In this document: positions 1 to 64,000 of the stretch, one piece after another | Numbering within the stretch: the stretch's first letter is position 1 | Layout: each line of letters opens with the position of its first letter | Assembly: GCA_016185015.1 (NCBI GenBank) | Contig: JACPOI010000020.1 | Location: 310,001-374,000, forward strand | Source of the DNA: Burkholderiales bacterium | GTDB taxonomy: Bacteria > Pseudomonadota > Gammaproteobacteria > Burkholderiales > Burkholderiaceae_C | DNA: 64,000 nt | Reading direction: 5' to 3' | Position numbers and translations under genes: made by a program | The notes under the pieces: generated by a model | The model's input: only the letters and a program-made list of their open reading frames with translations | The model's database searches: none | Told to the model about the DNA's origin: nothing

Positions 1-2
1 AC

Positions 3-1895
3 GAGCACCCCAACCAGTTCGCCCTGCTGCGCCAGCGCCGCTTCGCGCCCTTCTTCTGGACGCAGTTCAGCGGTGCCGCCAACGACAACCTCTTCAAGTT
101 CGCCTTCACCGTCATGGTCACTTACCAGCTGCAGGTCAGCTGGCTGCCACCCGCCATGGCGGGCCTGGTGATCGGCGCACTCTTCATCCTGCCCTTCCTG
201 CTGTTTTCCGCCACCAGCGGCCAGCTGACCGACAAGTTCGAGAAGACGGCCATGATCCGCTTCGTCAAGAACCTGGAGATCGTGATCATGCTGATCGCGG
301 CCTGGGGTTTCATCATGGCCAATGTGCCGGCCCTGCTGCTGTGTACCTTCATGATGGGCCTGCACTCCACACTCTTCGGCCCGGTCAAGTTCGCCTACCT
401 GCCGCAGGTGCTGAGCGAACGTGAGCTCACGGGCGGCAACGGCATGGTGGAGATGGGTACCTTCGTGGCCATCCTGCTGGGCAATGTGGTGGGCGGCCTG
501 ATCGTCGCCATCCCCGAGGTGGGCCACCAGAACGTGGCCTTCGCCTGCGTGGCCCTGGCCGTGGTGGGGCGGGCCGCGGCGGCGCGCATCCCCGCGGCGC
601 CGGCCACCGACCCCGGCCTCAAGATCAACTGGAACCCGGTGTCCGAAACCTGGCGCAACCTCAAGCTGGCGCACGGCAACATCGTGGTCTACCGTTCGCT
701 GCTGGGCATCAGCTGGATGTGGTTCTTCGGCGCGGTCTTCCTGAGCCAGTTCCCCAGCTTCGCCAAGGAAGTGCTGCACGGTGATGCGCACGTGGCCTCG
801 CTGCTGCTGGTGGTGTTCTCCATCGGCATCGGCATCGGCTCGCTCATGTGCGAAATGCTCAGCCGCCGCCACGTGGAAATCGGCCTGGTGCCCCTGGGTG
901 CCATCGGCATGACGGTCTTCGCCATCGACCTCTACTTTGCTTCCCGCGGCCTGCCCGTGTCCGAAGTGATGGGCCTGGGCGCCTTCCTGGCCCAGCCTGC
1001 CCACTGGCGCGTCATGGCCGACCTGCTGCTATTGAGCCTGTTCGCCGGCCTCTACAGCGTGCCCATGTACGCGCTGATCCAGCTGCGCAGCCCGGCCACG
1101 CACCGCGCCCGCATCATCGCGGCCAACAACATCCTCAACGCCCTGTTCATGATCGCCAGCTCGCTCATCGCGGGCGCGCTGCTGGCCATGGACGTCACCA
1201 TCCCGCAGATCTTCTTCCTGGTGGGCCTGGCCAACGCCGTGGTGGCGCTCTACATCTTCCTGCTGGTGCCCGAGTACCTGCTGCGTTTCGTGGCCTGGGT
1301 CATGAGCCACTTCGTCTACCGCTTCAAGGTCACGGGCGACGAGCACATCCCTACCACCGGCCCCGCCATCCTGGCCTGCAACCACGTGAGCTTTGTGGAC
1401 GCGGTGCTGCTCATGGCGGCCAGCCCGCGCCCCATCCGCTTCATCATGGATCACCGCATCTTCAAGATCCCGGTGCTGGGCTGGCTGTTCAAACTGGCCA
1501 AGGCCATCCCCATCGCCCCGCGTGCCGAAGACCCGGCGGCCTACGACGCGGCCTTCACCGCCGCCGCCCAGGTGCTGAAAGAAGGCGACCTGCTGGCCAT
1601 CTTCCCCGAAGGCGGCATCACCCACGACGGCACCCTGCAGGAGTTCAAGGGCGGCATCATGAAGATCCTGGAACAGCAGCCTGCACCCGTGGTGCCCATG
1701 GCGCTGACCAACCTCTGGGGTTCCTACTTCAGCCGCGTCGAACTGGTGGGCGGCAAGCCGACAGCCATGGCCAGGCCGTTCCGAAGGGGGATTTTCAATA
1801 CTGTGGGACTGAATGTGGGGGTGCCGCTGACGGCGGGTGAGGTAAAACTTGACGAAATTAGGCATCGAGTTTCACAGCTGATTGATGGCGCGTAA
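3..1895 (+). CDS. MFS transporter / 1-acylglycerophosphate acyltransferase fusion (LplT-PlsC type), 5' end cut off
   Basis: The reading frame is open from base 3, so the gene starts before the window. The visible N-terminus has the NDNLFKFAF signature of LplT-like lysophospholipid transporters. A membrane domain of about ten hydrophobic segments runs to roughly residue 400, counting from the Met at 114. A PlsC acyltransferase domain follows, with the catalytic NHVSFVD motif (H424, D429) and FPEGG (from F497). In related fusions the transporter flips lysophospholipid inward and the acyltransferase reacylates it at the inner membrane. The AMP-forming acyl-ACP synthetase domain found in full-length Aas-like triple fusions is absent, and the protein ends soon after the PlsC domain. 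Base composition falls in the last 100 bases, where an AT-richer region begins. Confidence 0.9.
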   Translation, partial: EHPNQFALLRQRRFAPFFWTQFSGAANDNLFKFAFTVMVTYQLQVSWLPPAMAGLVIGALFILPFLLFSATSGQLTDKFEKTAMIRFVKNLEIVIMLIAAWGFIMANVPALLLCTFMMGLHSTLFGPVKFAYLPQVLSERELTGGNGMVEMGTFVAILLGNVVGGLIVAIPEVGHQNVAFACVALAVVGRAAAARIPAAPATDPGLKINWNPVSETWRNLKLAHGNIVVYRSLLGISWMWFFGAVFLSQFPSFAKEVLHGDAHVASLLLVVFSIGIGIGSLMCEMLSRRHVEIGLVPLGAIGMTVFAIDLYFASRGLPVSEVMGLGAFLAQPAHWRVMADLLLLSLFAGLYSVPMYALIQLRSPATHRARIIAANNILNALFMIASSLIAGALLAMDVTIPQIFFLVGLANAVVALYIFLLVPEYLLRFVAWVMSHFVYRFKVTGDEHIPTTGPAILACNHVSFVDAVLLMAASPRPIRFIMDHRIFKIPVLGWLFKLAKAIPIAPRAEDPAAYDAAFTAAAQVLKEGDLLAIFPEGGITHDGTLQEFKGGIMKILEQQPAPVVPMALTNLWGSYFSRVELVGGKPTAMARPFRRGIFNTVGLNVGVPLTAGEVKLDEIRHRVSQLIDGA

Positions 1896-1943
1896 ATTGA
1901 ACGCTTCCGTTACAGCACACTAAGAAATATAGTGAAAACAAGA

Positions 1944-1970
1944 GAGGGCATGCGGATGCTGCATGCCCTC
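1944..1970 (+). terminator. Stem-loop after the acyltransferase gene, possible terminator
   Basis: A perfect 10-bp inverted repeat (GAGGGCATGC at 1944-1953, complement at 1961-1970) with a 7-base loop lies 49 bases after the stop codon. There is no clear T-tract, so factor-independent termination is uncertain. It also marks the start of the AT-rich stretch. Confidence 0.4.
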
Positions 1971-1993
1971 CTATTCCAATGTAGGGGAGTCAA

Positions 1994-2467
1994 ATGCAAA
2001 AAAACCGCAAGGTGACTTTATTTGGTGCGATCGTGGTCATGGCCGCGATCGCATTTTTATTCATGCCTGGGTGCCAAGAGAAAGTTACGCCTGTCGGGGA
2101 AAAGGATGCCGCTCTGACGACTGATGAGCGCAAGAAAATTTCTGAATTTGCTCAGAAGATTGATGTGGAGTTGGCCGTGGGCCAGTTGTTGATGGTTGGC
2201 TTGCCGGCGGACATAAATACGATTCGTGATAAAGGAAGCGCTGATGTTGATCGCATCATGTCAAGGCAAGTAGGCTTTGTGCTCCCGCAGGCGTATACGT
2301 ACTATGACGACGGCAAGCTTCAGGTAGACGAGTACTTATCAAAAATTATCGAGTTCAATAACGCGGTTCAACTTAAAGCAACCAAGGGCCCGCTGGGCAT
2401 ACCTTTTTTGTTTGCTGCTGATTTCGAGGGGTTAAACATATCACCATTTCGCCGAGTACAACATTAA
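1994..2467 (+). pseudogene. N-terminal fragment of a GH3-like lipoprotein gene (disrupted)
   Basis: The ATG at 1994 follows a good Shine-Dalgarno (GGGGAG at 1984-1989). The product starts with a lipoprotein signal peptide: basic N-terminus, hydrophobic core, then FMPGC, where the Cys would be lipidated. Residues 45-145 look like the first part of a glycoside hydrolase family 3 barrel (VGQLLMVG; PFLFAADFEG matching the family D-x-EG motif). The frame then breaks and stops at 2465-2467. The rest of the barrel resumes in another frame, so I treat this and the next entry as one broken gene. Codon use is AT-richer than in the neighbours, suggesting acquisition. Confidence 0.7.
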
Positions 2468-4244
2468 GCAAGGGAATAGGAGTGGGCTGTTAGATCGCTC
2501 GTTCGCAGGGAATCCGGTTGGAGCTGCAGTAGTCGCATCAAATTTTTCTACTGGAGTCCGTTTGTCTGGCATATCAATGTTTGCCAAGCACTATCCGAGC
2601 CATGGATCTATTGAGACGAACCCCCATAGTAGAAAACAGATTCCTAGGTATGAGGGAGTTAACGAGCAAAGAGTTGGAGAGTTAAAGCCTTTCGAGCAGA
2701 ACCACTCTCTTATTGACGGAGTAATGACTTCTCATATTGAAGTTGAGGGTCCTTCTGGATGGAAGATGGCTACGTTTTCAAACGAACTGCTAGCCGAGTT
2801 AAAGAAGCGAGAGGTTTTAAAAGAAAAAATATTTATCACCGACGATTTAAGTGAAATGGGCGCTGTCGGTAACTATATGGATACGACTAGGGCGTCATAT
2901 GCTGATATGGCAATACAAGCGTTCAAGGCTGGACATGACGTTCTCTTGTTTGCGCATGTTGCCGGTTCCAAGGCGGCAGATCAAGCACGTATATCTGGCA
3001 AAAAGAAATTCAGCACGGATGATCTTGATCAAGTGATCGACAAGCTAACCGATCAGATCAAAAGCAATAAGTCTTACGAAGACAAATTCCGAAATTCTTT
3101 GGAGAAAATACTTCGCTTAAAGGTCGAGACGGCTAAGCGATTGCAGTACAGGGATCCTGTGAAGATGCTTGAGAGAAACAACAAAAAGTCATTCTTTCAC
3201 ATAGCCCACAACGGGACTCAGGCAATTGAGTTCATTGAGCACGACTTGAAAGAGTTAATGGGGCGTATCGGATTGACGGCCACCTCTCCGATAAGCGGGG
3301 ATGGGGTTCGCGAACGAATTATTTTTTCCGCGATAGAGAAATCTGCAGTGACCATTCGCGATGGTGGGTTGGTCGATGCCAAATTAATTGAGAGAGGAAG
3401 TGATTTCAAGGTTTTATTTGCGGCTGACGCTGCATCGATAACGAAATTCAAGAATACTTTTGCTCCACATTTTCCAAAGGCAAGATATGTGGCCATTCCT
3501 TCGGAAAAGAGTGGGGATGAATTCAGGTTTGCTGAAGGTCAAGTCGCCTCCTTGTATCCATCTAGCGATCTTCTGATATATGTCGTCTACGACGAAAGCG
3601 ATGCTGATTTGCTAAGTCGACTTCACGTGAGAGGCAAGCGGGACTTTGCAAGGAAGGCGCTAATATTTTTGCACGCAAGTCCTGCAATATTGGATTCCCC
3701 GGTTCTAACTGGATCGACAGTTATTGGGTTATTCACTCGACACCCTAGCTCAATCGACGTTGATATTGAGATTCTTATGGGGAGGAAGAGGCCGAGAGAG
3801 CTAAAAAATTTGCCAGTCAGTATTGGGGATAACGGAAAGTACTACAACGTAACCAATACGGAGTGGGTTTCTCCGGCGGACCCTGAAAGCTATGAGAAAG
3901 TATTCTCTCGACGTGAGCTCGAGAGCAGTCTACAAGTTGTCCGAGACCACTACTTTGTGATCCCCAGAGGTTGGGGGGCGTATATCAAAGCGCTTATTGT
4001 TTTGTTGCTATCGGTGCTTATTGCCGAAGGGCCGCGCAGATACGCGGCTGGACTGAGAGACAACGGAGAGAAGCCAGGTGCGTGGATATATTTCCTTGAG
4101 CATCGAGGGATAAGTTGGAGTCTTGGCGGGGTGACCGGGCTGGTGTTAATTGCATTCTTGTTTAATCCGCAAGAGTCTAAGCAGGCGCTAGATGACGTGA
4201 CGCCGGCGGTCAGCTTTGTTAAGCAATATTTGCCTCTCAGGTGA
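2468..4244 (+). pseudogene. C-terminal part of the disrupted GH3-like (NagZ-related) gene
   Basis: Homology resumes in a different frame from about 2436 (HHFAE, then DRSFAGNP near 2493), before the first possible start, a TTG at 2562. The GH3 landmarks KHYPSHGS, HIEVEG and TDDLSEMGA (the second Asp is the nucleophile position in NagZ) are present to about residue 200 counted from 2562. In the acid/base loop the usual Asp-x-His appears as Asn-Pro-His. About 270 residues of unrecognised sequence follow, then two transmembrane segments near residues 474-490 and 516-535. Typical GH3 N-terminal domains need about 40 more residues between the EG motif and this point, so a deletion as well as a frame change is likely. 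A translated product from 2562 is possible but would lack half the barrel. Confidence 0.65.
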
Positions 4245-4399
4245 GTCTGTTGTTGTGTCATTCGCGGAAGTGCGATGACGTATAAGTTACTGCCAGCGTG
4301 GCTTGCGGTGGGCCAAGCATTGGCATGGGAGGCACTGAACGGCGGGCGGTTTCGTTCCGCCCAGCGCGCTTGAGCAGTCGGACAGAAAACGGTGGACAG

Positions 4400-4942
4400 A
4401 TGGAAAAACTCCCCCTCGTCAAAGCCTTCACCCTGCTGGAACCCGGCCCTGTGGTACTGATCACCACGCATGACGGTCAGCAAAGCAACATCATGACCAT
4501 CTCATGGACCATGGTGGTGGACTTCACGCCGGTGTTTGCCATCACCACCGGGCCGTGGAACCATTCCTTTGCCGCCTTGCGCAAGAGCAAGGAATGCGTG
4601 ATCGCCATCCCCACGGTGGACCTGCTGGACCAGGTGGTGGGTGTGGGCACCTGTACCGGCGCCGATACGGACAAGTTCGCCAAGTTCAAGCTCACGCCGC
4701 TCAAGGCCAGCAAGGTGAAGGCGCCGCTGATCCAGGAGTGCCTGGCCAACATCGAGTGCCAGCTGATCGACTACAACAAGAAGCACGGCGTCGTGTTCCT
4801 GCAGGGCGTGGCGGCCTGGGTGGACGCCACGCGTAAGGAGCGGCGTTTACTGCACGCCGTGGGTGACGGCACCTTCATCGCCGACGGCCGCAAGCTGGAC
4901 CGCCGCCAGGCCATGCGCTCCAAACTGCCGGCGGGTGTCTAG
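4400..4942 (+). CDS. Flavin reductase family protein (FMN-binding split barrel)
   Basis: A 180-residue protein of the flavin-reductase-like split-barrel family, which binds FMN and usually reduces it with NAD(P)H for a partner oxygenase, or acts as a stand-alone flavoprotein. It carries the conserved N-terminal pattern GPVVLITT, then NIMTISWTMVVDFTP and GPWNHSF. The frame is open from 4298, but I choose the ATG at 4400 because homology starts at MEKLPLVKAF and GGTGG lies just upstream; the extra N-terminal residues look non-coding. It stands alone between the AT-rich region and a convergent cytochrome gene, so its substrate or partner is not indicated. Confidence 0.85.
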   Translation: MEKLPLVKAFTLLEPGPVVLITTHDGQQSNIMTISWTMVVDFTPVFAITTGPWNHSFAALRKSKECVIAIPTVDLLDQVVGVGTCTGADTDKFAKFKLTPLKASKVKAPLIQECLANIECQLIDYNKKHGVVFLQGVAAWVDATRKERRLLHAVGDGTFIADGRKLDRRQAMRSKLPAGV

Positions 4943-4958
4943 AGCGCGTCGCCGAGCG

Positions 4959-5765
4959 TCACTTCGCTTTCACCGCGGCCGTCAGTTCCTTGATCGTGAA
5001 CATGTAGCTGGTCTGGTCCAGCGGCTTGTGGCAGGCCAGGCATTCGGCCTGGTTCATGCCGGGGCGGTGCTGCCTGGCCACGGTGTAGACGCTGTAGTTC
5101 CACTCCTCGTTGCGCAGCATGTCCGGAATGTCCTTGCCCCAGCCGGTTTCGCGTGCCATGGCGGTGTAGAACATCAGCTTGTCGGCTACATAGAACCCGT
5201 CGGGTCCCATGACGGGTTTCTTGTCCGCGTCTAGCTTGGCGGCGTGCACCTCGACCATCAGGTAGGCGCCGTTGGGCACAGCGCGGCCCTCTTTCGCGGC
5301 CGCCACGGCCACCGGGTTGGCGTAGTAATAGCGCACCTGCTTGGTCGCCGGGAAGTTGATGGTGTGGTACTTGACGTACCCGTTGGGATAGCTCTCGGGG
5401 AAGCTCATGTTGGTCTTGGCCAGGTTGGGCAGCAGGGCGGATTTGCCTGTGCTGGTGGCGCCGCTCTGCGACGCAAAGAAGGCCGCCACGTTGGCGATAT
5501 CGTCGGTGCTGAGCTGGCTGGCGATGGCGTTCATCACCGGGTTCTTGCGCGAGCCGTCCTTCAGCGCCTTGAGCTGGTTCTCCAGATAAACCGTCTTCTG
5601 CCCCGCCAGGTTGGGGATGGCGTCGCTCACGCTCACACCCGTGGCGCCGTGGCAGGCGGCGCACACCATGTCCACCTTGGCCTTGCCGGCCGCCGCGTCG
5701 GCGGCCAGGGCCAGGCCGGGCAGGCCCAGAGTGAGAAGCAGGGAAGTCAGCAGGGTGGGGCGCAT
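4959..5765 (-). CDS. Periplasmic diheme cytochrome c with C-terminal cytochrome P460-like domain
   Basis: A 268-residue exported protein with a Sec signal peptide ending at LALA near residue 21. Residues 25-105 form a class I cytochrome c domain (CAACH at 35-39, a downstream distal Met candidate, and AAFFAS). Residues 115-268 resemble the cytochrome P460 / c'-beta family, with the second heme motif CLACH at 242-246 near the C-terminus, as is usual for that family. P460 proteins oxidise hydroxylamine or bind NO, while some relatives only bind gas. Joining it to an electron-accepting cytochrome c in one chain suggests a self-contained redox enzyme or sensor. No nitrification genes are nearby, so substrate is open. 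Confidence 0.8.
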   Translation of the reverse strand: MRPTLLTSLLLTLGLPGLALAADAAAGKAKVDMVCAACHGATGVSVSDAIPNLAGQKTVYLENQLKALKDGSRKNPVMNAIASQLSTDDIANVAAFFASQSGATSTGKSALLPNLAKTNMSFPESYPNGYVKYHTINFPATKQVRYYYANPVAVAAAKEGRAVPNGAYLMVEVHAAKLDADKKPVMGPDGFYVADKLMFYTAMARETGWGKDIPDMLRNEEWNYSVYTVARQHRPGMNQAECLACHKPLDQTSYMFTIKELTAAVKAK

Positions 5766-5849
5766 GGCGGTCTCCTAAGTGTTGTGTTTGTTCCAGCCGG
5801 AATCATTCTGCGCGGGGCCTTGCGCAAGTTCACGGGCCGCACGGGCTCA

Positions 5850-5937
5850 CCCATGTCGGAACATGGGTATCACTCAGAAAGTATCGATAAAAGATACTTT
5901 GAGTTTTCAAAGGTAGAACTGGGCTATCAATAAGCCC
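5850..5937. promoter_or_regulatory. Three consecutive inverted repeats upstream of the YiaA-like gene
   Basis: Three perfect inverted repeats lie in the 230-bp divergent gap. They are CCCATGT with its complement (5850-5867, 4-base spacer), AAAGTATC with its complement (5878-5900, 7-base spacer) and GGGCT with its complement (5921-5937) followed by CTTTT. The first two look like operators or RNA hairpins; the last resembles a weak terminator or attenuator. Which gene they control is not shown. Confidence 0.45.
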
Positions 5938-5997
5938 CTTTTGGAGGTTGGGCCACGCACACTCCGCTGCATGTTCAACAACCCCAAGGGGTCTTAC

Positions 5998-6459
5998 ATG
6001 CAAGTGCTCATCCACCGCGATTCCAAAGCCTGGTCCCTCCAGGTCTGGGCTTCTTTCCTGCTGGCCGTTTTCCTCTGCGGCGTGGGCCTGGCCTGGTTGC
6101 CGGGCAAGGACCTGGACCGCGCCTTCATGGTCATGGGGTATTTCTTCTGCCTCTCGGCCGCCTTCGTGCTGGCCAAGTTCGTGCGCGACAACGAGAAGGC
6201 CGAAGCCGAGGGCAAGGTGGCCGATTCGCCCATGTTCAAGTTCGTGGTCTGGATCGGCTTCTTCCTGGCCATGGCGCTCACGGGCTGGGGCCTGCTGCGC
6301 ATGGAGATCAGCGAGACCTACAAGGCCTTCCTGGGCGTGAGCTGGCTCTACCTGATCACCACCACCTTCACGCTGGCCAAGACCCTGCGTGACCGCCACG
6401 AAGCCGACCTGGCCGAAGCCCGCCTGGACGGCCGCCGCAGCGCAATGCGCGGCGAATGA
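5998..6459 (+). CDS. YiaA/YiaB-family inner membrane protein
   Basis: A 153-residue protein with two repeats of the YiaA/B domain. Each repeat is a pair of hydrophobic helices with a charged linker (hydrophobic segments near residues 14-34, 45-62, 80-98 and 110-128), giving four transmembrane helices in all. The family is widespread and of unknown function. I start at 5998 because AAGGGG (5982-5987) lies at a workable distance and homology begins at MQVLIHRDSKAW; in-frame starts at 5941 and 5971 have no ribosome site. The C-terminal 20 residues are strongly charged. It lies directly before an exported-protein gene, with 26 bases between them. Confidence 0.75.
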   Translation: MQVLIHRDSKAWSLQVWASFLLAVFLCGVGLAWLPGKDLDRAFMVMGYFFCLSAAFVLAKFVRDNEKAEAEGKVADSPMFKFVVWIGFFLAMALTGWGLLRMEISETYKAFLGVSWLYLITTTFTLAKTLRDRHEADLAEARLDGRRSAMRGE

Positions 6460-6485
6460 ATGACACCACGACACCAGGAGTCATC

Positions 6486-6941
6486 ATGAAACAACGTTTG
6501 TTATCCCTGACTTTGGCGGTGAGCCTGGCCTTGGGCAGTGCGGCCAGCCTGCCGGCCCGCGCCCACACCGAGGCCTCGGCGCTCAGCACGCTCTCGGCCC
6601 TGCCCATCGCCTCGGTGGTCGTGGTGGGCAGCGCCGCAGCGGCCGCGGTGGTGATGGTGCCGGTGGCGCTGTCCACCGCCGGCGCGGTGCTGGTGGTGAA
6701 GACCATCGAATCCACCGCACGCGGCACGGTCTATGTGCTGGAGCGCGCCTCCGACGGCGCGGTGGCCAGCATCGAGATCGTGGGCAAGGGCCTGGGTGCT
6801 TCAGCCGTGGGTGTGGGCACGGTGCTCATGGTCAGCGTGATCGGCGCCGGGGTGGTGCTGTCGGTGGCGGGCGAGGCCATCGCCTTCATTCCCAATGCGC
6901 TGGGCCGCGCCCTGCTGCACAACGAGCGGGTGACCCTATGA
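6486..6941 (+). CDS. Small exported/membrane protein of unknown function, partner of the DUF2145 gene
   Basis: A 151-residue protein with a signal peptide (cut near ARA at 26-28). The remainder is unusually rich in Ala, Val and Gly, with hydrophobic stretches near residues 34-70 and 103-130, separated by a short segment (ESTARGTVYVLERASDG) that could be a loop. AGGAG at 6476-6480 fixes the start at 6486 rather than the in-frame ATG at 6456. The stop overlaps the next start by four bases (ATGA), so the two genes are translationally coupled. I recognise no functional family; membrane insertion is inferred. Confidence 0.65.
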   Translation: MKQRLLSLTLAVSLALGSAASLPARAHTEASALSTLSALPIASVVVVGSAAAAAVVMVPVALSTAGAVLVVKTIESTARGTVYVLERASDGAVASIEIVGKGLGASAVGVGTVLMVSVIGAGVVLSVAGEAIAFIPNALGRALLHNERVTL

Positions 6942-7741
6942 ACGCCGTGCACAAATGCCTGGCAGTGCTGGCTACCGCATTGCTGCTGACCGCGGCCCCA
7001 GCCCACGCTGGCCGCAGCTGTGAAAACCGGCCGCTGCAGGCCATCACCGTGGAGCGTGGCCTGACGCTGGCCGAGCGCACCCTGCAGGCGCTCGACGCCA
7101 GCGGCGCGCATGTGGTGGTGTTGGCGCGCGCCGGGCAGGACCTGAGCAAGTACGGCCTGCGCTGGTCGCACCTGGGGTTTGCTTACCAGCAGCCCGATGG
7201 CAACGGCGGCCACGTATGGCGCGTGCTGCACAAGCTCAACCACTGCGGTACGCAGGAGGCGGCGATCTACCGTCAGGGCCTGGGCGAGTTTTTCCTGGAC
7301 GATCTCTGGCGCCTGGAGGCGGCCTGGGTGGTGCCTACCCCGGAGGTTCAGGCGAAGCTGCATGCCCTGCTGCAACACGAGCAACGCGCCATTGCGCTGC
7401 ACCACCGGCCCTACAACATCGTGAGCTACCCCTGGAGCCAGAAGTACCAGCAGAGCAACCAGTGGGCCATCGAGACGCTGGCCGCGGCCATGGAGCCCAC
7501 GGTGTACTCACGTGAGCGGGCCCAGGCCTGGCTGCAGTTCAAGGGCTACCAGCCCACGACGCTGAAGATCGGCGCGCTGACGCGGCTGGGTGGGCGCCTG
7601 GGCGCGGCCAACGTGGCCTTCGACGACCACCCCGGCGAGAAGCGCTACAGCGACCGCATCGAGACCGTGACGGTGGATTCGGTCTTCGTCTGGCTGCAGC
7701 GCGCCCAGCTGGGCGGCGCGCCGGTGGTGCTGCGCTACTGA
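6938..7741 (+). CDS. DUF2145 family exported protein
   Basis: A 267-residue protein with a Sec signal peptide ending at AHA (residues 22-24). The mature part matches the DUF2145 pattern known mainly from betaproteobacteria: RSCENRP at the start, then SHLGFAYQ, HKLNHCGT, GEFFLDD and QWAIETLAA. A Cys in the first segment and one in NHCGT could form a disulfide. No enzyme activity is established for the family; the conserved Cys and His and the periplasmic location are compatible with a hydrolase, but that is a guess. It overlaps the upstream membrane-protein gene by four bases and is followed after 57 bases by a DUF4153-like membrane protein. Confidence 0.8.
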   Translation: MNAVHKCLAVLATALLLTAAPAHAGRSCENRPLQAITVERGLTLAERTLQALDASGAHVVVLARAGQDLSKYGLRWSHLGFAYQQPDGNGGHVWRVLHKLNHCGTQEAAIYRQGLGEFFLDDLWRLEAAWVVPTPEVQAKLHALLQHEQRAIALHHRPYNIVSYPWSQKYQQSNQWAIETLAAAMEPTVYSRERAQAWLQFKGYQPTTLKIGALTRLGGRLGAANVAFDDHPGEKRYSDRIETVTVDSVFVWLQRAQLGGAPVVLRY

Positions 7742-7798
7742 GGCCCGGAGCCAGCTCATGCAGAATGCCTGTGACATGAAATGCCAAGGGAGAAGATG

Positions 7799-9529
7799 AT
7801 GCCGTTCACCTGGATGTTTGCCCTCACGGGCGCGGTGCAGGGTTGGGCGCTCTGGGGGCTATGGAAGCTCTTCCAGAGCAAGACATGGCCGGCCACCGAG
7901 CCCCTGGTCTACACCGGCCTGCTCTACGTGGCGTTGGCCGTGCCGCTGGTGATTTACTGCACGCAGAACGTGGAAGACCTGTCGCGCCGCGTGCGGCAAC
8001 TGGCCGTGCTGGGCTTCGGCCTGCTGTTTGCCGCGCTGGGCGCGGTCACGGCCTGGTCCGCCGGCGTGGACGCGGGCCTGGGCCTGCGTTTCCACGACAC
8101 GCTGGTGGCCTGTGTGCTGGGCTTCGTGCTGTTGGGACTGTTCTGCGGTTTTGACTTTGCCGCGCGACGCTGGCGTTACGAACGGCTCTTCTACTACGCC
8201 TGGCGCAACGGCATCCTGCTCGTCACCGCCGCAGTGATGACGGGCATCTTCTGGGGCGTGCTCTGGGCCGGCGCCGGCTTGATGTCCCTGATCGGCGTGA
8301 AGTTTGTGCGCGAGCTCATCACCCAGTCGATTTTTGTCTTCACGGTCACGGGTCTGGTGGTGGCCGCCTCGGTGGGCCTGGGCCTGGTGCGCGCGGGCAT
8401 GACGGAGACCATCCGCCGTTACGCCCTGTCCATCGCGGCCTGGCTGCTGCCGCTGGTGTTGTTCTTCGCCGTGCTGTGGGTCGTGGCCCTGCCGTTCACG
8501 GGCCTGGATCCGCTGTTCAAGACGCGGTACGCGGCCCGGCTGATGCTGGGTTTCATGGCCCTGGCCGTGCTGTTTGCCAACTGCGCCTACCAGGATGGCG
8601 AACACGAGGCCTACCCCGGGTGGCTGGCGCGTGCCTTGCAAGGGGCTTGGCTGGCCCTGGTGGTGGTGGTGGGCGTGGCCTGGTGGGCGCTGGGCCTGCG
8701 TGTGGCGCAGCACGGCTGGTCCGAAGACCGGCTGTGGGCGGCGCTGGTGGCCGCGCTGGCGGCCGTGTATGCCGTGGGGTATGCCTTGTCATGGCTGAAG
8801 CGCGGGCGCTGGATGCAGGCGATGGGCACGACCAACGTTGCCGCCGCGTTGCTGCTCTGCGCCGGTCTGCTGGTCTATGTGGCGCCGCCGACCGAAGTGC
8901 GCAAGCTGGCCGTGGCTGCGCACCTGGCGCATGTGCAGCAGAAGCAGGCCGGTGCCGACAAGGCGCCCGAGCCCGACTGGAACTATCTGCGCTGGGAGTC
9001 CGGGCGTTTTGGTCGCGAAGCGCTGCAGGCCATGGCCGAGGGGCGGGGCGTGCCGGCCGGCCAGGGCTGGGAACGGCAGGCCGAGCGCCTGCTGGCTCAG
9101 AGCAACCGCTACAACCCGCAACCCGAGAAGCAGATGAACGCCGAGGAGCTGGCGCGGAAGTTCCGCGTGTACCCCGAGGGCCGCGGCCTGCCGGAGAGTT
9201 TTGTGGCGCACATCCGCAGCGACAAGACCAGCTGGGAGCTGAGGCACTGCCTGCAGGCCGCCCAGGGGTGCGCGGTGTGGATGGGCGACCTGGACGGTGA
9301 TGCGCGCGAGGAGCTGCTGGTCTTTGCCAACGGTTGGAGCGGCGCGGTCTATGTGCAGGCACGGCAGACCGACCAGGGCTGGCGCCGCGCGGGCGATTTC
9401 AGCGTGCCCGGTGCCAAGGGGCGTTTCGATCCGGCCGAGCTGGCGCGTGCCCGGGTGGTGCCGCCGCGCTGGCAGGATCTGGAAGTTCAGGGGCAGAGGC
9501 TGCGGGTGCAGGTCGGTCCCGGCGGTTGA
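7799..9529 (+). CDS. Polytopic membrane protein, DUF4153-like
   Basis: A protein of about 576 residues. Residues 1 to about 360 contain roughly ten to twelve hydrophobic helices with short loops, resembling DUF4153 membrane proteins. Residues from about 370 to the end form a soluble region with a WMGDLDGD segment resembling an FG-GAP-like acidic repeat. The start is uncertain among 7781, 7796 and 7799: AGGGAG at 7787-7792 sits best before 7799. Its function is unknown. It probably belongs with the two preceding genes on the same strand. Confidence 0.65.
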   Translation: MPFTWMFALTGAVQGWALWGLWKLFQSKTWPATEPLVYTGLLYVALAVPLVIYCTQNVEDLSRRVRQLAVLGFGLLFAALGAVTAWSAGVDAGLGLRFHDTLVACVLGFVLLGLFCGFDFAARRWRYERLFYYAWRNGILLVTAAVMTGIFWGVLWAGAGLMSLIGVKFVRELITQSIFVFTVTGLVVAASVGLGLVRAGMTETIRRYALSIAAWLLPLVLFFAVLWVVALPFTGLDPLFKTRYAARLMLGFMALAVLFANCAYQDGEHEAYPGWLARALQGAWLALVVVVGVAWWALGLRVAQHGWSEDRLWAALVAALAAVYAVGYALSWLKRGRWMQAMGTTNVAAALLLCAGLLVYVAPPTEVRKLAVAAHLAHVQQKQAGADKAPEPDWNYLRWESGRFGREALQAMAEGRGVPAGQGWERQAERLLAQSNRYNPQPEKQMNAEELARKFRVYPEGRGLPESFVAHIRSDKTSWELRHCLQAAQGCAVWMGDLDGDAREELLVFANGWSGAVYVQARQTDQGWRRAGDFSVPGAKGRFDPAELARARVVPPRWQDLEVQGQRLRVQVGPGG

Positions 9530-9629
9530 GGCGCCGATCTGTGCGGAAATACCCGGCCGGCGCCGCGCCTGCCGGGCAAGCGGGAGCGCGAGGCACTAAG
9601 ATGGCTGCAGCCGGAGACCAGGAGTGCCC

Positions 9630-10670
9630 ATGCAGATTGTGATCATTGACGACGTGGAAGCCAATCTGCTCCTGCTCAAGCATTTCATCGGCCAGCTGAG
9701 CGAGTCGCACGCGGTCGAGGCATTCATTGATCCGCTGCAGGCACTGGCGCATTGCCAGGTGGCCGTGCCCGACCTGGTGATCGTGGACTACATGATGCCG
9801 GAGCTCAATGGCATCGACTTCATCCAGCGTTTTCGGGCCGTGCCGGGGCGCGCCGATATCCCCGTGCTGATGGTGACGGCCAATGACGAGCTGACGGTGC
9901 GTTACAGCGCGCTCGAAGCCGGGGCCAACGATTTCCTGACCAAGCCGCTGGACAAGATCGAGTTCAGAGCGCGCATGCGCAACATGCTGGCCCTGCGCGC
10001 CAGCCAGAAGCGGCTGGAAGATCGGGCCAGCTGGCTGGCCGAGGAAGTGCTCAAGGCGACCGACGAGATCGTGCGGCGCGAGCGCGAGACCATCCTGCGC
10101 CTGTCGCGCGCGGCCGAATTTCGCGACCCGGAGACCGGCGACCACATCCAGCGCATGGCGCATTACTCCTGGATGATTGCCGTGCGCCTGGGCCTGCCGC
10201 TGGAGCAGCAGCAATTGATCCTGGAGGCCGCACCCATGCATGACGTGGGCAAGGTGGGCATCCCGGACCACATCCTGCTCAAGCCCGGCAAGCTCGACGA
10301 CGCCGAGTTTTCCATCATGAAGCAGCATCCGGTGATCGGCCACCAGATCCTGTCGGACAGCAGCTCGCCGCTGCTGCAGATGGCGGCCGTGATCGCCCTG
10401 AGCCACCACGAGAAGTTCGATGGCAGCGGCTACCCGCTGGGGCTCACGGGCGAGGCCATCCCGCTGGTGGGGCGCATCGTGGCCGTGGCCGACGTGTTCG
10501 ACGCGCTGACCTCGGCCCGCCCGTACAAGGCGGCGTGGGAGCTTGACCGCGCGGTGTCGTTCATGCGCGAGCAGCGCGGCCTGCATTTCGACCCGCAGTG
10601 CGTGGACGTGTTCCTGGACCGGCTGGACGAGGTGCAGGCCGTGCGCCGGCGTTTCGCCGCCGATCACTGA
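9630..10670 (+). CDS. Response regulator with HD-GYP output domain (probable cyclic-di-GMP phosphodiesterase)
   Basis: A protein of 346 residues. Residues 1-120 form a receiver domain with the phospho-acceptor D53 in VIVDYMMPELNG and the conserved Lys in TKPLDK. A short helical linker follows, then an HD-GYP domain with HDVGKVGIPD (H204, D205) and HHEKFDGSGYP (GYP at 267-269). Such domains hydrolyse cyclic-di-GMP and so favour motility over biofilm. The start at 9630 follows AGGAG at 9620-9624; an upstream GTG at 9624 lies inside that site. The gene converges on the hybrid kinase gene with a 10-base gap, so the kinase is a plausible phosphate donor. Confidence 0.92.
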   Translation: MQIVIIDDVEANLLLLKHFIGQLSESHAVEAFIDPLQALAHCQVAVPDLVIVDYMMPELNGIDFIQRFRAVPGRADIPVLMVTANDELTVRYSALEAGANDFLTKPLDKIEFRARMRNMLALRASQKRLEDRASWLAEEVLKATDEIVRRERETILRLSRAAEFRDPETGDHIQRMAHYSWMIAVRLGLPLEQQQLILEAAPMHDVGKVGIPDHILLKPGKLDDAEFSIMKQHPVIGHQILSDSSSPLLQMAAVIALSHHEKFDGSGYPLGLTGEAIPLVGRIVAVADVFDALTSARPYKAAWELDRAVSFMREQRGLHFDPQCVDVFLDRLDEVQAVRRRFAADH

Positions 10671-10680
10671 GCCCCGTTGC

Positions 10681-13137
10681 TCAGGCTGGCTGGCTCAGGA
10701 ACCGGGTCAGCGCCAGGTCCAGCGTCTTCAGTTCGGTTTCCAGCTGCGCCACCAGGGCCGCGGCCTGGTCCACGGTGCCCTTGGCGCCCAGCAGCTCGAT
10801 CTGGCGGCTCAGGGTGTCGACCGGTGCCGCGCCGAAATGCCCCACGATCCCGCGCAAGGTGTGCGCGCTGCGCTGGAGCAGCGGCGCATCGGCCTGCGCC
10901 ACCGCCGTGCGCAGGTTCTGAACCTGGACGGGCCAGTTGCTGCGGAAGGAGTCACCGATGATGCGCACCACCATGGCGTCGGCGCTGGCAAGCGCCGCGG
11001 CGTAATCGAAGGCCGGGCCCGCGGTCGGCTTCGCCACCGCGGCGACCTGGGGCGAGGGTGCCGCTGGCGGCGCGGCGCTCAAGGCGCCCGGCACGGTGGC
11101 GGGGCTGTAGCCGGCGTCCTGCCAGCGCAGCGCGGCCCTCAGCTCGTCGAGCTTGATCGGCTTGGCCAGGTATTCGTCCATGCCGGCGGCCAGGCAACGT
11201 TCCCGGTCGCCCGTCATGGCGTTGGCCGTCATGGCCACGATGCGCACATGCTCGCGCGTGTTGCGCTCGTGGGCGCGGATGCGGCGGGTCGCCTCCAGGC
11301 CGTCCAGGACCGGCATCTGCATGTCCATCAGGATCAGGTCATAAGGGGTGTCGGACTGGGTGGCCATGCGCACGGCCTGGGCGCCGTCGGTGGCGACATC
11401 GACTTCATGGCCCTCGCGCTCCAGCAGGCTGAAGGCGAGCTTCTGGTTGATCTCGTTGTCTTCCACCAGCAGGACGCGCAGGCTGTTGACCGAGTCCGAC
11501 GCTTCTTCCGCGTCGGAGAGGGACATGATGTCGCTGCTCGATTCGCTGTGGTCGATGTCGAAGGCGGCCGTGAAGAAGAAGGTGCTGCCCTGTCCCGCGG
11601 TGCTGCGTACGCCGATCTCGCCGCCCATGGCGCGGACCAGCTTCGCGCAGATGGCCAGGCCCAGGCCCGTACCGCCGAAGTGGCGCGTGATGGAGGCATC
11701 GGCCTGGGTGAAAGGGTCGAAGATCACCTTCTGCTTGTCGGGCTCGATGCCCACACCCTGGTCGTGCACCTCGAAGCGCAGGACCGCCTGTCCCCGCTGG
11801 TCGGGCTGGCGCAGCACGCGCACCTGCACCACGCCCTGCCGGCTGAACTTGATGGCGTTGCCGACCAGGTTGATGAGGATCTGGCGCAGGCGGCCCGCGT
11901 CGCCGATCAGGTGGGGCGGCACGGTGGTCTGCGGGTCGTAGGCCAGGCGCAGGCCCTTGAGGCGGGCCTGGGTGTCCAGGCTGTTGAGTGTGCCGCGCAC
12001 CAGCGAGTGGGGCCGGAAGGGGCGCAGGTCCAGCGTCAGCTGACCGGCCTCGATCTTGGAGAAGTCCAGGATGTCGTTGATGATGGCCAGCAGGCTGTCG
12101 GCCGACTTCTTCACCATGTTGAGGTATTCGCGCTGCGGCTCGCTGAGCTCGGTCTCCAGCGTCAGCGTCGTCATGCCGATGATGCCGTTCATGGGGGTGC
12201 GGATCTCGTGGCTCATCACGGCCAGGAACTCGCTCTTGGCGCGGCTGGCCGCCTCGGCCGCCTGCATCGCGTCCTGCAGCGCCTGGCGGCTGCCCTCGCG
12301 CTCCTGGATGATTTGCAGCACCACCCGCGACAGGGCGGCGATGTCCATGCTCTGGGCCTCGGGGGACGGCGCGTCGGGCAGCAGGTTGGAGAGGACACGG
12401 CGCAGCGCCGCCAGCGCCTGCTCGCGCTGCCGGAGTTCCAGGCGCAGGCTGCCCGAGGCGCGGTGCAGCGCTTCGAACGTGGCGCGGAATTCCTCGGGCA
12501 CGGCCAGCACCATCTCGCCGGCCAGCTTCTCGAATTGCGGGTCGCTGGCGGAGAGCACCGTGTCCATGCGCTGGAAAGAGGAGATCCAGCGGCGCAGCGA
12601 ATACCAGATCAGGAACAGGCCGCCCAGCAGGCTCGCGATGGACAGGCCGATCGCGGCTAGCAGCAGGTGCCAGAGATGGAGCGCCACCACGCCCACCGCA
12701 AACTCCAGCCGCAGCACACCGTAGTCATGCCCACCCACCGAGATGGTGCGGTTGATGTCGTACAGCTGCGAGCCCACCTGCTCGCGCAGCCAGTCCGGCA
12801 CGTAGCCTTCGGGGCCCGAGTTGTTCAGGCTTTTCACGACACCGCCGCGCAGGTCGATGAAGGCGGCCGAGGAAAACTGGGATTGGATGATGCCGCGGTC
12901 CAGGGTGCGCTGGATGGTGTCGTAGTCGCCGATGACGGCGCTGTCGGTGATGGTCTGCGCAGTCGCTTCCACGAGCATGGTGGCGGACTGCTGGACGCCT
13001 TCGATTTCCTGGGTGAACTGGTAGTGCAGGAACAGCCAGGTACCGGCGCCGACAAACAGCAGCATGGTGACCGCGCAGAGCGCGAAGACCCGCTTGACCA
13101 GCGAGTTGGGCAGCAGGTTGATCAGCGGCGTGGGCAT
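10681..13137 (-). CDS. Membrane hybrid histidine kinase (HisKA-HATPase-REC-Hpt)
   Basis: An 818-residue sensor kinase. Two transmembrane helices (about 17-38 and 150-178) bracket a periplasmic sensing region of roughly 110 residues. The cytoplasmic part has a linker and coiled coil, a HisKA dimer domain with [11 protein letters not shown] (phospho-His 310), an ATPase domain (N-box [20 protein letters not shown]), a receiver domain (D605 in [13 protein letters not shown]) and a C-terminal Hpt domain (H759 in [13 protein letters not shown]). It is therefore a complete His-Asp-His relay that needs an external final receiver, for which the HD-GYP regulator next door is the obvious candidate. The start lies two bases after the stop of the binding-protein gene, so the two are one operon and the binding protein probably feeds the sensor. 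Confidence 0.93.
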
Positions 13138-13139
13138 GC

Positions 13140-13982
13140 TCAGCGCAGCGAGGGCGGTGCCGTCTGGTAGAACTTGCGATAGGAATCGTAGTCGGCCGCG
13201 CCGGCAGGGATGAAGTAGGCGTCGATCGGCAGCCCCACCTTCTGTGAGGTCTGGTGCAGGATGTCGCGACCCTTGGGGTCGTTATGCATGTTCAGGAAAG
13301 CCCGTGCCACGGCCTGCGCGTCCTTCTCCGGCACCTTGCCAGAGACCATGAGCGCCAGGTCGTGGAAGGGATCGGAGGACCACAGCACGCGGAACTTGCG
13401 GTTCTCGCGCTTGGCGTAACCCTCGATCAGCTGGGAATTGCCGCCGACGGCCTTGACCTTGCCCGCGAAGAGCTGTGCCAGCGCGCCGTTCTGGTTGCCG
13501 CCGAACACCACCTTGATGTCGATGCCGCGATTGAGCAGTTGCGCATACGGCACCTTGTAGGCAACGAAGGCTTCGGGGCCCGGGAAGGCGACTTCCTCGC
13601 CTTTGAGCTGGGCCAGCTCGGTGATGGGCGAATCGGCGGGCACGACGATCTGGCCCTGGATGGCGGGCATCTGGCGGCGACCGAAGACCTTCCAGCCCAG
13701 CTGCTCGCGCTCCGGGCTGAACAGGTGGTTGGAGAAGACGAACTCGACTTCCTGCGTCAGCACATAGGCCGTGGTGTCGGCCGAGGTGCGGCCAATCTTC
13801 AGGCCCAGCTTGACGCCGCTTTTCTCGGAGACGTACTGGATGATCGGGTTCCAGTAGGCCGCCGTCAGGTTGATGTCGAACTGGTTGACCGGCGAGAAGC
13901 GGTAGCCGCCATTGGCAGGCTGGGCCCAGGCCGGGGTGAGTGTCAGCAGGAGGGTGGCAAGTGCGAGCAGGTGTTTTTTCAT
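13140..13982 (-). CDS. PhnD-type periplasmic substrate-binding protein
   Basis: A 280-residue exported protein with a signal peptide ending near WAQP (cleavage after about residue 20). The sequence follows the phosphate/phosphite/phosphonate-binding (PhnD-like) pattern: the opening [10 protein letters not shown], a middle [17 protein letters not shown], and [15 protein letters not shown]. No transporter genes lie nearby. Instead the gene runs straight into the hybrid kinase with a two-base gap, the arrangement seen where a binding protein serves as ligand sensor. The ligand cannot be read from the sequence; PhnD-like folds bind several oxyanions and unrelated solutes. Confidence 0.82.
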
Positions 13983-14127
13983 GGTCGACGATGTTCTGTG
14001 CAGGCGGCGATGGCAGCGCCGGCGCGCCGGTTCCAGCTTACCCCAGCCAGGGGGCGCACGCCAGGGTGCGGCAGCGTTGTATCCCTTCAGGACGCTACGA
14101 TTTCACGAATCCTTCATGATAGACAGC

Positions 14128-15849
14128 ATGCCTCATGACGTCAGCCTCATCGCCACCATCGCCACCGGTTTCGGCCTGGCGATGATCCTGGGCCTGCTGG
14201 CCATCCAGCTCAAGATGCCGCCGCTGGTGGGCTACCTGCTGGCCGGCGTGGTCATCAGCCCGGCTACCCCGGGTTTCGTGGGTGATGTCGGCCTGGCCGG
14301 TCAACTGGCCGAGATCGGCGTGATGCTGCTGATGTTCGGCGTGGGTCTGCATTTTTCCCTGCGTGAACTGCTGGCGGTGCGGCGCATCGCCGTGCCGGGC
14401 GCCATCGTGCAGATCGCGGTGGCCGTCGCGCTGGGCATGGGTGCGAGCATGGCCTGGGGCTGGCACTGGGGCGGGGCGCTGATCTTCGGCCTGTGCCTGT
14501 CGGTGGCCAGCACCGTGGTGCTGCTGCGCGCGCTGGAGGCCAAGGGCCTGCTGGACAGCATCAACGGCCGCATCGCCGTGGGCTGGCTGGTGGTGGAAGA
14601 CCTGGTCATGGTGCTGGTGCTCGTTCTGGTGCCGGCCCTGGCCGGTGTCATGGGCGAGGCGGGCGCGGGCAAGGCGGCGAACGCCAGCGAACTCTGGACC
14701 ACCATGGGCCTGACCCTGGCCAAGGTGGCGGCCTTCATCGCCGTGATGCTGGTGGTGGGGCGGCGCGTGTTCCCCAAGCTGCTGTGGTGGGTGGCGCGCA
14801 CCGGCTCTCGCGAGCTGTTCACGCTGTGTGTGGTGGCCGCGGCCATCGGCGTGGCCTTTGGCGCAGCCCTGCTGTTCGATGTGTCCTTCGCGCTGGGCGC
14901 CTTTTTCGCCGGCATGATGATGCGCGAATCCGAGTACAGCCACCGCGCGGCCGACGAATCGCTGCCGCTGCGTGACGCCTTTGCCGTGCTCTTCTTCGTC
15001 TCGGTCGGCATGCTGTTCGACCCGGCCGTGCTCTGGCAGGAGCCGCTCAAGGTGCTGGCCGTGGTGGCCATAATCATGGTGGGCAAGACGCTGGCCGCCA
15101 TCGCCCTGGTGCTGCTGTTCCGTTACCCGCTCAACACGGCGCTGACCATCGGCGCCAGCCTGGCGCAGATCGGCGAGTTCTCCTTCATCCTGGCCGGCAT
15201 GGGCGTGGCCCTGCAGCTGATGCCGGCCGAGGGCCAGAGCCTGGTGCTGGCCGGTGCCCTGATCTCGATCGCCGCCAACTCGGCCCTCTTCGCCGCCATC
15301 GGGCCGCTGCAGGCCTGGCTGCGCCAGCGTTCCGAGCTGGTGCGCCGTTTCGAGCAGCGCGACGACCCGCTGGCCGAGCTGCCCATGTCCACCGACCCCA
15401 AGCAACTGACCGGGCAGGTGGTGCTGGTGGGCTACGGCAGCGTGGGCCGGCGCATGGCGGCCGAGCTGCGCGAGCAGCAGATTCCTTTTGTCGTGGCCGA
15501 GCAGAACCGCGAGCTGGTGGAGACACTGCGCAAGGAGGGCATACCGGCGGTCAGCGGCGACGCGGCCGAGCCCGAGGTGCTGATCCAGGCGCACATCGCG
15601 CGCGCCGCCATGCTGGTCATCACGCCGCCCGATTCCATGCGCGCGCGGCGCATGGTCGAGACCGCGCGCGCACTCAACCCGAACGTGGAGATCCTGCTGC
15701 GCACGCTCAGCGAAGACGAAGCCCAGCTCCTGCGCCAGGAGGGCCTGGGCACGGTCTTCCTGGGCAAGGAAGAGCTCTCGCGCAGCATGAGCACCCAGGT
15801 GCTGGACCGCATGCGCCCGCACCACGGCAACGTGCCCGTGCGCTCCTGA
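14128..15849 (+). CDS. ybaL: YbaL/KefB-type monovalent cation:proton antiporter with RCK domain
   Basis: A 573-residue protein. Residues 1-390 form a CPA2-type antiporter domain of about 12-13 helices with the family segments KMPPLVGYLLAG, LLMFGVGLHFSLREL, GWLVVEDLVMV and DVSFALGAFFAGM. A linker leads to a TrkA-N nucleotide-binding (RCK) domain near 425-540 with VLVGYGSVGRRMA. Close similarity to Escherichia coli YbaL is recognisable by eye along the whole length. I start at MPHDVSLI (14128) because that aligns with the YbaL N-terminus; an in-frame ATG at 14116 is possible and neither has a strong ribosome site. It is transcribed divergently from the binding-protein/kinase operon. Confidence 0.9.
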   Translation: MPHDVSLIATIATGFGLAMILGLLAIQLKMPPLVGYLLAGVVISPATPGFVGDVGLAGQLAEIGVMLLMFGVGLHFSLRELLAVRRIAVPGAIVQIAVAVALGMGASMAWGWHWGGALIFGLCLSVASTVVLLRALEAKGLLDSINGRIAVGWLVVEDLVMVLVLVLVPALAGVMGEAGAGKAANASELWTTMGLTLAKVAAFIAVMLVVGRRVFPKLLWWVARTGSRELFTLCVVAAAIGVAFGAALLFDVSFALGAFFAGMMMRESEYSHRAADESLPLRDAFAVLFFVSVGMLFDPAVLWQEPLKVLAVVAIIMVGKTLAAIALVLLFRYPLNTALTIGASLAQIGEFSFILAGMGVALQLMPAEGQSLVLAGALISIAANSALFAAIGPLQAWLRQRSELVRRFEQRDDPLAELPMSTDPKQLTGQVVLVGYGSVGRRMAAELREQQIPFVVAEQNRELVETLRKEGIPAVSGDAAEPEVLIQAHIARAAMLVITPPDSMRARRMVETARALNPNVEILLRTLSEDEAQLLRQEGLGTVFLGKEELSRSMSTQVLDRMRPHHGNVPVRS

Positions 15850-15910
15850 GTTCCATGTCCGGCGTGGCTGGGGGTAAGATGAAATGCAAGTTCATCAGGA
15901 GGACCGTTCC

Positions 15911-17776
15911 ATGACCACCACCCAGTCTCACTGGCGTTTCTTCCGTGCCGGCGGTTTCGACCAAGTCCGCCTGGACACCGCGGCCGAACTACTCAACATC
16001 GGCCAGCTCGACCAGAAACTCTGGGTGGCCCTGTCCTGCCCCGTCAAGGGCATCGAGTTCGATGCCCACACCTTGTCCTTTGTGGATGGTGATGGTGACG
16101 GCCAGGTGCGCGCGCCCGAACTGATCGCTGCGGTGCAGTGGGCTGCCGGGCGTCTGAAAGACACCAATGTGCTGGCGCAGAAACTCCCGGGGGTGCCGCT
16201 GGCGGCCATTCGCGACGAGGACGAAGAGGGCGCCGCCATCGCCACCGCTGCGCGCGAGTTGCTCGCCGACATTGGCAGTGATGACGGCCTGGTGACGGTC
16301 GCCGCCGCCAATGCCGCGCAGACCCGCCACGCCCAACGCGCGCTGGCTGCCTGGGAAGCGGCCGGCCAGGCCGCCCGCCCGCTGGGCGACGCCACCGCCG
16401 CGGCCCACGAGGCCCTGGTGGCCGTGGCCGAGAAGGTGGAAGACTGGTTCGTGCGCTGCCGCCTGGCGGCCTTCGATGCGCGTGCCGGTGCGGCCCTCAA
16501 CGCGGCGGATGCGACGCTGGCCGCGCTCGGCAGTGCGACCTTGAAGACCGATACCGAAAGCATTGCCGCGCTGCCACTGGCCCATGTGCAGGCTGGTGTT
16601 GCGCTGCCGCTGGGCACCGGGCTCAACCCGGCCTGGGCGGCACGCATGGCCACCCTGCAGCAGGCTGCCATCCGGCCGCTGCTGGGCGAGCGCGCGCTGT
16701 TGACCGAGGCCGACTGGGCGGCGCTCAAGGACAAGCTCGCCCCCTATGCCGCCTGGCTGGCCGCCAAGCCCGATGCGGCCGTCGAGGCCGATGCCGTGCG
16801 CCAGCTGGAGCGGCTGGCGCATTACGTGCGCGACCTGCTGGCCCTGGCCAACAACTTCGTCGCCTTCCGCGATTTCTACACGCGCCAGGGCAAGGCCACC
16901 TTCCAGGTCGGCACGCTCTACCTGGACGGCCGCTCGGCCGAACTCTGTGTGGCCGTCAACGACGCAGGCCGCCACGCCACGCTGGCCACGCTCTCGCGCA
17001 TGTGCCTGGTCTACTGCGACTGCACCCGCGGCGCCGAAAAGCTCAGCATCGCCGCGGCCTTCACCGCCGGCGATTCGGACCAGCTCATGGTGAGCCGCAA
17101 CGGTGTGTTCTACGACCGCCTGGGCCGCGACTGGGACGCCACCATCACCAAGATCATCGACCACCCGATCAGCCTGCGCCAGGCCTTCTGGTCACCCTAC
17201 AAGCGTCTGGCGCGTTTTGTCGGCGAGCAGGTGCAGAAGATCGCTGCCAGCAAGGCCAAGGCTTCGGACGAGAAGCTGACCACGGCCGTGGCCAACGGCG
17301 CCCAGAAGGTGGCCGCTGCCCCGGCTGCACCTGCGACGCCCCCGCCCCCTTTCGACGTGGGCAAGTTCGCCGGTATCTTTGCCGCCATCGGCCTGGCCGT
17401 GGGTGCCATTGGTACGGCCCTGGCCTCGGTGCTGGTGGGCCTGTTGGCCCTCAAGTGGTGGCAGGTGCCGTTTGCGCTGGCCGGGCTGATGCTCGCCATC
17501 TCGGGCCCCGCAGTCATCCTGGCCTGGTTCAAGCTGCGCAGCCGCAACCTGGGCCCCATCCTGGATGCCAATGGCTGGGCCATCAATGCGCGTGCCAAGA
17601 TCAACATCCCCTTCGGCACCTCGCTCACTCAGGTGGCGCAGCTGCCGCCCAATGCCGAGCGCGCGCTGACCGACCCCTATGCCGAGAAGAAGCGGCCCTG
17701 GGCCCTGTACTTCGGCATCGTGGCCGTCGTCCTGCTGGCAGCGTTTGCGTGGGTGCTGAGGGATCAGTGGCGTTGA
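15911..17776 (+). CDS. Large membrane-anchored protein with EF-hand-like motif, function unknown
   Basis: A protein of 621 residues. AGGAGG at 15898-15903 fixes the start at 15911. Residues 58-70 contain a canonical-looking calcium loop (D59-x-D61-x-D63 in VDGDGDGQVRAPEL). A long Ala-rich, probably helical region follows to about residue 460. A Pro/Ala linker leads to three hydrophobic segments, near 490-535 (two) and 595-615, with a soluble loop containing ILDANGWAINARAKI between. There is no export signal, so the long N-terminal part is likely cytoplasmic. I recognise no named family. It stands alone on its strand and converges on the anti-sigma factor gene with a 3-base gap. Confidence 0.7.
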   Translation: MTTTQSHWRFFRAGGFDQVRLDTAAELLNIGQLDQKLWVALSCPVKGIEFDAHTLSFVDGDGDGQVRAPELIAAVQWAAGRLKDTNVLAQKLPGVPLAAIRDEDEEGAAIATAARELLADIGSDDGLVTVAAANAAQTRHAQRALAAWEAAGQAARPLGDATAAAHEALVAVAEKVEDWFVRCRLAAFDARAGAALNAADATLAALGSATLKTDTESIAALPLAHVQAGVALPLGTGLNPAWAARMATLQQAAIRPLLGERALLTEADWAALKDKLAPYAAWLAAKPDAAVEADAVRQLERLAHYVRDLLALANNFVAFRDFYTRQGKATFQVGTLYLDGRSAELCVAVNDAGRHATLATLSRMCLVYCDCTRGAEKLSIAAAFTAGDSDQLMVSRNGVFYDRLGRDWDATITKIIDHPISLRQAFWSPYKRLARFVGEQVQKIAASKAKASDEKLTTAVANGAQKVAAAPAAPATPPPPFDVGKFAGIFAAIGLAVGAIGTALASVLVGLLALKWWQVPFALAGLMLAISGPAVILAWFKLRSRNLGPILDANGWAINARAKINIPFGTSLTQVAQLPPNAERALTDPYAEKKRPWALYFGIVAVVLLAAFAWVLRDQWR

Positions 17777-17779
17777 AGC

Positions 17780-17974
17780 CTAGTCCTTGCGGGGTGGCTC
17801 GCTGCCGCCCTTGAGTTCGCGGGTGGCGGCGCGCAGGAAGTCCAGCTGCCTGCCGTAGTTGCGGCAGCCCACGCACATGTAGAGATGCAGGCGCAGCGGC
17901 AGGCGCTCACCCAGCGCAAGCGGGTGGTCCTGGGCCTCGGACATGAGGCGCGTGGCCTGCTTGCAGTTCAGCAT
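17780..17974 (-). CDS. Zinc-finger anti-sigma factor (zf-HC2/ZAS-like), short
   Basis: A 64-residue protein with the anti-sigma zinc motif H-x3-C-x2-C (HLYMCVGC) plus an N-terminal Cys. There is no transmembrane segment, so it would be a soluble anti-sigma factor. The ATG at 17974 is preceded by GGAG and overlaps the last seven bases of the sigma factor gene, giving translational coupling; the longer in-frame start at 18013 lies inside the sigma gene and lacks support. By analogy with other ECF/ZAS pairs it should bind and hold the upstream sigma factor, possibly releasing it on thiol oxidation or metal change, but that signal is inferred. Confidence 0.8.
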   Translation of the reverse strand: MLNCKQATRLMSEAQDHPLALGERLPLRLHLYMCVGCRNYGRQLDFLRAATRELKGGSEPPRKD

Positions 17975-18582
17975 GTTTTTTCTCCGCTGGTGAACCAGCC
18001 GCGTTCCAGGCACAGTCGCAGGGCGTTGCGCGCGCGGTGCAGGATGACGTTGCAGTTGCTCACCGTGATGCCCAGCTCCTGGCAGACCTCGGGCGTTTCG
18101 AAATCGAGGAACTCGCGCATCATGAAGACGCGCGCCGTGTTCTCGGGCAGATAGTTGAGGCAGACTTCGAACACGCCCCAGAAGTGCTGCTGGCGCAGCG
18201 CGGCTTCGGGGCTGCCCCAGTCGCGCGGGCGCGAGGCGGGTGTCCAGTGCGCGTTGTCCTTGAACAGGGTTTCAAAGGTCTGGTCCAGGCTTTCCTCGCC
18301 GTCCGAGAAGGACGAGATGTTGCTGCTGCGGCTCTGCTGGCGGATCACATCCACGATCTTGTTCTTGAGGATGCCGAAGACCCAGGTCTTGGCCTCGGAA
18401 CGGCCGGCGAACTGCCGGGCGTTGGCCAGCGCGGCCAGCAGGGCTTCCTGCACCGCGTCCTCGGCGGCTGCCGCGTCACGCAGCTGCAGGCGGGCGAAAC
18501 GCAACATGTCCGGGCGGATGGCGGCCAGGTGCTCGTTGGCGATGGGGTCGCGCGTTTGCGGGTGGGTGTCCATGGGCTCCAT
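17968..18582 (-). CDS. ECF-type RNA polymerase sigma factor
   Basis: About 204 residues, with region 2 near 25-95 (RDAAAAEDAVQEALLAAL; AKTWVFGILKNKIVD) and region 4 near 135-195 (YLPENTARVFMMREFLDFET; VSNCNVILHRARNALR). The linker between them is longer than usual and carries a W-P-E pattern (HWTPASRPRDWGSPEAAL) seen in a subgroup of proteobacterial ECF factors linked to soluble zinc anti-sigmas. The ATG at 18573 follows GGAG closely and is an alternative start. It is co-transcribed with the anti-sigma gene and follows tgt by 33 bases. I see no other target-gene clue. Confidence 0.9.
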   Translation of the reverse strand: MEPMDTHPQTRDPIANEHLAAIRPDMLRFARLQLRDAAAAEDAVQEALLAALANARQFAGRSEAKTWVFGILKNKIVDVIRQQSRSSNISSFSDGEESLDQTFETLFKDNAHWTPASRPRDWGSPEAALRQQHFWGVFEVCLNYLPENTARVFMMREFLDFETPEVCQELGITVSNCNVILHRARNALRLCLERGWFTSGEKTC

Positions 18583-18615
18583 CGGTCGCGCGTGGGGCCG
18601 GTTTTCTTACAGCGC

Positions 18616-19812
<1,197 letters not shown>

Positions 19813-19838
19813 TTAGGCCGGCACCCCAGGGCACGTGC

Positions 19839-20558
19839 TCAGAAGCGGTTTTGCTGCGCCTTCTTCTTCCAGACTTCCCAGGGCCGGCCCAGGTGCTCGT
19901 CGTTCATGTCCGAAGTGGCCTGGGCCTCTTCCGGCGTCAGGTAGTTGATCTCGCCCAGGCGCATGGCCTCGCTCTGCAGGCGGGCGTTGCTCTCGGTGTA
20001 GATGGCTCGGAACACCACCTGCTGGATGGAAAAACCCACCACCACATTGCCGTGCCCGCGCAGCAGCGCCACGGCCTGCTGGCCCAGGCTGGCGGCCAGG
20101 GCTTTGCCCAGCGCCTGGTTGCGGATCAGCAGGTCGCTGCTCTCGCCGGCCGTGTGCCGGATCTCGAACACCGGTACCTGCGCGCCCAGAAAACCGCTCA
20201 TGTGGCAGATCGGCCGCAGGCGCGCGCCCGTCACGCCAAAGGGGATGACGGCCGGCGAGTGGCTGTGGATCACCGCCATCACATCGGGGCGGCAACGGTA
20301 GATCTCGCTGTGGATGAAACGCTCCACATAGGTCTTGCGGCCGCGCTCGTCGTGCACATTGCCGTCCAGGTCGCAGGCCAAGATGTCGTCGGCCGTCACC
20401 AGGCCCGGTGCCATGCTGCGCGCGATCAGGAAACGGTCGGGCTGCTTGTCATGGCGCACGCTGATGTGGCCGAAGCCGTCGAGCACGCCTTCGTTGACGA
20501 GGATGTGGTTGGCGATGACGAGGTCGTCGATCAGCGCGGGGTTGGCGGTGGGGGTCAT
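19839..20558 (-). CDS. Class II aldolase/adducin family protein
   Basis: A 239-residue metal-dependent aldolase-fold protein. It shows the family's N-terminal GFGHISVR motif, the metal-binding HSHSPAV pair, ARLRPICHMSGFLG and RGHGNVV. Members include L-fuculose-phosphate aldolase, but many bacterial ones act on hydroxy acids or are decarboxylases. Lacking pathway genes, I do not name a substrate. AGGAG precedes the ATG at a good distance. It is divergent from a Bug-type solute receptor, a pairing that suggests uptake and catabolism of an organic acid. The two starts are separated by the structured element at 20632-20897. Confidence 0.88.
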   Translation of the reverse strand: MTPTANPALIDDLVIANHILVNEGVLDGFGHISVRHDKQPDRFLIARSMAPGLVTADDILACDLDGNVHDERGRKTYVERFIHSEIYRCRPDVMAVIHSHSPAVIPFGVTGARLRPICHMSGFLGAQVPVFEIRHTAGESSDLLIRNQALGKALAASLGQQAVALLRGHGNVVVGFSIQQVVFRAIYTESNARLQSEAMRLGEINYLTPEEAQATSDMNDEHLGRPWEVWKKKAQQNRF

Positions 20559-20631
20559 GTCGGGTCTCCTGGGCAGTCAGTGTTTTCCTGACTTGCATTG
20601 ATGATAAGTATGATTATCGTCATAAGATCTG

Positions 20632-20897
20632 GGGACTGCTCACACTAATTTCTCAAGTGCGAATGGGGTGCAAATGGTGCCAATCTAGGCGCGCGACGAA
20701 GCCCAGACTGGCCGTCTGGGTGAGGAGTGCAACAACGAGTGGCGCCATTTGCACCCCGTTCCCTTCGGGTTGCGGCCAAAAAGGCCATGCGGGGTGTTGC
20801 GCGGACTTGCCGGGGACTACCCCGGCGGCGCCCACGCGCCTACCGCATGGCCTTTTTGATCCGCAACGCATCTTGAGAAATTAGTGTGAGCAGTCCC
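20632..20897. repeat. 266-bp structured element with 26-bp terminal inverted repeats (MITE-like)
   Basis: The ends, 20632-20657 and 20872-20897, are perfect 26-bp inverted repeats (inner part ACTAATTTCTCAAG). Inside lie two long hairpins. The first has arms 20665-20681 and 20741-20757 (16 of 17 paired, the exception a G-T wobble) and encloses a smaller perfect hairpin at 20702-20720. The second has arms 20777-20792 and 20843-20858 (16 of 16), extended after a bulge by 20769-20775 pairing 20861-20867, and encloses a perfect hairpin GCCGGGG-ACTA-CCCCGGC at 20809-20826. No transposase gene is present and no clear target duplication is visible. It fills most of the 362-base gap between divergent genes. 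Short open frames inside are by-products of the symmetry. Confidence 0.75.
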
Positions 20898-20920
20898 ATG
20901 CAACAAGACGAGGAGACACC

Positions 20921-21889
20921 ATGAACATTCTGCATCGCATGTCCGCCGGCCTGGCGCTGGGGGCGGTTGTGCTCTCCCACGCCATGGCGCAGGGCTTCCC
21001 GCAACGCCCCATCCAGGTCATCGTGCCGGTGTCGGCCGGTGGCGGCACCGACGTGATGGCCCGCACCGTGGGCCAGAAGGTGGGCGAGCTGCTGGGCCAG
21101 CCCGTGGTGGTCGAGAACAAGACCGGCGCAGGCGGCAACATCGGCACCGAGTACGTGGCCAAGGCCAAGGCCGACGGCTACACCCTGCTGTTCACGCCCA
21201 ACACCATCGCCACCAACGTGGCGGTCTACCGCAAGCTGCCCTACGACCTGCTCAAGGACTTCCAGACCGTGGCCCTGGTCGGCCAGACCGACGTGGCGCT
21301 GGTGGTCAACAGCAATGTGAAGGCCAGCAGCGTCAAGGACTTCGTGGAGTTGGCGCGCAGCAAACCCGGCGCGCTCAACTACGGCTCGGCCGGGCTGGGC
21401 AGCTCGCAGCACCTGACGGCCGAATACTTCAACCAGCTCGCCGGCACCAGCTCCAACCACATCCCCTACAAGGGCCAGTCGCAGGCCATGAATGACCTCG
21501 TGGGCGGCCAGCTCGACTACATGTTCAGCCCGCTGCAGAACGCGCTGCCCTTCATCAAGCAGGGCCGCATCCGCGTGCTGGCCGTGGCCGCCAAGCAGCG
21601 CCACCGCGAGCTGCCCCAGACCCCCACGCTGATCGAATCCGGTTACCCCGGCGCCGAGGTCTCCAACTGGTTCGCGCTCTACGCCCCGGCTTCCACGCCG
21701 CCGGCCGTGGTCAAGCGCCTGCACGCCGCCTACACCCAGGTGCTCAAGCAGCCCGAGATGAAAGCCAAGCTCGAAGGCATGGGTTTCGACTTCGTCTTCC
21801 TCAACGCCGACCAGGCCACCGACTTCATGCGCTCCGAGCTCGTGCGCTGGTCGCGCGTGACGGCACACGCTGGCATCAAGGCCGAATAA
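20921..21889 (+). CDS. Bug-family tripartite tricarboxylate transporter receptor
   Basis: A 322-residue periplasmic binding protein with a signal peptide ending at SHAMA (about residue 23). The family hallmarks are the opening YPxRPI-like FPQRPIQVIVP, GGGTDVMAR, VENKTGAGGNIG, and LNYGSAGLGSSQHLTAE. Bug receptors are hugely expanded in Burkholderiales and bind carboxylates or similar small acids. Membrane TctA/TctB subunits are absent here, as is usual for orphan members. AGGAG (20911-20915) precedes the ATG. The right end of the 266-bp element is only 23 bases upstream, so the promoter must be within or beyond it. A hairpin terminator follows. Confidence 0.93.
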   Translation: MNILHRMSAGLALGAVVLSHAMAQGFPQRPIQVIVPVSAGGGTDVMARTVGQKVGELLGQPVVVENKTGAGGNIGTEYVAKAKADGYTLLFTPNTIATNVAVYRKLPYDLLKDFQTVALVGQTDVALVVNSNVKASSVKDFVELARSKPGALNYGSAGLGSSQHLTAEYFNQLAGTSSNHIPYKGQSQAMNDLVGGQLDYMFSPLQNALPFIKQGRIRVLAVAAKQRHRELPQTPTLIESGYPGAEVSNWFALYAPASTPPAVVKRLHAAYTQVLKQPEMKAKLEGMGFDFVFLNADQATDFMRSELVRWSRVTAHAGIKAE

Positions 21890-21911
21890 GCCTGCCGCTG
21901 CAGCGGTGTGA

Positions 21912-23171
<1,260 letters not shown>

Positions 23172-23192
23172 AGCGATCAGAGGAGAGTAGAC

Positions 23193-24029
23193 ATGAACCG
23201 CGTAGAGCGCCACGCCAGTTTCGGCGGCCGCCAGGAAGTCTGGAAACACACGTCCACCACCCTGGGCTGTGACATGAAGTTCGGCATCTACCTGCCGCCC
23301 GCCGCCGTCGAGGGCCAGCGCTGCCCCGTGCTGTATTACCTGGCCGGCCTGACCTGCAACGAACAGACCTTCATCACCAAGGCCGGCGCGCAGGAACACG
23401 CCGCCCGCTTGGGGCTAATCCTCGTCGCCCCCGACACCAGCCCGCGCGGCCCCGGCGTACCCAATGAAGACACGTACGACCTGGGCGAAGGCGCAGGCTT
23501 CTACCTCAACGCCACCCAGGCCCCCTGGGCCCAGCACTACCGCATGGCGGACTATGTGGCGCAAGAGCTGCCCGCGCTCATCGAGCAGAACTTCCCCGCC
23601 ACCGACGCGCGCGGCATCTTCGGCCACAGCATGGGCGGCCACGGCGCGCTCGTCACCGCGCTGCGCAACCCCGGCCGTTACCGCAGCGTCTCGGCCTTCG
23701 CCCCCGTGGTGGCACCCAGCCAGGTGCCCTGGGGCCAGAAGGCCTTCACGGCCTATCTGGGGGCAGACACCTCAGCTTGGAAGGAGTGGGATGCGGTGGA
23801 ACTGGTCGCCACCGCCACAGAGTGCCTGCCTATCCTGGTGGACCAGGGCGAGACCGATGAATTTTTGCGCAAGCAGTTGCGGCCTGAGTTGCTGGAAGAT
23901 GCTTGCAATGCGGCTGGTCATCCGCTGACGCTGCGTCGGCATGTGGGCTACGACCACAGCTATTACTTCATCGCGAGTGTCATGGCGGACCACTTTGCGC
24001 ATCATGCGCAGACTTTGGCCGTCAAATAG
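23193..24029 (+). CDS. fghA: S-formylglutathione hydrolase
   Basis: A 278-residue alpha/beta hydrolase (esterase D family) that releases formate and glutathione from S-formylglutathione. The nucleophile elbow GHSMGGHGA, the acid segment DQGETDEF and the catalytic His in YDHSYYF are all present. The oxyanion region YYLAGLTCNEQTF is typical. AGGAG precedes the ATG. It forms a two-gene formaldehyde-detoxification operon with frmA. After its stop, base composition drops into an AT-richer patch. Confidence 0.96.
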   Translation: MNRVERHASFGGRQEVWKHTSTTLGCDMKFGIYLPPAAVEGQRCPVLYYLAGLTCNEQTFITKAGAQEHAARLGLILVAPDTSPRGPGVPNEDTYDLGEGAGFYLNATQAPWAQHYRMADYVAQELPALIEQNFPATDARGIFGHSMGGHGALVTALRNPGRYRSVSAFAPVVAPSQVPWGQKAFTAYLGADTSAWKEWDAVELVATATECLPILVDQGETDEFLRKQLRPELLEDACNAAGHPLTLRRHVGYDHSYYFIASVMADHFAHHAQTLAVK

Positions 24030-24174
24030 AAAATTGCGGCCGTCCTCAAGCTTGGTAAACAGTCAATGTTTGGAAAAAAACACTTAGCGGAGAGTCCATC
24101 AACTGGTGAAGACCGCTTGATAGATGGCTCGATCAGGGCATCCTGATGGCGTCAGTTAGCGTACTCCACGGGAA

Positions 24175-24894
24175 TCAATCGACCCGCGGATCTACGACTG
24201 TCTTTAAAAAATCGATATCTTTTTCCCATGCCGGATAAGAAGAAATAAGGTCACTGAAACCACCGGCACGCCAGAGTTTAAAACCGCTATTAACTTCGTA
24301 AGTCAGGTAGCGGGTGCCGAATAGAACAACTAAATAGTTGCCCAAAAGGCCACCACCAAATAAATACTGTTTTCTTTCGGCGAGGCGAACTTGCGTAGCC
24401 AGATCCCAAACTTTGGCGATACTTATTGAGATGCCAAGCGGTGATGCAACTGGTTCAGGGGGCGAGACTGAAAACCCATAATCGCTAATGGGGGCGGCAA
24501 CGAACTTGCTATCGCTAAACAGTCTATGTGTTCGATACAGAGAACCATCAGGTTGTTTGGACTCGTAGAACGAGAACCCGCTCGAAGACTTCAGATCGTT
24601 GTCTAGCGCGGCGTGCGCATAGTTCCCCTCAACGAAGACTCCCTCAGATTTGACTTTGCTGGCATTCGGTATGGTTGTGTCTGACAGCGATAGATGCCGT
24701 ACATACAACATTCCGACCGCACAATAGATAAACGGGATTGACAATGAGACGAAGAAAACGCGGTTGGCCCAGATGCTTCCAAGCCGCACTCGCAAACGTC
24801 GTTGTATCAATACGCAGCCCCAGACATACGCAAACGGTAGAACGGCCAGCAGGATAAGTGCTGCAATGGTTAAAAGAAATAGAAGGATCGCCAT
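24175..24894 (-). CDS. Hypothetical membrane protein in an AT-richer, probably acquired patch
   Basis: A 239-residue protein with two hydrophobic segments at the N-terminus (about 3-26 and 44-62), then a soluble remainder with RYLTYEVNSGFKLW near residue 200. I do not recognise the family. Codon use is clearly AT-richer than its neighbours, and it lies between fghA and a relic of queA, both signs of recent gain. The soluble domain is likely periplasmic given its position after the second helix, but orientation is uncertain. Confidence 0.55.
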   Translation of the reverse strand: MAILLFLLTIAALILLAVLPFAYVWGCVLIQRRLRVRLGSIWANRVFFVSLSIPFIYCAVGMLYVRHLSLSDTTIPNASKVKSEGVFVEGNYAHAALDNDLKSSSGFSFYESKQPDGSLYRTHRLFSDSKFVAAPISDYGFSVSPPEPVASPLGISISIAKVWDLATQVRLAERKQYLFGGGLLGNYLVVLFGTRYLTYEVNSGFKLWRAGGFSDLISSYPAWEKDIDFLKTVVDPRVD

Positions 24895-24986
24895 CGTGCT
24901 CTACCTTGTAGACGTCAAACCTGTAGCGTGAGAGTGCATGCCTTCGTTCGAAACCTGACGGCGGCCAAGTCCAAGCCTCATCGATG

Positions 24987-25052
24987 ACCAGCAGGTCGGC
25001 CACCTTGAACTCGAAGCCTGGGGCGATGAAGATTTCTGTGCCGCCGCTGGCC
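24987..25052 (-). pseudogene. Short relic of a queA gene
   Basis: This 66-base stretch matches the queA interior at 25835-25900 with nine differences, mostly synonymous. On the minus strand it would encode ASGGTEIFIAPGFEFKVADL (QueA here has [20 protein letters not shown]). Similarity stops abruptly at both ends. It is a diverged partial copy rather than a recent tandem duplicate, and it marks the edge of the AT-rich patch. Confidence 0.75.
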
Positions 25053-25094
25053 AGAAAGCAGCCTGACTGTCGGGTCCGGGGCTATTCCCGTATC

Positions 25095-25589
25095 CTACCT
25101 AGGCTTGGCGTTGTGCACCGCGAACCAGCTGCTGATGAGGGCGCCGATCATCACCACGAGGGGGCCGGCAGTGTCGGCGATTGCGCGGGCGCTGCGCACG
25201 CCCCAGTGCTCAGTAGGCGTGGGGGACAAGGGAAGGTAGCCGCCCGCCGGAGCCATGTGGTCCGTGGGGTCGGCCAGGCCGGCTCCAGCCGGTGCGGCCA
25301 GGGCCGCCAGCACGGTGATCACCAGCCCGGTCAGCCCCAGCCATTCGCCCAGCCGCAGCCGCGCGACGAAGACCGTACCCAGGTGCAGGGCCAGCAGCAC
25401 GCCGATGGCGATGGCAGGCGCCAGCGCCAGGCGGGTCAGATAGCTGGTCACCAGCGCATACGCGCCGCCGATGCCCGCGGCGAGCGCGACCAGCGCGTAT
25501 CCAGCCGCGGCTCTTTTGAGCTTGGTTTGCGGCACCGCAGGCGGGGTGAACTCTGGGAGCTGGGAGGGGCGGAAGTCGGGGGTCAACAT
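25095..25589 (-). CDS. Hypothetical membrane protein
   Basis: A 164-residue protein with four probable transmembrane helices (about 27-50, 56-76, 84-102 and 138-156) after a Pro-rich N-terminus (LPEFTPPAVPQ). A loop with PTDHMAPAGGYLPLSPTPTEHWG separates the third and fourth helices (shown only as a landmark, split by PAGG). GC content is like the core genome. I recognise no family. It lies downstream of queA on the same strand with a 93-base gap, and between queA and the queA relic, so it may have come with the same rearrangement. Confidence 0.5.
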   Translation of the reverse strand: MLTPDFRPSQLPEFTPPAVPQTKLKRAAAGYALVALAAGIGGAYALVTSYLTRLALAPAIAIGVLLALHLGTVFVARLRLGEWLGLTGLVITVLAALAAPAGAGLADPTDHMAPAGGYLPLSPTPTEHWGVRSARAIADTAGPLVVMIGALISSWFAVHNAKPR

Positions 25590-25682
25590 GTCTGTTTGTA
25601 TATGCGAGCTGACGGCTGGATTCTACGGGCGCTTGCTGCAGGCCGGCCCTCGCCGCCAGTGGCGCAGCCGTAACAGTTGTGA

Positions 25683-26732
25683 CTAGGGCAATCGCTCCAG
25701 CAGCATCGCATCGCCATAACTGAAGAAGCGGTAGCGCTCGCTGATCGCATGCCGGTACAGCGCCATGATGTGTTCGTAGCCCGCGAAGGCGCTCACCAGC
25801 ATCATGAGAGTGGACTTGGGCAGATGGAAGTTGGTCACCAGCAGATCGGCCACCTGGAACTTGAAACCCGGGGTGATGAAGATCTCGGTGTCGCCGCTGG
25901 CCTGGCCCGTCTTGGCCCAGGATTCGAGCGTGCGGATGGTGGTGGTGCCCACGGCGACGATGCGGCCGCCCTTGGCCTTTGTCTCCGCAATCGCATGCTG
26001 CGTGGCGGCGGGCACCTCGTACCACTCGCGGTGCATGCGGTGCTCGGCCAGGTTCTCGGTCTTCACGGGGGAGAAAGTGCCGGCACCCACGTGCAGGGTG
26101 ACGCTGGCGCGCTTCACGCCACGCGCTTCCAGTGCGGCCAGCACGCCTTCGTCGAAGTGCAGGGCCGCGGTGGGCGCAGCGGCGGCGCCGGGTTTGGCGG
26201 CGAAGACGGTCTGGTAGCGCGCCACGTCGTCCGCGCTGTCGCCGTGCTCGATGTAGGGGGGCAGGGGCACGTGGCCGTTTTGCTCCATCAGCGCATGCGG
26301 CTCGTCGCTGAAGCGCAGGCGAAACAGTTGCCCCTCTTCATCGGGCCAGCGGCCCAGCAGTTCGGCGGTGTAGCCGCCCGTCATCTGCAGCACCGTGCCC
26401 GCCGCCGGCTTCTTGCTGACTTTCATGTGGGCCACCACCTCGTGGCCGGTCAGCACACGTTCGATCAGCAGTTCCAGCTTGCCGCCTGTGGGTTTCTCGC
26501 CGAAGAGACGCGCCTTCACCACCTTGGTGTCGTTGAAGACGAGCAGGTCGCCGGGCAAGAGCAGGCCGGGTAGCTCACGAAAGATGCGGTCCACCGGGGT
26601 GGCGGCGCGGCCGTCGAGCAGGCGCGAGGCGCTGCGTTCAGAAGCCGGATGCTGGGCAATGAGCTCGGGCGGGAGCTCGAAGTCGAAATCGCTGAGGGTG
26701 TGGGCGCGTGGGGCGCCGAATGAGACAGACAT
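25683..26732 (-). CDS. queA: S-adenosylmethionine:tRNA ribosyltransferase-isomerase
   Basis: A 349-residue enzyme that transfers and isomerises the ribosyl group of SAM onto preQ1 in tRNA, forming epoxyqueuosine. It has the family features [59 protein letters not shown] and the C-terminal [18 protein letters not shown] start at 26732 ([16 protein letters not shown]); the open extension to 26918 overlaps recG on the other strand. It is divergent from recG with 55 bases between starts, which must hold both promoters. Confidence 0.97.
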
Positions 26733-26787
26733 GTGCTTGAGGGCTGGACAAACCCGTGCCAAGTGAAAGAGAAGGCAGAATTGTCCC

Positions 26788-28908
26788 ATGCCGACCAAGT
26801 CCACCGCACCCGCCAGGAAAAAAGCCGTGTCCGCGGCGGGCGAGGGGCCGGCGAAAGCGACGCCTGCCAAGAGCCTGCCGCAGAAGGCTCTGGAAAAGCT
26901 CAACCTGCGGCGCGACATCGACCTGGCCCTGCACCTGCCCCTGCGCTACGAGGACGAAACGCGCATCACCAAGCTGGCCGACGCGCGCGAGGGCGACACG
27001 GCGCAGATCGAGGCCGAGGTCACCGCCTGCGAGGTGGCCTACCGCCCGCGCCGCCAGCTGCTGGTGACGGTGAACGACGGCAGCGACACCTGCGTGCTGC
27101 GCTTCTTCAATTTCTACCCCTCGCAGCAGAAGGCCCTGGCCGTGGGCACGAAGATTCGCGCGCGCGGTGAACTGCGCGGCGGTTTCCTGGGCTGGACCAT
27201 GATGCACCCGCACACGCGGGCCGCCAGTGGCGAGCTGCCCACCGCGCTCACGCCCGTCTACCCCACGGTGGCCGGCCTGCCCCAGCCTTACCTGCGCAAG
27301 GCGGTGCTGGGCGGCCTGGCGCGGGCTGAGTTGTCCGACACTTTCCCGCCCGAGCTGGCGGCCGGGCTCAAATTCAAGCCGCTGTGGGACCTGCGCCAGG
27401 CCCTGACCTTCTTGCACCACCCCACGCCCGATGTCTCGCTGGCCCAGCTGGAGGACCACACGCACCCGGCCTGGTTGCGCCTGAAGGCCGAGGAGCTGCT
27501 GGCCCAGCAGCTGTCGCAACTGCAGTCGCGCCGCGAGCGCGAGCACCTGCGCGCGCCCGAGCTGCACACCCGCGGCGCGGGCGCGCTGCACGAGCGCCTG
27601 CTGGCCGCGCTGCCGTTTCAGCTGACCGCAGCGCAGCGCCGCGTGTGCACGGAGATTGCGCAAGACCTGGCCTTGCACAAACCGATGCACCGCCTGCTGC
27701 AGGGTGACGTGGGGTCCGGCAAGACGGTGGTGGCCGCACTGGCGGCCACGATCTGCATGGACGCGGGCTGGCAGTGCGCGCTGATGGCGCCCACCGAGAT
27801 CCTGGCCGACCAGCATTTCCGCAAGCTGGTGGGCTGGCTGGAGCCCTTGGGCGTGCGCGTGGCCTGGCTCACGGGCAGCCAGAAGAAGAAAGAGCGCAAC
27901 GAGATGCTGGGCCTGATCGAGCGCGGCGAGGCCGGCCTGGTGGTGGGCACGCACGCCGTCATCCAGGAACAGGTGCAGTTCAAGAACCTGGCGCTGGCCA
28001 TCATCGACGAGCAGCATAGGTTTGGTGTCGCCCAGCGCTTGGCCTTGCGCAGCAAGACCAACGGCGAGGACCTGGAGCCGCACATGTTGATGATGACGGC
28101 GACGCCCATTCCGCGAACCTTGGCGATGAGTTATTACGCGGACCTGGACGTTTCCACCATCGACGAGCTGCCCCCCGGGCGCAGCCCCATCGTGACCAAG
28201 GTGGTGTCCGAGCAGCGTCGCGACGAGGTGATCCAGCGCATCCGCGGCCAGCTGGAGCAGGGGCGGCAGGTCTATTGGGTCTGCCCGCTGATCGAGGAAA
28301 GCGAGATGCTGGACCTCACCAACGCCACAGAAACGCACGCCGAACTCAGCGCGGCGCTGCCGGGTGTTTTGGTGGGTCTGCTGCATTCGCGCATGCCGGT
28401 GGCCGAGAAGAAGGCGGTGATGTCGCTCTTCACGAGCGGACAGATGGGCGTACTGGTTAGCACCACGGCGATCGAGGTGGGGGTAGATGTGCCCAATGCC
28501 ACGCTCATGGTGATCGAGCATGCCGAACGTTTTGGCCTGTCGCAGCTGCACCAGCTGCGCGGGCGGGTGGGGCGCGGGGCGGCGGCGTCGGCCTGCGTGC
28601 TGCTGTATTCCACCGGCGATGCACCGCGCCTGGGAGAGACGGCGCGCGAGCGCCTGAAGGCGATGGCCGAGACCAGCGACGGCTTCGAGATCGCCCGGCG
28701 CGACCTGGACATCCGCGGGCCGGGTGAGTTCCTGGGGGCGCGCCAGTCGGGCGCGGCCCTGCTGCGTTTTGCCGACCTGGCGGAAGACAGCCACCTGCTG
28801 GCCTGGGCCCGCGAGGCGGCGCCCGTGATGCTGGACCGCCACCCGGACCTGGCCGAGCGCCATGTGATCCGCTGGCTGGGGAGTCGCACCAACTACCTGA
28901 AGGCGTAG
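26788..28908 (+). CDS. recG: ATP-dependent DNA helicase RecG
   Basis: A 706-residue helicase that reverses stalled forks and processes branched intermediates. An N-terminal wedge/OB domain (about 45-200) precedes two motor domains: Walker A GDVGSGKT at 306-313, DEQHRFGV as motif [13 protein letters not shown] as motif III, and [12 protein letters not shown] near the C-terminus as motif VI. It is slightly longer than the E. coli enzyme because of a Lys/Ala-rich N-terminal tail. The start at 26788 is the first ATG in frame. Confidence 0.97.
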
Positions 28909-28994
28909 TTGCAAATTTGTAGCATCCATGGCACGCCAGACGTGGCATGGCGGCCAATGTGAATTAGACTCCGGGCATACCTGGAACATCAGCG

Positions 28995-30197
28995 ATGGCC
29001 AAGGAACCCACCCACAAGCTCCCCTCCGGCGACACCGCCTACCTTTACCGCGCCACCATCGGTCCGCGCGGACAGGATTACTACCTGCGCCACTTCGCCC
29101 GTTTCGACGGCGAGGGCAAGGCGGGCAGCAGCTGGAACTGGGCGGCCTACTGGACCACCTTCAACTGGCTGGTGTACCGCCGCATGTGGGGCTGGGCCCT
29201 GGCTTATGTGGCGGCCCTGTTCGGCACGGCGCTGCTGATCTTCGGCGTGGGCAAGCTGCTGTTCAGCTACTCCGATACCAGCGCCCTGCTGCTTTTCCTG
29301 CTGCTGCTGACGGTGGCCTTCGTGGTGCCGGGCCTGTATGCCAATGCCTGGTTCTACACGCATTGCAACGAGAAGATATCGACCGTGCTGCGTACCTCGC
29401 CCGAGGTGAGGGACGCCGCCACCGTGCTCTCCCGCCAGGCGCCGGACAACCGTCGCCTGATGCTGCTGGGCGTGGGCAATGCGGTGCTGCTGGCGCTGGT
29501 GCTCGCGGTCTACAACGGTTTCCAGGGTGTCGAGAGTTCGCTGCCCCAGTTGGCGACGCACGAGGAGCGCGCCGTCGCAAGCGGCACCTCCGGCCAGGTG
29601 CGTGCGCTGGCCGCGGCCCCCGCGCCTGCCGCCAGCGAGCCGCAAGCGACAACGGCAACACCCCAGCCCGCCGTGGCGGCCAGCGCACCGGCTGCGGCAC
29701 CGACGCCAGCGACTGCGGTGGCGCCAGCCGCGCCCGATGCGCCGCGTGTGGCCCAGGCCGCGAGTGCGCCCCAAACACCTTCGACGGCCCGGCCCGCAAC
29801 GGCTGGCAAGCCGGCCATGGTCAATGCCGCAGACCGCAGCGTGGCAGCGGCACCGGCCCGGCCGGAACCTGCCCCGGCGGCCACGGCCCCCGCGGCGGTG
29901 GCATCCCCGGCACCGGTGGCTGCTCCGCGCCCGGCCCGTGCTGCCAGTGCGCCGCAACAGCGTTATGTGTGGGTGATCCAGGTGGGCGCTTACGCCCAGG
30001 AGACGAACGCGCAGAAGGCACTGGCCCAGGTGCAAGGTCTGGGGCTGGAGGCGGGTGCCGAATCCTTCGACAGCCCCAAGGGCAAGCTGATGCGCGTGCG
30101 CGTCGGTCCCTTCATGCGCCAGGCCGAAGCCGACCAGGCCGCGCTGCGCATCAAGACGCTGGACTTGCCGGCACTGGTGATCCGCCAGCGGCCTTGA
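28995..30197 (+). CDS. DUF2628 membrane protein with C-terminal SPOR domain
   Basis: A 400-residue protein. Residues 35-160 resemble DUF2628 (WNWAAYWTTFNWLVYRRMWGWALA, here split for length at FNW), with hydrophobic segments near 70-88 and 92-115, and another near 155-175. A long Ala/Pro linker (about 190-320) follows, then a SPOR domain near 322-398 (WVIQVGAYAQETNAQKAL; MRVRVGPF). SPOR domains bind denuded glycan strands at the septum, so the protein likely spans the periplasm to the cell wall. No Shine-Dalgarno is obvious before 28995. It stands alone between recG and a convergent oxidoreductase. Confidence 0.78.
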   Translation: MAKEPTHKLPSGDTAYLYRATIGPRGQDYYLRHFARFDGEGKAGSSWNWAAYWTTFNWLVYRRMWGWALAYVAALFGTALLIFGVGKLLFSYSDTSALLLFLLLLTVAFVVPGLYANAWFYTHCNEKISTVLRTSPEVRDAATVLSRQAPDNRRLMLLGVGNAVLLALVLAVYNGFQGVESSLPQLATHEERAVASGTSGQVRALAAAPAPAASEPQATTATPQPAVAASAPAAAPTPATAVAPAAPDAPRVAQAASAPQTPSTARPATAGKPAMVNAADRSVAAAPARPEPAPAATAPAAVASPAPVAAPRPARAASAPQQRYVWVIQVGAYAQETNAQKALAQVQGLGLEAGAESFDSPKGKLMRVRVGPFMRQAEADQAALRIKTLDLPALVIRQRP

Positions 30198-30213
30198 ACG
30201 ACCGCTGCGCGGC

Positions 30214-31335
30214 TTAGCGCATCCCGATCCGCACGTTCCCGAAGATGCCCTGCGCCTCGCGCGGCAGGCAGCGCCAGTAGGGCTCGCTGGCCTGCACCTG
30301 GCCGCCCAGGGCCACGGCAGCCTCCCAGGGCCAGCGCGGTTTGTAAAGCAGGGCGCGGGCGATGGCGATCAGGTCGGCGTCGCCGGCCTGCAGGATCTCT
30401 TCAGCCTGTTTCGGATCGGTGATCAGGCCCACGGCGGTGGTCGGCAGGCCACAGGCCTGGCGGACTTCGCGCGCATAAGGCACCTGGTAACCGGGGCCCA
30501 GGGTGATCTTCTGCTGCGGCGAGACGCCGGCGGTGGAGACGTGCATGAAGTTGCAGCCCAGGGCCTTGAGCCGGCGCGAGAACTCGGCCGTCTGCTGCAC
30601 GTCCCAGCCGCCTTCGACCCAATCGGTGGCCGAGACGCGCACGCCCAGCGGGCCGTCGAACACGGCGCGCACGGCGGCAAACACTTCCAGCGGGTAACGC
30701 ATGCGGTTCTCCAGGGAGCCGCCGTAGGCGTCCGTGCGCTGGTTGGACAGGGGCGAGAGGAACTGGTGCAGCAGGTAGCCGTGCGCGGCATGCAGTTCGA
30801 TGGCGTCGATGCCGATGCGCTGCGCGCGCTGGGCTGCGGCCACGAAAGCCTCGCGCACCTCAACAAGCTGGGCCGCCGACATGGCCGCGGGCGGCGGCTC
30901 GTCGGGCAGCTGCGGCAGGGCCGACGGCGCCAGCGGCAGCCAGCCGCCCTGGGCCGGGCTCAGCAGCCCGCCGCCATGCCAGGGCGCGGCGCTGGAGCCC
31001 TTGCGCCCGGCGTGGGCGAGCTGGATGCAGACCGGCATGGGCGGAGCTAATCTGCGCGCGCGCTGCAGCGTGTCGCCCAGGGCCTGTTCCGTGTGCTCGT
31101 TCCACAGGCCCAGGCAATGGGGGGTGATGCGGCCATCCGCAGTGACGCCCGTGGCTTCGATGGTCAGCAAACCAGCGCCGCTGTTGAGCAGGCTGGCCCA
31201 GTGCGCGAGATGCCAGTCGGTCGCTGCGCCGTCGACGGCCGAGTACTGGCACATGGGCGCGATGACGATACGGTTGGGCAGGGGGAGGGGGCCGCGCGGG
31301 GCGGGCAGCTCGTAGGGGGTGAACAGCAGGCTCAA
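30214..31335 (-). CDS. NADH:flavin oxidoreductase, YqjM-like old yellow enzyme
   Basis: A 373-residue FMN-dependent ene-reductase. It has the thermophilic-like/YqjM signature: PMCQYSA with the flavin-modulating Cys, QLAHAGRKGS, and ELHAAHGYLLHQFLSP containing the substrate-binding His pair, plus SNQRTDAYGGSLENR. Such enzymes reduce activated C=C bonds with NADPH; the natural substrate is usually unknown. It is divergent from an exported-protein gene and converges on the SPOR gene. Confidence 0.93.
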   Translation of the reverse strand: MSLLFTPYELPAPRGPLPLPNRIVIAPMCQYSAVDGAATDWHLAHWASLLNSGAGLLTIEATGVTADGRITPHCLGLWNEHTEQALGDTLQRARRLAPPMPVCIQLAHAGRKGSSAAPWHGGGLLSPAQGGWLPLAPSALPQLPDEPPPAAMSAAQLVEVREAFVAAAQRAQRIGIDAIELHAAHGYLLHQFLSPLSNQRTDAYGGSLENRMRYPLEVFAAVRAVFDGPLGVRVSATDWVEGGWDVQQTAEFSRRLKALGCNFMHVSTAGVSPQQKITLGPGYQVPYAREVRQACGLPTTAVGLITDPKQAEEILQAGDADLIAIARALLYKPRWPWEAAVALGGQVQASEPYWRCLPREAQGIFGNVRIGMR

Positions 31336-31473
31336 GGTGTCTTCCGGGCGGGGTTGATGTGCGTCACAGGCCGTGAGCCCGTCGTGGCGTCAAATTGTGG
31401 CATGCCGATTTTGTTTCCGCTGATCAGGCCTGCTTTGGCACAATGCCTGACACACCCAGTGCCAGAGGACACC

Positions 31474-32040
31474 ATGCGCCCTACGCTCCTTTTCCTGTTG
31501 GCTTTCCTGGTCTTGCCGGCCGCCGCCCAGTTGCCCGCACGTGACCTGGTGGTGGAACTGCGCCAGATCGAGGAGGGCAGCGCCGGTTATGTGGTCGGCA
31601 CGCGGCCGCAGGCGCCGCTGATGGCGCCGCAGCAGCTGCAGGTGCGCAACGGCAGCCAGGCGCGGCTGAGCTGGGGCCAGGCCATCCCCATGCAGTGGGT
31701 GCAGTCCGTCAACGCGGCCGGACCCATGACGGGAGCGGGCGTGAAGCAGGGCCTGACCTGGCTGCAGGCCGGGCAGACCTTCATCGTGCGACCGCGCTGG
31801 CCGGGCGGCAAGCAGGCGGCCAGCGTGGACATCGAGGTGCAGACGGCCAGTGTCGAGAACCGGCCCGGTGCCGACCTGCCAACGCAGCAGCGCGGCGAGG
31901 TGGTCACCACGGTGCAGGCCCCGCTGGGGCAATGGGTGACCGTCGCGCGCAGCGGCAGCAGCACGCCGCCCGGTACCTACAGCAGCGATGCCGCCACGCA
32001 GCGCCGGCGCCTGCTGCAATTGCGGGTGACAACCCCATGA
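31474..32040 (+). CDS. Exported protein of unknown function
   Basis: A 188-residue protein with a signal peptide ending near PAAAQ (residue 19). The mature part begins RDLVVELRQIEEGSAGYVV and contains QQLQVRNGSQARLSWGQ and FIVRPRWPGGKQ, a beta-rich pattern. I have no firm family; the opening resembles short periplasmic proteins found beside oxyR in Burkholderiales, but I cannot verify that here. AGAGGA precedes the ATG at 31474, though the frame is open from 31093. It ends 42 bases before oxyR. Confidence 0.65.
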   Translation: MRPTLLFLLAFLVLPAAAQLPARDLVVELRQIEEGSAGYVVGTRPQAPLMAPQQLQVRNGSQARLSWGQAIPMQWVQSVNAAGPMTGAGVKQGLTWLQAGQTFIVRPRWPGGKQAASVDIEVQTASVENRPGADLPTQQRGEVVTTVQAPLGQWVTVARSGSSTPPGTYSSDAATQRRRLLQLRVTTP

Positions 32041-32082
32041 GAAGTGCTATCGCAACTCGCCACAGAATGTCACAATTCAATC

Positions 32083-33045
32083 ATGACGCTCACCGAACTT
32101 AAATACATCGTCGCCGTGGCCCGGGAGAAGCATTTCGGTCGCGCGGCCGAAGCGTGTTTCGTTTCGCAGCCCACGCTGTCGGTGGCGGTGAAGAAGATCG
32201 AGGAGGAGCTGGAGGTCAAGCTCTTTGAGCGCAGCGCCAACGAGGTGACGGTCACCCCGCTGGGCGAGGAGATCGTGCGCCAGGCGCAGGCCGTGCTGGA
32301 GCAGGCCGCCAGCATCAAGGAGATCGCCAAGCGCGGCAAGGACCCCTTGTCGGGCCCGCTCAAGCTGGGCGTGATCTACACCATCGGCCCCTACCTGCTG
32401 CCCGATCTGGTGCGCCAGATGATCACGCACACGCCGCAGATGCCGCTGATGCTGCAGGAGAACTTCACGGTCAAGTTGCTGGAGATGCTGCGCACCGGCG
32501 AGATCGACTGCGCCATCCTGGCCGAGCCCTTCCCGGATGCCGGCCTGGCGGTGGCGCCGCTCTACGACGAGCCGTTTTACGCCGCCGTGCCCGCCAACCA
32601 CCCGCTGGCCAGGAACGACAGCATCAGCAACGAGGAGCTCAAGGCCGAGACCATGCTGCTGCTGGGCACGGGCCATTGCTTTCGCGACCACGTGCTGGAG
32701 GTCTGCCCCGAGTTCGCGCGCTTCTCCAGCAATGCCGAGGGCATACGCAAGAGCTTCGAGGGTTCTTCGCTGGAGACCATCAAGCACATGGTGGCTGCCG
32801 GCATGGGCGTGACCCTCGTGCCGCGCCTGAGCATCCCCAAGTCGGCGCTGCTGCCCAAGGGCAAGGCCAAGGGCAACGGCCAGGAAGACAGCTTCATCAA
32901 GTACCTGCCCTTTGGCGGCGAGGCGCCGACGCGCCGTGTGGTGCTGGTGTGGCGGCGCAGCTTCACGCGCTACGAGGCCATCGCCTCGCTGCGCAACGCC
33001 GTTTATGCGTGTGAGCTGCCGGGTGTGAAGCGCCTGTCCGAGTGA
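32083..33045 (+). CDS. oxyR: Hydrogen-peroxide-sensing LysR-type regulator OxyR
   Basis: A 320-residue LysR-type regulator. The N-terminal helix-turn-helix starts MTLTELKYIVAVAREKHFGR, and the ligand domain carries both redox cysteines at 199 (GTGHCFRDH) and 208 (EVCPEF), the same numbers as in E. coli OxyR. Peroxide forms the C199-C208 disulfide and turns on defence genes. I start at 32083; the frame extends upstream only into the end of the previous gene. dps follows on the same strand after 24 bases, consistent with oxidative-stress control. Confidence 0.95.
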   Translation: MTLTELKYIVAVAREKHFGRAAEACFVSQPTLSVAVKKIEEELEVKLFERSANEVTVTPLGEEIVRQAQAVLEQAASIKEIAKRGKDPLSGPLKLGVIYTIGPYLLPDLVRQMITHTPQMPLMLQENFTVKLLEMLRTGEIDCAILAEPFPDAGLAVAPLYDEPFYAAVPANHPLARNDSISNEELKAETMLLLGTGHCFRDHVLEVCPEFARFSSNAEGIRKSFEGSSLETIKHMVAAGMGVTLVPRLSIPKSALLPKGKAKGNGQEDSFIKYLPFGGEAPTRRVVLVWRRSFTRYEAIASLRNAVYACELPGVKRLSE

Positions 33046-33069
33046 TTTTTCTGTGAAGGAGTGAGAGCC

Positions 33070-33561
33070 ATGGCCAAGACCGCCGCACCCGCCATCAACA
33101 TCGGCATCAGTGAAAAAGACCGCGCAGCGATTGCCAAGGGACTGAGCCACCTGCTGGCCGATACCTACATGCTCTACCTGACCACGCACAACTTCCACTG
33201 GAACGTGACGGGTCCGATGTTCAACACCCTGCACACCATGTTCATGACGCAGTACACCGAGCTGTGGAATGCGGTGGACCCGATCGCCGAGCGTGTCCGT
33301 TCGCTCGGTCACCCCGCTCCGGGCTCCTACGCCCAGTTCGGCAAGCTGGCCTCGGTGCCCGACGCCCCGGCCAAGCCGCCCAAGGCGCTGGAGATGGTGC
33401 GCATCCTCGTGCAGGGCCACGAGGCCGTGGCGCGTACGGCGCGCAGCCTGTTCCCGCTGGCCGACAAGGCTGGTGACGAACCCACGGCCGACCTGCTGAC
33501 GCAGCGCCTCACGGTGCATGAGCAGACGGCCTGGATGCTGCGCTCGTTGCTGGAAGACTAG
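33070..33561 (+). CDS. dps: DNA-protecting mini-ferritin Dps
   Basis: A 163-residue member of the Dps family, which forms 12-subunit shells, oxidises iron with peroxide and shields DNA. The ferroxidase residues lie in [13 protein letters not shown] and in [15 protein letters not shown], as expected. AGGAG (33057-33061) precedes the ATG at 33070; an in-frame GTG at 33061 overlaps that site. Its location right behind oxyR suggests either read-through transcription or OxyR-dependent activation from a site inside oxyR's end. Confidence 0.95.
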
Positions 33562-33576
33562 ACGCACCCCCGACTC

Positions 33577-33660
33577 CCGTTCACTTCGTGTAACTCGCAT
33601 CCCCTCTCAAGGGGTGCTCCCGGTGGCCCGGCAAAGCCGGTTCCACGGGAGCCTCGGCCT
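33577..33660. repeat. Intergenic palindromic repeat between dps and ubiA
   Basis: Two adjacent hairpins: CCCCT-CTCA-AGGGG (33601-33614), and a longer one with arms GCTCCCGGTGG (33616-33626) and CCACGGGAGC (33643-33652) enclosing CCGGC-AAA-GCCGG (33628-33640). The form resembles interspersed intergenic repeats I know from comamonad genomes, but no second copy lies in this window. It may also act as a terminator for dps, though there is no T-tract. Confidence 0.5.
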
Positions 33661-33673
33661 GGATGCATTGCGT

Positions 33674-34540
33674 ATGACAATTTCTTCTCCCCGGTTGCCG
33701 CTCTACCTCGACCTGATCCGCTGGGATCGCCCGGCCGGCTGGTTGCTGCTGCTCTGGCCGTCCCTGAGTGCCTTGTGGGTGGCGGCTGGCGGTTTCCCGG
33801 GCTGGCATCTTGTGGCCGTGTTCGTGCTCGGCACCATCCTCATGCGCAGCGCGGGCTGCTGCCTCAACGACGTGGCCGACCGCGACTTCGACAAGCATGT
33901 GAAGCGCACGGCGCAGCGGCCGGTGACGGCGGGCAAGGTCTCTGTGCGTGAAGCGCTGTGGCTGGGCGCGGTACTCGCCCTGCTGGCCTTCGGCCTGGTG
34001 CTCACCACCAACCCGGTGGCGGTGGCCTGGTCCTTCGCGGCGCTGGCCGTGGCCATCATCTATCCCTTTGCCAAGCGTTTTTTTGCCATGCCGCAGGCGG
34101 TGCTGGGCGTGGCCTTCAGCTTCGGTATTCCCATGGCCTTCGCCGCCGTGCAGCAGCAAGTGCCTGCGCTGGCCTGGGGACTGCTGATCGGCAATCTGTT
34201 CTGGGTGCTGGCCTATGACACCGAGTACGCCATGGTCGATCGCGACGACGACCTTCGCATCGGCATGAAGACCTCGGCCATCACGCTCGGGTCCTGGGAC
34301 GTGGTGGCGGTGACGTCCTTCTATGTGGTCCAGCTGTTGCTATGGACCGTGCTGCTGGTCGAGCGCATCGCGCCCTGGGCGTGGTTTCTGGCCCTGGTGG
34401 CGGCCACGGCCCAGGTGGTCTGGCACCACCGTCTGATCCGTGATCGCACACGTGAAGGTTGTTTCAAGGCCTTCCGCCTGAACCACTGGCTGGGTTTCAC
34501 GCTGTTTGCCGGCATCGTGGCCGGCTACGCCTTGCGCTGA
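33674..34540 (+). CDS. ubiA: 4-hydroxybenzoate polyprenyltransferase
   Basis: A 288-residue integral membrane prenyltransferase that attaches the polyprenyl chain to 4-hydroxybenzoate in ubiquinone synthesis. The two Asp-rich motifs that bind the Mg-pyrophosphate are clear: NDVADRDFD near residue 60 and [12 protein letters not shown] near 185. About eight to nine helices are seen. I start at 33674 because the family begins near [15 protein letters not shown]; the open frame from 33518 runs through the palindromic repeat. It converges on proC with a 6-base gap. Confidence 0.95.
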
Positions 34541-34546
34541 ACCCGG

Positions 34547-35362
34547 TCAGTCTTTGCCGAACTCGACGCCGAGTTCGCGCGCGCGTCGCTCGGCTGCGTG
34601 CAGCGCTTTCCCGAACAGCGCCTTCATCTGGCTTTCGTCCATGCTCGTGAGGGCCGCATAGGTGGTGCCGCCCTTGGACGTGACGCGCTGGCGCAGCACT
34701 TCGGGCGGCTCGCTCGACGCCTTGGCCAGCGCGCTGGCGCCGCGGAAGGTCTCCACGGCCAGCTTGTAGGCCTGCTCGGCGGGGAGCCCCATCTCGGTGC
34801 CGGCGCTGGTCATGGCTTCCAGGAAATAGAACACATAGGCCGGACCCGAGCCCGAGAGGGCGGTGACGGCATCGAGCTGCTCCTCGCGCTCTACCCACAG
34901 CGATTCGCCCATGGTGGCGGTCACGCTCTCAATCAACGCGCGGTCCTGTGCGGTGACGCCGCCGCGCGCATACAGGCCGGTCATGCCCAGGCCGATGAGC
35001 GCCGGGGTGTTGGGCATGCTGCGCACGATGCGTTCGCTGCCGAGCCAGCGCGCGATGCTGTCGCTGCGGATGCCGGCGGCCACGCTCAGGTGCAGGGCGC
35101 CGGCCACATGGGCGCGCACCGGCGCGGTGGCTTCACGGAAAGTTTGCGGTTTGGTGGCCCAGACCACCAGGCCCACCCCCTGGAGGAAAGCCCCCGCCTG
35201 TTCATGGGCGACGATGCCGAACTTGTCTTTCAGCACCTGGCGCGCTTCGGCAAAGGGCTCGACCACCTCGAAGGACGATGCCGGCCGGCCCTGCTTGATC
35301 AGGCCGCCGATGATGGCGCTGGCCATGTTGCCGCCGCCGATGAATGCAATGCGTTCGCTCAT
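34547..35362 (-). CDS. proC: Pyrroline-5-carboxylate reductase
   Basis: A 271-residue NAD(P)H-dependent reductase for the last step of proline synthesis. It has the N-terminal nucleotide-binding motif [15 protein letters not shown], the middle VWATKPQ and [17 protein letters not shown], and the C-terminal signature [17 protein letters not shown] followed by the TSKGGTT loop. Length is normal. AGGAA precedes the ATG. It is divergent from glpK, with 71 bases between starts. Confidence 0.96.
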
Positions 35363-35433
35363 GTGTTGTTCCTGGGTCGCCCAAGGTGAAATCCGGGTGT
35401 GGATTGTCGCAGTTTGCGATAACCTGCTGCCTC

Positions 35434-36923
<1,490 letters not shown>

Positions 36924-36927
<4 letters not shown>

Positions 36928-38537
36928 CTATGCAGAGCACGACACCGTTGACGACACAACGCGCCGAACTGCTGGCCAAGCTGGCCGAGCCGCGCACCTG
37001 GGATCTGGCCGTGGTCGGTGGCGGTGCCACCGGCCTGGGTGTGGCGCTGGACGCAGCGGCGCGCGGCCTGTCGGTCGTGTTGCTGGAGTCGCACGATTTC
37101 GCCAGCGGCACGTCCTCGCGCTCGACCAAGCTGCTGCATGGCGGGGTGCGCTACCTGGCGCAGGGCAATCTTTCTCTGGTGCGGGAGGCGTTGCATGAGC
37201 GTGGCACCGTGCTGCGCAACGCACCGCACCTGGCCTCCCGGCTGTCCTTTGTCATGCCCTCCTATGCCTGGTGGCAGACGCCCTTCTACGGCATCGGGCT
37301 CAAGCTCTACGACCTGCTGGCGGGCCGCGCCGGCCTGGGCGCGACGGGCTTCATGGGCCGCGCGCAGACGCTGGCCGCCATGCCCAACCTGCAGCCTGCG
37401 GGCCTGTGTGGCGGTGTGTCGTACTGGGATGGCCAGTTCGACGATGCGCGCCTGGCGCTGGCGCTGGCACGCACCGCCGCCCGCGAAGGCGCGCTGCTGC
37501 TGAACTACTGCGCGGTGACGCAACTGCAACACGAGGGCGGGCGCCTGACAGGCCTGCGCTGCGTGGACCGTTTTGGCCAGCAGGCTTACACGGTGCGCGC
37601 GCGTTGCGTGGTCAACGCCACCGGGGTCTGGGTGGACAACCTGCGCCAGCTCGACGGCGCTGCCCAGGGCCGCAGCGTCGGCCCGGTGGTGGCGCCGAGC
37701 CAGGGTGTGCACGTGGTGGTGGATCGGGATTTCCTGCCGGGTGAGCACGCACTGCTGGTTCCGAAGACGGCCGACGGGCGTGTGCTGTTCGCCGTGCCCT
37801 GGCTGGGCAAGCTGGTGCTGGGCACCACCGACACCCCGCGCAGCGATCTGCCGCGTGAACCACGGCCTTTGCGCGCCGAGCTCGATTTCATCCTGGGCGA
37901 GGCGGCGCGTTACCTGGCGCGCGCGCCGATCCGCGCCGATGTGAAGAGCATCTGGGTCGGCCTGCGCCCCCTGGTCCGGCCGGCGGGCGACGAGGATGCC
38001 GATACCGGCAGCCTGAGCCGCGAGCACACCGTGTTGGTCAGTGCTGCGGGCCTGGTGACGGTGACCGGCGGCAAATGGACCACCTATCGCGCCATGGCCG
38101 AGGATGTGCTGGCGCGCTGTTTCCAGGCCGGGTTGCTGCCGGAAAAGCCGGCCGGAGTGAGTGAACAACTCAAATTGGTCGGGGCGGAACCGGCGGGGAG
38201 CACCCCAAGTCCAGCCATATCTGCCGCGGCAGGCCCTCATATATATGGCAGCGAACAGGCCCTGCTGCAGGCCCTGCCAGGGGCTGGGCAGGCGTTGGCG
38301 CCGGGCCTGGACGAGGCCATGGTACGCTTTGCGGCTCGATATGAGTATGCGCTAACTGTTGAGGACATCCTTGCCCGACGTTCCAGGCTGCTCTTTCTGG
38401 ACGCCGCCCTGGCCACATCACTGGCGCCGCGGGTGGCGGCCATCCTGGCCGAGGAGACGGGGCGAGACCCGGCCCTGGCCGACTTCCAGGGCCTGGCCCG
38501 GCGCTATTTGAGCTGGCCGTCCGAACAAGACGCTTGA
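36924..38537 (+). CDS. glpD: Aerobic glycerol-3-phosphate dehydrogenase
   Basis: A 537-residue FAD enzyme of the inner membrane that passes electrons from glycerol-3-phosphate to quinone. It has the dinucleotide motif [19 protein letters not shown], then [14 protein letters not shown], and [10 protein letters not shown] with [10 protein letters not shown] near the substrate site. It overlaps glpK by four bases (ATG at 36924); a second ATG at 36930 is possible. The region around residues 415-445 ([16 protein letters not shown]) is Ala/Pro-rich compared with E. coli GlpD. Its stop codon overlaps the -35 box of the ribosomal promoter that follows. Confidence 0.95.
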
Positions 38538-38562
38538 CGCCCTGTCAATTGTTTGGCACAAT
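38534..38562 (+). promoter_or_regulatory. Sigma70-type promoter for the spc ribosomal operon
   Basis: TTGACG at 38534-38539, a 17-base spacer and CACAAT at 38557-38562. The -35 box overlaps the glpD stop codon. This is the best sigma70 match in the 164-base gap before rplN, and it would give a leader of about 130 bases. Confidence 0.55.
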
Positions 38563-38701
38563 TGCGGGCTTCGCTTGAAAAAGCTGAAGTTTCTGCCCAG
38601 CGAAAGCGGTGTGAGTGGTTCATGCCGGGGACGACGGGCCCAAGACTGATCGGTTGCGTACTGCGTGGCAGTGCCTCTCGGTGCAAGTTGGGAATATTGA
38701 A

Positions 38702-39070
38702 ATGATCCAGACTGAATCTCGGTTAGAAGTCGCCGACAACACCGGCGCGAAGTCCGTTTTGTGCATCAAGGTGCTCGGCGGTTCCAAGCGTCGCTACGCC
38801 AGTGTTGGCGACGTCATCAAGGTGAGCATCAAGGAAGCCGCTCCGCGTGGCCGCGTCAAAAAAGGCGAGGTTTACAGCGCTGTGGAGGTCCGCACCGCCA
38901 AGGGCATCCGCCGTGGCGATGGCTCCCTGGTCAAGTTCGACGGCAATGCCGCCGTGCTGCTCAACAACAAGCTGGAGCCCATCGGCACCCGCATCTTCGG
39001 CCCGGTCACGCGCGAACTGCGTACCGAGAAGTTCATGAAGATCGTGTCCCTGGCTCCTGAAGTTCTCTAA
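38702..39070 (+). CDS. rplN: Large-subunit ribosomal protein uL14
   Basis: A 122-residue protein that starts [17 protein letters not shown], as expected, and contains the uL14 signature ([28 protein letters not shown]). In E. coli rplN directly follows rpsQ at the end of the S10 operon; here the gene upstream is glpD, so this is the first gene of a separate transcription unit. The frame is open further upstream, but the family start is at 38702. Confidence 0.98.
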
Positions 39071-39080
39071 GGACACGGCC

Positions 39081-39401
39081 ATGAACAAGATTCGCAAAGG
39101 CGACGAAGTCATCGTCCTCACCGGGCGCGACAAAGGCAAGCGCGGCAAGATCGCGCTGCGCAAGGACGACACGCATGTGTTGGTCGAGGGCGTGAACACG
39201 GTGAAGAAGCACACCAAGCCCAACCCCATGAAGGGTACGACCGGCGGTATCGTGGAGAAGTCCATGCCCATCCACCAGTCCAACGTGGCCATTTTCAATG
39301 CGGCGACCGGCAAGGCCGACCGCGTCGGCATCAAGCTGCTGGCTGACGGCAAACGCGTTCGCGTTTACAAGTCCAGCGGCGAAGAAATCAAGGTGGCATA
39401 A
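39081..39401 (+). CDS. rplX: Large-subunit ribosomal protein uL24
   Basis: A 106-residue protein with the KOW motif near the N-terminus ([20 protein letters not shown]) and the [12 protein letters not shown] segment. It binds early in 50S assembly. The gap to rplN is 10 bases and to rplE 2 bases, so the three are co-translated in one operon. Confidence 0.98.
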
Positions 39402-39403
39402 AC

Positions 39404-39943
39404 ATGGCACGTCTGCAACAACACTATCGCGAGAAGGTGGTCCCTGAGTTGACCGCCAAGTTCGGCTACAAGTCGCCCATGCAGGTGCCGCGCCTGACCA
39501 AGATCACCCTGAACATGGGTGTGAGTGAGGCCGTCGCCGACAAGAAGGTCATGGACAACGCCGTGGGCGACCTGACCAAGATCGCCGGTCAGAAGCCGGT
39601 CGTGACCAAGGCCAAGAAGGCCATCGCCGGTTTCAAGATCCGCGAAGGCCAGGCCATCGGTTGCATGGTGACCCTGCGTGGCGTCCAGATGTATGAGTTC
39701 CTGGACCGTTTCGTCACCGTGGCCCTGCCCCGTGTGCGCGACTTCCGTGGTATCTCCGGTCGCGCTTTCGACGGTCGTGGCAACTACAACATCGGCGTCA
39801 AAGAGCAGATCATTTTCCCCGAAATCGAATACGACAAGGTGGATGCCCTGCGTGGTCTGAACATCAGCATCACGACGACGGCTCGGACGGACGAAGAGTG
39901 CAAGGCACTGCTCGCCGGCTTCAAATTCCCCTTCAAGAACTGA
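39404..39943 (+). CDS. rplE: Large-subunit ribosomal protein uL5
   Basis: A 179-residue 5S rRNA-binding protein. It has [18 protein letters not shown], the signature [19 protein letters not shown] and the C-terminal [15 protein letters not shown]. Length and order are standard for the spc operon. Confidence 0.98.
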
Positions 39944-39951
39944 GGTGACCT

Positions 39952-40257
39952 GTGGCTAAAGTAGCTTTGATCGAGCGCGAGCTCAAGCGAGACAAACTGG
40001 TCGCCAAGTACGCGAAGAAACACGCGGAACTCAAGGCCATCGCCAGCGACCTCAAGCGTAGCGAAGAAGAGCGTGCTGCTGCCCGTCTGGGCCTGCAGAA
40101 GCTCCCGCGCAACGCCAACCCGACGCGCCAGCGCAACCGTTGTGCCATCACCGGTCGTCCGCGTGGCACCTTCCGCCAGTTCGGCCTGGCTCGCGCCAAG
40201 ATCCGTGAGTTGGCTTTTGCTGGTGACATCCCCGGTGTCACCAAGGCCAGCTGGTAA
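39952..40257 (+). CDS. rpsN: Small-subunit ribosomal protein uS14, zinc-free long form
   Basis: A 101-residue protein that begins with GTG at 39952, eight bases after the rplE stop, with GAGGTGA just upstream. The C-terminal half [20 protein letters not shown] is typical. The full-length form without paired CxxC motifs is the zinc-independent type found in proteobacteria. Confidence 0.97.
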
Positions 40258-40271
40258 GCAGGAGATTAAAG

Positions 40272-40667
40272 ATGAGCATGAGTGATCCCATCGCCGACCT
40301 GCTGACGCGTATTCGTAACGCGCAGATGGTGGCCAAGACCTCGGTGTCTGTGCCTTCTTCCAAAGTGAAGATCGCCATCGCCCAGGTGCTGAAGGACGAG
40401 GGCTACATCGACGGCTTCCAGGTGAAGTCCGAAGGTGGCAAGTCCGAACTTGAAATTGCCTTGAAGTACTACGCCGGTCGCCCGGTGATCGAGCGCATCG
40501 AGCGCGTGAGCCGTCCCGGCCTGCGCGTGTACAAGGGCCGTGACGCCATCCCCCAGGTCCAGAACGGTCTGGGCGTGGCCATCGTGACCACCCCCAAGGG
40601 TGTCATGACCGATCGTAAGGCTCGCGCTACCGGTGTCGGCGGCGAAGTGCTTTGCTACGTGGCCTAA
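40272..40667 (+). CDS. rpsH: Small-subunit ribosomal protein uS8
   Basis: A 131-residue protein with the family opening [15 protein letters not shown] and the C-terminal signature [17 protein letters not shown]. In E. coli S8 is the translational repressor of the spc operon, binding mRNA near rplE; I did not find an obvious copy of the 16S target here by eye. ATGs at 40272 and 40278 are both possible starts. Confidence 0.97.
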
Positions 40668-40687
40668 GGCATTGAGGAGAAACTGAA

Positions 40688-41221
40688 ATGTCGCGCGTAG
40701 GAAAAATGCCTGTAGCCATCCCGACCGGGGTGGATGTCTCGATCAAGGCTGATCAGATCAGCGTCAAGGGTGCCGGTGGCACGCTGTCGCTGACCCAGTC
40801 GGCCCTGGTCAAGGTGAGCAACGAGGGTGGCAAGCTGAGCTTCGCCCCCGCAAACGAATCCCGTGAAGCCAATGCCATGAGCGGCACCATGCGTCAGCTG
40901 GTGAACAACATGGTCAACGGCGTGAGCAAGGGCTTCGAAAAGAAGCTGACGCTGATCGGTGTGGGTTACAAGGCCCAGGCCTCCGGTGCCAAGCTGAATC
41001 TGGCGGTGGGTTACTCCCATCCGGTGAACATCGAGATGCCCGCAGGCATCACGGTGGCCACCCCCGCCCCCACGGAAATCGTGATCAAGGGTGCAGATCG
41101 TCAGCGTGTCGGCCAGATCGCCGCTGAAATCCGCGCCGTCCGTCCTCCCGAGCCTTACAAGGGCAAGGGCATCCGTTATGCGGATGAGAAGGTCACGATC
41201 AAAGAGACCAAGAAGAAATAA
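40688..41221 (+). CDS. rplF: Large-subunit ribosomal protein uL6
   Basis: A 177-residue two-domain protein with [14 protein letters not shown] at the start and the C-terminal signature [14 protein letters not shown]. It lies near the factor-binding site of the 50S subunit. A Shine-Dalgarno (GAGGAGA) precedes the ATG. Confidence 0.98.
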
Positions 41222-41232
41222 GGAGCTGCACC

Positions 41233-41598
41233 ATGATGACCAAGAAAGAGCAGCGTCTTCGCCGGGCCCGTCAGACCCGCATCCGCATTGCAACGCAAGG
41301 CGTGGCGCGTCTGACCGTGACCCGCACCAATTTGCACATCTACGCCAGCGTGATCTCCGGCGACGGCGCCAAGGTGCTGGCCAGTGCCTCCACGGCCGAA
41401 GCCGACGTGCGCAAGTCGCTCGGCGCCTCGGGCAAGGGTGGCAATGCTACCGCCGCCCAGTTGATCGGCAAGCGTATCGCCGAGAAGGCCAAGGCGGCCG
41501 GCGTCGAGACGGTGGCGTTCGACCGCTCAGGTTTTGCGTACCACGGCCGCGTCAAGGCGCTGGCCGATGCGGCACGTGAAGCTGGCTTGCAGTTCTAA
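41233..41598 (+). CDS. rplR: Large-subunit ribosomal protein uL18
   Basis: A 121-residue 5S rRNA-binding protein. It begins with basic segments ([15 protein letters not shown]), has [13 protein letters not shown], and ends with [20 protein letters not shown]. Two adjacent ATGs (41233 and 41236) are possible starts. Confidence 0.98.
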
Positions 41599-41615
41599 GC
41601 AGATCGGAATTAAAG

Positions 41616-42143
41616 ATGGCTAAAGTTCAAGCAAAGATGCAGGGCAAAGGGGCCGAGGGTCCCGAGGACGGCCTGCGCGAGAAGATGATCGCGGTCAACC
41701 GCGTGACCAAGGTGGTCAAGGGTGGCCGTATCCTGGGTTTCGCAGCACTGACCGTGGTCGGTGATGGCGACGGTCGCGTCGGCATGGGCAAGGGCAAATC
41801 CAAGGAAGTGCCGGCTGCCGTGCAGAAGGCCATGGAAGAAGCCCGCCGCAACATGCTGAAGGTGTCGCTCAAGAACGGTACCCTGCACCATCAGGTCATG
41901 GGCCGTCACGGTGCCGCCAACGTCATGATGGCGCCGGCACCCAAGGGTACCGGCATCATCGCCGGCGGCCCGATGCGCGCCATTTTCGAAGTGATGGGCA
42001 TCACCGACATCGTGGCCAAGAGCCACGGTTCGACCAATCCCTACAACATGGTTCGTGCCACGCTGGACGCTCTGAGCAACTGCAGCACCCCTGCGGGTGT
42101 GGCAGCCAAGCGCGGCAAGACCGTTGAAGAACTCTTCGCTTAA
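41616..42143 (+). CDS. rpsE: Small-subunit ribosomal protein uS5
   Basis: A 175-residue protein with the double-stranded RNA-binding-like motif region [20 protein letters not shown] and the [14 protein letters not shown] segment near the decoding site. Length and spacing are normal for the operon. Confidence 0.98.
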
Positions 42144-42158
42144 TCGGGAGTTACAGAC

Positions 42159-42341
42159 ATGGCTAAGCAACAAACCGTCAAGGTCCAGCTGGTTCGCAGC
42201 CCGATCGGCTGCAAGGAATCTCACCGCGCCACCGTGCGTGGTCTGGGCCTGCGCAAGCTGAACAGCGTCAGCGAACTGCAGGACACCCCTGCCGTGCGCG
42301 GCATGATCAACAAGATCGACTACCTGGTCAAGGTTCTCTAA
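42159..42341 (+). CDS. rpmD: Large-subunit ribosomal protein uL30
   Basis: A 60-residue protein: [20 protein letters not shown] at the start, then [19 protein letters not shown]. The size and position between rpsE and rplO are canonical. Confidence 0.97.
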
Positions 42342-42351
42342 GAGGCTGATG

Positions 42352-42783
42352 ATGGAACTCAATAGCATCAAGCCCGCAGCGGGCGCCAAGCACGCGAAGC
42401 GTCGCGTCGGTCGCGGCATCGGCTCCGGCCTGGGCAAGACTGCCGGTCGTGGCCACAAGGGTCAGAAATCCCGTTCGGGCGGCTACCACAAGGTCGGCTT
42501 CGAAGGCGGTCAGATGCCCATGCATCGCCGTCTGCCCAAGCGCGGTTTCAAGTCGCATCTGCTCAAGTACAACGCCGAGATCACTCTCAGCACGCTGGAG
42601 CAGCTGGGCGCTGACACGGTCGACATCCTCACGCTCAAGCAGGCCGGTCTGGTCGGCGAGCTGGCCAAGGTGATCAAGGTCATCAAGTCCGGCGAGATCA
42701 AGAAGGCTGTCAAGCTCAATGGCATCGGCGCTACCGCCGGCGCCAAGGCTGCCATCGAGGCAGCCGGCGGCAGCGTGGCCTGA
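42352..42783 (+). CDS. rplO: Large-subunit ribosomal protein uL15
   Basis: A 143-residue protein beginning [20 protein letters not shown] with the Gly-rich RNA-binding N-terminus ([19 protein letters not shown]) and [17 protein letters not shown]. An ATG three bases earlier (42349) is an alternative start. It precedes secY as in most bacteria. Confidence 0.97.
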
Positions 42784-42807
42784 AAACTGGATCGAGAGTA
42801 GAACCAA

Positions 42808-44127
42808 GTGGCAACGAACGCGGCTCAGATTGCAAAAACCGGCAAGTACGGCGACCTGCGTCGCCGGCTGGTATTTTTGCTGCTCGCACTGGTGGTGTAC
42901 CGCATCGGTGCGCACATTCCGGTGCCGGGCATCAATCCGGACCAGCTCAAGGCCCTGTTCGACGGCCAGCAGGGCGGCATCCTGAACCTGTTCAACATGT
43001 TCTCGGGTGGCGCGCTGTCGCGTTTCACGGTGTTCGCGCTGGGCATCATGCCGTACATCTCGGCATCGATCATCATGCAGCTGCTGACGTACGTGCTGCC
43101 CGCCTTCGAGCAAATCAAGAAGGAAGGCGAAGCCGGTCGTCGCAAGATCACCCAGTACACGCGTTATGCGACGCTGGGCCTCGCGATTTTCCAGTCGCTC
43201 GGCATTGCCGTGGCGCTGGAGAGCTCGCCCGGCCTGGTGATGGCCCCCGGTTTCGGCTTCCGCATGACGGCGGTCGTCACGCTGACGGCCGGTACCATGT
43301 TCCTGATGTGGCTGGGTGAGCAGATCACCGAGCGCGGTCTGGGCAACGGCATCTCGATCCTGATCTTCGGCGGTATCGCCGCAGGTCTGCCGGGCGCCAT
43401 CGGTGGCTTGCTGGAGCTGGTGCGTACCGGCGCCATGAGCATCATCGCCGCCCTGATCATCGTGACGCTGGTGGTCCTGGTGACCTACTTCGTGGTGTTC
43501 GTCGAGCGCGGTCAGCGCAAGATCTTGGTGAACTATGCACGTCGCCAGGTCGGCAACAAGGTGTATGGCGGCCAGTCTTCGCACCTGCCGCTCAAGCTGA
43601 ACATGGCCGGTGTGATTCCGCCCATCTTCGCGTCGTCGATCATCCTGCTGCCCGCCACCGTGGTGAGTTGGTTCAGCAGTGGCGATTCGATGCTGTGGCT
43701 CAAGGACATCGCCAGCAGCCTGACGCCGGGACAGCCCATCTATGTGATGCTGTACGCCTCGGCCATCGTGTTCTTCTGTTTCTTCTACACGGCGCTGGTG
43801 TTCAACAGCCGTGAGACGGCCGACAACCTGAAAAAGGGTGGTGCCTTCATCCCGGGCATCCGTCCGGGTGACCAGACCGCAAAGTACATCGACCGCATCC
43901 TGTTGCGTCTGACGATGGCCGGTGCGATCTACATCACTTTCGTCTGTCTGCTGCCCGAGTTTCTGATTCTGAAGTACAACGTGCCGTTCTATTTCGGCGG
44001 CACCTCGCTGCTGATCATCGTGGTGGTGACCATGGATTTCATGGCCCAGGTGCAGAACTACATGATGTCGCAGCAATATGAATCGCTGCTGAAGAAAGCC
44101 AATTTCAAGGCTACGCCAGGTGTCTGA
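42808..44127 (+). CDS. secY: Protein translocase subunit SecY
   Basis: A 439-residue core of the Sec channel in the inner membrane, with ten hydrophobic helices. Landmarks are [14 protein letters not shown] in the first loop, [28 protein letters not shown] and [13 protein letters not shown]. It begins with GTG at 42808. SecE and SecG are encoded elsewhere, as is usual. Confidence 0.98.
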
Positions 44128-44132
44128 AAGAG

Positions 44133-44351
44133 ATGGCGAAAGACGATGTGATTCAGATGCAGGGCGAGGTGGTGGAGAACCTGCCGAACGCGACCTTCCG
44201 CGTGAAGCTGGAAAACGGCCACATCGTTCTAGGACATATTTCCGGCAAGATGCGAATGCATTACATCCGTATCCTGCCGGGTGACAAAGTGACTGTCGAG
44301 TTGACGCCTTACGACTTGACGCGGGCACGGATCGTATTCAGGGCCAAATGA
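44133..44351 (+). CDS. infA: Translation initiation factor IF-1
   Basis: A 72-residue OB-fold protein that binds the 30S A-site during initiation: [20 protein letters not shown] and [18 protein letters not shown]. It sits five bases after secY, a location common in betaproteobacteria, where a second infA copy is often found elsewhere; this window cannot show that. Confidence 0.97.
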
Positions 44352-44406
44352 ATTTGCAGGTTCCGGATAGTCTGGAATCAGGCGTTAGAAGTTTTAGGAG
44401 AGTGAA

Positions 44407-44520
44407 ATGAGAGTTTCGGCTTCGGTCAAAAAAATTTGCCGCAACTGCAAAATCATCCGCCGCAAGGGTGTGGTGCGCGTGATCTGCACGGATCCCCGCC
44501 ACAAGCAGCGTCAAGGCTGA
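44407..44520 (+). CDS. rpmJ: Large-subunit ribosomal protein bL36, zinc-binding form
   Basis: A 37-residue protein from ATG 44407 to TGA 44520. It has the complete zinc ligand set C11, C14, C27 and H32 ([17 protein letters not shown]). TTTTAGGAGAG lies just upstream as ribosome site. The position between infA and rpsM matches related genomes. Confidence 0.97.
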
Positions 44521-44544
44521 TTGCAAGAGTTATAGAGGACGAAA

Positions 44545-44910
44545 ATGGCACGTATCGCTGGCATCAACATTCCGCCGCATAAGCATGCAGAAATTGGCTT
44601 GACCGCCATCTTCGGCATCGGTCGCACAAGCGCTCGCAAGATTTGCGATGCCTGCGGCATTGCATATTCCAAGAAGATCAAGGATCTGACCGACTCTGAT
44701 CTGGAAAAAATCCGCGACCAGATCGCCGGGATCACCATCGAGGGTGACCTGCGTCGCGAGACCACGATGAACATCAAGCGTTTGATGGACATCGGCTGCT
44801 ACCGCGGCTTCCGTCATCGCCGTGGCCTGCCCATGCGCGGTCAGCGTACGCGTACCAATGCCCGTACCCGCAAGGGTCCGCGCAAGGGCGCCGCAGCACT
44901 GAAGAAATAA
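44545..44910 (+). CDS. rpsM: Small-subunit ribosomal protein uS13
   Basis: A 121-residue head protein of the 30S subunit: [20 protein letters not shown] at the start and the signature [19 protein letters not shown] at the end. In E. coli it is the first gene of the alpha operon, whose leader binds S4; here it is only 24 bases after rpmJ with no independent promoter visible. Confidence 0.98.
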
Positions 44911-44930
44911 ACTGGCATTGAAAGATCACC

Positions 44931-45335
44931 ATGGCTAAAGCTCCCGCCAATAATGCCGCGCAGCGTGTGCGCAAGAAGGTTCGCAAGAACGTGGCTGACG
45001 GTGTCGCCCACGTGCACGCCTCCTTCAACAACACCATCATCACGATCACCGATCGCCAGGGCAATGCCCTGTCGTGGGCCTCGTCTGGTGGCCAGGGCTT
45101 CAAGGGTTCGCGCAAATCCACACCGTTCGCCGCCCAGGTGGCGTCCGAAGTGGCTGGTCGCGCTGCCATGGAGCAGGGCATCAAGAACCTCGATGTCGAG
45201 ATCAAGGGTCCCGGCCCGGGTCGCGAGTCTTCGGTGCGCGCTCTGGCCGCACTGGGCATCCGCATCAACCTGATCTCCGACGTGACGCCGGTGCCGCACA
45301 ACGGCTGCCGTCCGCAGAAGCGTCGCCGCATCTAA
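44931..45335 (+). CDS. rpsK: Small-subunit ribosomal protein uS11
   Basis: A 134-residue protein on the 30S platform: [20 protein letters not shown] and the C-terminal [18 protein letters not shown]. Unlike the tight spacing before it, a 94-base leader with a T-run and hairpins separates it from rpsD. Confidence 0.98.
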
Positions 45336-45405
45336 GCGGTACACTTTTTTTTAACAAGCCCACCGCCACCGGCATTGCGCTGGTGGCTCCCGCAGGCAAC
45401 TGCGG
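45326..45405 (+). promoter_or_regulatory. Structured leader between rpsK and rpsD, possible attenuator
   Basis: A short stem (CCGC at 45326-45329 with GCGG at 45336-45339) spans the rpsK stop and is followed by eight Ts (45345-45352). Further on lies CCGCAG-GCAA-CTGCGG (45390-45405), a perfect 6-bp hairpin with a GNRA-type loop, 24 bases before the rpsD start. Because S4 represses its own operon in other bacteria, this is a candidate control site, but the link is inferred. Confidence 0.4.
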
Positions 45406-45429
45406 AAGTTGACATAGAAGGAAGTTCAA

Positions 45430-46053
45430 GTGGCACGCAATCTCGGCCCCAAGGCCAAACTCTCCCGCCGCGAAGGCACCGACCTGTTCCTGAAGAGCGC
45501 ACGTCGCTCGATTGCGGACAAGGCCAAGTTCGATTCCAAGCCCGGCCAGCACGGCCGCACCTCGGGCGCTCGTACCTCCGACTTCGGCCTGCAGCTGCGT
45601 GAAAAGCAGAAGGTCAAGCGCATGTACGGCGTGCTGGAGCGCCAGTTCCGCCGTTACTTCGAGGAAGCCGATCGCCGCAAGGGCAATACCGGTGCCAACC
45701 TGCTGTTCCTGCTGGAATGCCGCCTGGACAACGTCGTGTATCGCATGGGCTTCGGTTCGACCCGTGCCGAGGCACGTCAGATGGTCTCGCACAAGGCGAT
45801 CACCGTAAACGGCAATTCGGTGAACATCCCGTCGTACTCGGTCAAGGCCGGCGACGTGATCGCCGTGCGCGAAAAGTCGAAGAAGCAGAACCGCGTGGTG
45901 GAAGCGCTGCAATTGGCACAACAGGTCGGCATGCCGGCCTGGGTTGAGGTGAACCTCGACAAGGCCGAAGGCACCTTCAAGAAAGTGCCTGATCGCGACG
46001 AATTCGGGTCTGATATCAACGAATCGCTGATCGTCGAGTTGTACTCGAGGTAA
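45430..46053 (+). CDS. rpsD: Small-subunit ribosomal protein uS4
   Basis: A 207-residue primary 16S rRNA binder. It begins with GTG at 45430 after GAAGGAAG. The N-terminus [20 protein letters not shown] lacks zinc cysteines; the S4 RNA-binding domain (about 98-160) has [20 protein letters not shown]. In enterobacteria S4 is the autogenous repressor of the alpha operon. Confidence 0.98.
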
Positions 46054-46101
46054 ACAAGGTGCACGAGGTCGCGCTGCGACCTTGGCCTTGGAGTTTTCGT
46101 A

Positions 46102-46126
46102 CCTGACCGGAGGCATTCCGGTCAGG
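46102..46126 (+). promoter_or_regulatory. Perfect 10-bp hairpin in the rpsD-rpoA gap
   Basis: CCTGACCGGA (46102-46111) and its exact complement (46117-46126) enclose a 5-base loop, 55 bases before the rpoA start. There is no T-tract, so it is more likely an RNA processing or stability element than a terminator. Confidence 0.5.
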
Positions 46127-46180
46127 CGCTTCACCAGCCTTACCGGTGTAACGAGCCGGGGGTATTGACAGGAAGTCTGC

Positions 46181-47170
46181 ATGCAAACCAGTCTGCTGAA
46201 ACCCAAAGCAATCAACGTCGAACAACTCGGCCTGAACCGCGCCAAAGTGGCGCTGGAGCCGTTTGAGCGTGGCTATGGCCATACCCTGGGCAACGCGCTG
46301 CGTCGCGTCCTGCTGTCGTCGATGCCGGGTTACGCTGCCACGGAAGTGACCATCGCCGGCGTGCTGCACGAGTACTCGTCGATCGATGGCGTGCAGGAGG
46401 ATGTGGTCAACATTCTGCTGAACCTCAAGGGCGTGGTGTTCAAGCTGCACAACCGTGACGAAGTCACGCTGAGCCTGCGCAAGGACGGCGAAGGCGTCGT
46501 CACCGCTGCTGACATCCAGACCCCGCACGATGTCGAGATCATCAACCCCGACCACGTGATCGCCACGCTGTCGGCCGGTGGCAAGCTCGACATGCAGATC
46601 AAGGTCGAGAAGGGCCGCGGTTATGTGCCGGGCACCATGCGCCGTTACGGCGACGAGCCGACCAAGTCGATCGGCCGCATCGTGCTGGACGCTTCGTTCT
46701 CCCCGGTCAAGCGCGTGAGCTACACCGTCGAGAGCGCCCGCGTCGAGCAGCGCACCGATCTGGACAAGCTGGTCGTCGAAATCGAGACCAACGGCGCCAT
46801 CACCGCTGAAGACGCTGTGCGCGCCTCGGCCAAGATCCTGGTGGAACAGCTGGCTGTGTTCGCCCAGCTCGAGGGCAGCGAACTCGCCGCCTTTGACGCA
46901 CCGGCACCGCGCAGCGGCAGCCAGTTCGACCCGATCCTGCTGCGTCCGGTCGATGAACTCGAACTGACCGTGCGTTCGGCCAACTGCCTGAAGGCCGAGA
47001 ACATCTATTACATCGGCGACCTGATCCAGCGTTCCGAGAACGAACTGCTCAAGACCCCCAACCTGGGTCGCAAGTCGCTCAACGAGATTAAGGAAGTGCT
47101 TGCTTCCCGCGGTCTGACCCTGGGCATGAAGCTCGAGAACTGGCCGCCGGCCGCGCTCGAAAAGCGTTGA
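46181..47170 (+). CDS. rpoA: RNA polymerase alpha subunit
   Basis: A 329-residue protein. The N-terminal dimerisation domain (about 1-230) contains [20 protein letters not shown]; the C-terminal domain (about 250-329) binds UP elements and activators and has [17 protein letters not shown] and [18 protein letters not shown]. The 127-base upstream gap contains a perfect hairpin. rplQ follows, as is usual. Confidence 0.98.
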
Positions 47171-47282
47171 TTTAGAATTACGGCCCGCCCAAGCGGGTCG
47201 GACAAGGACCAGCCTTTCAGGGCTGGGTGCACCGGGCAGTACCTGATACGGCTGCCTGTTTATATAAAGAAAGGAAAGCACC

Positions 47283-47672
47283 ATGCGTCACGGACACGGT
47301 CTCCGTAAACTCAACCGCACCAGCGAGCACCGCCTCGCCATGCTGCGCAACATGATGAATTCGCTGATCGAGCACGAGGTCATCAAGACCACCGTGCCCA
47401 AGGCGAAGGAACTGCGTCGTGTGGTCGAGCCCATGATCACCCTGGCCAAGGAAGCCACGCTGGCCAACCGCCGCCTGGCCTTTGACCGCCTGCGTGACCG
47501 CGACAGCGTCACCAAGCTGTTCAATGACCTCGGCCCGCGTTTCAAGACGCGTCCGGGCGGCTACACCCGAATCCTCAAGATGGGTTTCCGCGTGGGTGAC
47601 AACGCCCCCATGGCCCTGGTGGAGCTGGTGGACCGTCCCGCTGAATCTTCTGAGACAGCGAAGGCAGAATAA
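47283..47672 (+). CDS. rplQ: Large-subunit ribosomal protein bL17
   Basis: A 129-residue protein: [20 protein letters not shown], and then the C-terminal [28 protein letters not shown] precedes the ATG. The 112-base gap after rpoA holds two short hairpins, CCCGC-CCAA-GCGGG near 47186 and CCAGCC-TTTCA-GGGCTGG near 47209. It ends the ribosomal cluster. Confidence 0.97.
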
Positions 47673-47680
47673 GCTATAAT
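47651..47680 (+). promoter_or_regulatory. Promoter of the initiator tRNA gene
   Basis: A perfect TATAAT at 47675-47680 lies 11 bases before the tRNA. The -35 region (about TGAGAC at 47651-47656, 18-base spacing) is weak. The promoter overlaps the last codons of rplQ. Confidence 0.6.
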
Positions 47681-47690
47681 GCTAGATTAC

Positions 47691-47767
<77 letters not shown>

Positions 47768-47773
47768 ACAAGG

Positions 47774-47797
47774 AAAAGCCCTCTTCGGAGGGCTTTT
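47774..47797 (+). terminator. Rho-independent terminator after tRNA-fMet
   Basis: A 10-bp perfect stem AAAAGCCCTC with a TTCG tetraloop and its complement ending in TTTT. It lies seven bases after the tRNA and may also end the ribosomal transcript. Confidence 0.9.
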
Positions 47798-47879
47798 CTG
47801 CTTCATGGCACTGTAACAAATGGTGTCGTGGATGTAGGAGCCAGGCCAAAAGCCCTGCTCCCCCTTTTTGGAACCACAC

Positions 47880-49010
47880 ATGACCACTCGCCGCCAATTC
47901 GGCCTGGCCGCAGCTTCGCTGCTGGCCGCTCCCACTCTGCTGAAGGCCCAGGGTAACAACAAGATCATCCTCGGCCAGTCAGCCGCCTTTACAGGGCCTG
48001 CAGCGGAACTGGGGATCCAGTTCAACCTGGGTGCCCGGATCTGGTTCGACCAGGTCAACGCCCAGGGGGGTGTCGCCGGCAAGACCATCGAGATCAAGAC
48101 CCTGGACGACGGCTACGAGCCTGACCGTTGCGCAGCCAATACGCAGAAGCTGATCTCCGAGGACGTGTTTGCGCTCTTCGGCTACATCGGCACGCCGACC
48201 AGCCTGGCTGCGCTGCCGCTGCTGAGCAAGGCGCAGGTGCCCTTCATCGCTCCGTTCACGGGTGCCATGGGTTTGCGCGAGCCTTTCAACAAGCAGGTCT
48301 TTCACCTGCGTGCCTCCTACAACGACGAGACCGAATTGATCGTCAGGCAGCTCACCAATCTGGGCCTGAAGAAGATCGCGGTCTTCTACCAGAACGACGC
48401 TTACGGCAAGGCGGGCCTGGACGGTGTGACGCTGGCGCTGGACAAGCTCGGCCTCAAGCCGGTGGCCCAGGCCACGGTGGAGCGCAATTCGGTGGACGTG
48501 GCTGCTGCCGTGCGCACACTCAACGCAGCCGGGCCGGATGCCGTGGTGCAGATCAGCGCCTACAAGTCCTGCGCAGCCTATATCCGTGCGGCCCGCAAAG
48601 CCGGTTTCGGCGGCACGTTCTTCAACGTGTCCTTTGTCGGCACACAGGCGCTGGCCGACGAGTTGGGCAAGGATGGTGCCGGTGTCGTGGTCTCGCAGGT
48701 CATGCCCTCGCCTTATTCCTTGGCGCGCCCGATCGCCCGCGAGTTCTCCGAAGCGGTGAAGAAGGCCGGCGGCAATGCGCAGGCCAACTTCTCCAGCATG
48801 GAAGGCTACCTGGCTGCCAAGGTCGTGACCGAAGGGCTCAAGCGCGCCGGGACACGCATGAACAGCCGCGAAGGCCTGATCCAGGGCATCGAGGCCATCG
48901 GCAGCCAGAGCCTGGGTGGTTTCCAGGTGCACTTCTCTGCCACCGACCACGTCGCTTCCAGCTTTGTCGAGCTGTCGATGCTGACCGGCGACGGACGCAT
49001 ACGCACCTGA
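47880..49010 (+). CDS. ABC-transporter binding protein, branched-chain amino acid type
   Basis: A 376-residue periplasmic binding protein of the LivJ-like (type I) fold. The N-terminus TTRRQFGLAAASLLAAPTLL is a twin-arginine-like signal peptide, cleaved near KAQ. The mature protein has ILGQSAAFTGPAAELG and GYIGTPTSLAALPLLS. I start at ATG 47880; the TTG at 47868 adds four residues. No permease or ATPase genes lie nearby, so the ligand and even a transport role are uncertain. Confidence 0.88.
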   Translation: MTTRRQFGLAAASLLAAPTLLKAQGNNKIILGQSAAFTGPAAELGIQFNLGARIWFDQVNAQGGVAGKTIEIKTLDDGYEPDRCAANTQKLISEDVFALFGYIGTPTSLAALPLLSKAQVPFIAPFTGAMGLREPFNKQVFHLRASYNDETELIVRQLTNLGLKKIAVFYQNDAYGKAGLDGVTLALDKLGLKPVAQATVERNSVDVAAAVRTLNAAGPDAVVQISAYKSCAAYIRAARKAGFGGTFFNVSFVGTQALADELGKDGAGVVVSQVMPSPYSLARPIAREFSEAVKKAGGNAQANFSSMEGYLAAKVVTEGLKRAGTRMNSREGLIQGIEAIGSQSLGGFQVHFSATDHVASSFVELSMLTGDGRIRT

Positions 49011-49025
49011 GCAAAACCACCGGCG

Positions 49026-49040
49026 CGGGGGAATCCCCCG
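49026..49040. other. Tight inverted repeat between binding-protein and M20 genes
   Basis: CGGGGG-AAT-CCCCCG, 16 bases after the stop of the upstream gene and 38 before the next start. It could be a transcript 3' end, but no T-tract follows. Confidence 0.35.
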
Positions 49041-49078
49041 GCTGGCAGAGGGTCGGGTGAAGGGCTAGACTCTCGTGC

Positions 49079-50269
49079 ATGAAGGTCATCGATTCCATCG
49101 TCGCCCAGGCCGCCGGCATGGCGGCCATCCGGCGTGACATCCACGCGCATCCCGAACTGAGCTTCCAGGAGCGGCGTACCGCCGACCTGGTCGCGGCCCG
49201 CCTGACCGAATGGGGCATCCCCATCCATCGCGGTCTGGGCGGCACTGGCGTGGTCGGGATCATCCAGCAAGGGGCCTCGAAACGTGCCATTGGCCTGCGC
49301 GCCGACATGGACGCCCTGCCCCTGCAGGAGAGCAACACCTTTGCCCACACCAGCCGGCACGACGGCAAGATGCACGCCTGCGGCCATGACGGCCATACCG
49401 CCATGCTGCTGGCCGCGGCCCAGCATCTGGCGCAGCATCGCCATTTCGACGGCACGGTCTACCTGATCTTCCAGCCCGCCGAAGAGGGCGGCGCTGGCGC
49501 CAACGAGATGATCAAGGACGGTCTCTTCGAGAAATTCCCGATGGAGGCCGTGTTCGGCATGCACAACTGGCCGGGCATGAAAGCCGGCACCTTTGCGCTG
49601 AGCCCGGGGCCGGTGATGGCATCGAGCAACGAATTCAAGATCACCATCCGTGGCAAGGGCGGCCACGCCGCCATGCCGCACAACGCGGTGGACCCGGTGC
49701 TGGTGGCCTGCCAGATGGTGCAGGCTTTCCAGACCATCATCAGCCGCAACATCAAGCCCATCGACGCCGGTGTGATCTCGGTCACCATGATCCATGCGGG
49801 CCACGCTAGCAACGTGATCGCCGACAGCTGCGAGCTGCAGGGCACGGTGCGCACCTTCACACTGGAGGTGCTGGACCAGATCGAGGCGCGCATGCGCGAG
49901 GTGGCGCAGCACACCTGCGCCGCCTTCGGTGCGCGTTGCGAGTTCGAGTTCGAGCGCAACTACCCGCCCACCATCAATGCAGAACAGGAAGTGGCGTTTG
50001 CGCGCCGCGTCATGGCCGACATCGTCGGCGAGGCCAACGTCCTGAAGCAGGAGCCCACGATGGGCGCGGAAGACTTTGCCTACATGCTGCTGGCCAAGCC
50101 GGGTGCCTATGCCTTCATCGGCAATGGGGACGGCGTGCACCGCGAGATGGGTCACGGCGGCGGCCCCTGCACCCTGCACAACCCGAGCTACGACTTCAAT
50201 GACGAACTCATCCCGCTGGGGGCGAGTTACTGGGTGAAACTGGCCGAGGCCTGGCTGGCGCCGCGCTGA
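49079..50269 (+). CDS. M20-family amidohydrolase (hippurate hydrolase-like)
   Basis: A 396-residue dinuclear metalloenzyme that cleaves N-acyl amino acids or similar amides. Metal ligands and catalytic residues are visible in LRADMDALPLQE, MHACGHDGHTAMLL, FQPAEEGGAGANEMI and FGMHNWPG; the lid/dimer domain contains GKGGHAAMPHNAVDP. The C-terminus has MGAEDFAYML. No signal peptide, so cytoplasmic. It follows the binding-protein gene by 68 bases and might act on the imported ligand, though that is only context. Confidence 0.92.
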   Translation: MKVIDSIVAQAAGMAAIRRDIHAHPELSFQERRTADLVAARLTEWGIPIHRGLGGTGVVGIIQQGASKRAIGLRADMDALPLQESNTFAHTSRHDGKMHACGHDGHTAMLLAAAQHLAQHRHFDGTVYLIFQPAEEGGAGANEMIKDGLFEKFPMEAVFGMHNWPGMKAGTFALSPGPVMASSNEFKITIRGKGGHAAMPHNAVDPVLVACQMVQAFQTIISRNIKPIDAGVISVTMIHAGHASNVIADSCELQGTVRTFTLEVLDQIEARMREVAQHTCAAFGARCEFEFERNYPPTINAEQEVAFARRVMADIVGEANVLKQEPTMGAEDFAYMLLAKPGAYAFIGNGDGVHREMGHGGGPCTLHNPSYDFNDELIPLGASYWVKLAEAWLAPR

Positions 50270-50276
50270 GGCCGCA

Positions 50277-51053
50277 TCAGCCTGGCAGGCAGAAACCGCG
50301 GTGCGCGGCGATCTGCAGCAGGCCGTCGAAGATCAGCGTGTCGTGAAGCTCGAAGGGCGTAGCCAGGCTGGGCGCCATCTTCCAGCCCGCGCCGCCTGCC
50401 ATGACACACCACGGTTCGGCGCCACAGTGCTCGCGCACGTGATCAACCATGCGCTCCATGGCGCCGGCAATCGCATAGGTGCCGCCGCTGGTCAGTGCGT
50501 CGCTGGTGTTGGTGGGAAAGGGGCGCACCTCGCCCGTGGGCACGTGCAGGCCGGCAGTGCCGGATTCGAGGGCGCGCAGCATGATGCCGTGGCCCGGCAG
50601 GATGTAGCCCCCCAGAAACCGTCCCGACGCATCGATGGCTTCCACGGTCACGGCCGTGCCCACCATCGCCACCACGATGGGCCGCGGCGCGCCCATGGCC
50701 AGCATGCCGTGCCAGGCGCCGATCATGGCCACCCAGCGGTCCGGGCCCAGCCGCGCCGGATGGTCGTAGCCATTGCTCAGGCCGGCTTCCTGCGCGCTGG
50801 AAATGACCCAGTGCGGCGACACGTCCCAGTGTTCCATCTGCGCTTCGACGCGGTGCTTGACGGCGTCACTGGCGACCACACAGCCCAGCATGCAGCTGGG
50901 CGACGGCAAGCCGGCCCAGGCCGATTCGGCCAGGCGGTCGATGTGATCCAGGAATTCCGCCCCTTGGGCGAGGACATGTGCACCGGGTTGCGGCGCTTCG
51001 TACAGCGCCCACTTGAGGCGGGTGTTACCAACGTCGATGGCGAGAAAAGACAT
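50277..51053 (-). CDS. coaX: Type III pantothenate kinase
   Basis: A 258-residue ASKHA-fold kinase for the first step of coenzyme A synthesis. It has the phosphate motif [14 protein letters not shown], the pantothenate-site segment [20 protein letters not shown], and [11 protein letters not shown] with GGYILPG. CoaX enzymes do not respond to CoA feedback. BirA often precedes coaX in this group, but here the upstream gene on the strand is a persulfide dioxygenase fusion in a separate unit. Confidence 0.95.
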
Positions 51054-51098
51054 GGCTTGTGATCCGTTGGCGACGGCTCACATCATAAAGGAAGCTGT

Positions 51099-52223
51099 TC
51101 AGCCCTGACGCCAGGGCAGGCCGTGGTAGCGCCAGCCTCCCTTGCGGCCGCGATGCGCCAGCTCGTCCGGATCGCCCTCGAAACCTTCCAGGATGTTGTA
51201 GGCCTCCAGGCCGAGTTCCGTGGCGCGCCGCGCCGCGGCTATCGACCGCACGCCGCTGCGGCAGAGCAAAACGGCTTTCTGGCCGGCGGGCACGGCGGCC
51301 CGCAGGCCGGAGTCGAAATCAGGGTTGACGGCCATGCCGGGCCATTGTTTCCAGGCCAGGGCGACGCTCCCCGGCACGAACCCGACCCACTCGCGCTCGG
51401 CGTCTGTGCGGACGTCCACCAACACGGCTTCGCCGGCCTGTACCCAGGACCAGGCCAGTTGCGGCGTGATGTTGCCCGCGTAGCCCTGGGCGGGACGTAC
51501 GGCCATGAGCGCTGCGCCATCGGCGTCGTGGCGCAGGCCGGAGTGCAGGTTGGCCGGCACGGCTTCGTCGATACGCCTGGGCTTGGGCAGGTGCAGGTTG
51601 TCCATGATGGCCTTGAACTCGGCCAGCGACTTGCTGGCCACCCGCGCATTGCCCGCCTTCTCGGCGCCGATGGTCGAGTGGCTGCGACCGTGGTAGTCGT
51701 GGCCGGGCCAGACCACGGTGTCCTCCGGCAGCGCGAACAGCACCTGGGTGAGGCTGTTGTAGAGCGCCTCGGCACTGCCGGACTGGAAGTCGGTGCGGCC
51801 GCAGCCGTTGATGAGCAGCGTGTCGCCAGTAAAGACGTGGCGCTGCTCGGCGGATTCCCAGACGAAACTCATGCTGCCGGCGGTGTGCCCGGGGGTGTGC
51901 AGGGCGCGCATGTGCTGGCTGCCGAAACGAAGCTCGGCGCCGTCCTGCAATTGGATGGCCGCCGTGCGGATGCCGCAGGCTTCGGGGGCGGCGGTCAGGG
52001 CGCCGGTGTGTTCGGCCAGCAGGCCGGCGCTGGTGACGTGGTCGGCATGGACATGGGTCTCCACCGCCAGCATGAGCTGCAGTCCGTATTCACGCAGCAC
52101 GCCCAGGTCGCGCTCGAGCTGTTCGTCGACCGGGTCGATGATGAGCGCCTCCCGGCTGTCGGTGTCGAACAGCAGGTAGGTGTAGGTGCTGGAGGCCGGA
52201 TCGAAGAGCTGGATCGGTTTCAT
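51099..52223 (-). CDS. Persulfide dioxygenase-rhodanese fusion protein
   Basis: A protein of about 374 residues. The N-terminal metallo-beta-lactamase domain is of the ETHE1 type: HVHADH at 57-62, DTLLINGCGRTDFQ, WPGHDYHG and the STIGAEK loop; it oxidises glutathione persulfide to sulfite using iron and oxygen. After about residue 255 comes a rhodanese domain with active-site loop CRSGVRS (C321), which moves sulfur between sulfite, thiosulfate and glutathione. The fusion order matches known PRF enzymes of Burkholderia. Starts at 52223 (MKPIQLF) and 52238 are both possible; the longer frame to 52325 looks non-coding. Confidence 0.92.
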   Translation of the reverse strand: MKPIQLFDPASSTYTYLLFDTDSREALIIDPVDEQLERDLGVLREYGLQLMLAVETHVHADHVTSAGLLAEHTGALTAAPEACGIRTAAIQLQDGAELRFGSQHMRALHTPGHTAGSMSFVWESAEQRHVFTGDTLLINGCGRTDFQSGSAEALYNSLTQVLFALPEDTVVWPGHDYHGRSHSTIGAEKAGNARVASKSLAEFKAIMDNLHLPKPRRIDEAVPANLHSGLRHDADGAALMAVRPAQGYAGNITPQLAWSWVQAGEAVLVDVRTDAEREWVGFVPGSVALAWKQWPGMAVNPDFDSGLRAAVPAGQKAVLLCRSGVRSIAAARRATELGLEAYNILEGFEGDPDELAHRGRKGGWRYHGLPWRQG

Positions 52224-52274
52224 GGGGCGGGCAGTCATCCGGGCAGGACGCGAGAGCAAGCCCCAAGGATACGC

Positions 52275-52313
52275 AAAAAAGGAGGGCCGCGTCGCTTGCA
52301 CGACGCGGCCCTC
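52275..52313 (-). terminator. Rho-independent terminator for the FAH-family gene
   Basis: A 13-bp perfect GC-rich stem (52282-52294 with 52301-52313) and a 6-base loop. On the minus strand it is followed by CCTTTTTT. It lies 25 bases after the stop of the gene at 52338. Confidence 0.92.
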
Positions 52314-52337
52314 ATGGCGGGGCAAGAGGGTCAGGGA

Positions 52338-53123
52338 TCAGACGATCTTGACGCTCAGGTTGGGCAGACCGTCGATGTGCATCTCGATCACGTCACCCTT
52401 GACCACGGGCCCGACGTTCTCGGGCGTGCCCGAGTAAATGATGTCGCCGGGGAAGAGCTCATTGGCCTGGGACAACTGGCTGATCTGCTCGGCCACCGAC
52501 CAGATCATCTGGTTCAGGTTGGCGTTCTGCTTGACCTGGCCATTGACCTTGAGCCAGATGCTGCCCTTGGTGAAATGCTCGACCTGGCCGAGCTTGTGCA
52601 CCGCCCCGATGGGCGCTGACTTGTCGAAGCTCTTGCCGATCTCCCAGGGCTTTTTCTGGTCGCCCATGGCGCGCTGCAGGTCGCGGCGTGTCATGTCCAG
52701 GCCGAGTGTGTAGCCGTAGACCAGCTCCAGCGCCTTTTCCACCGGGATGTTGCGTCCGCCCTTGCCCAGACACGCCACCAGTTCAGCCTCGTAATGGTAG
52801 TTCTTGGTCAGGGTGGGGTAGGGGTGGTCGGCCACGGTGCCGGCGGCCACGTACTGGATGGCGTCGGTCGGCTTCTGGAAGAAGAAGGGCGGTTCGCGGT
52901 CCGGGTTGGAGCCCATCTCAATCGCATGGGCCCGGTAGTTGCGGCCGATGCAGTAGATGCGGCGCACGGGGAACATCTCGTCGCTGCCGACGATGGGGAT
53001 GTAGGTGTCACTGACCTCGAAGGGGGTCTTGGCCTTGTTCTGGGCTACGCCCGGCAAGGCGCAGCCGGCCAGTGCGCCGGTGGTGACCAGGGCCGTGTTC
53101 TGGAAAAAATGTCGTCTATCCAT
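52338..53123 (-). CDS. Exported fumarylacetoacetate-hydrolase-family protein with Tat/lipoprotein signal
   Basis: A 261-residue protein. The N-terminus MDRRHFFQNTALVTTG has a twin arginine, and LAGC near residue 20 could be a lipobox, so it may be a Tat-exported lipoprotein. The rest is a normal FAH catalytic fold: RIYCIGRNYRAHAIEMG, the metal-site pattern YHYEAELVACLGKGG, GLDMTRRDLQ, and SGTPENVGPVVKGD. Relatives are cytoplasmic hydrolases or decarboxylases of diketo or oxo acids. GAGGAGA precedes the ATG at 53123; the extension to 53165 lacks support. It is divergent from a TRAP transporter operon. Confidence 0.85.
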   Translation of the reverse strand: MDRRHFFQNTALVTTGALAGCALPGVAQNKAKTPFEVSDTYIPIVGSDEMFPVRRIYCIGRNYRAHAIEMGSNPDREPPFFFQKPTDAIQYVAAGTVADHPYPTLTKNYHYEAELVACLGKGGRNIPVEKALELVYGYTLGLDMTRRDLQRAMGDQKKPWEIGKSFDKSAPIGAVHKLGQVEHFTKGSIWLKVNGQVKQNANLNQMIWSVAEQISQLSQANELFPGDIIYSGTPENVGPVVKGDVIEMHIDGLPNLSVKIV

Positions 53124-53341
53124 AAAAGTCTCCTCGTTGGGAATAATTTTGATGTGGCTGAGCACAACAGATTTGTACCAGTGTCCGCAGCGGAATGGGT
53201 GTCGATTGGTGAAAACAGTTTCCCTCGAAGTGTGTGCAATATTGGTGAAAACCCCTAGGTGTATTCCTCAGCGCGCAGGCGCAGAATCCGGCCGGACAGT
53301 AAGTAAACTGATTGTTCTGTCCCCCCCACTAGGAGATCACC

Positions 53342-54463
53342 TTGACCGATAACAAGACCCCCAATCGCCGTAGCCTGCTCAAGGGCGCTGCCGTCGCCGC
53401 TGGCGCCATGGCCGCCCCCATGGTCGCTACCGCACAGACCACCACCTCCCTGCGTTTCCAGAGCACCTGGCCCTCCAAGGACATCTTCCATGAGTACGCC
53501 ATGGACTTCGCGTCCAAGGTCAACGCCATGTCCGGCGGCAAGCTCAAGATCGAAGTGCTGCCCTCGGGCTCCGTCGTGCCGGCCTTCCAGCTGCTGGAAG
53601 CCGTGAACAAGGGCACCCTGGACGGCGGCCACGGCGTGGTGGCCTACCACTACGGCAAGCAGTCCGCGCTGGCCTTGTGGGGCTCCGGCCCGGCCTTCGG
53701 CATGGACCCCAACATGGTCCTGGCCTGGCACAACTACGGCGGCGGCAAGGCCCTGCTGGAAGAAATCTACAAGTCCATCAACATGGACGTCGTGTCCTAC
53801 CTCTACGGCCCCATGCCCACCCAGCCCTTCGGCTGGTTCAAGAAGCCGATCGCCAAGCTGGCCGACGTCAAGGGCACCAAGTTCCGCACCGTGGGCCTGG
53901 CCGTTGACATGTACACCGACATGGGCGCCGCCGTGAACCCGCTGCCCGGCGGCGAGATCGTGCCGGCCCTGGACCGCGGCCTGATCGATGGCGCCGAGTT
54001 CAACAACGCCACCTCCGACCGCCTGCTGGGCTTCCCCGACGTGGTGAAGAACTGCATGCTGCAGAGCTTCCACCAGTCCGGCGAACAGTTCGAGATCCTG
54101 TTCAACAAGGGCAAGTACAACTCGCTGCCGGCGGAACTCAAGGCCATGATCGACTACGGCGTGCAGGCTGCCAGCGCCGACATGAGCTGGAAGGCCATCG
54201 ACCGCAATTCCAAGGACTACGTCGAGCTCAAGAAGGGCGGCGTCAAGTTCTACAAGACGCACGATGCCATCCTGCAGGCGCAGCTGGCTTCCTGGGACAA
54301 GATCATCGACAAGAAGGGTGCCGAGAACCCGTTGTTCAAGAAGGTGATCGAGTCGCAGAAGGCTTACGCCGAGCGCACCACCGCCTGGCAGAACGACTAC
54401 ATGGTCGACTTCAAGATGGCCTCGCGCCACTACTTCGGCAAGAAGCCGGCCAAGAAGGCCTGA
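53342..54463 (+). CDS. dctP: TRAP transporter solute-binding protein (DctP family)
   Basis: A 373-residue periplasmic receptor beginning with TTG at 53342; AGGAG at 53331-53335 supports that start. The N-terminus has NRRSLLKGAAVAAGAMAAP, a twin-arginine signal cleaved near ATAQ. The mature part (TSLRFQSTWPSKDIFHEYA; GGKLKIEVLPSGSVVPAFQ) resembles the 2-oxoacid/aromatic-acid-type receptors of this family. The two membrane subunits follow on the same strand, forming a full TRAP system. Confidence 0.95.
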   Translation: MTDNKTPNRRSLLKGAAVAAGAMAAPMVATAQTTTSLRFQSTWPSKDIFHEYAMDFASKVNAMSGGKLKIEVLPSGSVVPAFQLLEAVNKGTLDGGHGVVAYHYGKQSALALWGSGPAFGMDPNMVLAWHNYGGGKALLEEIYKSINMDVVSYLYGPMPTQPFGWFKKPIAKLADVKGTKFRTVGLAVDMYTDMGAAVNPLPGGEIVPALDRGLIDGAEFNNATSDRLLGFPDVVKNCMLQSFHQSGEQFEILFNKGKYNSLPAELKAMIDYGVQAASADMSWKAIDRNSKDYVELKKGGVKFYKTHDAILQAQLASWDKIIDKKGAENPLFKKVIESQKAYAERTTAWQNDYMVDFKMASRHYFGKKPAKKA

Positions 54464-54574
54464 TCGCCTGAACGGCTAAAATCCGCCGTTCCCCCCTGAG
54501 GGCGCTGTGGTGTGAGCCATGGCGCCCTCGGCTCATTCTGACACTCTGACTTCAACCTGACCTGCTGGATCCCT

Positions 54575-55195
54575 ATGCAGAATTTCTTACTCGCGGTCGA
54601 CCGCCTGTCCACCTGGATAGGCAAGATCTTCGCCTGGACCGCCCTCATTCTTACGCTCATGATCAGCTGGGAAGTGTTCTCGCGCTACGTGCTGAACCAA
54701 CCCCATGCCTGGATGCTCGATTTCCAGATCATGATGTACGGCACCCTGTTCATGACGGCCGGTGCCTACACGCTGTCCAAGAACGGCCATGTGCGTGGCG
54801 ACGTGCTCTACGGCTTCTTCCAGCCGCGCACGCAGGCCACCCTGGACCTGATTCTCTATTTCATCTTCTTCCTGCCCGGCATCACCGCGCTGACCTGGGC
54901 CGGCTGGACCTACTTCAACGAGTCGCTGGCGATCCGTGAGCAGACCTTCTCGGCCGAGCCGCTGCCGATGTACCCCTTCAAGTTCATCATCCCGCTCTCG
55001 GGCGGCATCCTGCTGCTGCAGGGCATCGTCGAGATCATCCGCTGCATCCAGTGCATCCGTGACGGCGAATGGCCGTCGCGCGAGGAGGACGTGGAGGAAG
55101 TTGACGTTGAAAAGCTCAAAGCCATGGTCCATGTGAAAGACGAAGACATCCAGGCGCTGGACAAGTACGTCGTGAAGGAAGGCGCCCACAAATGA
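54575..55195 (+). CDS. dctQ: TRAP transporter small membrane subunit (DctQ)
   Basis: A 206-residue protein with four transmembrane helices in the first 155 residues and the family pattern WEVFSRYVLNQPHAWMLDFQ. The C-terminal 45 residues are acidic and soluble (EEDVEEVDVEKLKAMVHVKD), longer than in most DctQ proteins. It overlaps the dctM start by four bases (ATGA), so translation is coupled. Confidence 0.95.
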   Translation: MQNFLLAVDRLSTWIGKIFAWTALILTLMISWEVFSRYVLNQPHAWMLDFQIMMYGTLFMTAGAYTLSKNGHVRGDVLYGFFQPRTQATLDLILYFIFFLPGITALTWAGWTYFNESLAIREQTFSAEPLPMYPFKFIIPLSGGILLLQGIVEIIRCIQCIRDGEWPSREEDVEEVDVEKLKAMVHVKDEDIQALDKYVVKEGAHK

Positions 55196-57108
55196 AAATC
55201 CGTAAAGAACTCTGGTTCGGCTTCAGCCTCATGGGGCTGATCATCCTGGCCGCCCTCGGCATGCTGCTGGGCGCCGAAAAGATCACCAACGGCCACATCG
55301 GCCTGCTGATGCTCTCGCTGGTGGTCGTGGCCATCATGCTGGGTTTCCCCACGGCCTTCACGCTGATGGGCATGGGCATGATCTTCACCTGGATCGCCTA
55401 CGAGGAAAACACGACCAAGACGCTGGACCTGATGGTGTCCGCCGCCTTCAAGGTCATGAGCAACGACGTGCTGATCTCGATCCCGCTGTTCGTGTTCATG
55501 GGCTACCTTGTCGAGCGCGCCAACCTGATCGAAAAGCTGTTCCGAAGCCTGCACCTGGCCCTGGCCCGTGTGCCCGGCGCGCTGGCCGTGGCCACCCTGG
55601 TGACCTGTGCCGTGTTCGCCACGGCCACCGGCATCGTCGGTGCCGTGGTCACGCTCATGGGCCTGCTGGCCCTGCCGCAGATGCTGCGCGCGGGTTACGA
55701 CGTCAAGATGTCGGCCGGTGCCATCACGGCCGGTGGCTGCCTGGGCATCCTGATCCCGCCCTCGGTCATGCTGATCGTCTATGGCGCGACCGCCGGCGTG
55801 TCGGTGGTGCAGCTCTACGCTGGCGCCTTCTTCCCCGGCCTCATGCTGGCCGGCCTGTACATCGTGTACGTGATCATCGTCGCCAAGCTCAAGCCGCACA
55901 TGGCGCCCCCGCTGTCGGAGAAGGAGCGCTACATTCCGCTGCCGCCGCTGATGGAGAAGGTGGCTCCCTCGCATTCCGCGCGCGCTCTGCCGGCCCTGCT
56001 CAAGGCCCTCAAGGGCCAGCGCAATGCCGACGTGCCCACCAGCTACATCCTGAAACAGCTGGGCGTGGTACTGCTGCCGCTGATCCTGTTCCTGTTCGTG
56101 GCCCTGTGGAGCTACGCCAGCGTGACCAGCGTGGCCCCGGTCGATGAGACCTCCACCCTGCAGAGCATGGGTGACGGCGAGGAAGCTGTCAGCGAGGCCG
56201 CTGACGAGGACGGTCTGGCTGCGCCTCCGGGCGGCGATGCCGACGAAGTCAAGGAGCCGTCCGGTGCCGCGGCCGTCGTGAAGGCCGAGGCTGACGTCAA
56301 GGAGCCGGCCGCTGCAGCGCCGGCTGCCGCAGCAGCTCCCGCGGCTACCAGCCAGCCGGCCCCGGCCGGCTACTGGATCGGCGTGGGCGCTGGGGCGCTG
56401 GCCATGTTGGCGTACTACGGGCTGCTGAGCTTCACGCGCCTGGAAGTCTTCAAGATGTTGCTGACCAGCTTCTTCCCGCTGCTGGTGCTGATCCTGGCGG
56501 TGCTGGGCTCCATCGTGATGGGCCTGGCCACGCCGACCGAGGCCGCCGCTGTTGGCGCGCTGGGCGGCTTCCTGCTGGCTGCCGCCTACAGGCAGCTGAC
56601 GCTGGACGTGGTGAAGGAAAGCGTGTTCCTCACGGCCAAGACCTCGGCCATGGTGTGCTGGCTCTTCGTCGGCTCGGCCATCTTCTCCGCCGCCTTCGCC
56701 CTGCTGGGCGGCCAGGAACTGGTGGAGACGTGGGTGCTGTCCATGAACCTGTCCAAGACCGAGTTCCTCGTGCTCAGCCAGGTCATCATCTTCATCCTGG
56801 GCTGGCCGCTGGAGTGGACCGAGATCATCGTGATCTTCATGCCCATCTTCATCCCGCTGCTGGACAACTTCGGTGTCGATCCGCTGTTCTTCGGCCTGTT
56901 GGTGGCGCTGAACCTGCAGACCGCCTTCCTGAGCCCGCCGGTGGCCATGGCGGCCTTCTACCTGAAGGGGGTGAGCCCGCCGCACGTGACGCTGAACCAG
57001 ATCTTTGCCGGCATGCTGCCCTTCATGGGCATCCAGGTGATCGCCATCATCCTGCTGTACCAGTTCCCGGCCATCGGCCTGTGGCTGCCGCAGGTGCTGT
57101 ACAAGTAA
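55192..57108 (+). CDS. dctM: TRAP transporter large permease (DctM) with an extra acidic/Ala-rich insert
   Basis: A 638-residue permease with the family features FPTAFTLMGMG, TGIVGAVVTLMGLLALP, GGCLGILIPPSVMLIVYG and MGLATPTEAAAVGALG. Typical DctM subunits have about 430 residues. The extra length is a middle section (about 245-410) with a helix, then a linker of about 80 residues rich in Glu, Ala and Pro from residue 308, then another helix. Such enlarged DctM subunits occur in systems of this receptor type, but the acidic linker looks unusual. A terminator follows. Confidence 0.93.
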   Translation: MKIRKELWFGFSLMGLIILAALGMLLGAEKITNGHIGLLMLSLVVVAIMLGFPTAFTLMGMGMIFTWIAYEENTTKTLDLMVSAAFKVMSNDVLISIPLFVFMGYLVERANLIEKLFRSLHLALARVPGALAVATLVTCAVFATATGIVGAVVTLMGLLALPQMLRAGYDVKMSAGAITAGGCLGILIPPSVMLIVYGATAGVSVVQLYAGAFFPGLMLAGLYIVYVIIVAKLKPHMAPPLSEKERYIPLPPLMEKVAPSHSARALPALLKALKGQRNADVPTSYILKQLGVVLLPLILFLFVALWSYASVTSVAPVDETSTLQSMGDGEEAVSEAADEDGLAAPPGGDADEVKEPSGAAAVVKAEADVKEPAAAAPAAAAAPAATSQPAPAGYWIGVGAGALAMLAYYGLLSFTRLEVFKMLLTSFFPLLVLILAVLGSIVMGLATPTEAAAVGALGGFLLAAAYRQLTLDVVKESVFLTAKTSAMVCWLFVGSAIFSAAFALLGGQELVETWVLSMNLSKTEFLVLSQVIIFILGWPLEWTEIIVIFMPIFIPLLDNFGVDPLFFGLLVALNLQTAFLSPPVAMAAFYLKGVSPPHVTLNQIFAGMLPFMGIQVIAIILLYQFPAIGLWLPQVLYK

Positions 57109-57134
57109 TCAGCAGGACTTGCTGCACAACGATC

Positions 57135-57159
57135 AAGGGGCGCGTCAGCGCCCCTTTTT
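57135..57159 (+). terminator. Rho-independent terminator of the TRAP operon
   Basis: A 9-bp stem AAGGGGCGC (57135-57143), 4-base loop, complement (57148-57156), ending in a run of five Ts. Confidence 0.92.
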
Positions 57160-57188
57160 CTTGGTCGGTCGGCATGAAAACGTTAAGA

Positions 57189-57210
57189 TTGACGTTTACG
57201 TAAACGTCAA
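57189..57210. promoter_or_regulatory. Perfect 22-bp palindromic operator upstream of icmF
   Basis: TTGACGTTTAC followed directly by its exact complement, 12 bases before the icmF start. The ACGT-rich form resembles LiuR (MerR-family) sites that control branched-chain amino acid breakdown in proteobacteria; that assignment is by memory of the motif only. So close to the start, binding would block transcription or initiation. Confidence 0.75.
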
Positions 57211-57222
57211 TGTGGGTTCAGC

Positions 57223-60200
57223 ATGACCGACCTGTCCGCCGACATCAAGGCTCTCGCGAATTACCGTCCCACGCACAAGGTGCGATTCGTCACCGCGGCC
57301 AGCCTGTTCGACGGGCACGACGCAGCCATCAACATCATGCGGCGCATCCTGCAGGGCATGGGCGCCGAGGTCATCCACCTGGGCCACAACCGCAGCGTGG
57401 ATGAGGTCGTCACGGCAGCCCTGCAGGAAGACGTGCAGGGCATCGCCATCAGTGCCTACCAGGGCGGCCACGTCGAGTACTTCAAGTACATGATGGACCT
57501 GCTCAAGGCCCGCGGCGGCGCGCACATCCAGGTCTTCGGCGGTGGCGGCGGGGTCATCGTGCCCAGCGAGATCCGTGAACTGCAGGCCTACGGCGTCACG
57601 CGCATCTACAGTCCCGAAGACGGCCAGCGCATGGGCCTGGCCGGCATGATAGGCGAGATGGTCATGCGCTGTGACCGCGACCTCAGCACCCTGGCGCCGA
57701 AAAAGATCGAAACGCTGCAAGGCCATGACGAGGCCGCGTGGCGCGCCCTGGCCCAACTGATGACCGCGCTCGAGAACGGCAGTGCCGATGCAGGCCTGGT
57801 CACCCGCTTGCGCGAGCAGGCGGCCGCCAGAAAGGTGCCTGTGCTGGGCATCACCGGCACCGGCGGGGCTGGCAAGAGTTCACTGACTGACGAACTGATC
57901 CGCCGCCTGCGCCTGGACCAGGGTGACGCGCTGCGCGTGGCGGTGATCAGCATCGACCCTTCGCGCCGCAAGAGTGGTGGCGCCTTGCTGGGCGACCGCA
58001 TCCGCATGAACGCCATCTCGCCCTGGGCGCAAGGGGCGCGCGTCTTCATGCGCAGCCTGGCCACACGCGATGCCGGCAGCGAGATCAGCGCGGCCCTGCC
58101 CGACGTGGTAGCCGCTTGCAAGTGCGCCGGCTTCGACCTGATCGTGGTCGAGACGTCCGGTATCGGTCAGGGCGATGCCGCCATCGTGCCGCATGTGGAC
58201 GTACCGCTGTACGTGATGACACCCGAGTTCGGCGCTGCCAGTCAGCTCGAGAAGATCGACATGCTGGACTTCGCCGAGTTCGTGGCCATCAACAAATTCG
58301 ACCGCAAGGGCGCGCCTGACGCACTGCGCGACGTGGCCAAACAGGTGCAGCGCAACCGCGAAGCCTGGAGCACACCGCCCGAGCAGATGCCGGTCTTCGG
58401 CACCATGGCCGCGCGTTTCAACGACGACGGTGTGACCGCGCTCTACCAGGCTCTTAAGGTACGCCTGGGCGCATTGGGCCTGAAGCTTGAAGCCGGGCGT
58501 CTGCCGACGGTGAGCGTTCGCCACAGCAGCAACCAGAGCCCCATCGTGCCCGGTGCCCGTACGCGTTACCTGGCCGAGATTTCCGACACCGTGCGCGGCT
58601 ACAAACGCCGGGCACGGTCCCAGGCCCGGCTGGCGCGCGAGATCCAGCAGCTCAACGCGGCGGCGGCCATGCTCAAGCAGGACAAGCCCGACCGCGCCAA
58701 GGCCGCCGAGGCGGCGATCGACCTGGCCCAATCGCGCGAACTGCAGATGGATGCCGACGCCAGCCGCCTGCTGGCCCAGTGGCCGGCCATGCAGCAGGCC
58801 TATGCGGGTGACGAGTATGTGGTGAAGATCCGCGACAAGGAGATCCGCACCGCGCTGACCACCAGGTCGCTCTCGGGCACCACCATCCGCAAGGTGGCGC
58901 TGCCGCAATACGAGGACCACGGCGAAATCCTCAAGTGGCTGATGCTGGACAACGTGCCGGGCAGCTACCCCTACACGGCCGGCACTTTTGCCTTCAAACG
59001 CGAGAACGAAGACCCCACGCGCATGTTTGCCGGCGAGGGCGACCCCTTCCGCACCAACAAGCGCTTCAAGCTCTTGAGTGCGAACATGCCGGCCAAGCGC
59101 CTGTCCACCGCCTTCGACTCGGTCACGCTCTACGGCAACGACCCGGACCCGCGCCCCGATATCTACGGCAAGGTGGGCAACTCGGGCGTGAGCATTGCCA
59201 CGCTGGACGACATGAAGGTGCTCTACGGGGGCTTCGACCTCTGCGACCCGGCCACCTCGGTCAGCATGACCATCAACGGCCCGGCACCCACCATCCTGGC
59301 CATGTTCATGAACACGGCCATCGACCAGTACCTGGCCAAGTTCAAGACGGACAACGGCCGAGCGCCGACCGACACCGAAGCCGAAAAGATCCGCGAGTGG
59401 GTGCTGGAGAACGTGCGCGGCACCGTGCAGGCCGACATCCTCAAGGAAGACCAGGGCCAGAACACCTGTATCTTCTCCACCGAGTTCTCGCTTAAAGTCA
59501 TGGGCGACATCGCCGAGTACTTCGTGCACCACGGCGTGCGCAACTTCTACAGCGTGTCCATCTCGGGTTATCACATCGCCGAAGCCGGCGCCAACCCCAT
59601 CAGCCAGCTGGCCTTCACGCTCTCCAACGGCCTCACGCTGGTGGAGGCGTACCTGGCGCGTGGCATGCACATCGATGACTTCGCGCCCAACCTGTCCTTC
59701 TTCTTCTCCAACGGCATGGACCCTGAGTACACCGTGATGGGCCGCGTGGCGCGTCGCATCTGGGCCGTGGCCATGAAGGAGAAATACGGTGCCAACGAAC
59801 GCAGCCAGAAACTCAAGTACCACATCCAGACCAGCGGTCGCAGCCTGCACGCGCAGGAGATCCAGTTCAACGACATCCGCACCACGTTGCAGGCCCTGAT
59901 CGCCATCTACGACAACTGCAACAGCCTGCACACCAATGCCTTCGACGAGGCCATCACCACGCCTACCGAAGACAGCGTGCGCCGCGCCATGGCCATCCAG
60001 CTCATCATCAACCGCGAGTGGGGGCTGGCCAAGAACGAGAACCCCAGCCAGGGCGCTTTCATCATCGAAGAGCTGACCGAGCTGGTGGAAGAAGCCGTGC
60101 TGGCCGAGTTCGAGCGCATCAGCGAGCGCGGTGGCGTGCTGGGTGCCATGGAGACCGGCTACCAGCGCGGCAAGATCCAGGACGAGAGCATGACCTACGA

Positions 60201-60516
60201 GATGCTCAAGCACACGGGCGAGCTGCCCATCATCGGCGTCAACACCTTCCGCAATCCGCACGGCGACACCGTGATGGAGAAGCTGGAGCTGGCGCGCTCG
60301 ACCGACGAGGAAAAGCAGAGCCAGCTCAAGCGCCTGGCCGAATTCCACGCGCACCACGCCGCCGAGGCGCCGGCGCAACTGCAGCGCCTGCAGCAGGCCG
60401 TGATCGAGAACCGCAACGTGTTCGAGGTGCTGATGGACGCGGTGCGGGTCTGCTCCCTGGGCCAGATCACCACCGCGCTGTTCGAAGTCGGCGGCCAGTA
60501 CCGCCGCAATATGTAG
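57223..60516 (+). CDS. icmF: Fused isobutyryl-CoA mutase (B12 domain, G-protein chaperone, mutase)
   Basis: A 1097-residue enzyme that interconverts isobutyryl-CoA and n-butyryl-CoA, in some cases also isovaleryl-CoA and pivalyl-CoA. Order: cobalamin-binding domain (about 20-150; [14 protein letters not shown] with base-off His 32; ISAYQGGH), MeaB-type GTPase chaperone (about 200-430; GTGGAGKS at 212-219; [14 protein letters not shown]), linker, and C-terminal radical mutase barrel (about 530-1090; [43 protein letters not shown]). It matches IcmF in length and order. The palindrome just upstream suggests control by branched-chain acyl-CoA signals. Confidence 0.96.
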
Positions 60517-60519
60517 CGT

Positions 60520-61578
60520 CTACTGCTTGGCGGCCAGCGGCAGGTTGAGCAGCAGGTTCTGCGGCTTCAGGCGCAGCAGGCCCTGCGCATTCATGGCCAG
60601 GCCCAGGTAGACCGGTTTGCCCGCCAGCTCGGCCTGCATCTGGGCCGGGTCGGCAAAGCTCAGGCGGAACAGGCTGACCAGGCGCTGCATGCGCTCGGGC
60701 TCCACCGTCTGCTCTTCGTACAGGTCGTTGAGGATGGCCGTGGCCTCGGTGTCCAGACCGATGTGCCAGCGCCAGGCGGCATCGTCCACGCGCGCCAGCG
60801 GCTCGATCGTGACCTCGACGCCCAGGAGGTGTTGCACCCAGAGTTCCAGCACCCGCGCCAGTGCCTTCAGGCCGCTGCGCGCGCGCGTCATGCGCAGGGT
60901 CAGGCCGTGGCTCAGCTCCTGCTGCACTTCATGCGTGAGGTCCAGCAGGTAGTGGTAGCGCTCGCTGCGTTCCCAGTAGCGCGCGGCGTTCGATGCATCG
61001 AGCACGGCCAGCTCGGCCTCGCGCAGCCGGGACTTGTTTTCCATCAACAGGCGGCCGATCTCGCCCAGCCCGGCGTTTTCGCTGTACAGGTCCACCACGG
61101 CCTGGTCGGCGGCCAGCACCTGGCCCTCCTGCACGGTCAGGCGTTGCGGGCGGAACAGCAGCTCGGCCGCACGCAGCTGCTGCGCGTCCTCGTTGTCTGC
61201 CAGCAGGCCACGCAGCATGGCCTGCACGATCAGGTCGATGAACAGCGGGGGGATGGTGATGCGGCCGCTGCGCATGAGCTGCAGGTAATACGTTTCCAGC
61301 GTGCCGGCGGCCAGCAGGGCGTCGCGAAAGTTCAGGAAAAGCTGGTAGTTGTCGCGCGCATCGGCATCCTTGAAACGGGCCAGGGTGTCCGGCGCGACCG
61401 ACTGCAGCGGGTCGTCGCGCAGGGCCTGGTGCAGCCGGCGCTCGGCCTTGCAGGACTCGGGCACCAGGGCCAGCTCGGGCCGGTCGAGGAACAGGCGCAG
61501 GTAGTCCGGCGTGACGAGCAGCCAGCCCTGCGCATTGCGCTGCAGGCGGTCGTAACCGCAGTTGGGCCAGAAGTTCAT
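60520..61578 (-). CDS. DUF6352-like protein of unknown function
   Basis: A 352-residue soluble protein with no signal peptide or transmembrane segment, beginning MNFWPNCGYDRLQRNAQGWL. It is rich in helices and charged residues, with a TPDYLRLFLDRPEL segment near residue 25 and RYWERSERYHYLLDLTHEV near 200. I believe it belongs to a Burkholderiales family labelled DUF6352, from memory of its N-terminus; function is unknown. Its ATG overlaps the stop of the channel gene by four bases (61575-61578), so the two are coupled. It converges on icmF with a 3-base gap. Confidence 0.75.
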   Translation of the reverse strand: MNFWPNCGYDRLQRNAQGWLLVTPDYLRLFLDRPELALVPESCKAERRLHQALRDDPLQSVAPDTLARFKDADARDNYQLFLNFRDALLAAGTLETYYLQLMRSGRITIPPLFIDLIVQAMLRGLLADNEDAQQLRAAELLFRPQRLTVQEGQVLAADQAVVDLYSENAGLGEIGRLLMENKSRLREAELAVLDASNAARYWERSERYHYLLDLTHEVQQELSHGLTLRMTRARSGLKALARVLELWVQHLLGVEVTIEPLARVDDAAWRWHIGLDTEATAILNDLYEEQTVEPERMQRLVSLFRLSFADPAQMQAELAGKPVYLGLAMNAQGLLRLKPQNLLLNLPLAAKQ

Positions 61579-62549
61579 GGCCGTGCCGCTTGCATGGGGG
61601 CCGCAGGAATCAGCCGGCCCTGGGCCAGCAGGCGCAGCGTGCGCAGCACGAGAAAGGCGATCACGACCGAGGCCAGCGCCAGACCGGTGCCGGCGATAGC
61701 GGGGGGCCAGCCGCCGCGCCGTACCACCTCGATCAGGGCGGCGGCAAAGGCCGCCACCGGAAAGGAGAAGGACCAGAAGCCGATGGCAAAAGGCACCTGG
61801 CGCCACCATTTGTAGCGCGCCAGCACGGCCACTAGCGGGCCGGCCGCGATGCCCAGGCCGATGATGAGCAGTTCACCCGGCAACTGCGGCCACAAGGTGG
61901 CCACGGCCAGCGTGCCCACGGTGGCCGGTGCCAGTTCAAGGCCGATGGTGGGGCGCATGGCTTCGGGCATGGCGCCTTCGAAGAGGCGGTTGAGCACACG
62001 GATCTCCAGCAGCGCCCAGCTGGCCAGGCCCATGCCGAAGAGCAGGGCGGCCCAGCCCGGATAGCCCAGGGTCTGCAGCGCCATGCCGCCGACCAGGCCG
62101 CCGGCCACCGGCGGCACATACAGCGCGGGGGTCACGGCGCCGGCGGGTAGGCTGGCCGTGGTGATGATGGCGACGATGCGGATGGCAATCACGCCCTGCA
62201 GCGCCAGCGTGGCCAGGGTGAAGAGCAACCAGCCCGTGTGGCCGGGTGTGCCGAAATAGATGACGCAGAGCAGGAGGGACAGCGGGATCAGCGCCATCAG
62301 CGAGCCGGCCAGGGCGTGGGTGAACTCGGCGGCGATGGTCTGGGGGTGGCGCAGGGTCTTGGCCAGATAGATCAGCAGCAGGACGGCCAGCAGGACCAGG
62401 GCAGACCAGGCCAGCAGGTCGCCGACGTCGCGGGCCCAGGCCCAGCCGAATTGCGTGGCACGGCGCCAGGCGCCGCCGAGGGCCAGCAGGCCAACGGGGA
62501 TGGCAAAAAGACCGACAGGAAAACGCGGGAGCCAGGACGGAATATGCAT
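61575..62549 (-). CDS. TehA/SLAC1-family transporter (TDT-type)
   Basis: A 324-residue membrane protein with about ten hydrophobic helices, consistent with the TDT/SLAC1 fold (RFPVGLFAIPVGLLALG at the start; FEGAMPEAMRPTIGLELAP; the late FWSFSFPVAAFAAAL). Members are anion or dicarboxylate channels; E. coli TehA is linked to tellurite tolerance. The substrate cannot be told here. It is translationally coupled to the DUF6352-like gene, which may be an accessory protein. Confidence 0.88.
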   Translation of the reverse strand: MHIPSWLPRFPVGLFAIPVGLLALGGAWRRATQFGWAWARDVGDLLAWSALVLLAVLLLIYLAKTLRHPQTIAAEFTHALAGSLMALIPLSLLLCVIYFGTPGHTGWLLFTLATLALQGVIAIRIVAIITTASLPAGAVTPALYVPPVAGGLVGGMALQTLGYPGWAALLFGMGLASWALLEIRVLNRLFEGAMPEAMRPTIGLELAPATVGTLAVATLWPQLPGELLIIGLGIAAGPLVAVLARYKWWRQVPFAIGFWSFSFPVAAFAAALIEVVRRGGWPPAIAGTGLALASVVIAFLVLRTLRLLAQGRLIPAAPMQAARP

Positions 62550-62588
62550 GCGCCCGATGCTAGCAGCACCGCGGGCCGCGCCGGCGGC

Positions 62589-62816
62589 TCAGTGGCTGCT
62601 GAGCTCGCCCGGGATAGTCTCTTCGTCCAGTTCGTCGTCGACCGGGTTGACGGCGTAGGGGATCAGGGGCTTGTCCAGCGGGCGCAGCTTGTGGCGGCGC
62701 AGTGCACGCAGGGACTTGGAATGCTCCATGGCCTGGAGCACGATCTCCGGCTCCATCATGAGGCTGAAGGGGTTGAGCGAAATAGGGTTGGTTCTCACAG
62801 GTTTTCCTTGCATCAC
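62589..62816 (-). CDS. Small protein of unknown function
   Basis: A 75-residue soluble protein: MMQGKPVRTNPISLNPFSLM, then EPEIVLQAMEHSKSLRALRR, RPLDKPLIPYAVNP, and an acidic C-terminus. The composition is that of a genuine protein rather than a chance frame, and the PISLNPFSLM-EPEIVL pattern looks conserved to me. A second ATG lies at 62813. No clear ribosome site. It sits alone upstream of the transporter gene on the same strand. Confidence 0.55.
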   Translation of the reverse strand: MMQGKPVRTNPISLNPFSLMMEPEIVLQAMEHSKSLRALRRHKLRPLDKPLIPYAVNPVDDELDEETIPGELSSH

Positions 62817-62938
62817 ATCGTTTGCGGATGTGGTGCAATCACTCTAGGCCCCGTGTCAGCCAACTTGAATCGGCATCTGCCGGTTTCGCGTGTCGGAATT
62901 TACCTGACAAGCACCTCTGCTGGGCCTGACACCGGCGC

Positions 62939-64000
62939 TCAGCCGGCCCCGCGGATCAGCGCGGCGGCCTTCTCGGCCATCATGATCACTGGCGCGTTGG
63001 TATTGCCCCCCACCAGGCTGGGCATGACCGAAGCATCCACCACCCGCAGGCCCTGCAGCCCGTGCACGCGCAGCTGCGCGTCCACCACGTCCATGGTCCC
63101 CGGCCCCATGCGGCAGCTGCCCACCGGGTGGTAGATGGTGTCGGCATGGTTGCGGATGAAGTCCTCGATCTGCGCGTCGCTGCGCGCCGCCGCCGAGGCC
63201 GGCAGCTCGCGCGCGCCGAAACGTGCCAGCGCCGGTTGCGACAGGATGCTGCGCATCAGCTTGAAGCCGCGGATCAGCCGGTCCATGTCGTCGCGCTCGG
63301 CGAGGAAGGCTGGGTCGATCAGCGGCGCAGCCAGCGGGTCGGCGCTGGCCAGACGCACGCTGCCGCGGCTTTTCGGGCGCAGCAGGCAGACGTGGCAGGA
63401 ATAACCGTGACCCGTGGTCGTGGTGCGGCCGTGGTTCACCAGCTTGCCCACCACGAAATGCAGTTGCAGGTCGGGAATGGCCTCACTGGCCTGGCTGCGG
63501 ATGAATCCGCCGGCCTCGGCGAAGTTGGTGGTCAGCATGCCGCTGCGCTGGCGGCGCCACTCGAAGATGCCGCGCACCATATTGATTGCGCCCTTGAGGG
63601 ACAGGCCGAACAGCTCGGTCAGCTGCGGCGCATCGTAGACCAGCACCACGTCCACGTGGTCCTGCAGGTTACGGCCTACACCGGGCAATTCGTGGCGCAG
63701 CGTGATGCCATGCTCGCGCAGCTGATCGGCCGGGCCGATGCCCGAGAGCATCAGCAACTGCGGCGAGAGCAGGGCGCCGGCGCTCAGCAGCACCTCGCGC
63801 TGGGCGCGCAGTTCGCGCTTGCCGCCGTTCTGGACGAACTCCACGCCCACGGCACGCTTTCCTTCGAGCAGGATGCGCGTGGCGTGGGCGCCGGTCAGCA
63901 CATGCAGGTTGGGGCGGGCGCGGTGGGGCGTGAGGTAGGCCTTGGCGGCGCTGTAGCGCTCGCCGTTCTTGTGCGTGACCTGGTACAGGCCCACGCCTTC
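62939..64000 (-). CDS. GMC-family oxidoreductase (choline dehydrogenase-like), N-terminus outside the window
   Basis: About 353 C-terminal residues of an FAD-dependent GMC oxidoreductase; the frame runs off the window end. It has the second GMC signature GALLSPQLLMLSGIGPADQL, GRNLQDHVDV, and the active-site His region HPVGSCRMG with NTNAPVIMMAEKAA at the C-terminus. Substrates of this group are primary alcohols such as choline, alkanols or polyethylene glycol; none can be picked here. Confidence 0.93.
   Translation of the reverse strand, partial: EGVGLYQVTHKNGERYSAAKAYLTPHRARPNLHVLTGAHATRILLEGKRAVGVEFVQNGGKRELRAQREVLLSAGALLSPQLLMLSGIGPADQLREHGITLRHELPGVGRNLQDHVDVVLVYDAPQLTELFGLSLKGAINMVRGIFEWRRQRSGMLTTNFAEAGGFIRSQASEAIPDLQLHFVVGKLVNHGRTTTTGHGYSCHVCLLRPKSRGSVRLASADPLAAPLIDPAFLAERDDMDRLIRGFKLMRSILSQPALARFGARELPASAAARSDAQIEDFIRNHADTIYHPVGSCRMGPGTMDVVDAQLRVHGLQGLRVVDASVMPSLVGGNTNAPVIMMAEKAAALIRGAG

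Follow-up and report, generated by a model that had tools for sequence, protein, structure and literature searches.

A probable non-autonomous transposon of the Burkholderiales with a hairpin core apparently related to that of the Correia elements

The region between two divergent genes of a Burkholderiales bacterium, within a stretch of 64,000 nucleotides that we analyzed as a whole and refer to here as the window (contig JACPOI010000020.1, positions 310,001 to 374,000), harbors a strongly palindromic element, and it raises the question of whether such a structure is a mobile repeat or a structured RNA, and whether it has relatives among the repeats already described. A first-pass annotation, made from the letters of the sequence, had reported perfect 26-bp terminal inverted repeats (TIRs), two long hairpins with inner hairpins in a closed multi-branch fold, and a location between two divergent genes, and it was right on each of these counts (Table 1). 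The repeats of the window copy (L001) show 0 mismatches over 26 bases, and the DNA fold predicted for positions 20625-20905 reaches -108.4 kcal/mol, as compared with -52.4 +/- 3.9 kcal/mol for shuffled sequences (n=200, z -14.3), with 0 shuffles as good. This predicted fold comprises a closing stem, of 29 pairs if one bulge is allowed, and the long hairpins HI and HII, each with its inner hairpin, separated by the small CCC-TTC-GGG hairpin. The divergent neighbors are a class II aldolase gene (19839-20558, minus strand) and a TctC-type receptor gene (20921-21889, plus strand), the ATG of which is separated from the end of the element by 23 bases. The element itself contains open frames 72 and 75 codons long. 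A function as intrinsic terminator was considered and rejected, since a scan of positions 20500-21000 gave one site versus 0.6 expected. Elsewhere in the window (655-776, plus strand), a full-length Rfam match to Bcj11 (RF02835), Burkholderia RNA 11, was observed at 92 bits.

Table 1. Location of the element and of its parts in the window, with flanking dinucleotides
Feature	Position	Strand	Remarks
Whole element	20632..20897	+	266 bp; orientation defined by module HI first
Left terminal inverted repeat	20632..20657	+	outermost part of a kind common to IS5-family ISs
Right terminal inverted repeat	20872..20897	-	exact complement of the left repeat
Module HI	20661..20761	+	long hairpin; internal loop conserved; encloses an inner hairpin
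Core of module HI	20673..20750	+	model R2, 83.4 bits, E 7e-21
Small hairpin CCC-TTC-GGG	20761..20769	+	between modules HI and HII
Module HII	20769..20867	-	second long hairpin, homologous to HI, inverted order
Core of module HII	20779..20855	-	model R2, 66.6 bits, E 4e-16
Left flank dinucleotide TG	20630..20631	.	TA in 74/115 copies
Right flank dinucleotide AT	20898..20899	.	TA in 72/115 copies

The first-pass annotation had also suspected a mobile repeat, naming several copies per genome and empty-site orthologues as the signs to look for, and both were found. Six full copies (100, 88, 88, 87, 86 and 80%) are present in the element's own genome, where a scan for exact ends returned those of five of the six known copies and nothing else, and a looser scan added one lone end (G000:C17:118730-118749). 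With that genome counted in both cases, matches were obtained in 21 of the 60 genomes searched and, in a family-level search, in 44 of 200 genomes and 38 of 141 genera. An exact-pattern scan of named genomes yielded 60 stretches, in Hydrogenophaga, Curvibacter, Hylemonella, Caenimonas, Polaromonas, Ramlibacter, Ideonella and other genera. The copies lie at unrelated places and their flanks are common to few of them. A direct search of plasmid and phage collections with the window element gave no match. Pairs of ends lying only 48-52 bp apart (L229, 101-148; G023:C6:23822-23873) were seen as well, and represent elements shrunk to the terminal hairpin.

The insertion sites tell the same story. 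A search of 26 genomes of the genus, its own included, with the flanks of each of six sites joined together showed the window site to be uninterrupted in at least five of them (91, 88, 88, 75 and 73%). Of the five further sites, four are uninterrupted in several genus genomes among the matches listed; five empty sites were read at base level. The gap between the aldolase gene and tgt, filled in another genome (L048 in G018), is empty in the window (approximately 19798-19838), the copy of which sits at the opposite end of the aldolase gene. TA flanks the element on both sides in 54 of the 115 copies, and the extended flanks, with CTA on the left in 42 copies and TAG on the right in 49, define a CTAG target. 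The window copy itself, flanked by TG and AT, lacks an intact TA duplication.

The ends of the element lead to a putative source of its mobility. Insertion sequences (ISs) that have ends of this kind and use the same target occur in Paraburkholderia phymatum (L186), at nine places in G029 and, within the genus of the window, at two places in G006, one of them weak. Four of these ISs (L186, L188, L189 and L210) measure 813-826 bp between ends and are flanked by TA; we take them to belong to the IS427 subgroup. An end variant assembled from family copies agrees with both L188 and L189 at 20/21 bp of one end and 16/16 of the other, with L210 at 19/20 and 16/16 bp and with L186 at 17/18 and 14/15 bp, and only 16 of 19 bases are the same between the end of the window copy and L186. 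The four ISs resemble the element, then, in their terminal 16-21 bp, TA flanks and CTAG target, and differ from it in that they encode a transposase and have an unrelated interior, with just short, chance-like words in common. The IS transposase belongs to the IS5 family: it matches Pfam DDE_Tnp_1 (41 bits, cut-off 23) and, as a partial frame, NCBIfam IS5_3 at 107.4 bits, just below the cut-off of 110; a relative of the L186 transposase was sought in the element's own genome and none was found.

Several copies at unrelated places, empty sites, target-site duplication and ends shared with an autonomous IS are thus all on record for this element. Since only its outermost 16-21 bp are common to IS5-family ISs, we infer that it is best read as a non-autonomous transposon (MITE), probably mobilized in trans by an IS5-family transposase. 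An ordinary MITE, derived from a local IS by internal deletion and holding hairpins by chance, would equally have the end variants in common with IS5-family ISs, but we deem this extremely unlikely, given that the interior matches the four ISs compared only in the short words mentioned above and that the core is conserved in genomes with quite different ends. Five loci (L265, L266, L267, L276 and L278) present another end type, AGAGCGTG.. or AGAACCTG.., with inner TTTTCATGG or TTTTCGTGG, hinting that their ends follow a different IS.

It is the interior of the element that has been preserved over the longest distances. Among L001 and 17 distant members, the HI arms have a median identity of 42% (lowest 9%), as against 73% for the loops of the HI core and 81% for the HII core, and the length of distant family members stays at 260-272 bp in 17 of 20, with flanking letters counted in some. 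Loop sequences that outlast the rest of the element point to a putative binding partner. A covariance model of the HI core (R1) was built from 45 sequences of the element family, leaving out three of the 20 distant loci (L269, L274 and L278). Built on HI alone, R1 recovers HII in inverted orientation (48.3 bits, E 1.5e-10 in L001), and a second module was found in 18 of 39 loci, the 39 including eight one-module loci of Cupriavidus and Eleftheria. Across 25 two-module loci, these 18 and seven from the class, the modules lie 103-109 nt apart in 24, with a spacing of 123 nt in the other. One-module forms are known from Hydrogenophaga (164 bp; L161 and L167) and from Cupriavidus. A plain alignment of the HI and HII consensus strings fell short of significance, scoring 34 when the best of 500 shuffles scored 37. 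Judged by their model scores, HI and HII are homologous hairpin modules set in inverted order.

In the order, R1 matches were obtained in 79 of 300 genomes, and 15 of the 19 order loci fetched are closed elements of 258-277 bp with quite different ends. A second model (R2), built from 57 matches without Neisseria, was then used across the class (Gammaproteobacteria in the GTDB taxonomy), where 118 of 369 genomes and 93 of 272 genera present matches at E<=1e-3; the search scored 12 candidates per genome, so that per-genome counts are lower bounds, and the 251 genomes devoid of a match at this threshold provide a rough control. Among the 11 best-scoring class loci fetched, seven have a second inverted module, and the closed element measures 264-283 bp in six, is shorter in two (196 and 214 bp) and is cut by a contig end in three. 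Module spacing, the core and its loop sequences are conserved across the class while the element ends are unrelated. The features that would characterize a proposed Correia-like superfamily are the hairpin core CAAGGCG..CAAGG..GCAACGC, present in the window copy with the two R2 scores of Table 1, and a closing terminal stem with TA flanks, TA being absent from some copies.

The first-pass annotation had remarked that the element recalls the Correia elements of Neisseria, while judging its sequence different and finding no family for it. Ends, arms and length are indeed not the same; the core of the hairpin, on the other hand, does appear to be related. A Correia query matched real copies in Neisseria gonorrhoeae records, and its nucleotides 28-80 matched Cupriavidus metallidurans (85% over 53 nt, E 3e-6), with an apical stretch that is almost identical, as well as Eleftheria (81%, E 2e-3). 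The same query gave no match in phages. R1 scores 24.9 bits (E 5e-4) on a Correia copy and 42.3 bits on Cupriavidus; it recovered one of the two intact 105-bp Correia copies in a 109-kb set and returned 0 Correia matches over the whole gonococcal record. R2, on the other hand, scores 46.9, 38.9 and 29.8 bits on Correia copies and picks out, across that entire record, 104 places at E<=10 (94 at E<0.1, 77 at E<0.01 and 50 at E<1e-3), with Correia-repeat letters at most 60 nt away in 18 of the 20 best.

The link to Correia elements rests on R2 and on the Cupriavidus intermediates, and it could be argued that the resemblance reflects convergence of long hairpins with similar loops, instead of descent, in view of the differing ends, arms and hosts and of the failure of R1, beyond its 24.9-bit score on a single copy, to detect anything in the gonococcal record. 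Convergence is nonetheless highly unlikely in our opinion, because R2 yields 94 gonococcal places at E<0.1 when most class genomes (251/369) have none at E<=1e-3, and because the BLAST link through Cupriavidus is direct. On the evidence of its core, the candidate undescribed element of the first-pass annotation is related to the Correia elements, as an environmental, two-module form within the proposed Correia-like superfamily. A literature search, the coverage of which excludes most subscription journals, retrieved no title or abstract with Correia relatives outside Neisseria.

The conservation of the fold across copies raises the question of what is being maintained. Stem pairs were taken from the RNAalifold structure of 113 aligned copies (alignment A2, comprising 113 of the 115 oriented distinct copies; L124 and L163 were left out for length). 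In this set 97.1% of pair cells are standard, and 66 of 107 pairs have changed on both sides, in 910 cells, versus 32 pairs and 241 cells in shuffles; slid structures collapse in the covariation count. The compensatory changes in the arms that the first-pass annotation had proposed as support for a selected structure do exist, then, and the covariation is massive, but the pattern of mismatches goes against selection as RNA. The ends are mostly matched within a copy and differ between copies, with 0 to 6 mismatches per 26 bases, and long-arm mismatches are divided into 92 G-T and 104 A-C (114 versus 118 without the column filter), a pattern that is left unchanged by sorting copies according to the direction of the neighboring gene. 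RNase P RNA, taken through the same steps as a control in 30 of the 39 genomes with a match (those with a fetched locus), behaves differently, with 49:6 in the 30 genomes and 17:3 in the 14 genomes of the genus only (Fisher p 5e-9 and 0.002). The inner stems show 89:34 G-U versus A-C, mostly from one column, a ratio that is uninformative because this column dominates and because the structure was chosen on the same strand.

Selection on transcripts should favor G-U over A-C where pairing is imperfect. Given that G-U is not preferred over A-C, the long arms seem to be matched as DNA rather than selected as RNA, and with such a mismatch pattern covariation alone does not demonstrate a functional RNA. 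This carries a caution, for heavy covariation can come from a DNA-level process in which no functional RNA takes part. The symmetric mismatches are compatible with both arm-to-arm templating and selection for a DNA cruciform. The second of these, in which the arms would covary because, for instance, a transposase or host factor acts on the cruciform, is a serious contender, if not the one we favor: the conserved size and module spacing imply a geometric constraint and symmetric mismatches are expected for DNA too, but clusters of neighboring changes that occur in the two arms of one and the same copy (L053, L107 and L122) suggest one-step copying of one arm from the other. At a site occupied in three species (L006, L101 and L109), an A-T pair has turned into T-A in place, and the few other changes are one-sided.

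A different signal is obtained from the orientation of the element relative to genes. Coding direction was taken from 300-bp flanks with heuristic gene calls, omitting the same-site copies L101, L109, L089 and L124, and in tandem gene contexts 59 copies lie in one orientation versus 14 in the other (p 1e-7), the bias being apparent both in the near set (45:12) and in the other set (14:2). For the 28 copies whose flanks are long, the count from longer open frames is 14 versus 2, and flank-based and open-frame directions agree on both sides in 19 of these 28. In addition, a start codon lies at most 12 nt from the left end in 36 copies and from the right end in nine. Since target and ends are nearly symmetric, the orientation bias points to transcription- or translation-dependent selection acting on copies already inserted, and it fits selection dependent on transcription better than a purely DNA-level account. 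The first-pass annotation had suggested that the element could change the expression of the two neighboring genes, a possibility on which its position and this bias over many copies bear. For 20 Correia copies, the count in tandem contexts is 7 versus 4. The same-site copy of L006 (1501-1765), L101 (301-565) and L109 (301-565) is conserved like its flanks and has a GGAGGAG-like motif (less clear in L109) on one side and, on the other, an ATG that follows the element after 2 nt. These three loci prompted a model in which the folded element bridges two sites, bringing a Shine-Dalgarno on one side near the start codon on the other, which we set aside for its weak support: upstream Shine-Dalgarno matches of at least four letters occur in 17 of 47 such copies, as against 42 of 183 controls taken at boundaries and 287 of 1135 pieces drawn at random from flanks.

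The orientation bias and the excess of start codons at the left end, together with the better conservation of loops than of arms and the covariation of the stems, would also be expected of a structured regulatory RNA, either a leader or a gene, that is spread by transposition and whose stems are kept by selection on the transcript. We consider this unlikely, since the long arms lack a G-U preference even when sorted by gene direction, at variance with the RNase P of relatives, and since no Rfam family is found over the element at gathering score, either in the window copy or in 27 further loci; the matches seen at E<=10 are sub-threshold only. On these same two grounds, a structured-RNA gene was rejected as the main reading.

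Taken together, these results make it likely that the element is a MITE and that it belongs to an old superfamily spread over the class, in which the Correia elements would be one-module members and the window copy a two-module form. An IS5-family transposase acting in trans would cut at the element ends and insert the element at CTAG with duplication of TA, and insertion would take place mostly near gene starts or ends. The arms may be kept matched at the DNA level, either because one arm, within a hairpin or cruciform, serves as template for the other or because the cruciform is selected; being matched as DNA, both ends would change together and could follow whichever transposase is at hand. 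Across the class, arm and end sequences turn over and yet remain complementary. Once inserted, the element would probably be transcribed in the preferred direction and its long duplex in the mRNA might be offered to RNase III, by analogy with the Correia stem, to which RNase III is reported to bind (PMC2649163). More tentatively, and as a possibility rather than an expectation, Correia elements, the window element and perhaps ERIC might be branches of one ancient transposase-free superfamily across the class, in which the single or double hairpin core would act as a conserved docking or replication module, the arms would be rewritten one from the other as DNA and the ends would change in concert, so that the element could be passed between IS transposases and keep its mobility. 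With the proposed superfamily present in 118 of 369 class genomes and ISs with matching ends in some of the hosts, harmless environmental models would become available for the question of how Correia elements are mobilized.

Several known repeats invite comparison with this element. RUP of Streptococcus pneumoniae, with a length of about 107 bp, differs in depending on another transposase family. Its TIRs resemble those of IS630-Spn1 and it inserts at TA, and it is thought to work alike, with TIRs as in an IS (PMC2229807). MITEs of Polaromonas sp. JS666 are cited in PMC10969869, and a related host, Polaromonas jejuensis, carries the present element (L184). The ERIC or IRU repeats of enterobacteria are likewise palindromic, with TA at their termini and a TIR (PMC2229807), and some copies share the letters AAGGCGGC..CAACGC; they differ in being 127 bp long, and R2 matches one of four ERIC copies at 20 bits (E 0.0012; L356 1512-1607, Klebsiella pneumoniae) and two at about 6 bits, leaving one unmatched.

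The closest comparison is with the Correia elements (CREE, NEMIS). PMC2649163 gives over 120 of them in two N. gonorrhoeae strains and, as of 2009, describes the repeat as known only from Neisseria and its mobilizing mechanism as undetermined. According to the same source (PMC2649163), Correia elements have one core and measure mostly 104-108 or 153-157 bp, in contrast to the two inverted modules and 266 bp of the window element. The ends of the latter, GGGACTGCTCACACTAATTTCTCAAG, differ from those of a gonococcal Correia copy (L301), the end sequences being unrelated, so that neither the 26-bp Correia repeat ends nor the length with one core by which Correia elements are strictly defined are found in it. 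Both are non-autonomous, with 26-bp terminal inverted repeats and TA at their ends, and the Correia core CAAGGCG..CAAGG..GCAACGC is recovered by R2, a model built without Neisseria.
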